Part shown: piece after piece, positions 1 to 40,943 of the stretch
Numbering within the stretch: the stretch's first letter is position 1
Layout: each line of letters begins with the position of its first letter
Assembly: GCA_021847735.1 (NCBI GenBank)
Contig: JAJZQD010000013.1
Coordinates: forward strand, 1-40,943
Source of the DNA: Bacillota bacterium
Lineage (GTDB): Bacteria > Bacillota > Thermincolia > Thermincolales > UBA2595
Length of the DNA: 40,943 bases
Direction: 5' to 3'
Notes under the pieces: model-generated
The model's input: the letters and a program-made list of their open reading frames with translations, nothing else
Databases searched by the model: none
Told to the model about the DNA's origin: nothing
Made by a program: the position numbers and the translations under genes

Positions 1-38
1 CCAAGCAAAGTTTATCTCCAAACTGGGAAGTAACTTAA

Positions 39-150
39 GTGAACTCGTTCAGCTAAAGCTGAACATCGAAACTTCAGTGGGGGACTCTACCCCCACTGAA
101 GCAGAAAAGTGGACTCCACCTAATAGAAGGTGGAGTCTTGGAATTGGGAT
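39..150 (-). repeat. 113-bp three-hairpin element, copy A
   Basis: This is the reverse-oriented copy of an element found five times in the window. In canonical orientation it begins TCCCAATTCCAAGACTCCACC and ends GAACGAGTTCAC. It carries three hairpins: a CTCCACC/GGTGGAG stem, a 12-bp CTTCAGTGGGGG/CCCCCACTGAAG stem, and TTCAGC/GCTGAA around TTTA. This copy is 1 nt shorter than the others (GTCC instead of GTTTCC after the first hairpin). The flank next to its TCCC end reads TTTTA in element orientation, and no target duplication is visible. Subterminal hairpins, an invariant TTCAC end and T-rich insertion sites are typical of IS200/IS605-derived non-autonomous elements; this assignment is inference because no transposase is present. 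Confidence 0.85.
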
Positions 151-235
151 AAAATATGCACCATGCGGAAAACTATTTATAGGTAAAATTGGGGGGATAT
201 TTACGCTAGACAAAAAATGGACCAAAAGGTTATTG

Positions 236-1609
236 ATGTACTCATTAGCAGCGGCCCTCGGCTATGAGGGTGCTAAATTACTCGGCAAAAAACTTTTTCG
301 GGATGTAAGCACAGATGCAATAAAGTCAATTATGACAGACCTATATGACGAGAATTTATGGGAGTTTATTTCAGCGGCTACCCGATTCACACCGCAGGCT
401 GTCGTTGAAACCAACCTTCGTTCACAGGAAGGTAAAGTGATTCAACGTCCTTTGGGTTCACCTAAAAAATTTCCCAGTCTTGATCAACTAATGTTCAATA
501 TTGGGCAGTTGCATGTCATGCCTACGCCTTTGGAGGAAAATGTAAACACCAAAGTTATCATTGGCAAGACATGTAAACGGCCTTTAATCATTGACCTGCC
601 CATTATGATTTCTGGCATGGCATATGGTGCGGCCCTTTCAGAAAAAGTTAAAATGGCCCTGGCGAAAGGTGCCACCTTGGCTAGAACGGCAACTAATACA
701 GGTGAAGGGCCATTTCTACCAAGCGAAAGGAAAGCCGCTGACAAGTTAGTTTTACAGTATAATAAGGGTCATTGGAATAAAACTGATGAAATAATCAAAC
801 GGGCCGACGCAATTGAAATACAATTTGGTCAGGGCGCTTCAGGTGGCATAGGTCATAAAATCAAGGTTGGCATATTGGACTTCAAACTACAAAAAGGCTT
901 TGAAGTTACTTTGGGGCAGGATGCTGTGCTTCATTCACGGCATGCCGAGATTCCCCATCCTTCCCAACTGCCCAAACTCGTTCGCAAACTAAAGAGTGTA
1001 GCGGGGGATATTCCGATTGGGGTCAAAATAGGCGCTGGCAAGTATCTGGAAAAGGACATAGAATTGGCTGTAGATGGGGGGGTTGACTTTATTGTCATTG
1101 ATGGGGGGGAAGCCGCTACACACGGTTCAGCCCCTATTCTACAGGATGACTTTGGAGTTCCCACGGTCTTTGCTATTGCGCGCGCAGGCGAGTTCTTGAG
1201 TAAGCATGGGCATCGAGATAAAGTTTCCTTAATTGCCTCTGGTAAAATACGAACACCAGGGGATACGCTAAAGGCCTTGGCCTTGGGGGCGGACGCAGTA
1301 TATATCGGTGCTGCTGCAATATTTGCTGTGTCCCATACCCAGGTTTTGAAGGCTCTTCCCTTTGAACCACCTACTCAACTTGTCTGGTATAACGGTAAAT
1401 ACTCGGACCAATTTGATGTTGCAACCGGTGCCAAAAGTATGGCCAAGTTTCTTAAATCTTGTAAGGAAGAAATAGTTGAAGGGGTCAGGGCCTTGGGTAA
1501 AACTTCTGTTAGACAAGTATGCAAAGAAGATTTATTTGCCCTTGAAGAACTTGTCGCTAAAGGGGTGGGTGTCCCAATGGCATACGAACCGTATCTATCA
1601 GAAAATTAG
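236..1609 (+). CDS. FMN-binding glutamate synthase family protein
   Basis: The protein resembles the FMN-binding TIM-barrel (GltB central) domain of glutamate synthase found in stand-alone proteins such as Bacillus YerD. Visible family features are MISGMAYGAALSEK, GEGPFLPSE, the phosphate-loop-like EIQFGQGASGGIG, and IDGGEAATHGSAP near the C-terminal half of the barrel. It lacks the glutaminase and GXGXG domains of full GltB, so complete glutamate synthase activity cannot be assumed. The frame stays open upstream to GTG 77, but that codon lies in a hairpin of repeat copy A. I prefer ATG 236, preceded by AAAAGG at a spacing of 6 and followed by MYSLAAALGYEGAKLLGKK. The residues encoded by 151-235 may be a remnant of an original N-terminus disrupted by the element. 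Confidence 0.85.
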   Translation: MYSLAAALGYEGAKLLGKKLFRDVSTDAIKSIMTDLYDENLWEFISAATRFTPQAVVETNLRSQEGKVIQRPLGSPKKFPSLDQLMFNIGQLHVMPTPLEENVNTKVIIGKTCKRPLIIDLPIMISGMAYGAALSEKVKMALAKGATLARTATNTGEGPFLPSERKAADKLVLQYNKGHWNKTDEIIKRADAIEIQFGQGASGGIGHKIKVGILDFKLQKGFEVTLGQDAVLHSRHAEIPHPSQLPKLVRKLKSVAGDIPIGVKIGAGKYLEKDIELAVDGGVDFIVIDGGEAATHGSAPILQDDFGVPTVFAIARAGEFLSKHGHRDKVSLIASGKIRTPGDTLKALALGADAVYIGAAAIFAVSHTQVLKALPFEPPTQLVWYNGKYSDQFDVATGAKSMAKFLKSCKEEIVEGVRALGKTSVRQVCKEDLFALEELVAKGVGVPMAYEPYLSEN

Positions 1610-1738
1610 AAGCAAAAAAGAAGTCCTTGGCGGACAAAATACCATATTATTCCTCTCAGATTCACCAACGTTAACATAAATTTCAATCCCTGAATATTAT
1701 ATTAAAAGTTCATTTAAACTAAACAGGGAGTGAACAAA

Positions 1739-2662
1739 ATGCTTACAATCAGTGAATATGTACGAAAATCACTGGAAACAAATTTATTTTTTGCACGTAT
1801 TATGAAGGAGCATTCAATCTTCTTAGAAGCAGGATTTGTTTGTAAAGATGTCAATCTTAGTCAACAGGCAGATAATTTCAAAAATGCCTTTAATCTAATA
1901 CTTATGGAAGCAATTAATCTTTCGAATGGTGTAATTTCCCGGGACTCAGTGGCTGCCCAGGAGTTTGTTACTAATAACACCTTAGCAGCAGAAGAAAAAA
2001 CCCAAAACTTATCAGGGATACTTATTAACCTTAATGTAACACAAGCAGAAATGGCACTGGTAGGTGATTCGGTAAATGTTTCGCCTCAATTGCAGAGTGC
2101 GGTTTTTGCCCTAAACCAAAAGGCATTACTGTGGACGGCGGCAATAGCCGACTTTAAAACAAAGGTCCTCAATGCGGTACTTAGTTGCAATCTGTTTACT
2201 TGGAACTTCCCGCTATTGATAGAGCACATTCGCCGGGAAGCATTAATGTATAATATGATGCTAACCAGATTACAAAATGGTCAAAATCCAGATGACCCTG
2301 CTATGGCGGCACAATTAGAGGCTTTTTGGAACCGAATAATGGCAGAACATTCCTTGTTTATTCAGCATCTACTTGACCCCACCGAAGAAAACCTCTTTGA
2401 AACTGCCACCTCGTTTGCCAACCAATTTAAACAACTTACTGCTGAAGCAGAGGCGGCAGACAATAATAAATCTGCAGTGGAAACAGTTACAAAACGTAGT
2501 TTAAAAGCAACCCAATCCATAAGGGATTTTAAAAAGCAGGGAACTGAGTTAATACTAATGTGCAAAATAAAATCACTTATCGTTCCACTACTCGGCGACC
2601 ATGTTACACGAGAAGCCAACCATTTTATAAGGCTGCTCCGGAAGTTGCAGGCAACCGTATAA
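1739..2662 (+). CDS. DUF2935 domain-containing protein
   Basis: The protein has about 307 residues and consists of two similar all-helical halves. Both carry a histidine/glutamate-containing segment: MKEHSIFLEAGF near the N-terminus and RIMAEHSLFIQHLLDPTEEN in the second half, together with REALMYNMML and REANHFIRLL. This pattern matches the DUF2935 family of Firmicutes, a ferritin-like helical fold of unknown function. ATG 1739 is chosen because the GGGAG ribosome binding site lies about 8 nt upstream; the in-frame GTG at 1730 overlaps that site. A group II intron remnant begins 13 nt after the stop codon on the opposite strand. The function is unknown. Confidence 0.85.
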   Translation: MLTISEYVRKSLETNLFFARIMKEHSIFLEAGFVCKDVNLSQQADNFKNAFNLILMEAINLSNGVISRDSVAAQEFVTNNTLAAEEKTQNLSGILINLNVTQAEMALVGDSVNVSPQLQSAVFALNQKALLWTAAIADFKTKVLNAVLSCNLFTWNFPLLIEHIRREALMYNMMLTRLQNGQNPDDPAMAAQLEAFWNRIMAEHSLFIQHLLDPTEENLFETATSFANQFKQLTAEAEAADNNKSAVETVTKRSLKATQSIRDFKKQGTELILMCKIKSLIVPLLGDHVTREANHFIRLLRKLQATV

Positions 2663-2674
2663 ACACGATAATAA

Positions 2675-3230
2675 ATCGAGTAGGAGGCGGGGTCGCCCCC
2701 GCCGTCCTCTCACACCACCTAGCATGCGGGTCCGCACTAGGCGGTTCGCCAAACCTGCCCAACATTGACTACAATGTTGGTGGGACATGGATTGGTTCAT
2801 GCCGGAGTTGACTAAGCCCTCACACAAAAGCCGTTGTGGTTTCACCACTCTCTCTTTCGTGGAGTCCTCTTTGAGGAATTCTGCTTTCTAACATCATCTC
2901 TCGAAATTCCCAGCATTGCCCGCTGTTTGACGTTCAGCCCTTCCCGGTTATCCGGTACTATGGCCTCTGCTGACTCCTGCCAGTCCAGCCTGGCCTCTCG
3001 GCCCTGCTTGTCAGGTTTACTGACGTTCATGGCAGGCCTCCCCAGATAAGAACGGCAACCTTCCTCCCATGTACCTGCCTCGTTTACTGCACTACCCTTT
3101 GATAGCATAGGGCTTTGTCTTGCCTTGCAGACTCGCCCGAGTAGCATAGCCTCACTCGAGATTCGTAGTCCTCAGGTCGGGAGTTTGCCTCCGGCTTCCT
3201 TCAGATTCCACCTATTGAAAAGGTTATTAT
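2675..3230 (-). mobile_element. Decayed group II intron lacking its reverse transcriptase
   Basis: Read on the minus strand, this stretch has the typical order of a bacterial group II intron. It opens with domain-I-like GGTGGAATCTGAAGGAAGCC, passes through GAGTCAGCAGAGGCCATAG, the conserved segment just upstream of intron-encoded reverse transcriptases, and ends with a domain-V-like hairpin (GAACCGCC...GCGGACCCGC...GGTGGTGTGAGAGG). A GC-rich domain-VI-like hairpin and CCTACTCGAT follow as the probable 3' end. The whole is only about 550 nt, with roughly 90 nt between the 5' part and the 3' domains, so the reverse transcriptase ORF is deleted. The 5' end also looks truncated because a standard GTGCG start was not found. 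The limits are approximate. Confidence 0.75.
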
Positions 3231-3238
3231 GTCGTGAC

Positions 3239-3499
3239 ACTATTACAAATTATGAACATCGTGAAAATATTCAAAAAAAAGAGCCAAGCACCCAGATACT
3301 GATTCCATTGGCCCTTATCGCTTTCGGTCTCACTTGTTCAACAATAATTGCACAATATGGGATGCTTAAACCCTTTTTTAGTAATTCACCTAGCCTCGAA
3401 GTCGTGGTTATCGAGGCTGAAAACCACCAGCCATCCTTTTGGCAGCGTTTTAAATATTTTTTTTTAAGACTATGGACTAACACTGTCGGCGTGTGCTAG
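3239..3499 (+). pseudogene. Possible membrane protein fragment next to the intron remnant
   Basis: This open frame begins immediately beyond the intron remnant and contains one convincing hydrophobic segment (LIPLALIAFGLTCSTIIAQYG). A short tail rich in aromatic and basic residues (FWQRFKYFFLRLW) follows. No convincing start codon with a ribosome binding site is present; TTG 3310 is the best internal candidate. I do not recognise the family. It may be the 3' part of a gene damaged by intron insertion, or a chance reading frame. It ends convergently with the small minus-strand gene at 3496-3576. Confidence 0.25.
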
Positions 3500-3576
3500 G
3501 GATCAATAAAAAACATGAGGATCAAAATCACGAAGATAACAAAAACAAATGTTCCTCCGAAGAACGGTTTACCCAT
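3496..3576 (-). CDS. Small hydrophobic spore-type protein, 26 aa (module 1)
   Basis: A very short gene begins MGKPFFGGTFVF, continues with a single hydrophobic run of Val, Ile, Phe and Leu, and ends MFFIDP. ATG 3576 follows a strong GGGGGGAG ribosome binding site at a spacing of 5. It is clearly related to the 28-aa protein at 3827-3913: both have a Gly/Phe-rich start, one membrane segment and a final Asp-Pro. The design resembles the tiny YjcZ/SscA-like spore proteins of Bacillaceae, but that link is by size and layout only. A candidate late sporulation promoter (AAC-N17-CATAATATTTA) lies about 60 nt upstream. Confidence 0.6.
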   Translation of the reverse strand: MGKPFFGGTFVFVIFVILILMFFIDP

Positions 3577-3636
3577 AGTTCTCCCCCCTTTACCTTCATC
3601 TGCCATAAGGGTACCAGGCAAATACATTATTATAAT

Positions 3637-3671
3637 AAATATTATGTAAATGTCTTTAATAAGGTTCAATT
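3637..3671 (-). promoter_or_regulatory. Candidate sigma-K-type promoter, module 1
   Basis: On the minus strand the sequence reads AAC, 17 nt, then CATAATATTTA. The same arrangement with identical spacing precedes the related small genes at 3827 and near 26411. It approximates the known sigma-K pattern mACm-N16/17-CATAnnnTA, with TT in place of the final TA. The assignment is inference from conservation and position. Confidence 0.45.
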
Positions 3672-3677
3672 AATGAT

Positions 3678-3709
3678 AAAAAAAAGTCCACCTTAAGCAC
3701 TTAAGGTGG
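3678..3709 (-). terminator. Intrinsic terminator downstream of module 2
   Basis: Read on the minus strand, a 10-bp perfect stem (CCACCTTAAG/CTTAAGGTGG, 2-nt loop) is followed by AC and eight T residues. It separates module 2 from the promoter of module 1. Confidence 0.7.
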
Positions 3710-3740
3710 TTGTCATAGTTTTTTGCGGGTTAACGTTAAT

Positions 3741-3771
3741 AACAAGCCCACACTGTCGGTGAGGGCTTGTT
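3741..3771 (-). terminator. Hairpin after module 2
   Basis: A 9-bp stem AACAAGCCC/GGGCTTGTT encloses a 13-nt loop containing CACCGACAGTG on the minus strand. There is no long T-run directly after it. The stem recalls the hairpin at 26194-26221 that follows module 3, so it may be a conserved part of the small-protein module. Confidence 0.5.
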
Positions 3772-3826
3772 ACGGTCAAACAACGATTGATTTTAAATTT
3801 TTATGATCCGGCTTCCTCTTATGTTC

Positions 3827-3913
3827 TTAGGGATCACCAAAGAACAGGAGAATGAGGATCAGAAAGAGAATGAACGCGAAGTTTGCGCCGAACGGAAATT
3901 TAAATCCTCCCAA
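3827..3913 (-). CDS. Small hydrophobic spore-type protein, 28 aa (module 2)
   Basis: A TTG start at 3913 follows an AAGGAGGG ribosome binding site at a spacing of about 6. The peptide begins MGGFKFPFGANFAF, contains one membrane-spanning run of Ile, Leu and Phe, and ends FFGDP. It parallels the 26-aa gene at 3496-3576 in length, glycine/phenylalanine-rich start and Asp-Pro end, so the two are probably duplicates. Upstream lies the shared AAC-N17-CATAATATTTA motif and downstream are two hairpins. The role is unknown; a spore-coat or spore-membrane micropeptide is plausible from the promoter type and from the spore genes elsewhere in the window. Confidence 0.6.
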   Translation of the reverse strand: MGGFKFPFGANFAFILFLILILLFFGDP

Positions 3914-3968
3914 TAAAAACCCTCCTTAGCTATTATTATTTGAATTTGGATTCGGTTTGAACCCTCGT

Positions 3969-3999
3969 TAAATATTATGTTAGATATAAAAAAAGTGTT
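3969..3999 (-). promoter_or_regulatory. Candidate sigma-K-type promoter, module 2
   Basis: On the minus strand AAC is followed by exactly 17 nt and CATAATATTTA, about 56 nt before the TTG start of the 28-aa gene. The spacer differs from that of modules 1 and 3, so the conserved boxes stand out against changed sequence. Confidence 0.45.
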
Positions 4000-4004
4000 C
4001 CATG

Positions 4005-4035
4005 AACAATCCCCCACCTATCGGTGGGGATTGTT
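4005..4035 (-). terminator. Terminator of the nicotinate phosphoribosyltransferase gene
   Basis: A stem AACAATCCCC/GGGGATTGTT is followed on the minus strand by CATGGAACAC and a run of seven T residues. It lies beyond repeat copy B, so it is probably the gene's terminator, separated from the coding region by insertion of the element. Confidence 0.55.
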
Positions 4036-4058
4036 AAAAATTTTATACCTCGTTTTTA

Positions 4059-4171
4059 TCCCAATTCCAAGACTCCACCTTCTATTAGGTGGAGTTTCCA
4101 CTTTTCTGCTTCAGTGGGGGTAGAGTCCCCCACTGAAGTTTCGATGTTCAGCTTTAGCTGAACGAGTTCAC
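4059..4171 (+). repeat. 113-bp three-hairpin element, copy B
   Basis: This full-length copy is flanked by CGTTTTTA on the TCCC side and by TTACTTTT after the GAGTTCAC end. The last bases of the element provide the TGA stop codon (4168-4170, minus strand) of the neighbouring nicotinate phosphoribosyltransferase gene, so the insertion replaced the gene's original end. Confidence 0.88.
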
Positions 4172-5520
4172 TTACTTTTTACCGTTGACAAAGAGGGATT
4201 ATCACAGGCCCGACGACCCACTTTATTCATTGGATACCATTTACCGTTAATTTGCACCCGGACAATGTCTGCCGTATAATCGTTGTTAGTGCCGCTTTCA
4301 CTTGAATTCTCCAGCAGCGAAGACCCCACTCCGTAAATATCAACAGGGACGCCCAGTTCTTCAAACCAACTTATCTTCTTAACGTTAAAACCGCCGGTAA
4401 CCACGATTTTCACCTGCCTGCACCATTCCCTTGCCACATCCAAGGCCTGGGTAGGCAGATTCCATTCCTTATAAGCGTTATCCATGGCCCTTCGAACGGC
4501 TTCCACCAGCCTTGGGTTCACCCCATAATCGTATTTTTTATCACCAACAGGTGAAATGGAAACGTCCTTCATATCCCCCGAGGTATCAAGCCGCACGGCA
4601 AACAGTTTGTATTTGGCGGCCTCATCTGTTTTACCCGCCCTGACCAATTCCAAGTAAGCAGGAAACATTTTCCCCATAACCGCCAGCGTTTCCCCGATAC
4701 AGTCATTATGGAAATCCACCAGGGCAATTCTGGGGACTTCGACAGGCATAATGCGGGAAAACTGCATCATAGTCTCTGCAGTGTCCCCCAGGAAACACGC
4801 AATAGAAGCGTGAGCCACAGTCCCACCGCCCTGTCCCCCCCACCAACGTCCCTGTTCATCAGTGGAAACAATGGCTCGGGAGTTCTTGCCATATTTTCGG
4901 TTATATACCTGGACAGCCAAAGCGTAGGCGTATCCATGCAGGGCTTGTACCTTATAATGGGCGAATCTGGCCGGAAAAAACATCACATCTTTTCCCCCGG
5001 CAGCCACCAGCACATTGTAAATATTGGTGGCAAGCCTTGTTGCTTCAGACAAAACTCCTAACACGGGAGTTTCCAGCCCGGCAAAATCTCTGTAGCGGCC
5101 CCTTATTTTTAGGACAGGCCGTACATCTTCAGGGTCCCCGCCGTAATCAACAAATTCACCGTCGTGAATGGCTTCCACTTCTAGCTCGTCTAAAGTCTTC
5201 CGGAAACGGCCGCTATCGTCAAAATCACCGGTACACTCTTCGATGATAGCCAGGGCTTCGTCTACCCCCGCTGCCAGACTGAACGGCCGGCGCCGGGTAA
5301 AAAACTGCATTTCCACCCTCAAATCACCGTTCTTAACAGCATTACAGTCAATTTCCCTTAGGTCACTTTCCCCGGCAAAAGTGTACCCTTCTTTTGACAA
5401 GGCTTCGAGAATCCTTACAATGTTGCAGAAGTAAGCGTCAGAATATCTTCCTTTTCTGATTCCGGTAGTATCAATATTAAAAACTTCCTTATCCAACCTT
5501 TTTCTGTCAATCACGCTCAA
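4168..5520 (-). CDS. Nicotinate phosphoribosyltransferase-like protein
   Basis: The protein has about 450 residues and resembles the nicotinate phosphoribosyltransferase family, which makes nicotinate mononucleotide from nicotinate and PRPP in NAD salvage. Matching segments are FNIDTTGIRKGRYSDAYF near the N-terminus, a central RFAHYKVQALHGYAYALAV, AIVSTDEQGRWWGGQGGGTVAHA, LVDFHNDCIGET, VRLDTSGDM, and the C-terminal phosphate-site-like IVVTGGFNVKKI plus GVGSSL. A GTG at 5553 extends the frame, but TTG 5520, about 10 nt after GAAGGGGG, fits better. The last residues (STVKSK) and the stop codon run into repeat copy B, so the native C-terminus may be slightly altered. The gene appears to be monocistronic. 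Confidence 0.85.
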   Translation of the reverse strand: MSVIDRKRLDKEVFNIDTTGIRKGRYSDAYFCNIVRILEALSKEGYTFAGESDLREIDCNAVKNGDLRVEMQFFTRRRPFSLAAGVDEALAIIEECTGDFDDSGRFRKTLDELEVEAIHDGEFVDYGGDPEDVRPVLKIRGRYRDFAGLETPVLGVLSEATRLATNIYNVLVAAGGKDVMFFPARFAHYKVQALHGYAYALAVQVYNRKYGKNSRAIVSTDEQGRWWGGQGGGTVAHASIACFLGDTAETMMQFSRIMPVEVPRIALVDFHNDCIGETLAVMGKMFPAYLELVRAGKTDEAAKYKLFAVRLDTSGDMKDVSISPVGDKKYDYGVNPRLVEAVRRAMDNAYKEWNLPTQALDVAREWCRQVKIVVTGGFNVKKISWFEELGVPVDIYGVGSSLLENSSESGTNNDYTADIVRVQINGKWYPMNKVGRRACDNPSLSTVKSK

Positions 5521-5553
5521 AAAGGCCAAACCCCCTTCTATACAAAAACCCAC

Positions 5554-5825
5554 CAGGGGCGGGATGCGTATTAGCTTATTATATCACGGAAAACACCGGC
5601 GTAACATATACAGTTTGTATTATTGACGGTATTCGCCCGGCAAACTATATTCAAAACTCCACCTAATCAACCTGCAGGCCGAAGCGTAATTAAAATTGTT
5701 AGGCGGGGCACAGAAACAGGTAATTATAAACTGGACTCCGCCCTCCACTCCGGCAATTTTGAACAGGCCGGTATTGACTTGGCCGTCTTCCGGTTTAGCT
5801 GGGAACACATTTGAAAATAGGACAG
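5554..5825. other. Intergenic stretch without recognisable gene
   Basis: Short open frames occur on both strands, but none has a ribosome binding site or a recognisable composition. The stretch probably holds the promoter of the minus-strand nicotinate phosphoribosyltransferase gene; no boxes are clear enough to call. Confidence 0.4.
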
Positions 5826-5861
5826 AAAAAAGAACCGGCAGTCTATAACCATGCCGGTTCT
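5826..5861 (-). terminator. Intrinsic terminator of the DUF2680 gene
   Basis: A 10-bp stem AGAACCGGCA/TGCCGGTTCT with an 11-nt loop is followed on the minus strand by TTTTTCTG. Confidence 0.8.
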
Positions 5862-5897
5862 CACATTATTAAAACAAAGTCGGGTACCTATTAATTC

Positions 5898-6308
5898 CTA
5901 GATTGCCGGCCCGTTAAACACCCCTCTCGAACCGAAACCTCTTACACCGGCGTCGGTCCAATTGGCCCTACCAAATCCTTGTCCACCAAGACCTGGGCCG
6001 CCGCAACCGCCGCCAAATCCACCACAGTTTCCTCTGCCTAATCCCTGACCCGGCAGTATGTTATTGTCCTGGCGGTATTTTTCTGCCTGGTCAATGCGGT
6101 CCTTGGCAGCTTTCCCTTCATCGGCAGTCAACTGCCCGGCTTCAACATACTTATCCACCATCTGTTTGCGCAATTCAACTGTTTGCTTATGTAGGTCCAG
6201 GATCTGTTGTTTCTGGACATCGGTGAACCCTGTTAACGCACCCAGTGCCGGGACGGCAAAAGCCAATACAAGAACTACTGTTAGGGCAATCAAAACCTTC
6301 TTCTTCAT
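5898..6308 (-). CDS. Secreted DUF2680-type protein with Gly-rich tail
   Basis: A Sec signal peptide (MKKKVLIALTVVLVLAFAVPALGA) is followed by an amphipathic helical segment with QKQQILDLHKQTVELRKQMV and YVEAGQLTADEGKAAKDRID, the pattern of DUF2680 proteins of Clostridia. The C-terminal 45 residues are rich in Gly, Arg and Asn (GRGNCGGFGGGCGGPG). ATG 6308 is preferred: AGGAGG lies 11 nt upstream, while the in-frame GTG at 6320 overlaps it. The mature protein is probably exported and small. The function is unknown; the two Cys in the Gly-rich tail could bind metal or form a disulfide, but this is speculation. Confidence 0.75.
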   Translation of the reverse strand: MKKKVLIALTVVLVLAFAVPALGALTGFTDVQKQQILDLHKQTVELRKQMVDKYVEAGQLTADEGKAAKDRIDQAEKYRQDNNILPGQGLGRGNCGGFGGGCGGPGLGGQGFGRANWTDAGVRGFGSRGVFNGPAI

Positions 6309-6522
6309 ATTCGTTTTCACCTCCTTTTGTCAGTCATTCCGGTTTAGCCGGTAACTCCAGGGCATTTTACGCCCCGGGCAATCTCAAAGATACTATTTGA
6401 AATGTTACTTTGACTATATAGCAAAGACCCTGATTGTTTTGTTTTCCGTTTATACTAAGTATATCTTGACTGTGTGACAAAATATGGTTTAAATTGTGAG
6501 GATTTTGTGAAACTTTGCCAGA

Positions 6523-6549
6523 AAGAAAAAAGAAGCCCCGAGGGGCTTC
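6523..6549 (-). terminator. Intrinsic terminator of the SLH-protein gene
   Basis: On the minus strand an 8-bp stem GAAGCCCC/GGGGCTTC with a 2-nt loop is followed by TTTTTTCTTTC. The hairpin lies only a few bases after the stop codon. Confidence 0.8.
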
Positions 6550-6553
6550 CAAA

Positions 6554-7960
6554 TTAATTTTCGTACTGGTCTACGTTATCATCTTTTTCTTGCTTTTGAT
6601 TCTTTCCGTGATTGTTCCTTTGGCCATTTTTTTCATCCTTACCTTTTTGTCCGTCCCTGTCGTCACCTTTATCTTTATCTTCGTCCTTAATAAACCTTGA
6701 TGCTTTAATACCGGTTACTTCTTGCCCGGCGTTGAGAGTAAGTTTAACGACATCGCCGGGTAGCAGGCTTGCCAGTTGTACGGATACACCGTTTATTACC
6801 ACTGTAACACCGTCCGCTGCTGTATAGGTAACCGGCACCCCAACGGGGTCAAAGTAACGCCTTGCGTGCTTGTTCTCCCATCCCTGAAGGATTGTCAGCT
6901 TGTTTTCGGCGGCATAAACTGATTGAACGACGCCTTTTACAATAACAGGCTCAACTTCGATGTAAGTAATCATACCGTTTCCGTCAACCACGGCTTCGGC
7001 TTTTGCACCTACTGCCAGGTCTCCAAGGGCTGCCGACTGGCCATCTACATAGATGAGAGCATCCTTGGCCACCGGATATGTAACCGTCCCACTGGTGTTA
7101 ACGTCTCCTTCGTCTTCGTCTTCGTCTTCGTCATCGTCTCCTTTAATATTAAGGGTAATCGTGCCCTGGGGAGAATAGCCATAAGTACTGCTCCCCACAT
7201 CCTGGTAGACTTCTTTTGATACGGAAACAATGGTTCCTTCCACCTTACTTCTCACCTTACCCGGTATCGGCAGTTCGCTGGTGGATAACCCGAGCATAAC
7301 CGCTATTTCTGCCCTGGTTATCGGTTTATTCGGTTGGAAAGTACCGTCCGGGAAACCCGAGATAAGCTGGTTGTAAACCACTGCTGCCACGTAACCGGCG
7401 GCATCACTTGAAATCTTGTCGGCATCCTTAAACGGTAGTTGAACACTCACCGGCTGCAGTCCAAGGGCCTTAGCTATCAGTTTCGTCACCCATTCCCTGC
7501 TAGCTGGTTTATTAGGCTGGAAATTGCCTGAGGGGCTAGCATCCAGGTAACCTTTTTTCACTGCAACGATAACTGCTTTTTTGGCCCAGGACTGAATGCG
7601 CCCGGCATCTTTAAACGGTAAATATACCGAGTCAGTCACTGTTTGGCTGATTTCATCTTTTAGGCCGGCGGCCAACATCGTTAATACCACCGCTTCCTCG
7701 TGGGTTACCGGTTTGTTGGGCCTGAATGATCCGTCTTCGTAACCCTTAATAATCTCTTCGGCATTCATTTTCAACACATGTTTTAAGGCCCATTTTGCCT
7801 CATTCATGTCCTTGAACTTCATGCTCATCTGGACCGAACCGTCATTACCTACAGTGATATCAATGCTTGGCTGTCCTTTTGTAGCGAAAGCGCCGGTGGT
7901 AGCCGTTCCAAACAGGAAAACACATAAAACCAGGATAGCTATTAACTTGTTTCTCCTCAT
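6554..7960 (-). CDS. S-layer protein with three SLH domains and an acidic linker
   Basis: The 468-residue protein has a signal peptide (to about residue 26) and then three S-layer homology repeats, recognisable by IIKGYEDGSFRPNKPVTHEE, GYLDASPSGNFQPNKPASRE and LISGFPDGTFQPNKPITRAE. These domains anchor proteins to pyruvylated secondary cell-wall polymers. Beyond residue 230 comes a beta-rich region resembling repeated RNA-polymerase-like or DUF5666 beta modules (VEGTIVSVSKEV, KGVVQSVYAAENKLTIL), interrupted by an acidic DDDEDEDEDEGD linker. The last 50 residues are strongly charged (Lys, Asp, Glu, Asn, Gln). ATG 7960 follows GAGGAGGAG. The protein is probably displayed on the cell surface; its specific role is unknown. 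Confidence 0.88.
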   Translation of the reverse strand: MRRNKLIAILVLCVFLFGTATTGAFATKGQPSIDITVGNDGSVQMSMKFKDMNEAKWALKHVLKMNAEEIIKGYEDGSFRPNKPVTHEEAVVLTMLAAGLKDEISQTVTDSVYLPFKDAGRIQSWAKKAVIVAVKKGYLDASPSGNFQPNKPASREWVTKLIAKALGLQPVSVQLPFKDADKISSDAAGYVAAVVYNQLISGFPDGTFQPNKPITRAEIAVMLGLSTSELPIPGKVRSKVEGTIVSVSKEVYQDVGSSTYGYSPQGTITLNIKGDDDEDEDEDEGDVNTSGTVTYPVAKDALIYVDGQSAALGDLAVGAKAEAVVDGNGMITYIEVEPVIVKGVVQSVYAAENKLTILQGWENKHARRYFDPVGVPVTYTAADGVTVVINGVSVQLASLLPGDVVKLTLNAGQEVTGIKASRFIKDEDKDKGDDRDGQKGKDEKNGQRNNHGKNQKQEKDDNVDQYEN

Positions 7961-8138
7961 TTTTACTCCTCCTCGAATATCTTCACAGTTGTGTCAATAC
8001 TTCACCCGATGCTGTCAACGACTCACTGGTCACCTCCCTATAGAATTTTCAACGCAAAACCCTTTCCCCTTAAACGCGGGTCAAGGGCTATATAACCTTG
8101 TGGATTCCTGAACTATACCCCTCCTCTTGATTACTATT

Positions 8139-8161
8139 ACGAAAAGTTGTCGAATTTTCGT
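8139..8161. promoter_or_regulatory. Inverted repeat upstream of the SLH gene
   Basis: Perfect 7-bp arms ACGAAAA and TTTTCGT are separated by 9 nt. The site lies about 180 nt upstream of the SLH-protein start in an otherwise gene-free stretch, and could be an operator for an unidentified dimeric regulator. No known box (for example the Firmicutes LexA site) matches exactly. Confidence 0.3.
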
Positions 8162-8381
8162 ACCGTTATGTCCCAAATTTTTCTCTTGTGTAAATTGTTT
8201 GGATAAGATGGCATTTTAGAGCTCCCCCACTAAATGGTGTCTCTCCGCCTTACGGCTCCGAGAAGGTAGGAGGTTTGCTGGCGCAAACTTTCCGATTATA
8301 TTTATCAAGAAACGCCAAACAAAGCCGCAGCAACAAAAAATACGGCTGCGGATGAACACAGATGGATACGGATGCTAACGT
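8162..8381. other. Gene-free stretch with several small hairpins
   Basis: No gene is recognisable. The stretch contains small potential hairpins such as GTTTG/CAAAC (8273-8288 region), CACCATTTA/GTGG-type pairing near 8225-8240 and GCCTTACGGC. On the minus strand it reads GCAAACC...GGAGCCGTAAGGC, which superficially recalls a riboswitch core, but the conserved bases of known classes were not found. It may hold the promoter region of the SLH gene or an old mobile-element end. Confidence 0.3.
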
Positions 8382-8415
8382 CATAGAAAGCCGCCCTGCA
8401 GGGCGGCTTTCTATG
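8382..8415 (-). terminator. 34-nt perfect palindrome, terminator of the protease gene
   Basis: The sequence is a perfect palindrome centred on CTGCAG with arms beginning CATAGAAAGCCGCCC. It lies immediately after the stop codon of the minus-strand protease gene, and its arm contains the T-rich CTTTCTAT. It can form a 15-17 bp hairpin on either strand. Confidence 0.7.
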
Positions 8416-8416
8416 G

Positions 8417-9958
8417 TCAGATCAGAGTCACCACTGCCAGTTGTAATCCGGGGTTCCATACGATATCTGCGCCCAGGGCTTTGCTTACAAAACTTAACGG
8501 GACCATGGTTTTGCCGTTTTTGATCACCGGAGGCACCTGCAGAGTAACCTTCTCGCCGTTAACCTGGGCCTCGGAGCTGCCCACCTGCAGGGTCACGGTT
8601 GTGTTTCCTTTAACGGCCTTTATGGCCTGGCTTTTAGCTTCCCATTCCACCGTCGCCCCCAGTTCCTTGAAAATATCCTTTAGGGGAACAAGGGTTGAAT
8701 CTTTTTGAATATATGGTGGCACTTCAAAATCCATTTGCCTGCTGTTAACCTTAACCCTTGGCGGGAACCAAATACCTCTAGACCGTGAAGCGTCGTCTAT
8801 CAGTACCGACTGCGGGCTTAGCGGCACACCGAAATCAACGGCCAACACTTGGGACGAAGTTACCAAACCGTCCCCGTCCTGCACATACACCACATAATAC
8901 GCCGAACCGTTAGGAATATCTTCCCATATATACATATTTGAATTGCTGGCCGAACCGGTTACCGCCTCCAATGGTTCATTCGCGGCAACGGTTTTCACCG
9001 GGTAAAAGGCCGCGCTGTCGGCTGCCTCAAAACGGACCAAGGTATATTCCAGGTCTCTTGTGTTATCATCGATGCTCCGGTCCCATGAAAACACATACTG
9101 AGGGGTTTTAACTCCGGGAAGCTGGTTAACCTCCTTTAGTTTAAGGCGAATTTGTGAAGGCGGGTTACTGGTTTTAACCTTCAGTCCGGATACTTTCAGC
9201 CAGTAATTCTTAAGCCCCGGAAGATTAGACGCCAGAGGTATTTCGAAATTTTCCTGGGGGTGGTAGTTATACATGTCGGTGGTAAACGAGACATCCGGTT
9301 TGTTTTGGGCCAGCCGTTCCGAAATGTCGCTGAAATCAACGCTCTTTTTAATGGATGCGGAACCAAAAAACTGGACATAGTCTTCGGCGGCTATTTCCTG
9401 GATTAGCCACTTGTGGTCCCTGGTGGCTGCACCTACTTTCGGATTGTTTTTCAGTTGCCTGGCCTCCGCCAAACCGGTGCTTCTCCAGTTTTCCCACAAC
9501 TTGTTTTCCTTAATGTAGTAATAATAGTATGTAAAATGATGCCCGTATTCGTGGGCCAGGGTACGGGCGATGCTGTTAATTGTCGTATACTCTTCACCGT
9601 TATAGATATCGATGTACCTGTTGCCTGCCAGGCGCGGTTTGCCGTCTTCCATTTTCCAAACTCCGTACCACCTGCCGGCTGCCCCCTGGCCCACAGGGTC
9701 TAGTCCGGGATAAATATTAATCTTATTAAGCAGCTTAAACTCTTCCCCATGGGCATTGCGCCGCAGTTCGTCATACACGCCCTTCAATTGATTGGTATCT
9801 GACCAGGCCGGTGAATAGCTGATTACTCTGAAACCGTCAGGTGCCACATACTCCGCGACCTCCCCGGCCGCCACGGCCGGCCGGCTTATAAACAAGGCCA
9901 GCAGGAGCACACCAAAAAAACAGGCCAACAATGCCCTTAGTTTTTTGTTATCAACCAA
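8417..9958 (-). CDS. Secreted HExxH metalloprotease-like protein with C-terminal stalk domain
   Basis: The 513-residue protein starts with a signal peptide (LLACFFGVLLLALFISRPAVAA). A zinc-protease motif HEYGHHFTYYYYY lies near residue 138 with a downstream acidic stretch EIAAEDYVQFFG that could supply the third ligand. The middle part (about 240-390) looks like fibronectin-type or carbohydrate-binding beta modules. The last 110 residues match the copper-amine-oxidase N-terminal-like domain common in Clostridia (PPYIQKDSTLVPLKDIFKELGATVEW, then VPPVIKNGKTMVPLSFVSKALGADIVW). It starts at TTG 9958 after AAAGGAGAG. It is probably an extracellular or wall-associated peptidase; the substrate is unknown. 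Confidence 0.8.
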   Translation of the reverse strand: MVDNKKLRALLACFFGVLLLALFISRPAVAAGEVAEYVAPDGFRVISYSPAWSDTNQLKGVYDELRRNAHGEEFKLLNKINIYPGLDPVGQGAAGRWYGVWKMEDGKPRLAGNRYIDIYNGEEYTTINSIARTLAHEYGHHFTYYYYYIKENKLWENWRSTGLAEARQLKNNPKVGAATRDHKWLIQEIAAEDYVQFFGSASIKKSVDFSDISERLAQNKPDVSFTTDMYNYHPQENFEIPLASNLPGLKNYWLKVSGLKVKTSNPPSQIRLKLKEVNQLPGVKTPQYVFSWDRSIDDNTRDLEYTLVRFEAADSAAFYPVKTVAANEPLEAVTGSASNSNMYIWEDIPNGSAYYVVYVQDGDGLVTSSQVLAVDFGVPLSPQSVLIDDASRSRGIWFPPRVKVNSRQMDFEVPPYIQKDSTLVPLKDIFKELGATVEWEAKSQAIKAVKGNTTVTLQVGSSEAQVNGEKVTLQVPPVIKNGKTMVPLSFVSKALGADIVWNPGLQLAVVTLI

Positions 9959-10046
9959 AACTATCTCTCCTTTGGATGTGGATTAAAACCCATTTCTACT
10001 TTCGGGAAAATCGTGGCAATTCCTGCTTATACCCCGAAATATTCCA

Positions 10047-10295
10047 TTACTTCTTCCCTAATTCGTCTCTAACATTTTTTGCCGTATTTAGCTTTTCCAG
10101 TTCCGCACCCAGGAAATTGAACTGGAATTTTGCGCCTTCGGAATTGGGTGTTGTCGGGTAGGCCAGGAACTCGTCCGCAAATTCCTCATCGGTAATTCCC
10201 CCGCTGATGTTGCTTATCTTCGAATAGTTGTGTTTTATACTCCGCTTGTCCACGGTTCGCTGACTCTTTTTTGCATTGCCGTTGTTATCACTCAT
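10047..10295 (-). CDS. Hypothetical small hydrophilic protein
   Basis: This 82-residue, highly charged protein without membrane segment or signal begins MSDNNGNAKKSQRTVDKRS and ends ELEKLNTAKNVRDELGKK. ATG 10295 is chosen because GAGGGG lies 6 nt upstream; the in-frame GTG at 10313 overlaps the ribosome binding site. It lies 88 nt upstream of the protease gene on the same strand and may share its transcript. I do not recognise the family. Confidence 0.6.
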   Translation of the reverse strand: MSDNNGNAKKSQRTVDKRSIKHNYSKISNISGGITDEEFADEFLAYPTTPNSEGAKFQFNFLGAELEKLNTAKNVRDELGKK

Positions 10296-10400
10296 TTTAT
10301 ACCCCTCTTTCACTTATCGTTGACACCCTGGTATCAATTCCTCCTGGTTATTATTTTTATATAATGTTGACAATTTATGTGTTCCAAAAGGTGGGGTTTT

Positions 10401-10679
10401 CTATCGTCCCCGCCCTGCCCCATAAAATATTAGGGCAACCCCGGCCAGAATAATCAGAAACTTTCCTGCAGACACCTTACCGCTCATCCCGGCCAGACCT
10501 AAGGCCATAACCACGGTCATGACAGTGGGCCCGATTAAAGCCAGGACCGCATTAATTTTAAGAGCCTTTTCAATACTGTCAAATTTGAGGAACATAACGG
10601 CGGCGCTAAACTCAATAATGCTTGAAAGGAACCTCATCATTGCCATGCCAAAGACCACCTTATCTTTGACTAAAAACAT
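10401..10679 (-). CDS. YqhV-like small membrane protein (DUF2619)
   Basis: The 92-residue protein has three hydrophobic segments. It carries MRFLSSIIEFSAAVMFLKFDSIEKALKINAVLALIGPTVM, cut here into its recognisable parts RFLSSIIE, KALKINAVLALIGP and GLAGMSGKVSAGK, which agree with the DUF2619/YqhV family. In Bacillus that gene sits beside the spoIIIA operon; here it stands alone. ATG 10679 is selected because GGGAGAG is 6 nt upstream; two upstream in-frame ATGs overlap that site. The function is unknown, though the family is largely confined to endospore formers. Confidence 0.8.
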   Translation of the reverse strand: MFLVKDKVVFGMAMMRFLSSIIEFSAAVMFLKFDSIEKALKINAVLALIGPTVMTVVMALGLAGMSGKVSAGKFLIILAGVALIFYGAGRGR

Positions 10680-10808
10680 CGGCATCTCTCCCATTCTGAA
10701 CGATATATTCTTTATTTATGCCTTTACAGGGGAATTAGACTTGCCCCTTCGTATACACACCCTATTTTGGGGAAAAATTATAATCTACAAGAATAAAGGA
10801 GGAGCGTA

Positions 10809-12182
10809 ATGAAGGGAAAAACGATGATGCTGCTTGCGGCCCTCGGCACGGTGCCGTTTATCATGGTCCTCGGTAATTCGATGTTAATACCGGTACTGCC
10901 GCAAATGCAAAAAGAACTGGGGATCAGCCAATTTCAAACAAGTCTTGTTATCTCGCTGTTTTCCGTGCCGGCCGGGCTGGTCATACCTTTTGCCGGCTTC
11001 CTTTCTGACCGGATAGGCCGCAAAAAAGTTATTGCTCCTTCTCTCATAATTTACGGAATCGGGGGTTTAATAGCAGGAATTGCCGCACTTTTACTTCAAA
11101 AGGCCTATTGGGTTATTATCGCGGGGCGAATTATTCAGGGCATAGGCGCAGCCGGGACAGCACCTGTTGCTATGGCCCTGGTAGGGGATATTTTCACTAG
11201 CCAGGAACGCAGCAAGGCTCTGGGCTATATTGAGGCATCCAATGGCATGGGGAAGGTGGCAAGCCCGATTCTCGGCTCACTGATTGCCCTTGTGGCCTGG
11301 TATGCCACGTTTTTCGTCTTTCCCCTGTTTACTGTACCCATAGCAATAGCAGTCTGGCTTATGGTCAAGGAACCGGCCTCAAAACGGGACCAGCAAAGCG
11401 TCAGCCAGTATTTGGGTTCCATCAAAACAATTTTTAAAAGCAAGGCCGGTTTCCTAATCAGTGCCTTTTTGGCCGGGGCTTTGGTACTGTTGTTACTCTT
11501 TGGAATCCTGTTTTTTCTTTCTGATTACCTGGAATCATCACTGAAACTCTTTAGTGTCAAGAAGGGTCTGGTCCTAGCCCTTCCGGTACTGGCAATGAGC
11601 ACTACCTCTCTAACTACTGGGACTCTTATCAAAAAACAGGTCCCCCTGATGAAGAAACTGGTAGTTATTGGGTTAGGCATCATTACACTGACCCTCGGCA
11701 TCCTGCCCTTTTTCAAAAACCCATGGCTTAATGTTGGGGTGATGTCTGCGACAGGTATTGGAGTCGGGCTGATACTTCCGTGTCTCAACACCTTAATAAC
11801 AAGCTCATCTTCAGTTCAGGAAAGAGGGATGGTTACTTCCCTTTACGGGGGCGTGAGATTCCTGGGAGTTGCCGCCGGACCGCCCCTATTCGGCCTTCTC
11901 GATAATTTCGGCAAGTATGTCATGTTCTGGTCCGGGGCCGGGACTTCTTTGCTGGTTGGAATTCTCTGCCTGCTGGCACTCCCCTCCAAAGCGCCGGCGC
12001 CGCAAAACCCAGGGGAGAGTCAAGGGGACGGGTATTCTGACCGCAGTTGGGGTATGAGCTTCCTGGAGACAGTGACCCTCAAAAACTCAGTCGGAAGGCT
12101 GATTACAAAAAAACCTATGCGCAAAACCAAACCTGCCGAAGGCACGGATAAAGACTCGGCGGATGATGTGGATAAGACATGA
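10809..12182 (+). CDS. MFS drug-resistance-type transporter
   Basis: The 457-residue membrane protein has about twelve hydrophobic helices. It has the MFS motif A between helices 2 and 3 (GFLSDRIGRKKV), a motif-C-like GYIEASNGMGKVASPILGS in helix 5, and VPFIMVLGNSMLIPVLP at the N-terminus. These are features of the proton-coupled drug:H+ antiporter subfamily. A hydrophilic tail of about 65 residues follows the last helix, which is long for the family. ATG 10809 follows AAAGGAGGAG. The gene is monocistronic, ending in an intrinsic terminator. The substrate cannot be told from sequence. Confidence 0.85.
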   Translation: MKGKTMMLLAALGTVPFIMVLGNSMLIPVLPQMQKELGISQFQTSLVISLFSVPAGLVIPFAGFLSDRIGRKKVIAPSLIIYGIGGLIAGIAALLLQKAYWVIIAGRIIQGIGAAGTAPVAMALVGDIFTSQERSKALGYIEASNGMGKVASPILGSLIALVAWYATFFVFPLFTVPIAIAVWLMVKEPASKRDQQSVSQYLGSIKTIFKSKAGFLISAFLAGALVLLLLFGILFFLSDYLESSLKLFSVKKGLVLALPVLAMSTTSLTTGTLIKKQVPLMKKLVVIGLGIITLTLGILPFFKNPWLNVGVMSATGIGVGLILPCLNTLITSSSSVQERGMVTSLYGGVRFLGVAAGPPLFGLLDNFGKYVMFWSGAGTSLLVGILCLLALPSKAPAPQNPGESQGDGYSDRSWGMSFLETVTLKNSVGRLITKKPMRKTKPAEGTDKDSADDVDKT

Positions 12183-12188
12183 GGTTTG

Positions 12189-12210
12189 CCCTTCTCCGGA
12201 AGGGTTTTTT
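12189..12210 (+). terminator. Intrinsic terminator of the MFS gene
   Basis: A 6-bp stem CCCTTC/GAAGGG with a TCCG loop is followed by six T residues, 7 nt after the stop codon. Confidence 0.85.
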
Positions 12211-12323
12211 CTTTCTCATTAGAACCGGAATCTGACCTTCCAGGTAACCTATAAATCAAATCCTGAATACAATGGATAAGAATTCAACCACGGCACCGGG
12301 TATTTGAAAGGAGATGACTACCC

Positions 12324-13151
12324 ATGGACCAGAGTAGTTGGCAAAATGTTTGGGACGGCGTGATAGACACGCCTGTTTCTACAAGACTGCAAAAACCGAG
12401 AAACTGCGGCTGGACAATGGTTATGGACAAAGGAATGGGCTTAGGTGAAACTTCAGAACTGCTTTCTGTCGCCGGAAGGTATATTGATTACGTAAAATTG
12501 GCCTTTGGCACCTCAGCCCTCTATAACGGTTATATTTTACGGGAAAAGATTGCCCTTATCAGGTCCTTGGACATCGATGTTTACCCTGGCGGCACCTTCT
12601 TTGAAATCGCCATCATGCAGGATAAGATGGATCACTTCCTGGAACTGGCACAGGAATTAAATTTTTCAGCCATAGAGGTGTCTGACGGAACTATCACTAT
12701 GTCATCAGATACCCGCCTTCAGGCCATAAAAAGTGCCGCCAAAGCCGGTTTTCGGGTACTTTCGGAGGTCGGGAAAAAAGACCCCCTGGAATACCTGACA
12801 CCAGACACAATTGCCGCTCAAATCAACTTTGACCTGGCGGCAGGGGCGAGCAAGGTTATCCTGGAAGCCCGGGAATCCGGCCTGGGCATCGGGATTTTTG
12901 GTGACAAGGGTGAAATCAGGGAGGAATGTGTTGAACACATCCTGGCAAAGATACCTGATTTTAATTGTATCCTCTGGGAAGCGCCGTTAAAAAAGCAACA
13001 GCAGGAACTTATCCTCCGTTTCGGGCCCAATGTCAACCTGGGAAATATACCCCCGGCCGAAGCCCTGGCCTTGGAATCTCTCAGAGTCGGCCTGCGGAGC
13101 GACACTTTCAAACCACTAATCGAACGTTACCTGTGCGGAACCCTAAAATGA
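12324..13151 (+). CDS. comA: Phosphosulfolactate synthase
   Basis: This 275-residue protein of the ComA family adds sulfite to phosphoenolpyruvate, giving (R)-2-phospho-3-sulfolactate. Recognisable segments are MVMDKGMGLGETSELLS, YIDYVKLAFGTSALY, the EVSDGTITM strand of the TIM barrel, GFRVLSEVGKKDP and VILEARESGLGIGIF, with the catalytic acidic and basic residues of the family in context. ATG 12324 follows AAAGGAGATG. The stop codon overlaps the ATG of comB (ATGA), indicating a two-gene operon. In methanogens the pathway leads to coenzyme M; in Bacillus, homologues (YitD/YitC) make the 3-sulfolactate stored in spores. The many spore genes here favour the second role. Confidence 0.92.
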   Translation: MDQSSWQNVWDGVIDTPVSTRLQKPRNCGWTMVMDKGMGLGETSELLSVAGRYIDYVKLAFGTSALYNGYILREKIALIRSLDIDVYPGGTFFEIAIMQDKMDHFLELAQELNFSAIEVSDGTITMSSDTRLQAIKSAAKAGFRVLSEVGKKDPLEYLTPDTIAAQINFDLAAGASKVILEARESGLGIGIFGDKGEIREECVEHILAKIPDFNCILWEAPLKKQQQELILRFGPNVNLGNIPPAEALALESLRVGLRSDTFKPLIERYLCGTLK

Positions 13152-13897
13152 TTGTAGATGTAATCCCCACCCTTAAAGAACTTACCCCCCAGAAAATATA
13201 CGGGAAAACCGCCATAGTCCTGGATATTTTCCGGTGCACCAGTACCATTGTCACCGCCCTGGCCAACGGCTGCAAAGAAGTAGTCCCTCAACTGTCCTTC
13301 CAGGAAGTTGACACCGCGGCCGCAAAATATCCCATCAATGATTTTCTTTTGGCCGGTGAGATTAACGGGCAGAAGATACCTGGGTGGAATCTGGGCAATT
13401 CCCCGGTGGAGTATACGGAATACCCGGTCCGGGATAAAACCATTCTCCTCACCACGACAAATGGCACCAATGCCATTAAAGCCTGTAAACCGGCAAAGAG
13501 TGTGCTCATAGGAAGCTTTCTCAACCTTAGTGCTGTGTGTTCCAGGGCTGTAACAGACCAAAAGGATATTGTAATCGTATGCGCAGGGACCCAGGGCAAT
13601 ATTGCCCTGGAAGACATTATGGCTGCCGGATGCCATATCTCCAGGCTCAAAAAGTATTACCAGGATGTCAGGCTCACAGACCTGTCTCGAACCTTTTATT
13701 ACCTTTATAACTACTTCAGGGATAACCTTTTTAAGGTACTGTCTGCCTCCAGAAGCGCCTTAAACCTGCAAAAGCTGGGGTATGAACGTGATATCGCCTT
13801 TTGTTTGCAAAAAAACATTTATAAGATTGCCCCTGTCTTGAAAAACAATACCATCCAGTTAAACCACCCCGTGCTTTTATCTAACGACATGTTTTGA
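13148..13897 (+). CDS. comB: 2-phosphosulfolactate phosphatase
   Basis: The 249-residue protein starts at ATG 13148, overlapping the comA stop. It matches the ComB family: AIVLDIFRCTSTIVTALANG near the N-terminus carries the conserved Asp-x-x-Arg-x-x-Thr motif, LLAGEINGQKIPGWNLGNSP and TTTNGTNAI are diagnostic, and IVCAGTQGNIALEDIMAAG follows. It removes phosphate from 2-phospho-3-sulfolactate to yield sulfolactate. Translational coupling through the 4-nt ATGA overlap suits a product-relay pair. No terminator was clearly visible after the gene. Confidence 0.92.
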   Translation: MIVDVIPTLKELTPQKIYGKTAIVLDIFRCTSTIVTALANGCKEVVPQLSFQEVDTAAAKYPINDFLLAGEINGQKIPGWNLGNSPVEYTEYPVRDKTILLTTTNGTNAIKACKPAKSVLIGSFLNLSAVCSRAVTDQKDIVIVCAGTQGNIALEDIMAAGCHISRLKKYYQDVRLTDLSRTFYYLYNYFRDNLFKVLSASRSALNLQKLGYERDIAFCLQKNIYKIAPVLKNNTIQLNHPVLLSNDMF

Positions 13898-13942
13898 GGA
13901 GCCGGGACTACCGCCACTCTATCTGTACTATTATAAAATTAA

Positions 13943-13972
13943 TTGACATATGCTTTATATGAATCATAAGTT
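13943..13972 (+). promoter_or_regulatory. Candidate sigma-A promoter of the DUF441 gene
   Basis: A perfect -35 box TTGACA (13943-13948) is followed at 18 nt by TAAGTT as an imperfect -10 box. The position, about 40 nt upstream of the ribosome binding site, is suitable. Confidence 0.4.
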
Positions 13973-14008
13973 ATTGTAAGGACTTATGTAATACAGGGAG
14001 GTTCATTT

Positions 14009-14461
14009 ATGTGGGGTGAGACTATCCTGGTAGCCCTGATATTGATAGGTATACTAGGAAAATCAAACATTCTCGCCACCTCAGCCTGCGTCTTGCTTGT
14101 GGTTAAGCTCACCCGGTTGAATAGCCTTTTCCCTATCCTGGAACGGCGCGGTTTGGAACTGGGTCTTTTATTCCTTATGATTTCCGTACTTGTCCCCTTC
14201 GCTACCGGTAAGGTACCGCCAAAGGAAATCCTGGGAAGTTTCACCTCCGTACCCGGCCTGCTGGCTATTCTGGGAGGGACATTGGCCACTTATATGAACG
14301 GCCAGGGTTTGACAATGCTGAAAATAGATCCCGAACTAATGGTGGGATTGGTTTTGGGTGGAATTATCGGTATCGTTTTGCTGAAGGGAATCCCGGTCGG
14401 CCCTTTAATGGCCGCCGGTTTAACCGCACTCTTTATCAAGATTATCGACATCTTTAAATAA
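14009..14461 (+). CDS. DUF441 family membrane protein
   Basis: This 150-residue integral membrane protein has four or five hydrophobic segments. Signature parts include LLVVKLTRLNSLFPILERRGLELGL, FATGKVPPKEI and GGTLATYMNGQGL, as in the YtwI/YeaL (DUF441) family. ATG 14009 follows CAGGGAGG at a spacing of 8. The gene is bounded by a strong bidirectional hairpin directly after its stop. The function is unknown; homologues are widespread in Firmicutes and Proteobacteria. Confidence 0.85.
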   Translation: MWGETILVALILIGILGKSNILATSACVLLVVKLTRLNSLFPILERRGLELGLLFLMISVLVPFATGKVPPKEILGSFTSVPGLLAILGGTLATYMNGQGLTMLKIDPELMVGLVLGGIIGIVLLKGIPVGPLMAAGLTALFIKIIDIFK

Positions 14462-14500
14462 GAAATACCGCTGCCGGCCTTGGCCGCAGCGGTATTTCTT
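14460..14500. terminator. Bidirectional terminator hairpin
   Basis: A 15-bp perfect stem AAGAAATACCGCTGC/GCAGCGGTATTTCTT with an inner GGCC-containing loop lies between two convergent genes. It overlaps the stop codon of the GNAT gene. The arm ends are T-rich in both directions. Confidence 0.8.
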
Positions 14501-15038
14501 ACAATACCTTCCCTGTTATTACTTCATCTATGTATTCATTGCCGATACGGTATTGTTTCCTCCTGGTCCCCTCTTCGTTAAAGCCAGCCCGGCTAAAAAG
14601 TCCAAGGGATCGCTGGTTCAACGTGAAAATGCTGGCCTCCAGCTTCTTGAATCCCCTTTCCCCGGCCCATTCAACGGCATACTGCAGCATGCGGGAACCT
14701 ACCCCCAGACCCCGGTAAGTTTTAATGAGGTGCAGTCCGATATCGAGAACATGGGCGGTTTGGGGGTTCCGGCCGCCTTCGGCTTGAATTGCGGCAAGAC
14801 TTCCGATTACCACATCATGGGCCAGGGCGACAAGTAAAAGGTTATTGGAACAGTCCATTTCGGTAATATACAGTTTTTCCGACTCCTCATCCTTGCCGTA
14901 TTTCTCCATCAAAACGTAGCTGCGCTCCAGGGCGACCGAATTGACCGTATTGAGAATCTCCCTGGCATCCCCGGGAACGGCCGGCCTGAGAGTAATCTCC
15001 TCCCCGTTTTTAGCTGGAAAGGTTTCCATGTCCCTCAT
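14499..15038 (-). CDS. GNAT family N-acetyltransferase
   Basis: The 179-residue protein has the GNAT fold order: beta strands with LLLVALAHDVVIGSLAAI, then HVLDIGLHLIKTYRGLGVGSRMLQYAVEWA, where the R/Q-x-x-G-x-G/A acetyl-CoA loop is RGLGVGSR. FKKLEASIFTLNQRSLGLFSRAGFNEEGTRRKQYRI closes the domain. The arrangement resembles YhhY/SpeG-type acetyltransferases. ATG 15038 follows GGGGGGAGAAAC. The acceptor substrate is not predictable. Confidence 0.85.
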   Translation of the reverse strand: MRDMETFPAKNGEEITLRPAVPGDAREILNTVNSVALERSYVLMEKYGKDEESEKLYITEMDCSNNLLLVALAHDVVIGSLAAIQAEGGRNPQTAHVLDIGLHLIKTYRGLGVGSRMLQYAVEWAGERGFKKLEASIFTLNQRSLGLFSRAGFNEEGTRRKQYRIGNEYIDEVITGKVL

Positions 15039-15107
15039 GTTTCTCCCCCCACCTTTATCGGTTTTTTCTTATTTTACACCCTATTTACCAGGTCCACAAT
15101 ACAAAAA

Positions 15108-15133
15108 CGGCAACCTGCCAATTACGGTTGCCG
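15108..15133 (-). terminator. Terminator of the DUF3786-GGCT-DUF89 operon
   Basis: On the minus strand an 8-bp stem CGGCAACC/GGTTGCCG with a 10-nt loop is followed by TTTTTGT. It lies about 45 nt beyond the DUF89 stop codon. Confidence 0.8.
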
Positions 15134-15177
15134 AAGGACTTTTTTTAGTCTTAACCAGTTCAGGGGGTGATTAAAAA

Positions 15178-16047
15178 TCACTCTGGGCTGCCATTTCTGA
15201 CAAAAACTACATCTCCGTAATTCACGCCCAGGTGTGCTGCCACCACAGGACATTTGGCCTTAAGCAGGAAGTAAGTCTTATCACCTGCCAGAGCCGTCCC
15301 CTCCAATGATTCGTAGTTGGCCTGACCTTTGCTAATCACCAAATCAGCCTGCCAAATTTCGGATAAAAACTGCCCAGAACACTTTTCTTCGATAGTCCCC
15401 AGGTAATTGTTTCCATTGGAAACCACCGTGCAAACCGCATTTATCCCGGCCTGCCTGGCATCATCATCAGTGGCGTCATTGAGAATAAAGGATCCTTTGA
15501 CCCCGTAAACCACCTCAACTCCTGCTGCTTCCAAGGTTTCTGCCAGGATACGGTCAAATACGATTTCCCCGCTGTTATCTCCTATTATCAACACCTTTTT
15601 GGCGTCATCCAGCATATCCCGGAACCCATCAAAGTCATCCCTGGCAAAATCAGTCTTAATCACATCTCCTACAGCCGCCCCCAGGTCGTAGTCGTCAAAC
15701 AGGCCCATATCAACGACATTTCCGGCAACAGAAAATCTAACCGCCTGTTTTAAAGGGTCCCGGGCCAGGTGAACCATCTCCCGGAGCCGGTCCAGGAACT
15801 GCAGGGCCTGCCTGTTTGACTCGTCCTTCGCCTGTTTGAAGGGGTCGTCTCCACCCATCATTTCTACAAGCTGGTGCAAAACAATACTGGAATTCTCAGC
15901 CGGGGTACATGCCCTGTCTAAACCGGCCAAAACCGGCAGTAGACCAATTAATAAGTCCTCTCTTTTCTCTTGCGGCCACCCCCCTTTTTCCATAGTATTG
16001 AGACACTGGTTAAGGTAGCACGGGATGCATTCGGCTGTAACCTTCAT
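15178..16047 (-). CDS. DUF89 / ARMT1-like damage-control phosphatase
   Basis: The 289-residue protein matches the DUF89 family of metal-dependent phosphatases. The N-terminal MKVTAECIPCYLNQC carries the cysteine pair found in bacterial and archaeal members. The C-terminal half has the core IIGDNSGEIVFDRILAETL (Asp-Asn motif for the metal), LNDATDDDARQAGI and LVISKGQANYESL. The family hydrolyses small, potentially harmful phosphate esters. Its ATG overlaps the upstream GGCT stop (ATGA), so the two are translationally coupled. The exact substrate is unknown. Confidence 0.85.
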   Translation of the reverse strand: MKVTAECIPCYLNQCLNTMEKGGWPQEKREDLLIGLLPVLAGLDRACTPAENSSIVLHQLVEMMGGDDPFKQAKDESNRQALQFLDRLREMVHLARDPLKQAVRFSVAGNVVDMGLFDDYDLGAAVGDVIKTDFARDDFDGFRDMLDDAKKVLIIGDNSGEIVFDRILAETLEAAGVEVVYGVKGSFILNDATDDDARQAGINAVCTVVSNGNNYLGTIEEKCSGQFLSEIWQADLVISKGQANYESLEGTALAGDKTYFLLKAKCPVVAAHLGVNYGDVVFVRNGSPE

Positions 16048-16538
16048 CTTTTTCCTCCGCAGTAGTCTTCCGCCAAACAGTTGTTTTCACTGATAAACTT
16101 TTTCCAGTCGCCATTATTTATATACACACTATTTTCTTTTAGCTCTTTTATCCGGTTATTTGACCACAAGTATACATAACAAAAGATTATGTTACCATGT
16201 TCATCCCGGACTTCCCTTATTTCCCTTTTATACAAATCCTCCGAGCCTGGCTGGTTAAAATCTTCCAGGTAATCCAATTGAGGCAGCAATTCATTGGCAT
16301 CCTCCAGAAGATATATCTCCCCTTTTACCCTTCCGGGGCCGTCTATGGCTGCCGGGTAACCGTATTTTAAGTGGTAGAGCTCACCCTTCATCTCCCCCGG
16401 CAGGGGCCCACCCACCCGTTCGGCCAGGTATGTGTCATGATTTGCTAACCCTTTCATGAGGGTTCCGTACACAAAAATATAGTCGGTCTGCGCGGTAAAC
16501 CTCCCCTTCCCGGTTTTCTCTGTTACTTCCCACTCCAT
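16044..16538 (-). CDS. Gamma-glutamylcyclotransferase (AIG2-like)
   Basis: The roughly 164-residue protein contains the AIG2/GGCT core: the substrate-binding YIFVYGTLMKG near residue 20, GELYHLKYGYPAAIDG, VKGEIYLL and the aromatic LDYLEDF stretch, with acidic residues where the catalytic Glu is expected. It probably cleaves gamma-glutamyl amines or peptides with release of 5-oxoproline. ATG 16538 is preferred because it directly follows the stop of the upstream DUF3786 gene. A GTG at 16562 would overlap that gene by 23 nt. It is the middle gene of a three-gene operon. Confidence 0.82.
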   Translation of the reverse strand: MEWEVTEKTGKGRFTAQTDYIFVYGTLMKGLANHDTYLAERVGGPLPGEMKGELYHLKYGYPAAIDGPGRVKGEIYLLEDANELLPQLDYLEDFNQPGSEDLYKREIREVRDEHGNIIFCYVYLWSNNRIKELKENSVYINNGDWKKFISENNCLAEDYCGGKR

Positions 16539-16539
16539 T

Positions 16540-17196
16540 CTAAGAATACTGCTGCCCCACAATACCCCTGAGTTTGCGGGAAACCTCCACCCCCAGCACC
16601 CATAACGCGGCTGTGGTCAGGTGCAGCGGGGCGGTTACGTCAAACAGGATATTGGCATTGGGGGCAAACTCCTCGTCCCCCTCCCACAGGCATACAGCCA
16701 GCGGCAGGTTCGCAAATACCGGTATTATCGTGCCGCAGTCACCCAGGCTGGCCTCTTTACCGCCAAACCCGGCGGCAGCCAGTTTAAACAATTCGGTTCT
16801 GTCACCAAAGTCCCGGGCTAGCGGTGTTATGGCTTCCATGACAAAGGGGGCATGATGGTGAGGGCCGTCAGGCAGTTGAATGAAAGAAACCCACGTTCCT
16901 TTTGGGTGTAACCCGCAAGAAAACGTCAGGTATTGGAGAATAAGCACCTTATCGTTTTTTACAAGGTTAAGCGTTTCACCGCCCCTTATTTCTCCGATAG
17001 GGAAATCTACCTCTACGGGCTCATTGAGGTATTTTAACAGTATTTTCCGGCCCTCGTGATCATACTCCGCACCGGCTTTCCGGGTCATCTCCAATGGGTC
17101 CCTGTCCCTAAATTCCTTTATGGCTTCTGAATAAGCATTGACATCACACACGGCCAACCCTCCACTAGTCCGGCATGCGTCTTCAAATAGGTTCAC
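16540..17196 (-). CDS. DUF3786 domain-containing protein
   Basis: The 218-residue soluble protein resembles DUF3786 proteins of anaerobes: MTRKAGAEYDHEGRKILLKYLNEPVEVDFP near the N-terminus, LILQYLTFSCG, WVSFIQLPDG, AAGFGGKEASLGDCG and LWEGDEEFAPNANILFDVTAPLHLTTA. Homologues are often linked to corrinoid or one-carbon genes, but no such partner lies here. The assigned GTG 17196 lacks a clear ribosome binding site, so the start is uncertain. It heads an operon with GGCT and DUF89 genes. The function is unknown. Confidence 0.8.
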   Translation of the reverse strand: MNLFEDACRTSGGLAVCDVNAYSEAIKEFRDRDPLEMTRKAGAEYDHEGRKILLKYLNEPVEVDFPIGEIRGGETLNLVKNDKVLILQYLTFSCGLHPKGTWVSFIQLPDGPHHHAPFVMEAITPLARDFGDRTELFKLAAAGFGGKEASLGDCGTIIPVFANLPLAVCLWEGDEEFAPNANILFDVTAPLHLTTAALWVLGVEVSRKLRGIVGQQYS

Positions 17197-17300
17197 TTAA
17201 ATATTACTAAAAACTTACTACTACCGCTACATTTTTTTTACCCGTCTGCCGCAAAATATCTAAACAGACTGTTAACGATATTTTGGCCAGAGTGGAAGTG

Positions 17301-18479
17301 ATGCCCTTGTTTACCTTAATCAAAAACGGGGACGTCTATGCCCCCGAAAGCATTGGCCGGCAGGATATTCTCCTGTCCGGCGGAAAAATTGCCATGGTAG
17401 CGTCAAAAATTAACATACCCCGGGACTTTGCCGACCTCAAAGAGATTGATGCCGCCGGAAGCATTGTCGTACCAGGTTTTATCGACCAGCACGTGCATAT
17501 CACCGGCGGCGGCGGTGAGGGTGGTCCTGCGACCAGAACCCCTGAAATCAGCCTGAGCCGGTTGACCACTGCCGGTATCACTACAGTGGTAGGGTTACTT
17601 GGTGTTGACGGCGTGACCAGGAGTGTGGCTGAACTCCTGGCCAAAGCGCGGGCCCTGGAAGGTGAAGGCATAACATCATACATTTACAGCGGAGCTTACG
17701 AGGTACCTACCAGGACCCTTACCGGCTCTGTAAGGACAGATATTGTTTTAATTGATAAGGTTTTAGGCACCGGAGAGATAGCCATTTCAGACCACCGGTC
17801 CGCCCAACCGACTTTTGAAATGCTCACAAAACTGGCGGCCGAAGCCAGGGTCGGGGGATTGCTGGGCAATAAGGCCGGCGTAGTCCATTTGCATGTGGGC
17901 GAAGGCAAACACGGTCTTTCACTGTTATTTGAAATAGTAGACAGGAGTGATATTCCGATAACCCAGTTTGTGCCCACCCATGTTAATCGTCTAAGCAGCA
18001 TTCTCCGGCAGGGGATGACCTTTCTGAAAATGGGCGGGATAGTTGACCTGACCGCCGGTATTACCCCAGACAACGATTCCCCGGACTCCCTTGAGGTTTG
18101 GCGGGCTATCAGCCTCCTGTTAGATGAAAATGCCGACCTTAGTAGGGTTACGGTAAGTTCTGACGGCAATGGCAGTTTACCGCAGTTTGATTCCCAGGGC
18201 AACCTTACCGGGATGAAAATCGGGTTGGTCAGCCAGTTGTGGGATGACGTTGCGGAGTCCGTCAAACGAAATATTATCCCCCTCCCCACTGCCGTCTCCC
18301 TGATTACCCACAATGCTGCCAGAACCCTAAAATTGCTTCCCGCCAAGGGCTTAATCGCCGCCGGCAGTGATGCTGACCTCGTGATAATGAATAGGGCCTA
18401 CAATATCGACAAGGTGATTGCCCGCGGGAGGCTGATGGTCGATAACGGGACCCCGGTAGTAAAAGGGTTTTTTGAATAG
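17301..18479 (+). CDS. iadA: Beta-aspartyl (isoaspartyl) dipeptidase
   Basis: This 392-residue amidohydrolase resembles IadA, the zinc enzyme that hydrolyses isoaspartyl dipeptides from aged proteins. Metal and substrate motifs are visible: VPGFIDQHVHITGGGGEGG (the HxH pair), YSGAYEVPTRTLTGSVRTD, AISDHRSAQPT, GVVHLHVGEGK, FVPTHVNRL and the C-terminal metal Asp in VTVSSDGNGSLP. The length agrees with the family. ATG 17301 is preferred over TTG 17283, whose additional residues are not conserved-looking. Repeat copy C lies 82 nt downstream. Confidence 0.9.
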   Translation: MPLFTLIKNGDVYAPESIGRQDILLSGGKIAMVASKINIPRDFADLKEIDAAGSIVVPGFIDQHVHITGGGGEGGPATRTPEISLSRLTTAGITTVVGLLGVDGVTRSVAELLAKARALEGEGITSYIYSGAYEVPTRTLTGSVRTDIVLIDKVLGTGEIAISDHRSAQPTFEMLTKLAAEARVGGLLGNKAGVVHLHVGEGKHGLSLLFEIVDRSDIPITQFVPTHVNRLSSILRQGMTFLKMGGIVDLTAGITPDNDSPDSLEVWRAISLLLDENADLSRVTVSSDGNGSLPQFDSQGNLTGMKIGLVSQLWDDVAESVKRNIIPLPTAVSLITHNAARTLKLLPAKGLIAAGSDADLVIMNRAYNIDKVIARGRLMVDNGTPVVKGFFE

Positions 18480-18561
18480 AAGGTGGCAGAACACACCTGC
18501 CCTTTCCTTAATATTTCTGTCAAAACTCAAATAAGATTGCCACACCCTCTTCCGTGGTTAA

Positions 18562-18674
18562 TCCCAATTCCAAGACTCCACCTTCTAGAAGGTGGAGTTT
18601 CCACTTTTCTGCTTCAGTGGGGGTAGAGTCCCCCACTGAAGTTTCGATGTTCAGCTTTAGCTGAACGAGTTCAC
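18562..18674 (+). repeat. 113-bp three-hairpin element, copy C
   Basis: This full-length copy differs by TCTAGA instead of TCTATT in the loop of the first hairpin, making that stem fully palindromic. The 5' flank is GGTTAA and the 3' flank after GAGTTCAC is TTTTATTT. It lies between the convergent iadA and gerD-like genes, where its hairpins could also act in termination. Confidence 0.88.
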
Positions 18675-18693
18675 TTTTATTTTTATGAATTTA

Positions 18694-19233
18694 TCAGGTA
18701 CCGCCGCCGCTGCTGCCTCCGACTCCGCCTCCTCCACCTGATGGACCACCACCACCACCGCCACCACCATCGCCACCTTTACCACCCGCCAAAATTTTCA
18801 TCATGGCTTTCTGGACGGCAGAACTTAACGATTTTTGCACTTCAGGTGTATCCAGGGACTTTTTCACATGTTCCTGGAACTGTTTCTGTAGGTCTGACGT
18901 CGATAGGGCTTTTTTCAGGTCTTCCTGTATTTTGACATTAACTTTGGAGGTGTCAAGATTATCAATTATCTTTTTTTGAATAAGCCTGTCAGCCTCCGTT
19001 GTTTTCAGCAATTCCTCCAGCTTCTGGGTTTTGGCGGCATCTTCAATAAGCTTTTTTGTTTCCGGGGATTTCATTTCCTTTTTAACATTTTTCTGTACTT
19101 CTGCGCTGCTATCCTCCGGTTTTTTCTGGGGTTTACCCCCACCTATGGACATAGAGCATCCGACCGACGTAAAACTGAACGCCATGGTAATCAACAGAAT
19201 TATCCCTAAGTTTCTTAAAGTTGGCTTTTTCAT
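18694..19233 (-). CDS. Spore germination lipoprotein, GerD-like
   Basis: The 179-residue lipoprotein has a signal with lipobox SVGC (Cys about residue 26). A long, charged helical region follows with repeats of the form SPETKKLIEDAAK, STSDLQKQFQEHVKKSLDTPEVQKSL, similar to GerD of endospore formers. GerD sits in the inner spore membrane and is needed for rapid nutrient germination. The C-terminal 30 residues are almost pure Gly with a few Ser and Pro; poly-Gly tails also occur in some GerD proteins. ATG 19233 follows GGAAGATGAC. The family assignment rests on layout and repeat pattern. Repeat copy C abuts the 3' side. Confidence 0.72.
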   Translation of the reverse strand: MKKPTLRNLGIILLITMAFSFTSVGCSMSIGGGKPQKKPEDSSAEVQKNVKKEMKSPETKKLIEDAAKTQKLEELLKTTEADRLIQKKIIDNLDTSKVNVKIQEDLKKALSTSDLQKQFQEHVKKSLDTPEVQKSLSSAVQKAMMKILAGGKGGDGGGGGGGGPSGGGGGVGGSSGGGT

Positions 19234-19335
19234 GTCATCTTCCTCCAGACGTTTATGAGTGTTGGCGTTAACCTACCTTTAGGTTTCCGCCTGGTTCAAT
19301 AGATTATTCTGTCCGGAGGAAGTCCTATAAATCAA

Positions 19336-20469
19336 TTAGTCGAGACGCTTTTTCATCCTGATAACCGAAAGAGTAAGGATGCTTATGCCAAAGAGTCCCA
19401 GGAGCAGGATGTCCTGCCAGAGGTACGAAGGGCCGACACCCTTTAAAATAATACCCCTTAGGATGCGGAGAAAATATGTCAGCGGGATAACATAGCCGAT
19501 AGTCTGAATTATCTTGGGCATTGATTCCCTCGGAAACATAAACCCTGACAACAGGACACTGGGCAGTATAATCATGAAGCTGACCTGCATTGCCTGCAGC
19601 TGCGTTTTGGCCACAGTTGAAACAAACATGCCTAAACCCAGAGCCCCCATGAGGAACACAAAGGATAAAGCCAGCAGCAGGATGACACTGCCGTTTACCG
19701 GCACATTAAACCAGAACACTCCAAAACCGAGGATTACGAGCACATCTATAAAGGCTATCACTATATACGGGATTAGTTTGCCGACAATCAGCTCCCCGGG
19801 TTTGACAGGGGTGATTATCAACTGTTCCAGGGTGCCCCGCTCGCGTTCGCGGACAAGGGCAAAAGCTGTCAACATCATTGTGATGTTCTGCATTATCAGT
19901 CCTATGAGGCCGGGGATGTTGAATTTCATACTTTCCATGTTTGGGTTGTACCATATCCTATACCTGAGGTCCAGGGCCGGTTTAAGGCTTATCCCAAGGC
20001 CGGCCTGCTGGAGGGTCTTTATCTTAAAATCAAAGGACTTAGTCTGGGCCACCACCTGGGCGCTGGAAAGGGCCGTCCTTGCCACCAGAGGGTCAGACCC
20101 GTCAACTACCAACTGCAGCTGGGTCTGCTCGTTCCTGTGGAGTTTCCTGGCATAGTCCGGAGGGATTATGAGACCTACCCTGGCCTTCCCGCTGTCAAGC
20201 AAGTGAGTCATTTCCTTGAAGTCACTAACATAGGTGTCTATATCGAAATACCCGGTATTCCTGAATATTTCTATTAACTGGCGGCTTTCCTGGCTTTTGG
20301 ACTGGTCCAGAACAGCTGTATTGATGTGTTCCACATCGGTAGTCACCGCGTAACCGAAAATTAACAGCATCATTATCGGCAGCACAAAGGCCATTACTAA
20401 ACTAGGCGGGTCACGCTTAATTTGGATTATTTCCTTTTTAACTATAGACAACAGCCTTTGCATGTTCAT
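19336..20469 (-). CDS. ABC-2 type transporter permease
   Basis: The 377-residue permease has one N-terminal helix (PSLVMAFVLPIMMLLIFGYAV), a large extracytoplasmic domain of about 150 residues, then five C-terminal helices with the ABC-2 signature RERERGTLEQLIITPVKPGELIVGKLIPY. The architecture is that of YbhR/YbhS-type drug exporters. Its ATG overlaps the stop of the ATPase gene (ATGA). It is the last gene of the TetR-HlyD-ATPase-permease operon. Only one permease is present, so the channel is probably a homodimer. Confidence 0.88.
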   Translation of the reverse strand: MNMQRLLSIVKKEIIQIKRDPPSLVMAFVLPIMMLLIFGYAVTTDVEHINTAVLDQSKSQESRQLIEIFRNTGYFDIDTYVSDFKEMTHLLDSGKARVGLIIPPDYARKLHRNEQTQLQLVVDGSDPLVARTALSSAQVVAQTKSFDFKIKTLQQAGLGISLKPALDLRYRIWYNPNMESMKFNIPGLIGLIMQNITMMLTAFALVRERERGTLEQLIITPVKPGELIVGKLIPYIVIAFIDVLVILGFGVFWFNVPVNGSVILLLALSFVFLMGALGLGMFVSTVAKTQLQAMQVSFMIILPSVLLSGFMFPRESMPKIIQTIGYVIPLTYFLRILRGIILKGVGPSYLWQDILLLGLFGISILTLSVIRMKKRLD

Positions 20470-21257
20470 TCTTTCTCACCCCCGGAAATAGACGGGGCCT
20501 GGGCTGCAAACATTTGCCTGACCCGGTCCAGTTCGTGTTTCCCGACAAAGGAGATGAAGACATCTTCGAGGGAGTCATACCCGTATTGCTGCTTAAGCAA
20601 GGCAGGGGCGCCAAAAGCCGCCAGGGCGCCGTTATTAATAAACCCAACAGTGTCGCAAAGCTCGGCTTCATCCATGTAGTGGGTAGTCACAAAAACAGTT
20701 ATCCCGTTTTGAGAGAGATACCTGATGATTTCCCAGAAGATTCTTCTCGACACCGGGTCGACCCCTGCAGTCGGTTCGTCAAGAAACAGCAGGGGCGGCT
20801 CGTGCAGAAGGGCGCAGCCCAGGGCCAGCCGCTGCTTCCAACCCCCGGACAGCATCCTGGCCTGGAAGTTTTCCCTGCCCTGCAGATTGGCCAGTTCGAT
20901 AATTTCCGCCATTCTTTTGTTCGTCTTTGTACTGTCCAGACCGTATATCCCAGCGTAAAACTCAAGGTTCTCCCTAACAGTCAGCTCTTCGTAGAGGCTG
21001 AATTTCTGGGACATATACCCGATATTTTGCTTTATTTTTTCCGTCTCCCGGTAAATATCATATCCCAGGACCGTTCCCGTCCCCGAGGTTGGGCTGAGAA
21101 TACCGCATATCATCCTGATAGTCGTTGATTTGCCGGAACCGTTGGGACCTAGAAATCCAAATATTTCCCCGGCCCGGACATTAAATGAAACATTATTTAC
21201 CGCCATATGATTACCGAATTTTTTAGTCAGTTCTTTTACTTCCACAGCTATTGCCAA
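20466..21257 (-). CDS. ABC transporter ATP-binding protein
   Basis: This 263-residue nucleotide-binding subunit has Walker A GFLGPNGSGKSTTIR, signature ARMLSGGWKQRLALGCALLHE (LSGGW variant of LSGGQ), Walker B LLFLDEPTAGVD and switch histidine FVTTHYMDEAE. It is of the drug-export (CcmA/YbhF) type. It overlaps the downstream permease gene by 4 nt and follows the HlyD gene closely, so expression is coupled. It powers export by the neighbouring permease. Confidence 0.92.
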   Translation of the reverse strand: MAIAVEVKELTKKFGNHMAVNNVSFNVRAGEIFGFLGPNGSGKSTTIRMICGILSPTSGTGTVLGYDIYRETEKIKQNIGYMSQKFSLYEELTVRENLEFYAGIYGLDSTKTNKRMAEIIELANLQGRENFQARMLSGGWKQRLALGCALLHEPPLLFLDEPTAGVDPVSRRIFWEIIRYLSQNGITVFVTTHYMDEAELCDTVGFINNGALAAFGAPALLKQQYGYDSLEDVFISFVGKHELDRVRQMFAAQAPSISGGEKE

Positions 21258-21269
21258 TCTCGTTCCCCC

Positions 21270-22298
21270 CTATCGGGTGAAGATTTTAATGTCAGCGGGC
21301 AGCCCGGGTTTGAGCTGTTCTTTACCATCGGTGATTTTAATTTTGACGGCAAAGACCATGTTAACTCTTTCTTCTTTGGTCTGCAGGTTTTTCGGAGTGA
21401 ATTCGGCCTTATCGGAAATATAAGATACCTGACCGTGAAATGGTTTGTTTGGGTAGGCGTCAACATAGATTTCCGCTTTCTGTTTTAACTTGATTTGGGG
21501 CAGGTCTTTTTCAGGTATATAAACATTTATCCACATATCCGCGGTATCTGTGACACTTACCACGGCAGCACCGGGGGAAACAAATTCGCCCTTGTTGAAG
21601 TTAAGGGAACTGACCACCCCGTTTGTCGGGGCGTAAAGTACAGTTTTGGCCAACTGCACCCTGGCTATGGAAAGGCCGGCCTGGGCCTGGGCCACCCCGG
21701 CATCGGCAATATTGATAGTCTCCTGGGTAGAGCCGGTTTTCAGGAGGTCAAGCTGGTCTTCGGCCGACTTTCTCTGGGCCGCATATGCGTAGTACTGGGC
21801 CTTAGCGGTCTCATACCTGGTGCGGGCATCGGACAATTGCTGGGGGGTAGCCCCTCCTTCTTTCAGCAGCGCCTGTATCCTGTCAAGATTCTCTTTGGCG
21901 TTATTCATACTGTCCCTGGCACCCTGCTGCAGGGAGATCATTTGTCGTACTGCGGCCGAAGCCTGGTCAATAAGCTGCTGCCTGGTACCTGTCTTTGTTT
22001 CTCTCGCCTTTTCCTGGGCCGCCCGGTATACGGCCTCCGCCTGCTGGACCTGCAGCGCCTGGACTGTTCCGTCTATTCTGGCCAGGACATCTCCCTGCTT
22101 AACAGCTTTGCCTTCGTAAACAAGAACCTCGGTTATCTTGCCCCCTGATTCGGCATTCACATTTGTCTCGGTCGCTTCAACTGTCCCGGATGCAGAAATA
22201 TTTTGGTCCTTTGATGTGCTACACCCTAGGGCGGCAAATACCAACACCACAATAAAAGCTGCTGCGAAAAAGCACCGGTTCTTTTTAATCTGCATCAT
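21270..22298 (-). CDS. HlyD-family periplasmic adaptor, lipoprotein
   Basis: The roughly 342-residue adaptor has an N-terminal hydrophobic segment ending in a lipobox-like FAALGC, so it may be lipid-anchored. A first biotinyl-lipoyl half (GGKITEVLVYEGKAVKQGDVLARID) follows, then a long coiled-coil hairpin (about residues 80-200), the second lipoyl half (LYAPTNGVVSSLNFNKGEFVSPGAAVVSV) and a C-terminal beta-barrel (EIYVDAYPNKPFHGQVSYI). It resembles YbhG-type adaptors. ATG 22298 overlaps the TetR stop (ATGA) and follows GGAGGTGCAGC. It presumably links the ABC exporter to the exterior. Confidence 0.88.
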   Translation of the reverse strand: MMQIKKNRCFFAAAFIVVLVFAALGCSTSKDQNISASGTVEATETNVNAESGGKITEVLVYEGKAVKQGDVLARIDGTVQALQVQQAEAVYRAAQEKARETKTGTRQQLIDQASAAVRQMISLQQGARDSMNNAKENLDRIQALLKEGGATPQQLSDARTRYETAKAQYYAYAAQRKSAEDQLDLLKTGSTQETINIADAGVAQAQAGLSIARVQLAKTVLYAPTNGVVSSLNFNKGEFVSPGAAVVSVTDTADMWINVYIPEKDLPQIKLKQKAEIYVDAYPNKPFHGQVSYISDKAEFTPKNLQTKEERVNMVFAVKIKITDGKEQLKPGLPADIKIFTR

Positions 22299-22939
22299 TG
22301 CTGCACCTCCAACTTGCATTTGTTGACTCTTATTCCGTTTAAAAAGAGGTCCACCACTTGTTCAATCACTAAATCGTCGTCAAAACTGACATACTTGTCT
22401 GCCAGCAAAAATTCCTTCCAGACCACAAAGACTCCTACCATACCCACCAAAGCACGGGTGGCTACACCGGGGTCGATACCCCTATAAATACCGGCCTCAA
22501 TCCGTTTGGCTATGAACTGCTCCAGGATAACCGCCGCCTTCAGGGCCACCTTTTCAACAAACTGTTCCCTGATTTCCGGGTGAAACTGGGCCTCGGTCAA
22601 TAACAGCCGGAGCAAATCAATGTTCCCCCTGATAAGGCTTAACCTGTTTTTAAGTATTGCTTTAAGTATAATCTCGTCGGTTTCGCCTGACACTTCTTCT
22701 ATAGTATCTGCCAGGGACTGGACAATATAAGGTCCCATTAGATTAAAAAGGATATCCTTTTTTGTCTTGAAATACCGGAAGATTGTCCCCTCGGCAACTC
22801 CGGCTTCATGTGCTATTTCCCGCGTTGTAGCGCCGCTGAACCCCTTTTTGGCAAACACCCGCAGGGCCGCATCCAGAATTTCCTGCTGCCTTTGGGAGGT
22901 CAGCCTTTCGTTACCCTTTATTTTCCCAGTATTATCCAT
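22295..22939 (-). CDS. TetR/AcrR family transcriptional regulator
   Basis: This 214-residue regulator has the N-terminal helix-turn-helix ILDAALRVFAKKGFSGATTREIAHEAGVAEGTIFRYFKTKKDILF, given here only to identify its TetR-type order, and a helical ligand-binding C-terminal domain. It is the first gene of the export operon and overlaps the HlyD gene by 4 nt. A palindrome GAGTGAG-TG-CTCACTC lies between its promoter and start codon, so autorepression of the entire operon is likely, as in CecR/YbiH-type systems. Confidence 0.9.
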   Translation of the reverse strand: MDNTGKIKGNERLTSQRQQEILDAALRVFAKKGFSGATTREIAHEAGVAEGTIFRYFKTKKDILFNLMGPYIVQSLADTIEEVSGETDEIILKAILKNRLSLIRGNIDLLRLLLTEAQFHPEIREQFVEKVALKAAVILEQFIAKRIEAGIYRGIDPGVATRALVGMVGVFVVWKEFLLADKYVSFDDDLVIEQVVDLFLNGIRVNKCKLEVQQ

Positions 22940-22965
22940 GGTAATCCCCCTTAGAAAATCACAAT

Positions 22966-22981
22966 GAGTGAGTGCTCACTC
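22966..22981. promoter_or_regulatory. Palindromic operator for the TetR regulator
   Basis: Perfect 7-bp arms GAGTGAG/CTCACTC flank a 2-nt centre. It lies just downstream of the -10 box, over the expected transcription start, and 26 nt upstream of the tetR start codon. Sites of this form (GAGTGAGTG) are known for CecR-like TetR proteins. Confidence 0.75.
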
Positions 22982-22983
22982 TT

Positions 22984-23012
22984 ATAGTACCCTCTGAGTT
23001 GTTGTTTGTCAA
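22984..23012 (-). promoter_or_regulatory. Sigma-A promoter of the tetR-hlyD-ABC operon
   Basis: On the minus strand a perfect TTGACA is followed by a 17-nt spacer and TACTAT. The downstream operator begins 2 nt after the -10 box, so bound regulator would block RNA polymerase. Confidence 0.75.
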
Positions 23013-23116
23013 TCAGATATCATCTTATGTGTTTTATATCCTAAAACAAGTAATATTTTATTGAAACCGGTAATATTTTTTACAAATACTTGGATTAAAA
23101 TAACGGAGGTGAAAAA

Positions 23117-23515
23117 ATGAGTCTAAAATTAAGTGCAACTGTAAGAACCCCGGGTAATGTCAATTGGACTGCCATTTTTTACGGCACTTTACTGGCGATT
23201 ATTACTTCGATAATACTGATGGCCGTAGGCGGAACTGTAATGTACTACACTGTTTTCAATGAACGGTTAATCCCTGTGTTCGGACTAGCTATCGTGTTTA
23301 TCAGTATATTCCTGGGTGGTCTTATCTCGGCCAGAAGGGCAGGCAAGCTGGGTTGGTTTCACGGACTTGCGGTGGGCATCTTATTCCTGTTTCTGACAAT
23401 CCTCTTTAATGTTCTTGTCCCGGGTGGCATCTTTGGCTTCGCGGTTTTTAAAAAAATTGTCGCTTCTGTAGTAGCCGGATGTCTCGGCGGAATCTGGGGA
23501 GTAGGCCAAAATTAA
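23117..23515 (+). CDS. TIGR04086 family membrane protein
   Basis: The 132-residue protein has four hydrophobic segments and the family-typical start VNWTAIFYGTLLAIITSIILM, with GGLISARRAGKLGWFHGLAVGI in the middle and VAGCLGGIWGVGQ at the end. ATG 23117 follows ACGGAGGTG. The family is typical of Firmicutes (YrzE-like) and has no known function. A strong hairpin terminator follows. It is divergent from the TetR export operon and is probably expressed alone. Confidence 0.8.
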   Translation: MSLKLSATVRTPGNVNWTAIFYGTLLAIITSIILMAVGGTVMYYTVFNERLIPVFGLAIVFISIFLGGLISARRAGKLGWFHGLAVGILFLFLTILFNVLVPGGIFGFAVFKKIVASVVAGCLGGIWGVGQN

Positions 23516-23522
23516 AACACTA

Positions 23523-23549
23523 CAGCCCGCCGGATTGACCGGCGGGCTG
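23523..23549 (+). terminator. Hairpin terminator of the TIGR04086 gene
   Basis: An 11-bp perfect stem CAGCCCGCCGG/CCGGCGGGCTG with a 5-nt loop lies 8 nt after the stop. A smaller hairpin GGTTCGC/GCGAACC at 23560-23577 probably serves the convergent kinase gene. Confidence 0.75.
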
Positions 23550-23592
23550 CTTAAATGTTGGTTCGCTTTGGCGAACCTTCAGATTTATATTT

Positions 23593-24729
23593 TTACCGGC
23601 CTGCTGTCTGCCGTAGGCTGCTACCTGTCATGACAGTTACAGCCACAGGGAGGGACACGATAAAGGTGGAACCTTCACCCTGTTTGCTGACCACTTCAAT
23701 TTTGCCTCCGTGGTTCTCGATTATCCTGTATGAAACGGTAAGCCCTAAACCGGTACCGTCTTCTTTCGTCGTAAAGAACGGGTCAAATATCGACTCCAGC
23801 CGTGTAGGGTCAATCCCCTCGCCTGTATCTGTAAAAAACAGCCTGATTACTCCTTCGGTTTTGTCGTACACGCTGGATACCGTCAGTCTTCCCCTCTCAG
23901 GCATTGCGGCAATAGCGTTGGTCACAAGGTTTAGGAAGACCTGTTTTATCTGCTCGGCATCAGCTGTGATAACCGGGCATTCCGATTCATATTTTTGCTC
24001 GAACTCGATATTTCTTAACAACAGTTCCCCTTCTGATAAAAGCAGAATTTCATTCAGCACCTCATGAATATTAATTGGTCGCTTTATCGGTACAGCAGGC
24101 CTCGCCAGTAGTAGAAACTCAGATATAATATGGTTAATCCGCTGAATTTCGTTTAACATAATATCGATGTACCGGTGAATTTGGTTATCGCTGCAAAATT
24201 TCTTGTCCAGCAGCTGCAAAAAGCCCTTCACTGAGGTAAGTGGATTTCTGACCTCATGGGCTATTCCGGCGGCAAGTTCCCCGATAACAGAGAATTTTTC
24301 GGCTTTAATAACTTTCTCTTCAAGCTGCTTTTGGCTGGTAATATCCCTAATGCTTAAGATACTGCCAATAACATTGCTTTCACTGTCAATCACAAGAGTG
24401 GTGTAGGCCATCACATTTATTACCCCAATTGGCGTATCTATGTTAGCCTCAATATGGGTATAAGGTTTGCCGGTTCGCAGCGTGTTCAGGAGAATACTGT
24501 CCTGGGTCCCGGTCTTTTTGCCCAGCAGTTCGGTGAAGGGCTGCCCCAATACATCGTCCGCCGGGATTCCCATAATATCTTCCGCGGCCTGGTTAAAAAT
24601 AATGACTTTCTCATTTAAGTCAATGGCGATAATAGCTGAGGAAGAGTTATCAACAAACTGCTCCGCAAAATATTCCTTGCACAGGAGTGATAATTCCTTG
24701 GTTTGTTTTATACCGCTTACGAGTCCCAT
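23593..24729 (-). CDS. Cytoplasmic PAS sensor histidine kinase
   Basis: The 378-residue protein has no membrane segment. A PAS domain spans about residues 22-135 (SSSAIIAIDLNEKVIIFNQAA). The HisKA dimerisation domain has the phospho-accepting His158 in GIAHEVRNPLTSVKGFLQLL. The ATPase domain carries the N box NLVTNAIAAMP, G1 DTGEGIDP, the F box and G2 GTGLGLT. This layout is that of NtrB- and sporulation-kinase (KinA/KinE)-like orphan kinases of Clostridia. ATG 24729 follows GGAGGCATACG. No response regulator is adjacent, so feeding into a distant regulator such as Spo0A is possible but unproven. Confidence 0.88.
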   Translation of the reverse strand: MGLVSGIKQTKELSLLCKEYFAEQFVDNSSSAIIAIDLNEKVIIFNQAAEDIMGIPADDVLGQPFTELLGKKTGTQDSILLNTLRTGKPYTHIEANIDTPIGVINVMAYTTLVIDSESNVIGSILSIRDITSQKQLEEKVIKAEKFSVIGELAAGIAHEVRNPLTSVKGFLQLLDKKFCSDNQIHRYIDIMLNEIQRINHIISEFLLLARPAVPIKRPINIHEVLNEILLLSEGELLLRNIEFEQKYESECPVITADAEQIKQVFLNLVTNAIAAMPERGRLTVSSVYDKTEGVIRLFFTDTGEGIDPTRLESIFDPFFTTKEDGTGLGLTVSYRIIENHGGKIEVVSKQGEGSTFIVSLPVAVTVMTGSSLRQTAGR

Positions 24730-24818
24730 CGTATGCCTCCGGAAGGTTAATTGAAACGTATAGGCTCTTTTTCTACCCGGAGTCCTCTAACTCCTGCCAT
24801 CTTAAGCACTTTTTAACA

Positions 24819-24965
24819 TTATTTTATCAGTCCAGCTAAAATCAAGGCCAATCCAGCTATGACAGACGCTATTCCAAAATAGAGGCGGAACCGGACTCTT
24901 CTCCTGTTGGCTGTGGACCCAACCCCCGGCCTCCTCCTTAATGCCTTGGCAATGCCACCGTTCAT
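24819..24965 (-). CDS. Small basic single-span membrane protein, 48 aa
   Basis: The peptide begins MNGGIAKALRRRPGVG, is strongly basic through NRRRVRFR, and ends with one hydrophobic helix IASVIAGLALILAGLIK. ATG 24965 is chosen because GGAGGG lies about 8 nt upstream; a longer frame to 25028 lacks a ribosome binding site. I do not recognise the family. The layout, a positive cytoplasmic head and a C-terminal membrane anchor, is simple and could serve many roles. Confidence 0.5.
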   Translation of the reverse strand: MNGGIAKALRRRPGVGSTANRRRVRFRLYFGIASVIAGLALILAGLIK

Positions 24966-25028
24966 TTTAATTCCCTCCGCAAAGGTTCTTCTACTTTTAC
25001 ATATGCAGAACGAAGAATTAAAGAACAT

Positions 25029-25414
25029 TGTTGTTACTTTACTTAATTAGGGGTAATACCAGCGTAGATATCTCTTGGCGCCAACTGATGTTAATAAATG
25101 TAAATAGCCGGTGTTTTCTATCTGGGCATCGTTAACATAACTGAATACTGTATGTAAGCCCCCTTTGGTTCAGTTTTTTGGTACTCATATAAAGAAAGCC
25201 CTTTTCCTTAATCCTTGTAAGATGATTACCTTCTTCTTGGGTTATGGGGTTTCGCTTTATTGTTGCGCATCGGTGTCGTGAAAAATCATTTCAAAATAAA
25301 AGTGTAGCACTCCGGAAGTAGAAAAATATAGCAGAAAAATGGAAAAACCATTGCCAGCACCCCGTAAATACAATACCCTTTGAGTTGTCTAAGCTTAAAG
25401 GGGGTATAGAAAGG
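25029..25414. other. Gene-free stretch with probable decayed IS end
   Basis: No gene is recognisable. TGTCGTGAAAAATCATTTC (near 25274) has the appearance of an IS21-family left end and lies about 140 nt before the transposase remnant. No matching right end was identified. The remainder is AT-rich without clear promoter boxes. Confidence 0.35.
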
Positions 25415-25600
25415 ATGCTGACAATGGAACAAGTCCATAATATCAAATACCTGGCTATATACAACCATCTGAATTCTCGCTTGCCGGAAGATAATTTCCT
25501 TAGCCTTCCTCACAAACTTCCGGAAGTTCAAAAATATATCACCAACTTCCAGGCCTATGATCTCCTGCTGAAGGGAGGTGGACAGCCTTGGAAGCAATGA
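25415..25600 (+). pseudogene. IS21-type istA remnant with internal deletion
   Basis: The frame joins an IstA-like N-terminus (MLTMEQVHNIKYLAIY) to an IstA-like C-terminus (KLPEVQKYITNFQAYDLLLKGG), lacking the roughly 400 residues that carry the DDE catalytic core. The stop codon overlaps the start of an istB fragment, the normal arrangement in IS21 elements. It is a dead transposase formed by internal deletion. Identification is by pattern and by the overlapping istB start. Confidence 0.6.
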
Positions 25601-25653
25601 TTAAAGATTACTGCAAGATACTCAAGATAGGCCGCACCTTCTACCTTAGATAA
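25588..25653 (+). pseudogene. Truncated istB (IS21 helper ATPase) start
   Basis: A TTG start (or ATG 25597) after GGGAGGTGG opens MEAMIKDYCKILKIGRTFY, matching the beginning of IstB-like proteins, but it stops after 21 codons. The ATPase domain is lost. Together with the istA remnant it marks an old IS21 insertion next to the spore island. Confidence 0.55.
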
Positions 25654-25808
25654 AAATCATAATGATGCAAAATAATCTTTATCAATAGTACCACTAAGCT
25701 TGAGGGGTTTTATAAAGGACATTTCTATTATTTCCAGTATAACAGCTATTCTATAAGGATAAGATAAAGTTGTAAAAATTCAACGAAAACTAAAAGGAGG
25801 TTTTTTAA

Positions 25809-26021
25809 TTGACTATTGGTCAGAAGATGCATCAAACTTTGGCAAGTCTTGAAGGTGCAGCAACAAACCTGAAAACCTTTGCACTTGATTCTCAGGATAA
25901 AAACGCACAGCAAATGTTTAATGATTTAAGCGGACAAGTGGAAAACATTTGCAACACTTTAAGAGGGCGTGTAAATTATATTGAGCAGCAGGAACCTCAA
26001 TATAAAATGCAACAGCCTTAA
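25809..26021 (+). CDS. DUF1657 spore-associated small protein
   Basis: This 70-residue soluble helical protein begins MTIGQKMHQTLASLEGAATN and ends with EPQYKMQQP. TTG 25809 follows AAAGGAGG at a spacing of 8. DUF1657 genes accompany spoVAC-spoVAD-spoVAE in the mobile spoVA operons (spoVA2mob) of heat-resistant Bacillus spores. A second copy heads the spoVA cluster at 29843 and a third, related segment ends the DUF421 protein. The function is unknown. Repeat copy D starts 23 nt after the stop codon. Confidence 0.8.
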   Translation: MTIGQKMHQTLASLEGAATNLKTFALDSQDKNAQQMFNDLSGQVENICNTLRGRVNYIEQQEPQYKMQQP

Positions 26022-26043
26022 CAACAAAAAATACTTGTCTTTA

Positions 26044-26156
26044 TCCCAATTCCAAGACTCCACCTTCTATTAGGTGGAGTTTCCACTTTTCTGCTTCAGT
26101 GGGGGTAGAGTCCCCCACTGAAGTTTCGATGTTCAGCTTTAGCTGAACGAGTTCAC
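26044..26156 (+). repeat. 113-bp three-hairpin element, copy D
   Basis: This full-length copy is directly downstream of the DUF1657 gene. The 5' flank is GTCTTTA and the 3' flank after GAGTTCAC is TTTAAGTC. It lies 406 nt before copy E in the same orientation. Confidence 0.88.
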
Positions 26157-26193
26157 TTTAAGTCTTACAAGGAAATTATATATATGCGATGAA

Positions 26194-26221
26194 AAAGCCC
26201 CTACCTTTCGGTGAGGGCTTT
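26194..26221 (-). terminator. Hairpin terminator of module 3
   Basis: On the minus strand AAAGCCC/GGGCTTT encloses a loop containing CACCGAAAGGTAG and is followed by TTC. It resembles the hairpin after module 2 at 3741-3771. Confidence 0.5.
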
Positions 26222-26329
26222 CGTTAAATGTGAAAAAACGAATGAACTTCAAACTTTTTTTAATTTTTAATGAAACCCCTGTAAAACGGCGGTTAACTAA
26301 TTTTAGTAGAAACCTTGCGCCCTAACCAT

Positions 26330-26420
26330 AATCATGAAGGGCTGTATTGTAATCATAGTAAGGCCCGGACGATTACCATAGATCTAAACGGGAATACTGA
26401 GCCTCCGATAATACTCCCCC
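26330..26420 (-). pseudogene. Decayed third copy of the small spore-type gene (module 3)
   Basis: Downstream of the shared AAC-N17-CATAATATTTA motif, a strong AGGGGGAG ribosome binding site (about 26414-26420) is followed by a frame that begins IIGGSVFPF. This recalls the start of the 28-aa gene (GGFKFPF), but it lacks a normal start codon and then stops without the hydrophobic run. It is probably a frameshifted relic lying between repeat copies D and E. The end given is approximate. Confidence 0.35.
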
Positions 26421-26456
26421 TTTATGTTTAAGTCACGAAGATATAATGCTGCCTAT

Positions 26457-26488
26457 TAAATATTATGTAAATATCTTTAAAAAGGTTA
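26457..26488 (-). promoter_or_regulatory. Candidate sigma-K-type promoter, module 3
   Basis: On the minus strand the order AAC, 17 nt, CATAATATTTA is the same as in modules 1 and 2. The segment AACCTTnTTAAAGAnATTTA is nearly identical to module 1, showing common descent of these upstream regions. Confidence 0.45.
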
Positions 26489-26562
26489 CAGCATGATATC
26501 TTAAACGTACCGGTCACGAAACCTTCTCCAGGCAGCATATATAATTAACAGCGTAATATTTA

Positions 26563-26675
26563 TCCCAATTCCAAGACTCCACCTTCTATTAGGTGGAGTT
26601 TCCACTTTTCTGCTTCAGTGGGGGTAGAGTCCCCCACTGAAGTTTCGATGTTCAGCTTTAGCTGAACGAGTTCAC
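26563..26675 (+). repeat. 113-bp three-hairpin element, copy E
   Basis: This full-length copy has 5' flank TAATATTTA and 3' flank after GAGTTCAC of TACGGTAA. It lies between module 3 and the spoVAE terminator. Copies D and E bracket a 406-nt stretch that contains only module 3. Confidence 0.88.
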
Positions 26676-26780
26676 TACGGTAAACCATAATGTTTTATAA
26701 TTCATCAGCCCGCTAATGGTAAACCGACTTTATCATTCAACGCATGACGGTATTTAATTCCATATTTCAAACAGTAATCC

Positions 26781-26810
26781 AAAAAAAGGCCCCACAGTTT
26801 CTAACGTGGG
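26781..26810 (-). terminator. Terminator of the spoVA operon
   Basis: On the minus strand CCCAC/GTGGG with a 10-nt loop is followed by GCC and seven T residues, about 85 nt beyond the spoVAE stop codon. Confidence 0.65.
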
Positions 26811-26896
26811 TTTCATCAGTAGGAAAAAATTTTTTTCGGTTAAACCTGATTAACACAAGTTTTTTCAATTGAAACATCTCCTGAAATCTAAAAGTT

Positions 26897-27250
26897 TTAA
26901 CCTTTCGGCCTAAATAGTAAAGAACCTAAGAAACCAAAAATTATTGCCGCTGATATACCGGCACTTGTAACCTCAAAAATGCCCGTAAGTACTCCGATTA
27001 TACCGTCTCTCTGAGCTTCCATTAAAGCACCTTTTACAAGGGCGTTACCAAAACTGCTTATTGGAACTGAAGCCCCTGCACCTGCAAACTTTACTAACGG
27101 CTCATATAACCCAAGACCTCCCAACACAGCCCCAAGGACTACCAAAGTACTCATCGTATGGGCCGGAGTAAGTTTCAATACATCCAACATTAACTGTCCG
27201 ATAACACATATACCACCTCCAACAATAAAAGCCCAGATAAATTTTTCCAC
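26897..27250 (-). CDS. spoVAE: Stage V sporulation protein AE (SpoVAEb type)
   Basis: The 117-residue membrane protein has about three or four hydrophobic segments and the family features FIWAFIVGGGICVIGQLMLD, TPAHTMSTLVVLGAVLGGLGLYEPLVKFAGAGASVPISSFGNALVKGA, of which GAGASVPISSFGN is the most diagnostic. SpoVA proteins form the channel that moves Ca-dipicolinate into the forespore and out during germination. A GTG start at 27250 follows AAAGGGGTG. It is the last gene of the cluster DUF1657-DUF421-spoVAC-spoVAD-spoVAE. Confidence 0.92.
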   Translation of the reverse strand: MEKFIWAFIVGGGICVIGQLMLDVLKLTPAHTMSTLVVLGAVLGGLGLYEPLVKFAGAGASVPISSFGNALVKGALMEAQRDGIIGVLTGIFEVTSAGISAAIIFGFLGSLLFRPKG

Positions 27251-27266
27251 TGCTTACACCCCTTTT

Positions 27267-28268
27267 TCACATTTCTATGGATACAGCATGGGCAATGCAA
27301 GGTATAGTTTCTTTTTGCTGATAAGAAAGTGGTGACATTAACGCGCCGGTTGCAATAATTAAAATCCTTTTTAATTCGCCCTTCCTCATGCGGTTAAGAA
27401 AATGACCGTAAGTCACTGTGGCAGAACAGGCGCAACCGCTACCCCCGGCCATTACAGGCTGGTCTTTTTTATATATCAAAATGCCGCAGTCAGTAAATTT
27501 TTCAGGTGGAATTTTAATTCCATGCTTATCTAATAAATCAACGGCAATTGTGTGTCCAACTTGACCAAGGTCACCTGTAGCAATCAAATCATAATAATCC
27601 GGGTCACGACTTAAGTCCCTGAAATGGGCCTGAATCGTATCGACTGCGGCAGGGGCCATAGCCGCCCCCATGTTAAAGGGGTCGGAAAGACCCATATCTA
27701 CCACCCTTCCAATAGTAGCCGATGTTACACAAGGCCCCTCCCCTTCCCGGGATAGTAATGCCGCCCCTGCTCCAGTAACAGTCCACTGAGCAGTGGGAGG
27801 CTTTTGAGCGCCGTACTCGGTAGGATACCTGAACTGTTTTTCCACCGCCATATTATGACTGGACGCTGCTGCTAAAGCATTTTCTGCCGACTTACTGTTG
27901 ACTATTAAAGCTGCTAGAGCCAGCCCTTCCATCGAACTGGAACACGCCCCGAAAATACCTAAGTATGGAACTGCCAGAGTACGGGCAGCAAAACTGCTTG
28001 AGATGATCTGGTTCATTAAATCTCCACTAAGGAAAAACTGAACATCTTCTTTTTTCATGCTTGCTTTATCGATGGCTTTTTTGCAGGCCTGTTCCAGCAA
28101 TTTTTTTTCGGCCTTTTCAACACCATCCTGCCCTAACCACACATCTTCGTGAAGAATATCAAAATCGTCAGCTAAGGCTCCTTTAGCCTCAAAAGGTCCA
28201 CCAATAGCAGCTGAGGACCGTATAACCGGTTTTGAGTTAAATACCCACGTTTGATGACCTTTTAGCAT
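27267..28268 (-). CDS. spoVAD: Stage V sporulation protein AD
   Basis: The 333-residue SpoVAD has a thiolase-like fold and binds dipicolinic acid on the spore inner membrane. Diagnostic parts are GHQTWVFNSKPVIRSSAAIGGPFEAKG, FLSGDLMNQIISSSFAAR, GIFGACSSSMEGLALAA, the HNMAVEKQFRYPTEYG loop and MAGGSGCACSATVTYGHF. Its length is usual. It overlaps the spoVAC stop (TAATG), so translation is coupled. The cysteine-rich GGSGCACS segment is also found in Bacillus SpoVAD. Confidence 0.95.
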   Translation of the reverse strand: MLKGHQTWVFNSKPVIRSSAAIGGPFEAKGALADDFDILHEDVWLGQDGVEKAEKKLLEQACKKAIDKASMKKEDVQFFLSGDLMNQIISSSFAARTLAVPYLGIFGACSSSMEGLALAALIVNSKSAENALAAASSHNMAVEKQFRYPTEYGAQKPPTAQWTVTGAGAALLSREGEGPCVTSATIGRVVDMGLSDPFNMGAAMAPAAVDTIQAHFRDLSRDPDYYDLIATGDLGQVGHTIAVDLLDKHGIKIPPEKFTDCGILIYKKDQPVMAGGSGCACSATVTYGHFLNRMRKGELKRILIIATGALMSPLSYQQKETIPCIAHAVSIEM

Positions 28269-28747
28269 TACATTCCCCCCAGCGCTTTAACAGTTATTTT
28301 GACCAGGGCAACTACAAAAGCCGAAAATACTCCATAAGCAATTACCGACCCTGCTAATTTAAACATGTTCCCACCAACACCTAATACATAACCCTCAGTA
28401 CGGTGTTCAATGGCCGCCGATGCTACTGTATTGGCAAATCCCGTAACAGGAACCGCGCTTCCCGCCCCGGCCCACTGGGCTAAATGGTCATAAACTCCAA
28501 ACCCGGTAAGTAAAACAGATATTATAATCAAAACTGCCACTGTGGGATTACCTGCTGTCACTTCGGAAAACCCAAAATACATCATAAAAATCATTTGTAA
28601 CCCCTGTCCGATAGTACAAATAATTCCTCCGGCTATAAAGGCTCTGATGACATTCTTTAAAACCGGTCGTTTGGGTTCCCTGGCTTTAGCAAAAACTTTA
28701 TATTCCTGTTGGGTCAGAGTCAGTTTTTTAATTTTTTTATTAGACAT
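28268..28747 (-). CDS. spoVAC: Stage V sporulation protein AC
   Basis: The 159-residue membrane protein has about four helices. Family features include RPVLKNVIRAFIAGGIICTIGQ, GVYDHLAQWAGAGSAVPVTGFANTVASAAIEHRTEG and GGNMFKLAGSVIAYGV. SpoVAC acts as a mechanosensitive channel for dipicolinate in Bacillus. ATG 28747 is preferred (GAGGTG 9 nt upstream); the 12-nt longer start lies nearer the DUF421 stop. It overlaps spoVAD. Confidence 0.93.
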   Translation of the reverse strand: MSNKKIKKLTLTQQEYKVFAKAREPKRPVLKNVIRAFIAGGIICTIGQGLQMIFMMYFGFSEVTAGNPTVAVLIIISVLLTGFGVYDHLAQWAGAGSAVPVTGFANTVASAAIEHRTEGYVLGVGGNMFKLAGSVIAYGVFSAFVVALVKITVKALGGM

Positions 28748-28760
28748 TTTTACAATCACC

Positions 28761-29621
28761 TCATCGCAATAGGTAAGGCTCTAATTTTTCTATTACCTGT
28801 TTAAGTTTCTCGGCATCCTTCGAATACATATCCTTTGCCTGGTTATCTTTGGTTTCCAAAGCAAAACTCATAAGGTCAGCCCTGGCCTTTTCAAGATTTG
28901 CATAAACCAGTTCTTTAACTTTTGGTTTTGGAACCTGCATGGCATCATCAAAGAGGTCCACATATAGCTCGCCTGATCCGTCTACCTGGCCCATAAAAAC
29001 ATTAGCTGCGGATACGCCTATTCGCTCCAACTGGTCATTTAACCATTCCTGATTCAGACCCAAATTGGACAGCGGTTCATTAAGCATGTTTCCGTCTAAT
29101 ATTACCGTTTGAGATTCGGGTTGTGGGGCGACTTTCCTTCCCAAATCAAAAGGAGTTATAGGTTTTTTATCCGACTTCAACAAAACATTTATGTCCCCCG
29201 TTGTTTCCATTACGGCAAATTCAACATCGGCCAAATTGAAGGCATTCTTAGAGCGCAACTCTCTTAATAGTTCCTCCCCTGTGTATCTAACCTGGATTAA
29301 ATTCTCTTCCATTACCTTGCCGTCTTTAACCAGTATTGTGGCTTTTCCGTTAACCCAATCATGGACCCACTTGCTTTTTATAGCCAGAAAATCTACCGCT
29401 ATTGGAAGCACTACCCAGATACCTAAAGCGATAAGTCCTAAAACCAAATTCTTAATTACGTTGAGAGAAATTAAGGCAGTTATAATAGCAATAACCGCAT
29501 AATTAACAAAGCTGAAAGGGTTCATTCTGGCAGGCTGCCTTTTTCCCATAATCCTTATTAAAATCAGTGCTAGGAAAAACAGTGCAATAGACCTAAGCAA
29601 TATTACGATCCATTCGTTCAT
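28761..29621 (-). CDS. DUF421 (YetF-like) membrane protein with DUF1657-like tail
   Basis: The 286-residue protein has three N-terminal membrane helices with the DUF421 signature ILIRIMGKRQPARMNPF, then the soluble YetF/YcaP domain (GKATILVKDGKVMEENLIQVRYTGEELLRELRSKNAFNLADVEFAVMETTGD core). The last 50 residues (VYANLEKARADLMSFALETKDNQAKDMYS) align by eye with DUF1657 (LASLEGAATNLKTFALDSQDKNAQQMFN), so a DUF1657 module appears fused to the end. DUF421 and DUF1657 genes are standard members of the spoVA2mob operon. ATG 29621 follows GAGGGG. The gene lies 16 nt after the DUF1657 stop and 14 nt before spoVAC. Confidence 0.9.
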   Translation of the reverse strand: MNEWIVILLRSIALFFLALILIRIMGKRQPARMNPFSFVNYAVIAIITALISLNVIKNLVLGLIALGIWVVLPIAVDFLAIKSKWVHDWVNGKATILVKDGKVMEENLIQVRYTGEELLRELRSKNAFNLADVEFAVMETTGDINVLLKSDKKPITPFDLGRKVAPQPESQTVILDGNMLNEPLSNLGLNQEWLNDQLERIGVSAANVFMGQVDGSGELYVDLFDDAMQVPKPKVKELVYANLEKARADLMSFALETKDNQAKDMYSKDAEKLKQVIEKLEPYLLR

Positions 29622-29636
29622 TTTTTCCCCTCACTT

Positions 29637-29843
29637 TTATAAACCTTTATATTGCGGTTCTTCAAATTCCAGAGTTTGGATTCTTTTTTCTAAATCATTG
29701 ATTACTCCTTTAACCATTCCTGTTGCTTCCCGAAAGGCATGTGCTGCCTCTTCATTCTGACTCTGTGTTGCGTAAATCTCTATTGTACTTTTAGCGCTTT
29801 TCAAGCTGGACAAGGTCTGTTTTACTTTGGAACCAACTGTCAT
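29637..29843 (-). CDS. DUF1657 protein, first gene of the spoVA cluster
   Basis: The 68-residue helical protein begins MTVGSKVKQTLSSLKSAKST and ends FEEPQYKGL. ATG 29843 follows GGGAGGG at a spacing of 8; an open frame to 29951 lacks a ribosome binding site and has no family similarity. It shares the terminal EPQYK and the overall helix pattern with the DUF1657 protein at 25809. It probably opens the operon DUF1657-DUF421-spoVAC-AD-AE. TGAATA-like boxes upstream (near 29900) could be part of a forespore sigma-G promoter, but the -10 box is not convincing. Confidence 0.82.
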   Translation of the reverse strand: MTVGSKVKQTLSSLKSAKSTIEIYATQSQNEEAAHAFREATGMVKGVINDLEKRIQTLEFEEPQYKGL

Positions 29844-30132
29844 TACCCAAACCCTCCCTATTAAACAAATGGCGACCTTTTGGCCGCAATTATTCAAATA
29901 TGCTGTATTCAATTTGGAAGCGTTCCACCCCTTTTTATAGTACCCTGCCATTTCCCAAAGTATACGGTTAATTGCAGTATCTGCTTGGATATTAGTTTTC
30001 GAGTTATTGCGTTAATTATACTTAATGCTTTTTAAGAGGTGCATATAACGTTCAGTCATTGTGTTTCCTAGCTTTAACACTGGTTCAAAAACATTTTGAA
30101 TGATTTTTTCAATAATATTTTGATCATCATTT

Positions 30133-30162
30133 AAAAAGAACACCTGTCTTGATGTTCTTTTT
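30133..30162 (-). terminator. Intrinsic terminator after the truncated radical SAM gene
   Basis: A 10-bp perfect stem AAAAAGAACA/TGTTCTTTTT with a 10-nt loop lies a few nt after the amber stop at 30174. It ends in five T residues on both strands. It would end transcription soon after the truncation. Confidence 0.65.
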
Positions 30163-30173
30163 CCTGTTGTACA

Positions 30174-30476
30174 CTAAGTGTCTCTACTAAGCTCACAGTT
30201 TTGGCAAAAAACACACCGCATATTACAGTAACCGAAAAATATGGTTCCTGATCCGTTTTCCCCAACCAACGGCGCTTCTTCTCCAAAATGAGGACCGTAA
30301 CTGGATACTATAACCTTGTCTGTAGCACGGCAAAAGCCCAGTACTTCTTTTCTGTTTACTCCACATTCATGCGGACATAAATTGCATTTTGTAAACTTTT
30401 TTTTGGCCTCTTTTACCTTTTCATCTAATTTACTGCTGCCTAAATGCGTATAATTTGGTTGAAAACTAAATTTCAT
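30174..30476 (-). pseudogene. Truncated PflX-like radical SAM protein (COG1313)
   Basis: The 100 codons match only the N-terminal third of PflX-type radical SAM proteins (about 300 residues). The cysteine motif CNLCPHECGVNRKEVLGFC and the SAM cluster motif GYCNMRCVFCQNCE are present, but the frame ends at TAG nine codons later. The barrel that binds substrate is missing. ATG 30476 follows AGGTGATATTAAC. The part is well preserved, so truncation may be recent. A cluster-binding peptide with its own role is less likely. Confidence 0.7.
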
Positions 30477-30618
30477 GTTAATATCACCTTTTAGTTTAGT
30501 TTAGTTTTTTTAATTAAACTTAATTTTTATCTGACAGTTAAGAATTAAAATACAAAAATGGGTAACAATATTTGGCATCGGCTAAACTACTGGTCGTAAT
30601 ACCCAAAGGAGGTTTTTT

Positions 30619-31287
30619 ATGTTAATTGTAATTGCAAGGACGCTAATACTGTACTCGATGGTTGTAATAATCATGCGGGTTATGGGGAAACGGGAAATTG
30701 GCCAGCTTCAACCATTTGAACTCGTAATTGCCATTATGATATCTGAACTTGCCGCCATTCCCATGCAAAACACAGGGATTCCGCTAATTAACGGCATTGC
30801 CCCTATTTTGACACTATTGATGGCACAAGTAGTTTTATCTTACATTTCCCTCAAAAGCAACCGTGCCAGAGCTATTATTTGCGGTACGCCAAGCGTGCTC
30901 ATTGAAAATGGTAAGATTAAGGAAAATGAATTAAAAAAATTAAGATATAATCTTAATGACCTTTTAGAGCAGCTAAGAGCAAAAAACGTTCCAAATATCT
31001 CAGACGTAGAATTTGCGATACTAGAAACCAGTGGACAATTAAGTGTTATGCCAAAGTCACAAAAAAGGCCTGTCATTCCGGAAGACATGAACCTGCCAAC
31101 AAAATACGAAGGTCTTCCCTATCCATTGATTATAGATGGGGAAATACTTCATAAAAATCTTCAAAAGCTAAATCTTGATGTCGCATGGTTAAATCAGGAG
31201 TTAAGCAATTTCAATATCACAGACGCAAAGCATGTCCTTTTCGCATCACTTGATACACAAGGCAATTTGTTTTATCAGAAGAAATAG
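30619..31287 (+). CDS. DUF421 (YetF-like) membrane protein
   Basis: This second DUF421 protein of the window has 222 residues. It has three N-terminal helices with IIMRVMGKREIGQLQPFELVIAIMISELAAIPM and the soluble domain GTPSVLIENGKIKENELKKLRYNLNDLLEQLRAKNVPNISDVEFAILETSGQLSV, features of the family in recognisable order. It lacks the DUF1657-like tail of the other copy. ATG 30619 follows AAAGGAGG. It is followed after 22 nt by a DUF4363 gene, a pairing seen in other Clostridia, and is probably sporulation-linked. Confidence 0.88.
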   Translation: MLIVIARTLILYSMVVIIMRVMGKREIGQLQPFELVIAIMISELAAIPMQNTGIPLINGIAPILTLLMAQVVLSYISLKSNRARAIICGTPSVLIENGKIKENELKKLRYNLNDLLEQLRAKNVPNISDVEFAILETSGQLSVMPKSQKRPVIPEDMNLPTKYEGLPYPLIIDGEILHKNLQKLNLDVAWLNQELSNFNITDAKHVLFASLDTQGNLFYQKK

Positions 31288-31309
31288 TAACATCAGGGAG
31301 GTCAAAGCC

Positions 31310-31690
31310 ATGAAAACATTTGTTGCTACTCTTGTTATCTTTGCATTACTTATCGGGTTTGCAACTTTTTCTTACTACTACATTGACAATACTACAGCTT
31401 TCCTTGCATCACATACAGAAAAACTGGAAAAAAGCGTCCAGGCAAAGAAATGGAATAAGGCTGAACAAGACTTCAGTAAACTTAAATCGTCGTGGGACAG
31501 GACCAGTTCCAAGTGGACGATGCTCATAGACCACCAGGAATTAGATAATATAAATATAAGTATGGCAAGATTAAAAAGGTTTATTGATACCAAAGAACAT
31601 CCGGAAGTTATGGCAGAGCTAGGGGAACTTAAACTACTGTTTAAACATATCCCGGAGAAAGAATCGTTGAACATGAAAAACATTCTCTAA
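31310..31690 (+). CDS. DUF4363 family membrane-anchored protein
   Basis: The 126-residue protein has one N-terminal helix (FVATLVIFALLIGFATFSYYYI), then a helical extracytoplasmic domain with QAKKWNKAEQDFSKLKSSWDRTSSKWTMLIDHQELDNINISMARL, typical of DUF4363. ATG 31310 follows GGGAGG at a spacing of 8. It forms an operon with the upstream DUF421 gene (22-nt gap). The function is unknown; members occur mainly in endospore-forming Clostridia. Confidence 0.82.
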   Translation: MKTFVATLVIFALLIGFATFSYYYIDNTTAFLASHTEKLEKSVQAKKWNKAEQDFSKLKSSWDRTSSKWTMLIDHQELDNINISMARLKRFIDTKEHPEVMAELGELKLLFKHIPEKESLNMKNIL

Positions 31691-31791
31691 AACCAAAGTA
31701 TATACGTTAATTGATAAAGTATTAGAATAAGTCAAGCTATGACATATTTCACCGGCCTTAAACATAATTTTATAAAAATGTATGAAGGTCG

Positions 31792-33663
31792 GTGAATCCC
31801 TTGCACAGGAACATTGTCCTTATTGTCCGGTACAGGGCGATGAAACTTGTCCTTGTATCGGTTTTGGCCTTTGCTATACTATACATTTTTTTCAGTTTTT
31901 CAGAACCATTTTCCTTTAGTGTGTTCGGACCATTAAAAAAACGCGTAATTGTACTCGACCCAGGACATGGCGGGATTGATGGTGGTGCCAACTGCCCCGG
32001 TTTTCTCGAAAAGGATACTAATCTGACAATAGCCTTGAAAATAAAAACAGAACTACAAAAAAGCGGAGCAAAAGTTATCCTTACCCGCGACCGGGACATA
32101 GACCTACATAATTTTGTTGAACACACTTCAACCCGCCATCACCGTGATTTACTGGCTAGAATTGATATCATTAATAAATCTAAACCAGACCTTTTTTTGA
32201 GCATACATGTTAACGCTAATCCACGGCGTCCAAGTACAACAGGCCCAATGGTGTTTTATAATCAGAGCGTGCCTGCGTCTAACCACCTGGCTGATACCAT
32301 TCAAACGCATTTAAACAGAACTGCCACAGAGTATGGCTTTAAGAAACACGTTGCCCGTCCAGGAGAATATTTCCTCTTGAACAATTGTCCCTATCCTGGA
32401 ACCATCGTAGAATTAGGGTTCATGACCAATTATAAGGAAAAACAAATGCTGCAAGATAGTAATTACCAACAACATCTGGCTAAATCAATTTCTGAATCAA
32501 TTAGGCAATACTTTGCTACTGAACCACAAACTCGCCAAGACAAAATATCCAGGTTTATAGTTTCTGACGCTAATAAGCAAAAAAGTTATCAGGTATACTT
32601 CCCGCAAAAAGAAAGTGACGCTTTAGCCTCCGAACCTTTAGTAATCTATCGGTCCACTATAACTGACTCAAATATGATAGTTAATAATATCCGTATTGCA
32701 GTACAAACTTTGATTGCCGGCCCTCGCAGCCAACAATTAGAACCGGTGCTTAACTTTAAAACAAAGATTCTGGGTGTAAAAGTCACTAACGGAATCGCCG
32801 TATTAGATTTGTCCAAAGAAATTACTTCTATAGGAAGCTATCAGGAATTCTATGCCGTATCTGCTTTAGTTGAAACCGTCTGTCAATTCCCCGGAGTCAA
32901 TGGCCTGAAAATCCTTATAGACGGGCAAACTTCTCCAACTTTGGGGCAACATCTTGATGTTTCAAAGGTGCTAATTCCGGAGAAACCTAAAATTATGGTT
33001 GCAATAGTAATTGATGATTTAGCCGGTGATAATCGAGGTTTGCAGGAATTACTGGATATTAAAAAACCGTTAACCATGGCAGTGATGCCGAAACGTAAAA
33101 TAACCCATGAAACTGCCCAATTGGTGCATCAAAAAGGATATCCAGTTTTTCTTCACTTACCAATGGAACCAGAACGAGGCAAGGCCAGTTGGCTTGGCGA
33201 AGGGGCAATAACCGCTGCCATGACCCCGGCAGAAGTAGCCAAACAAGTGAAGGAGGATTTGGCAGACGTTCCTTATGTCATAGGAATGAACAATCACATG
33301 GGGTCAAAAGTAACGAAACGAAAAGACCTCATGTTAGAGGTGCTCAAAATAGCAAGGTCTGAACACCTGATTGTTCTTGACAGCCGGACTACAGAAGATA
33401 CTGTAATTCCGGATTTAGCAAAACAACTGCATATCCCACTTTTGGAACGTTCCGTGTTCTTAGATGAAATTAACTCCGTTTCCCATGTTAAAACACAAAT
33501 CCGCAAGTTAGCGGAGTTGGCCAAAGAAAAAGGCTCAGCTGTCGCTATAGGTCACGTTGGCATTACAGGCAAAAATACCGCCAGGGCATTGTCTGAAATG
33601 ATTCCCTGGTTGGAAGAGCAAGGAATTGAATTGGTTTTTGCTGATCAATTACTGTCAAAATAA
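31792..33663 (+). CDS. Three-domain cortex-type enzyme: CwlD-like amidase, GerMN, YibQ-like deacetylase
   Basis: The 623-residue protein fuses three domains. After an N-terminal membrane helix comes an N-acetylmuramoyl-L-alanine amidase (Amidase_3) with VIVLDPGHGGIDGGA, the FLSIHVNANP zinc histidine, and GTIVELGFMTN with the catalytic Glu (about residues 50-245). A GerMN domain follows (IAVQTLIAGPRS, VLDLSKEI; about 250-395). The third domain is a divergent polysaccharide deacetylase (YibQ/DUF610-like) with VAIVIDDLAGDNRG, HLPMEPE, IGMNNHMGS and VIAIGH-like VAIGHVG. GTG 31792 or TTG 31801 may be the start. CwlD with a deacetylase makes muramic-delta-lactam of spore cortex, so a combined enzyme is an attractive inference. 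Confidence 0.88.
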   Translation: MNPLHRNIVLIVRYRAMKLVLVSVLAFAILYIFFSFSEPFSFSVFGPLKKRVIVLDPGHGGIDGGANCPGFLEKDTNLTIALKIKTELQKSGAKVILTRDRDIDLHNFVEHTSTRHHRDLLARIDIINKSKPDLFLSIHVNANPRRPSTTGPMVFYNQSVPASNHLADTIQTHLNRTATEYGFKKHVARPGEYFLLNNCPYPGTIVELGFMTNYKEKQMLQDSNYQQHLAKSISESIRQYFATEPQTRQDKISRFIVSDANKQKSYQVYFPQKESDALASEPLVIYRSTITDSNMIVNNIRIAVQTLIAGPRSQQLEPVLNFKTKILGVKVTNGIAVLDLSKEITSIGSYQEFYAVSALVETVCQFPGVNGLKILIDGQTSPTLGQHLDVSKVLIPEKPKIMVAIVIDDLAGDNRGLQELLDIKKPLTMAVMPKRKITHETAQLVHQKGYPVFLHLPMEPERGKASWLGEGAITAAMTPAEVAKQVKEDLADVPYVIGMNNHMGSKVTKRKDLMLEVLKIARSEHLIVLDSRTTEDTVIPDLAKQLHIPLLERSVFLDEINSVSHVKTQIRKLAELAKEKGSAVAIGHVGITGKNTARALSEMIPWLEEQGIELVFADQLLSK

Positions 33664-33668
33664 AAATA

Positions 33669-33708
33669 GGGAGAGATCATTGCGAAAGCTGAGGTCTCTC
33701 CCGTTTTT
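33669..33708 (+). terminator. Intrinsic terminator of the amidase fusion gene
   Basis: An 8-bp stem GGGAGAGA/TCTCTCCC with an 18-nt loop is followed by GTTTTT, a few bases after the stop codon. Confidence 0.8.
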
Positions 33709-33794
33709 AATAAACGATGGGCCATCTTTTTGTAATTCTAAACTAAAGTTGATTTTTATCGCGTTCGGGTGTCCCTTTTTATAGCCCTAAATTC

Positions 33795-34649
33795 TTAAAA
33801 CTCGGGCGGTAACTTCTTAATCTGGGACAGGTTAAATACCGGTCCGTCAACACAGATGTATTTTTCACCTATGTTGCAACGGCCGCATTTACCGATGCCG
33901 CATCTCATGTTCATCTCGAGGGTGGTGATAATATCCTCGTCTTTGAAGCCCATTTTTTCAAGGGCCTGGAGTACGAATTTAATCATAATCGGCGGCCCGC
34001 AGGTTACAGCAATGGTGTTCTCGGCAGAGAAGGCCAGTTCTTCAACATACGAGGGTACAAACCCTACATGGCCGTTCCAGTTCTCCTCTTCCCTGTCTAT
34101 CGTCACATGGACATGGGTGTCTTTAACTTTGGGCCACTTATCAAAGACGTCATACTTAAAGCACAAGAGGTCCGTCGACCTGGCGCCGTAAACGATATCA
34201 ACCCTGCCATAATCATCGCGGTTATCAAGGGCATAGTCAATCAGTGAACGGACCGGTGCCAGGCCGATACCACCGGCAATAATCAACAGGTTCTTCCCCT
34301 TCATCATTTCATAAGGGAAGTTGTTGCCGTATGGACCACGGATGGCCATCTTGTCACCTTCACCCAATTCGTGGATAGCATCGGTCAAACGCCCAACCTT
34401 CACAATACTAAACTCCAGCATGCCTTTCCTGGTGGGTGAAGAGGTGATGGAAATCATTGACTCCCCTACACCAAGAATGGACAGCATACAGCACTGCCCC
34501 GGCATGTTGCCGAAGTTTTCCAGAACTCCGGGTTCATCAAAAGCAACCTGAAATGTTTTTATATTAGAGGTTTCGTCAATTACCTTATTTATTGTAGCTA
34601 TATGAGGTAATAAAGGACTGGCTACTTCTCTGGTCTTGCAATCACACAT
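33795..34649 (-). CDS. flxA: FlxA-like FAD/NAD(P)-binding oxidoreductase subunit
   Basis: The 284-residue protein is of the ferredoxin-NADP reductase/AsrB type. An FAD domain (FGNMPGQCCMLSILGVGES, ISSSPT-like ISITSSPT), an NAD domain (LLIIAGGIGLAPVRSLIDYAL) and a C-terminal [2Fe-2S] motif NMRCGIGKCGRCNIGEKYIC are visible. In FlxABCD-HdrABC this subunit oxidises NADH and passes electrons through the Flx iron-sulfur proteins to HdrA. ATG 34649 follows AAAGGAGG and lies 3 nt after the flxB stop. It is the last gene of the operon. Confidence 0.88.
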   Translation of the reverse strand: MCDCKTREVASPLLPHIATINKVIDETSNIKTFQVAFDEPGVLENFGNMPGQCCMLSILGVGESMISITSSPTRKGMLEFSIVKVGRLTDAIHELGEGDKMAIRGPYGNNFPYEMMKGKNLLIIAGGIGLAPVRSLIDYALDNRDDYGRVDIVYGARSTDLLCFKYDVFDKWPKVKDTHVHVTIDREEENWNGHVGFVPSYVEELAFSAENTIAVTCGPPIMIKFVLQALEKMGFKDEDIITTLEMNMRCGIGKCGRCNIGEKYICVDGPVFNLSQIKKLPPEF

Positions 34650-34652
34650 CTT

Positions 34653-35675
34653 TTAGCCAACCTCCTTTACTTTGTTAATGATTTGGGCAATATCGAGGTT
34701 GACAGGGCACTTCTCCAGGCATCTGCCACATCCAACACAGCCGAAATCACCGTAACGGTCAACAAAATATCTCAGTTTGTGCATAAACCGCTGGCGTGTT
34801 CTCTCCATTTTGGACGGCCTCGGCTGGTGTCCGCCGGCAGCCCTTGTGAAGTTGGCAAACTGGCAGGAGTCAGCACAGCGGTACCGGTAACCCACTGAAC
34901 TTTGGTTGTTAAAGTCCACAATATCAAAGCAATGGCAGGTCGGACAGACAAAAGTACAGGTTCCGCAGCCAATGCACCGCAGTGATTCGGCAGCCCACAT
35001 CGGATGGTCAAACATGTTATCCAGTTTGGCTTTTACGCCTTCAAGGTCAATCTTCATCTGTTTTTCCAAGGCCGGGGCGGTAGCCTTTTCTTTTGCCGCA
35101 GCGCCGCTTCCGTCGTCATTGGAGAACAGGTCTGAGCAGTTGGCAGCAAGTGTTTCACCTTTATCTGTGAGCACTTCTACCAGGTACCTGTCACCCAGGT
35201 CGGTCAACAACAGGTCAGCCCCTTCGGCTTTGCCCGGAGATATTCCGAAGGCTCCGCAAAAACAGGTATGCCTGCAGTCATTACAACTGATCGCCACAAT
35301 GGTGGTTTTGTTGCGTTTATCAATATAGAAATCATCCCGGAATTCGGCATCAAAAACCTTGTCGAGGAGAAGAATACTCTTTACATCACAGGGTCTTGCA
35401 CCAAACAATACCCGGTTAGGGACTCCCTCCTCGGGCTTAATGGCCCAGCTGGGGTCGCTCATGTCATAACTGAACATCTTCTCACTCTGGGGAAAGAAGA
35501 AATCCTTCGGGGGCACCACTGCATTTTGATAATCCAGCACAACGCCTTCGCCCGACTGAACGGGCTTAAACAAGGTGATACCGTCACTTAGGATGGGGGC
35601 GATAAGCTGGTTGCTCTGGGCGATTTTGTTGAGCAGGTTTTTCACCTGGTCTTTTTTCAATGATTTATCCGCCAT
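34653..35675 (-). CDS. flxB: FlxB-like 4Fe-4S dicluster protein (AsrA-like)
   Basis: The 340-residue soluble iron-sulfur protein has an N-terminal domain as in anaerobic sulfite reductase subunit A (FGARPCDVKSILLLDKVF, SCNDCRHTCFCGAFG). A C-terminal dicluster follows: CIGCGTCTFVCPTCHCFD and CVGCGRCLEKCPVNLDI, two four-Cys [4Fe-4S] motifs. It would wire FlxA to the other Flx/Hdr subunits. ATG 35675 follows GGAGAGGTG. It is 20 nt after flxC. The letters B and C for the two iron-sulfur subunits follow gene order and are tentative. Confidence 0.85.
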   Translation of the reverse strand: MADKSLKKDQVKNLLNKIAQSNQLIAPILSDGITLFKPVQSGEGVVLDYQNAVVPPKDFFFPQSEKMFSYDMSDPSWAIKPEEGVPNRVLFGARPCDVKSILLLDKVFDAEFRDDFYIDKRNKTTIVAISCNDCRHTCFCGAFGISPGKAEGADLLLTDLGDRYLVEVLTDKGETLAANCSDLFSNDDGSGAAAKEKATAPALEKQMKIDLEGVKAKLDNMFDHPMWAAESLRCIGCGTCTFVCPTCHCFDIVDFNNQSSVGYRYRCADSCQFANFTRAAGGHQPRPSKMERTRQRFMHKLRYFVDRYGDFGCVGCGRCLEKCPVNLDIAQIINKVKEVG

Positions 35676-35694
35676 CTATAATCACCTCTCCATC

Positions 35695-36657
35695 CTACAT
35701 GAATTCTTCGGGGTCTTCGAGGCGGTATTGTCCGATAACGGAGCCGCCTTCCTCGGTAGAACCCGGAGTTTCCATGTTAAATAATTCCTTGCAGTCCTTG
35801 AGAAGCTTTTTGTTCAGCAGCCTGATGGGAATATCCATCGGGCATACCCGGTCGCACTCCCCGCAATCCACACAGCGCCCTGCCAGGTGGAAGGCCCTGG
35901 TGAGATGGAAAAGTTCGTTTTCGGAAACATCGATTTCTTTTCCAACCCAGTCTGGTTTAATAGCATCAAAGACGCATTCCCGGCAGGTACAGCCCGGGCA
36001 CGTGTTTCGGCAGGCATAACAACGGATACAGCGCCCGAACTGGCTGAGCCAGAACTTGGCTTTTTCCTCTGGTGACATAGCCTCGTATTTTTTGATTTCA
36101 TCATAGTTATCCGGGGTCGGGCAGGTGTTAATGGCATCTCCCACCACATGGTCAGCTACCACCGGGTTGTGGTGCTCACAGGTAGTGCATTTGTCCAAAA
36201 ACACTTCACTCTTCTTAACGGTGAAATCGCCCTTAGAAGTCTTAATCACCACGTCCTCGCCTTTTTCCTCCACATCCTTCAACTGCCCCGAAACATCTAT
36301 TTTCGAAGCCAGTTTGGTGTAGGAAAGCTGGCCGGCACATGGAATGCCAATAACAACCACTTTATCTCTGGGAATAATGCTGTCCTGGGCAAGCCTGTAA
36401 ATACCGCGGGAATCGCAGCCTTTCACAACTACAGCCATCTTCCCGGGGTGGTCTTTCATATCAGAAAGGTATTTAGTTAACCCGTTCACACAGAAGGGGT
36501 TCCAGACTAATTTATCAACATCATCGGGGGAAGTAATGAAGACAGGTTGGGTTCTTACAGCCTCTGAGCCGAGACCGTACCCAATTACCATATCTACCTC
36601 TTTATCCTGAAGTAATTTGGCCGCTGTTTTTCTCAGGTTTTCAGTAACTTTATTCAT
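35695..36657 (-). CDS. flxC: FlxC-like iron-sulfur protein
   Basis: The roughly 320-residue protein has an N-terminal domain resembling coenzyme F420 hydrogenase/dehydrogenase beta subunits (VVVKGCDSRGIYRLAQDS, VIGIPCAGQLSY). It has CTTCEHHNPV in the middle and two [4Fe-4S] motifs, RCIRCYACRNTCPGCTCREC and CVDCGECDRVCPMDI. ATG 36657 is preferred: GAGG lies 8 nt upstream, while GTG 36666 overlaps it. The gene begins 22 nt after the flxD stop. It is an electron-transfer subunit of the Flx part of the complex. Confidence 0.85.
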   Translation of the reverse strand: MNKVTENLRKTAAKLLQDKEVDMVIGYGLGSEAVRTQPVFITSPDDVDKLVWNPFCVNGLTKYLSDMKDHPGKMAVVVKGCDSRGIYRLAQDSIIPRDKVVVIGIPCAGQLSYTKLASKIDVSGQLKDVEEKGEDVVIKTSKGDFTVKKSEVFLDKCTTCEHHNPVVADHVVGDAINTCPTPDNYDEIKKYEAMSPEEKAKFWLSQFGRCIRCYACRNTCPGCTCRECVFDAIKPDWVGKEIDVSENELFHLTRAFHLAGRCVDCGECDRVCPMDIPIRLLNKKLLKDCKELFNMETPGSTEEGGSVIGQYRLEDPEEFM

Positions 36658-36679
36658 CTCGCACACCTCATCCCTTTAA

Positions 36680-37114
36680 TCATTTCGAAAATCTCTTGTT
36701 CGGGCCAAGGGCTTTAATTTTTTCTGTCATGTCCTTGGTGGTGTCAGCCCATTTTTGGCCTTCCGAACCGGAAATCCAGCGTGCATTGAAACGGCCGGGG
36801 TCGTATCCGACATATTCTAAGAGGCGCTTCATCACTAAAAATCTTCTTCTGGTGAAGTAGTTGCCACTAACATAGTGGCAGTCACCAGGGTGTCAGCCAC
36901 CCACGAGGACACCGTCAATCCCCCTTTGAAAGGCCCTCAGAACAAAGTGCGGGTTAACACGCCCGGAACACGGTACGCGGACAACCCTCATAGTGGAAGG
37001 ATGCTGGAAACGGCTGACGCCGCATACATCTGCACCGGCGTAACTGCACCAGTTGCAGGCAAAGCCGAGAATCTTCGGCTGCCAGTTGGCTACATCTTTT
37101 TCTTTTACAGACAT
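36680..37114 (-). CDS. flxD: FlxD / MvhD-type iron-sulfur subunit, selenocysteine-containing
   Basis: Reading through UGA at 36893-36895 gives 144 residues, the normal length of MvhD/FlxD subunits. The N-terminal part has [18 protein letters not shown] and [28 protein letters not shown] (Cys20, 23, 31, 49). The codon for residue 74 is UGA, followed directly by [17 protein letters not shown], so Sec replaces the Cys of the family motif GCHPGDCHY. A SECIS-like hairpin follows. The subunit links the Flx (or hydrogenase) module to HdrA through a [2Fe-2S] cluster. The start overlaps the hdrA stop by 10 nt. If UGA were a stop, only a 73-residue stub would remain. Confidence 0.88.
36851..36895 (-). 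promoter_or_regulatory. Sec UGA and SECIS-like hairpin in flxD
   Basis: The UGA (36893-36895) is followed on the minus strand by a two-part stem: lower GGTGA/TCACC and upper TGCCACTA/TAGTGGCA, with apical TGT about 21-23 nt after the UGA. A G and U lie in the loop, as in bacterial SECIS elements bound by SelB. The distance is within the range known for bSECIS. Confidence 0.75.
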
Positions 37115-39093
37115 GCAGCATCCACCTCCGCAAGCAATTGTAGATTGGTGAAGCCTTTGAGATTAATCGAACCTGAACGGCACTCAGCGGTACATGCCCC
37201 ACAGCCCTGACACAGGCCGGAGTTTACGCTGGCCACCGTGCGGGTAACGCTTTGACCGTGAACTCTTTCGGTAATTTCTTTTGCTTCAATAGCCTTATAT
37301 GGGCATATTGGCTTACAGAGCAGGCAGCCTACACAGGTACCTTCATTAACTGAAGCAATCTGCGGGTTGGTAGCCATCTGATCCTTGGAGAACATGGCCA
37401 CAACCTTGACTGCGGCAGCACTGGCCTGGGCCACTGAATCCGGAACATCTTTGGGCCCCTGGCAGCATCCGGACAGGAACACACCGCCTGTATTTGTTTC
37501 AACCGGGCGAAGCTTCGGGTGAGCTTCGGTATACCAGCCGTCCTTGTCATATGAGAAACCTACAGTCTGGGCTACCTGGACAGCGTCAGGCCGGGGTACC
37601 ATGGCGGTCTCAACTACTACCATGTCCGCAACAACTTCCACGCTCTGGCCAACCAGAGTATCTTCGCCGCGTACAATAACCTTGTTCCCGTCCTGAAAAA
37701 TCTTTGATACCTGGCCGCGGATATACTTGGCCCCGTCAACCTCCCTGGTCCGCATGTAGAACTCGTCATACATCTTACCGGGGGTACGAACATCCATATA
37801 GAAGATATATACATCAGAACCCTTTACTTTTTCCAGCACCTGGTGGGCGTGCTTGGCTGTATACATACAGCAGGCCCTGGAACAGTAGGATTTGCCTTTG
37901 AGAACATCCCGGGAACCGACACACTTGATAAATACAACTGTCTGGGGAACCTCATGGTCGGAAGGCCGCTTAATCTTCCCGCCGGTAGGCCCGCCGGCAT
38001 TTACCAGGCGCTCAAACTGGAGCCCGTCGATAACATCGGGAATAGTGCCCCCGCCATACTCGCCGTACAGTTTACCCCAATCAATCAGGTCGAAACCGGT
38101 AGCCATTACGATAGCGCCGAATTTCTCGGTTACCAGCTCATCCTGGTCTTCGTAATTGATGGCTCCGGCAGGACATACCTTTTCACAAACCCCGCATTTA
38201 CCGTCAATAAGCTTCTTGCATGATTTGTTGTCAATTACCGGCTTGTTAGGAACAGCCTGGGCAAAAGGCTTATAAATAGCAGTCCTTTGACCCATACCCA
38301 CATCAAATTCACTGGTTACCTTCTTGGTCGGGCACTTGGTTTCACACATGCCGCAACCAGTACACTTGCTGTAGTCAACATACTTAGCATTTTTCCTGAT
38401 GGTAACCTCAAAGTTACCGATATATCCACCCACTGACTCAACCTGAGAGTAGGTGTATAGTGTAATGTTCGGGTGCTGCGCCGCAGCAACCATTTTTGGC
38501 GTGAGAATTCAGGCGCCGCAGTCTAAGGTCGGGAAGGTTTTGTCCAACTGGGCCATCCTGCCCCCGATGGTAGCTTCCTTTTCGACGATGACTACCTGGT
38601 GTCCCGAGTCTGCGATATCCAAAGCCGTCTGGATACCTGCTATACCCCCGCCGATGACCAGTGCACGCTTCGTTACAGGAATATAACTTTCAAACAACGG
38701 CTCCAGTTTAGCTACTTTGGCTACGGCCTTGCGAACAAGTTCGACAGCCTTTTGGGTAGCATTTTCAGGTTCTGCTGAGTGAACCCAGGAACAGTGTTCC
38801 CGCAGGTTGGCCATTTCCACCATATACGGGTTTAAACCCGCTGTCTGAACGGCCTTCTGAAATGTCGGCAGGTGCATCCTGGGTGAGCAGGAGGCAACTA
38901 CCACCGCATCAATCTTATGCTCCTTGATTGCTTGGACCATTGCTGCTTGACCAGGTTCAGAACAGGTATACTTATTTTCCTGGACAAATGCAACTCCGGG
39001 GAAGGTTCTGGTTATTTCCGCCACTTTTGGCACATCCACAACCCCGCCGATGTTGGAGCCACACCAGCAAAGAAACACCCCAATTCTTTTCAT
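37105..39093 (-). CDS. hdrA: HdrA flavin-bifurcating subunit, selenocysteine-containing
   Basis: Reading through UGA at 38509-38511 gives one 662-residue HdrA. It has an N-terminal cysteine domain, the FAD loop [17 protein letters not shown] (about residues 143-160) and [22 protein letters not shown]. Sec195 comes next, followed by ILTPKMV. In typical HdrA this stretch is DCAACILTPKM, so Sec replaces a conserved cysteine. Further on are ferredoxin motifs [23 protein letters not shown], and C-terminal [12 protein letters not shown] and [14 protein letters not shown]. HdrA's FAD bifurcates electrons to ferredoxin and to HdrBC. ATG 39093 is preferred over 39099 by spacing from GGGAG. Ordinary gene prediction would split it in two at the UGA. 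Confidence 0.9.
38472..38511 (-). promoter_or_regulatory. Sec UGA and SECIS-like hairpin in hdrA
   Basis: Eighteen nt after the UGA the minus strand forms GGU-(bulged U)-GCUGC-GGC-GCAGC-ACC: an 8-bp stem with one bulged U and a G-starting apical loop. The bulged U above a GGU/ACC base is the same design as in the E. coli fdhF SECIS (GGUUGC...GCACC). The apical loop starts 27 nt after the UGA. Confidence 0.8.
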
Positions 39094-39141
39094 TTGCATC
39101 GCTCCCTGTTTTGTTATTTATATTTAACAAAAAATGCTGTT

Positions 39142-40002
39142 CTAACCAAGCTTGGCAAGAGTTGCCTCATACGGCACATAGTTTTTACCCATCCCGACAT
39201 CCTTGGCCGAATAGCCCATGGAATAAGCCATCAGCTGAGTAAAATAACATACCGGAATATTAAACTTAGTGCCAAACTTTTTGTTAATCTTGGACTGGTA
39301 CATATCGAGGTTCATCTGGCAGACCGGACAAGCTGTTGCAATGACATCGGCACCTGACTTAACCGCAATATCCAAAATCTTTTTACTCATCATGAGAGTC
39401 GTGTCAAAGTCAATAAAACCTAATGATGCTCCACAGCATTCGGTTTTGTACGGCCAGTCAACTGCTTCCGCTCCCAGAGCAGTCATCATGTCATCAATTA
39501 AATGCGGCCTTTCCGGGTCGTCAACATGGGCTATTTTCGGTGGTTTAACATAATAACATCCATAATATGATGCCACTTTCAACCCTGTTAGGGGTTTCTT
39601 GACAGCCTGAGCTATCTTTTCACTACCTACGTTGCCAACAGCCTCCATAATCGAAACTAGTTTGCTGGTGCCTTTAAGTTCTGCGCCGATAGCCTTGTTT
39701 ATTTTGTCCCTCATCTTGGGATTAGTGGTTACTTCGTGGTTGACCCAAACCAGCCGCTGCCAGCAAGCAGCGCAAGGAGCTACTACATCAAGGCCTTCCT
39801 TTTCGGCCGGGACAAGGGTCTTGGCCGGAATAGCCAGTCCGAGCAAATGCCCAAGACTATGGGCTGAGCTAGCCCCGCAGCAGGCCCAATCCGGTATCTC
39901 CCAAAGCTCTATGCCTAAATTTTTACATACAGCCTTAACCGACATGTCAAAGCCTTTAGCTGTGGCGTGCAGAGAACATCCGGGGTAGTAAGCATACTTC
40001 AC
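39142..40002 (-). CDS. hdrB: HdrB, heterodisulfide reductase-like catalytic subunit
   Basis: The 286-residue protein has two CCG-type cysteine domains: PDWACCGASSAHSLG with VVAPCAACWQRL, and KTECCGASLGF with VIATACPVCQMNL. In HdrB these bind the two non-cubane [4Fe-4S] clusters that reduce a disulfide. In sulfate reducers the electron acceptor proposed for FlxHdr is the DsrC disulfide; the acceptor here is unknown. GTG 40002 overlaps the hdrC stop by one base and follows GGAGGGAGAG. No Sec codon occurs in this subunit. Confidence 0.93.
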   Translation of the reverse strand: MKYAYYPGCSLHATAKGFDMSVKAVCKNLGIELWEIPDWACCGASSAHSLGHLLGLAIPAKTLVPAEKEGLDVVAPCAACWQRLVWVNHEVTTNPKMRDKINKAIGAELKGTSKLVSIMEAVGNVGSEKIAQAVKKPLTGLKVASYYGCYYVKPPKIAHVDDPERPHLIDDMMTALGAEAVDWPYKTECCGASLGFIDFDTTLMMSKKILDIAVKSGADVIATACPVCQMNLDMYQSKINKKFGTKFNIPVCYFTQLMAYSMGYSAKDVGMGKNYVPYEATLAKLG

Positions 40003-40583
40003 TATTGCTCTCCCTCCATTCTCTTAATGTTTTCCATGATCTCCTTAACCTGACGGGAGTTCTTCATTGAAGCAGGGAAAAAGGGTAAATTACCTTTTAG
40101 CAAGGTTGCCGGTGCAATATCCACTATATTAAAGATAAACCCGGTTTTTAAGGTTAGAGCTACGGCAAACAGCGCTTCATACATCCGCCCGAAGGTAGCA
40201 ATATTATTTACAAACGTTTGATGGAAGTCTGTCGCGTTTTTGGCGTATTGCATCATATTTCGCTCTTTCGCCATAATTCTTAAAGCGTCCATGACACGAC
40301 CGATATCGATGTCGCGCGGGCAGCGGGCCGTACAAGTGGAGCAAACGACACAAACCCAGATAGTCTTGGTTTTCAATACCTCTTCTTCCATACCCAATTG
40401 GACCATTCTCATAATGCGGTTCGGTGAAACATCCATTCCGTGGCAGTTGTGTACAGCGCAGCCGGCCGAACATTTCCCGCACTGGTAACACTTACGCACA
40501 TCCTGACCGCTCATCTTGTAGACTCTTTCAATAAAATCGCCATGGTCCTTCTGCAATTGAGATAGATTAACAGTTGCGCTCAT
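40002..40583 (-). CDS. hdrC: HdrC, heterodisulfide reductase-like iron-sulfur subunit
   Basis: The 193-residue protein has two [4Fe-4S] motifs, CYQCGKCSAGCAVHNC and CVVCSTCTARCPRDIDI, and the family tail GRMYEALFAVALTLKTG. It carries electrons from HdrA to HdrB. ATG 40583 follows GAGGGG at a spacing of 7. It is the first gene of a seven-gene operon hdrC-hdrB-hdrA-flxD-flxC-flxB-flxA with short gaps or overlaps throughout. Confidence 0.92.
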   Translation of the reverse strand: MSATVNLSQLQKDHGDFIERVYKMSGQDVRKCYQCGKCSAGCAVHNCHGMDVSPNRIMRMVQLGMEEEVLKTKTIWVCVVCSTCTARCPRDIDIGRVMDALRIMAKERNMMQYAKNATDFHQTFVNNIATFGRMYEALFAVALTLKTGFIFNIVDIAPATLLKGNLPFFPASMKNSRQVKEIMENIKRMEGEQ

Positions 40584-40943
40584 TCATTAACCCCTCTTTG
40601 CCTAAAAATAAAAGCTTTCTGCAGTAAAAAACAGGTTCGCAGGACACCTCCTTGGAAAATATTATTTATTAGCATATTTTGCCATGTGAAAAGTGGAACA
40701 ATAAATAATGAGTATAAAAAAGAACATAGTATGTCCTGTATAATTTTATTCGAGGTGTACACAATAATTCCTTTTCTCAAATTAATAATTTTTCGAAAAT
40801 TAAATAAAATTGTAGACATTAGTAATACCGCTATTGCGGATTACTTCGAAAAATCTTCAAGGCAAAACAAAAAGATGAGTGTTTACTCCCCTTAAAGGTT
40901 ATGCGAAGTCGGAATGACTTTTCCTTAATTAAAAATTTTGATT
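40584..40943. other. Upstream region of the hdr-flx operon
   Basis: No gene is supported; a frame open to 40819 on the minus strand lacks family-like composition. An AAGGAGGTGTCC sequence on the minus strand (40639-40655 region) looks like a strong ribosome binding site but has no following start codon. The stretch probably contains the operon promoter and a leader of about 130 nt. Confidence 0.4.
40737..40764 (-). promoter_or_regulatory. Candidate promoter of the hdr-flx operon
   Basis: On the minus strand TTGTGT is followed after 16 nt by TATACA, about 150 nt upstream of hdrC. Both boxes deviate from consensus, so the call is tentative. Confidence 0.35.

Follow-up and report, generated by a model that had tools for sequence, protein, structure and literature searches.

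Two micropeptide genes of 26 and 28 codons lie on the minus strand of the window (the whole stretch of DNA that was analysed, 40,943 nt), where the original prediction had placed them. They appear to be paralogous, monocistronic members of a multi-copy sporulation family and are most likely sigmaK-controlled micropeptides of the interface between the outer forespore membrane and the coat. The genes, missed by annotation, probably encode small components from which the spore envelope is built. The finding is a widespread unannotated family; its kind, tiny membrane peptides under sigmaK control, is already known.

Two micropeptide genes and a decayed third module

The features of the window to which the text refers are the following:

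3496-3576, minus strand: micropeptide gene 1, 26 codons, MGKPFFGGTFVFVIFVILILMFFIDP, ATG start, TAG stop
3581-3588 (read 3588-3581), minus strand: Shine-Dalgarno of gene 1, GGGGGGAG, from sequence
3636-3666, minus strand: sigmaK-type promoter 1, AAC-N17-CATAATATTTA, exact
3688-3709, minus strand: terminator-like hairpin with T run, separating gene 2 from promoter 1
3827-3913, minus strand: micropeptide gene 2, 28 codons, MGGFKFPFGANFAFILFLILILLFFGDP, TTG start, TAA stop
3920-3927 (read 3927-3920), minus strand: Shine-Dalgarno of gene 2, AAGGAGGG, from sequence
3969-3999, minus strand: sigmaK-type promoter 2, AAC-N17-CATAATATTTA, exact
26353-26420, minus strand: decayed third module, Shine-Dalgarno GGGGGAG (26420-26414) and ORF remnant IGGSVFPFRSMVIVRALL followed by a stop, ATC replacing the start codon
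26457-26487, minus strand: third exact promoter copy, AAC-N17-CATAATATTTA
36-154 (inverted), 4049-4173, 18552-18676, 26034-26158 and 26553-26677: copies of a hairpin element

Each of the two genes is preceded by the strong ribosome binding site attributed to it earlier (GGGGGGAG for gene 1, AAGGAGGG for gene 2). Because the terminator-like hairpin lies between them, they look like separate transcription units. The peptide of gene 1 matches the family described below at E 5.5e-12 (profile A1, phylum search) and that of gene 2 was recovered both in its own genome and in the phylum. A longer version of gene 1, starting at an upstream ATG (MADEGKGGRTMGK...), was rejected: it has no Shine-Dalgarno sequence there, while a perfect one precedes ATGGGTAAA. 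The terminal Asp-Pro noted in the original prediction is present in the window peptides but does not extend to the family, whose members end in Gly-Asp/Asn, in many cases with N, D, P or G after it.

At 2937-3222 on the minus strand lie RNA domains of a group II intron (Rfam RF02001 and RF01998); no adjacent ORF for an intron reverse transcriptase could be recognised. The ORF that follows (3212-3496) has no Pfam match.

The sequence AAC-N17-CATAATATTTA occurs in three exact copies in the window, compared with none expected from shuffles, and ends approximately 55-60 nt before the start codons of genes 1 and 2. The genome search suggested with the original prediction, run on the organism's own assembly (2.18 Mb, 62% complete), returned only these three copies, all within the window, and the reversed pattern had no match in the same 2.18 Mb. 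The spacing of 17 nt is common to all three modules and, as had been claimed, the spacer of module 2 has diverged: it agrees with that of module 1 at 5/17 positions, compared with 15/17 for modules 1 and 3. The third module retains its promoter and Shine-Dalgarno sequence but no working peptide gene. It is a remnant, since its start codon is ATC and its membrane run is disrupted (IIGGSVFPFRSMVIVRALL followed by a stop).

The decayed module sits between a spoVA cluster (SpoVAD, SpoVAE/SpoVAC-type, DUF421) and a DUF1657 gene; the sporulation cluster that encloses it spans 25809-29951 (DUF1657, SpoVAE/SpoVAC-type, SpoVAD, DUF421+DUF1657, DUF1657). It is also flanked by two copies of the hairpin element, a sequence of 117-125 nt that folds into three strong hairpins (DNA fold z-score -8.9) and recurs in at least 40 near-identical copies across the partial genome. 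As a mobilising enzyme for this element, no TnpB was found, and a Y1 transposase only as a broken fragment.

Extent and sequence of the family

Three further members are present in the same genome (C6:31.5 kb, C13:1.7 kb and C13:8.2 kb), all with AC-N17-C(A/G)TA-nTAT upstream. Across 399 Bacillota genomes, the family was detected in 92 with a 20-row profile (E <= 1e-3) and in 100 with a 60-row profile (E <= 1e-4), so that it is a discrete family and the search is near saturation. Profile E-values reach about 1e-14 per genome. The original prediction was to be abandoned if related spore formers held no conserved members; they are found in these 92-100 genomes. Plasmids gave no match. Carrier genomes contain from one to about 11 copies, typically 3-6, and tandem arrays are frequent.

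From the fetched loci, 160 distinct members were collected. They are usually about 25-45 residues long (median 30) and consist of a core, [N/R/K/S]-[F/W]-A-F-I-L-F-L-I-L-I-L-L-F-F-G-[D/N], behind a Gly/Phe-rich tail. The core FAFILFLILILLFFGD is highly conserved while the tails are very variable. Differences among members number 51819, 20915 and 101444 at codon positions 1, 2 and 3, and 71138 of the 119232 differing codon pairs are synonymous. This excess at third positions, together with the mostly synonymous changes, argues that the members are translated genes under purifying selection.

Neither Pfam nor NCBIfam has a model for the family (NCBIfam matches were at chance level only), and a literature search did not find the core string in any spore context. 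The claim that the family is undescribed therefore holds for these databases. It is nevertheless not without precedent in kind, since Bacilli possess the YjcZ family, which has the same layout and is under sigmaK. The genomic context gives no function: the 118 proteins neighbouring members in other genomes belong to scattered housekeeping families unrelated between loci, no Pfam domain being shared by more than 8 of them, and no conserved operon or partner gene was observed among them.

The same membrane core also occurs in longer proteins (loci L062, L144, L124, L138 and L139). Among them are a 115-aa protein (L062, minus strand) preceded by a sigmaK-type promoter of its own, proteins of 40 aa with tails rich in Lys, and one of 79 aa whose tail may be coiled. 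They point to the core as a portable anchor for membranes. Another group, the long-tail subfamily MAEEGGSLFGPKKxxQDGSLGFNFPGGSFAFILFLILILLFFGDN (L013, L069, L071, L076, L077, L090, L092 and L112), has no exact promoter match. Several of its weight-matrix scores fall slightly below the threshold, and it may use a variant -10 box.

Promoter signature

The 150 nt upstream of 154 members were scanned for promoters. AC-N16-18-CATANNNT was found upstream of 84 of them, compared with 2.8 expected in first-order Markov sequences. Restricted to spacings of 16 or 17, it precedes 83/154 members as against 15/313 of the other genes in these loci (p 2e-33), and the signal appears in 41 of 48 genomes, spanning at least 13 taxonomic families. 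A weight matrix built with the tested locus left out recognised 99/154 members and 16/313 controls (5% control level). The spacing is almost always 16 or 17, 18-19 showing no excess, and the consensus reads tGTaAC(A/C)-N16/17-CATAnnAT. Both window genes match the sigmaK pattern exactly (-35 AC, 16-17 nt, -10 CATAnnnT). None of the 154 members matched the strict sigmaE (ATA -35), sigmaG or sigmaA patterns.

In Clostridioides difficile the -10 element is common to sigmaE and sigmaK promoters while the -35 element is ATA for sigmaE and AC for sigmaK (PMC3789822), and a similar distinction is observed in B. subtilis (PMC517825). The enrichment of the AC-type -35, together with the absence of the strict sigmaE pattern, indicates a sigmaK rather than a sigmaE signature. 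The resemblance to sigmaK promoters initially noticed for the window therefore extends to much of the family, and the sequence data argue strongly for assigning the family promoters to sigmaK. About 35-45% of members have no recognisable sigmaK-type promoter within 150 nt; those in tandem arrays could be transcribed by read-through.

Association with sporulation

The spore protein SpoIVA (TIGR02836) is present in 98 of the 100 carrier genomes, the two exceptions being assemblies that are 62% and 75% complete. Among complete genomes it accompanies 89/89 carriers compared with 305/356 overall (Fisher p 1e-7, a value inflated by shared ancestry). Part of this association reflects shared ancestry because most of the sampled phylum sporulates (335/399 genomes). 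No reasonably complete genome among the 399 carries the family without SpoIVA. Together with the enriched sigmaK-type promoter, this distribution agrees with the proposed link to sporulation, and expression of the family during sporulation is strongly suggested. As about 70% of SpoIVA genomes have no member, the family is not essential for sporulation in general and is better viewed as an accessory spore part.

The window also encodes a ComA-type phosphosulfolactate synthase (PF02679) at 12324-13148 on the plus strand. In B. subtilis, yitCD, the genes for phosphosulfolactate synthesis, show late mother-cell expression (PMC517825).

Predicted topology and role

In 93 members the segment before the helix carries a higher net charge than the segment after it; in 12 the order is reversed. 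By the positive-inside rule, this excess of positive residues before the helix indicates an N-in/C-out orientation. The peptides are accordingly predicted to be single-pass, with the Gly/Phe-rich N-terminus in the mother-cell cytoplasm. If they insert in the outer forespore membrane, this tail would face the coat. An AlphaFold2 model of a 34-residue member (that on C6) shows one helix at residues 14-31 (mean pLDDT 75, pTM 0.39), which adds little beyond the hydrophobic run itself.

We propose that, late in sporulation, sigmaK RNA polymerase would transcribe each gene in the mother cell from its own AC-N16/17-CATAnnAT promoter. The product, predicted to cross the membrane once as a helix and to carry its Gly/Phe-rich tail at the N-terminus, would then lodge in the outer forespore membrane with the tail toward the forming coat and the acidic Gly-Asp end toward the intermembrane/cortex side. 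In the least certain step, many near-identical copies would serve as small membrane anchors or as hydrophobic packing at the interface between the outer membrane and the coat, a role that might also be that of YjcZ-type micropeptides in Bacilli. To assign the peptides specifically to coat or cortex, as first suggested, would be a guess.

The peptides might instead be late-sporulation regulators in the manner of CmpA, SpoVM or BofA, binding and controlling a different membrane protein. Some small peptides of sporulation are known to regulate or recruit (SpoVM, CmpA), and the highly conserved core FAFILFLILILLFFGD could be a protein-contact face. However, many paralogs, tandem arrays and variable tails fit a structural or redundant role better, and an adjoining conserved partner gene was not found. 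On the strength of paralog number and tail variability we favour a structural role and consider a regulatory one unlikely. Production of the same peptides from sigmaE promoters, or from both sigmaE and sigmaK promoters, would place them earlier in the mother cell. The -10 sequence CATAnnAT, common to both factors (PMC3789822), is compatible with this, but the strict ATA -35 occurs in 0/154 members whereas AC at 16 or 17 is strongly enriched with a GTAAC consensus, which leaves this timing very improbable.

A different origin would be type I toxin-antitoxin systems, in which small hydrophobic membrane toxins are silenced by antisense RNA. The size, the single hydrophobic run and the multi-copy, dispersed genes all fit, and one review counts the YhzE family of B. 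subtilis as type I toxins (PMC6563280). Such toxins have a charged C-terminus (PMC6563280), however, whereas members of the family end in a short acidic Gly-Asp. The promoters are of sigmaK type, with no fit to the strict sigmaA pattern among the 154, the opposite strand has no sigma70-type promoter for an antisense RNA (3300-4150), and nearly all carriers possess SpoIVA. Toxins are a distinctly poor candidate on three counts: the type of promoter, the opposite strand without one, and the confinement of the family to spore formers. That the genes are chance hydrophobic ORFs downstream of AT-rich sequence has a negligible probability: low-complexity hydrophobic strings can be accidental and one window module is decayed, but the third-codon-position bias, the E-values down to about 1e-14 per genome and the promoter and Shine-Dalgarno sequence common to many families contradict it. 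The best explanation as a whole is that these are sigmaK-transcribed single-pass micropeptides with a structural role at the outer forespore membrane/coat interface, to which we give a probability of about 0.72 on the sequence evidence.

Significance

Late-stage assembly of the spore envelope is poorly known outside Bacilli, and genes of less than about 40 codons usually go unannotated. The search yields a ready list of candidate spore peptides, over half of them behind a readable sigmaK-type promoter, for use with existing spore proteomes and RNA-seq. The family also provides a handle on the function of the many YjcZ-like peptides. It suggests that very small and strongly hydrophobic peptides belong to sporulation in endospore formers generally and are not a peculiarity of Bacillus.

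Comparison with known systems

The closest counterpart is YjcZ of Bacilli (PF09680, YjcZ_2), whose members usually have 25-50 residues, with a Gly/aromatic (Gly/Tyr)-rich N-terminal tail and a C-terminal hydrophobic run, and occur in up to 14 copies per genome. AC-N16/17-CATANNNT precedes 15 of the 31 YjcZ members examined, and yjcZ belongs to the B. subtilis sigmaK regulon (PMC517825). The two families align in the same register, GxFA(F/L)I(L/V), but differ in the core (FALIVVLFILLIIVGA in YjcZ, FAFILFLILILLFFGD here), and the acidic Gly-Asp end is absent from YjcZ. At the curated cut-off of PF09680 (21 bits), neither the window peptides nor ten relatives gave a match, and none was found in the organism's own genome or in relatives. 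An hhalign comparison scored 21.5-23.8 (probability 51-59%), a score that 24 of 150 shuffles of the YjcZ transmembrane columns also reach. Membership of YjcZ is therefore unproven. YjcZ was detected in 7/399 genomes, which we read as Bacilli (B. subtilis control), and no genome carries both families; this non-overlap is weak because the sample holds only 7 YjcZ genomes. From these comparisons the family seems to work like YjcZ and may or may not share its descent. It is conceivable, at slightly less than even odds, that this is an unnamed spore micropeptide family, spread across Bacillota outside the YjcZ-bearing Bacilli and independent of YjcZ. It would line the outer forespore membrane under sigmaK as a parallel solution to the same structural task, its membrane module sometimes being fused to longer tails or domains.

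SscA/YhzE of B. subtilis is a 28-residue spore coat assembly peptide. Compared by description only, it resembles the family in size, hydrophobic run and late mother-cell expression. SpoVM, 26 residues long, which anchors SpoIVA at the outer forespore membrane, is likewise a membrane-bound mother-cell micropeptide confined to spore formers. It is, however, a single-copy, sigmaE-controlled peptide with an amphipathic peripheral helix, whereas the family described here has a fully hydrophobic helix, multiple copies and sigmaK-type promoters.
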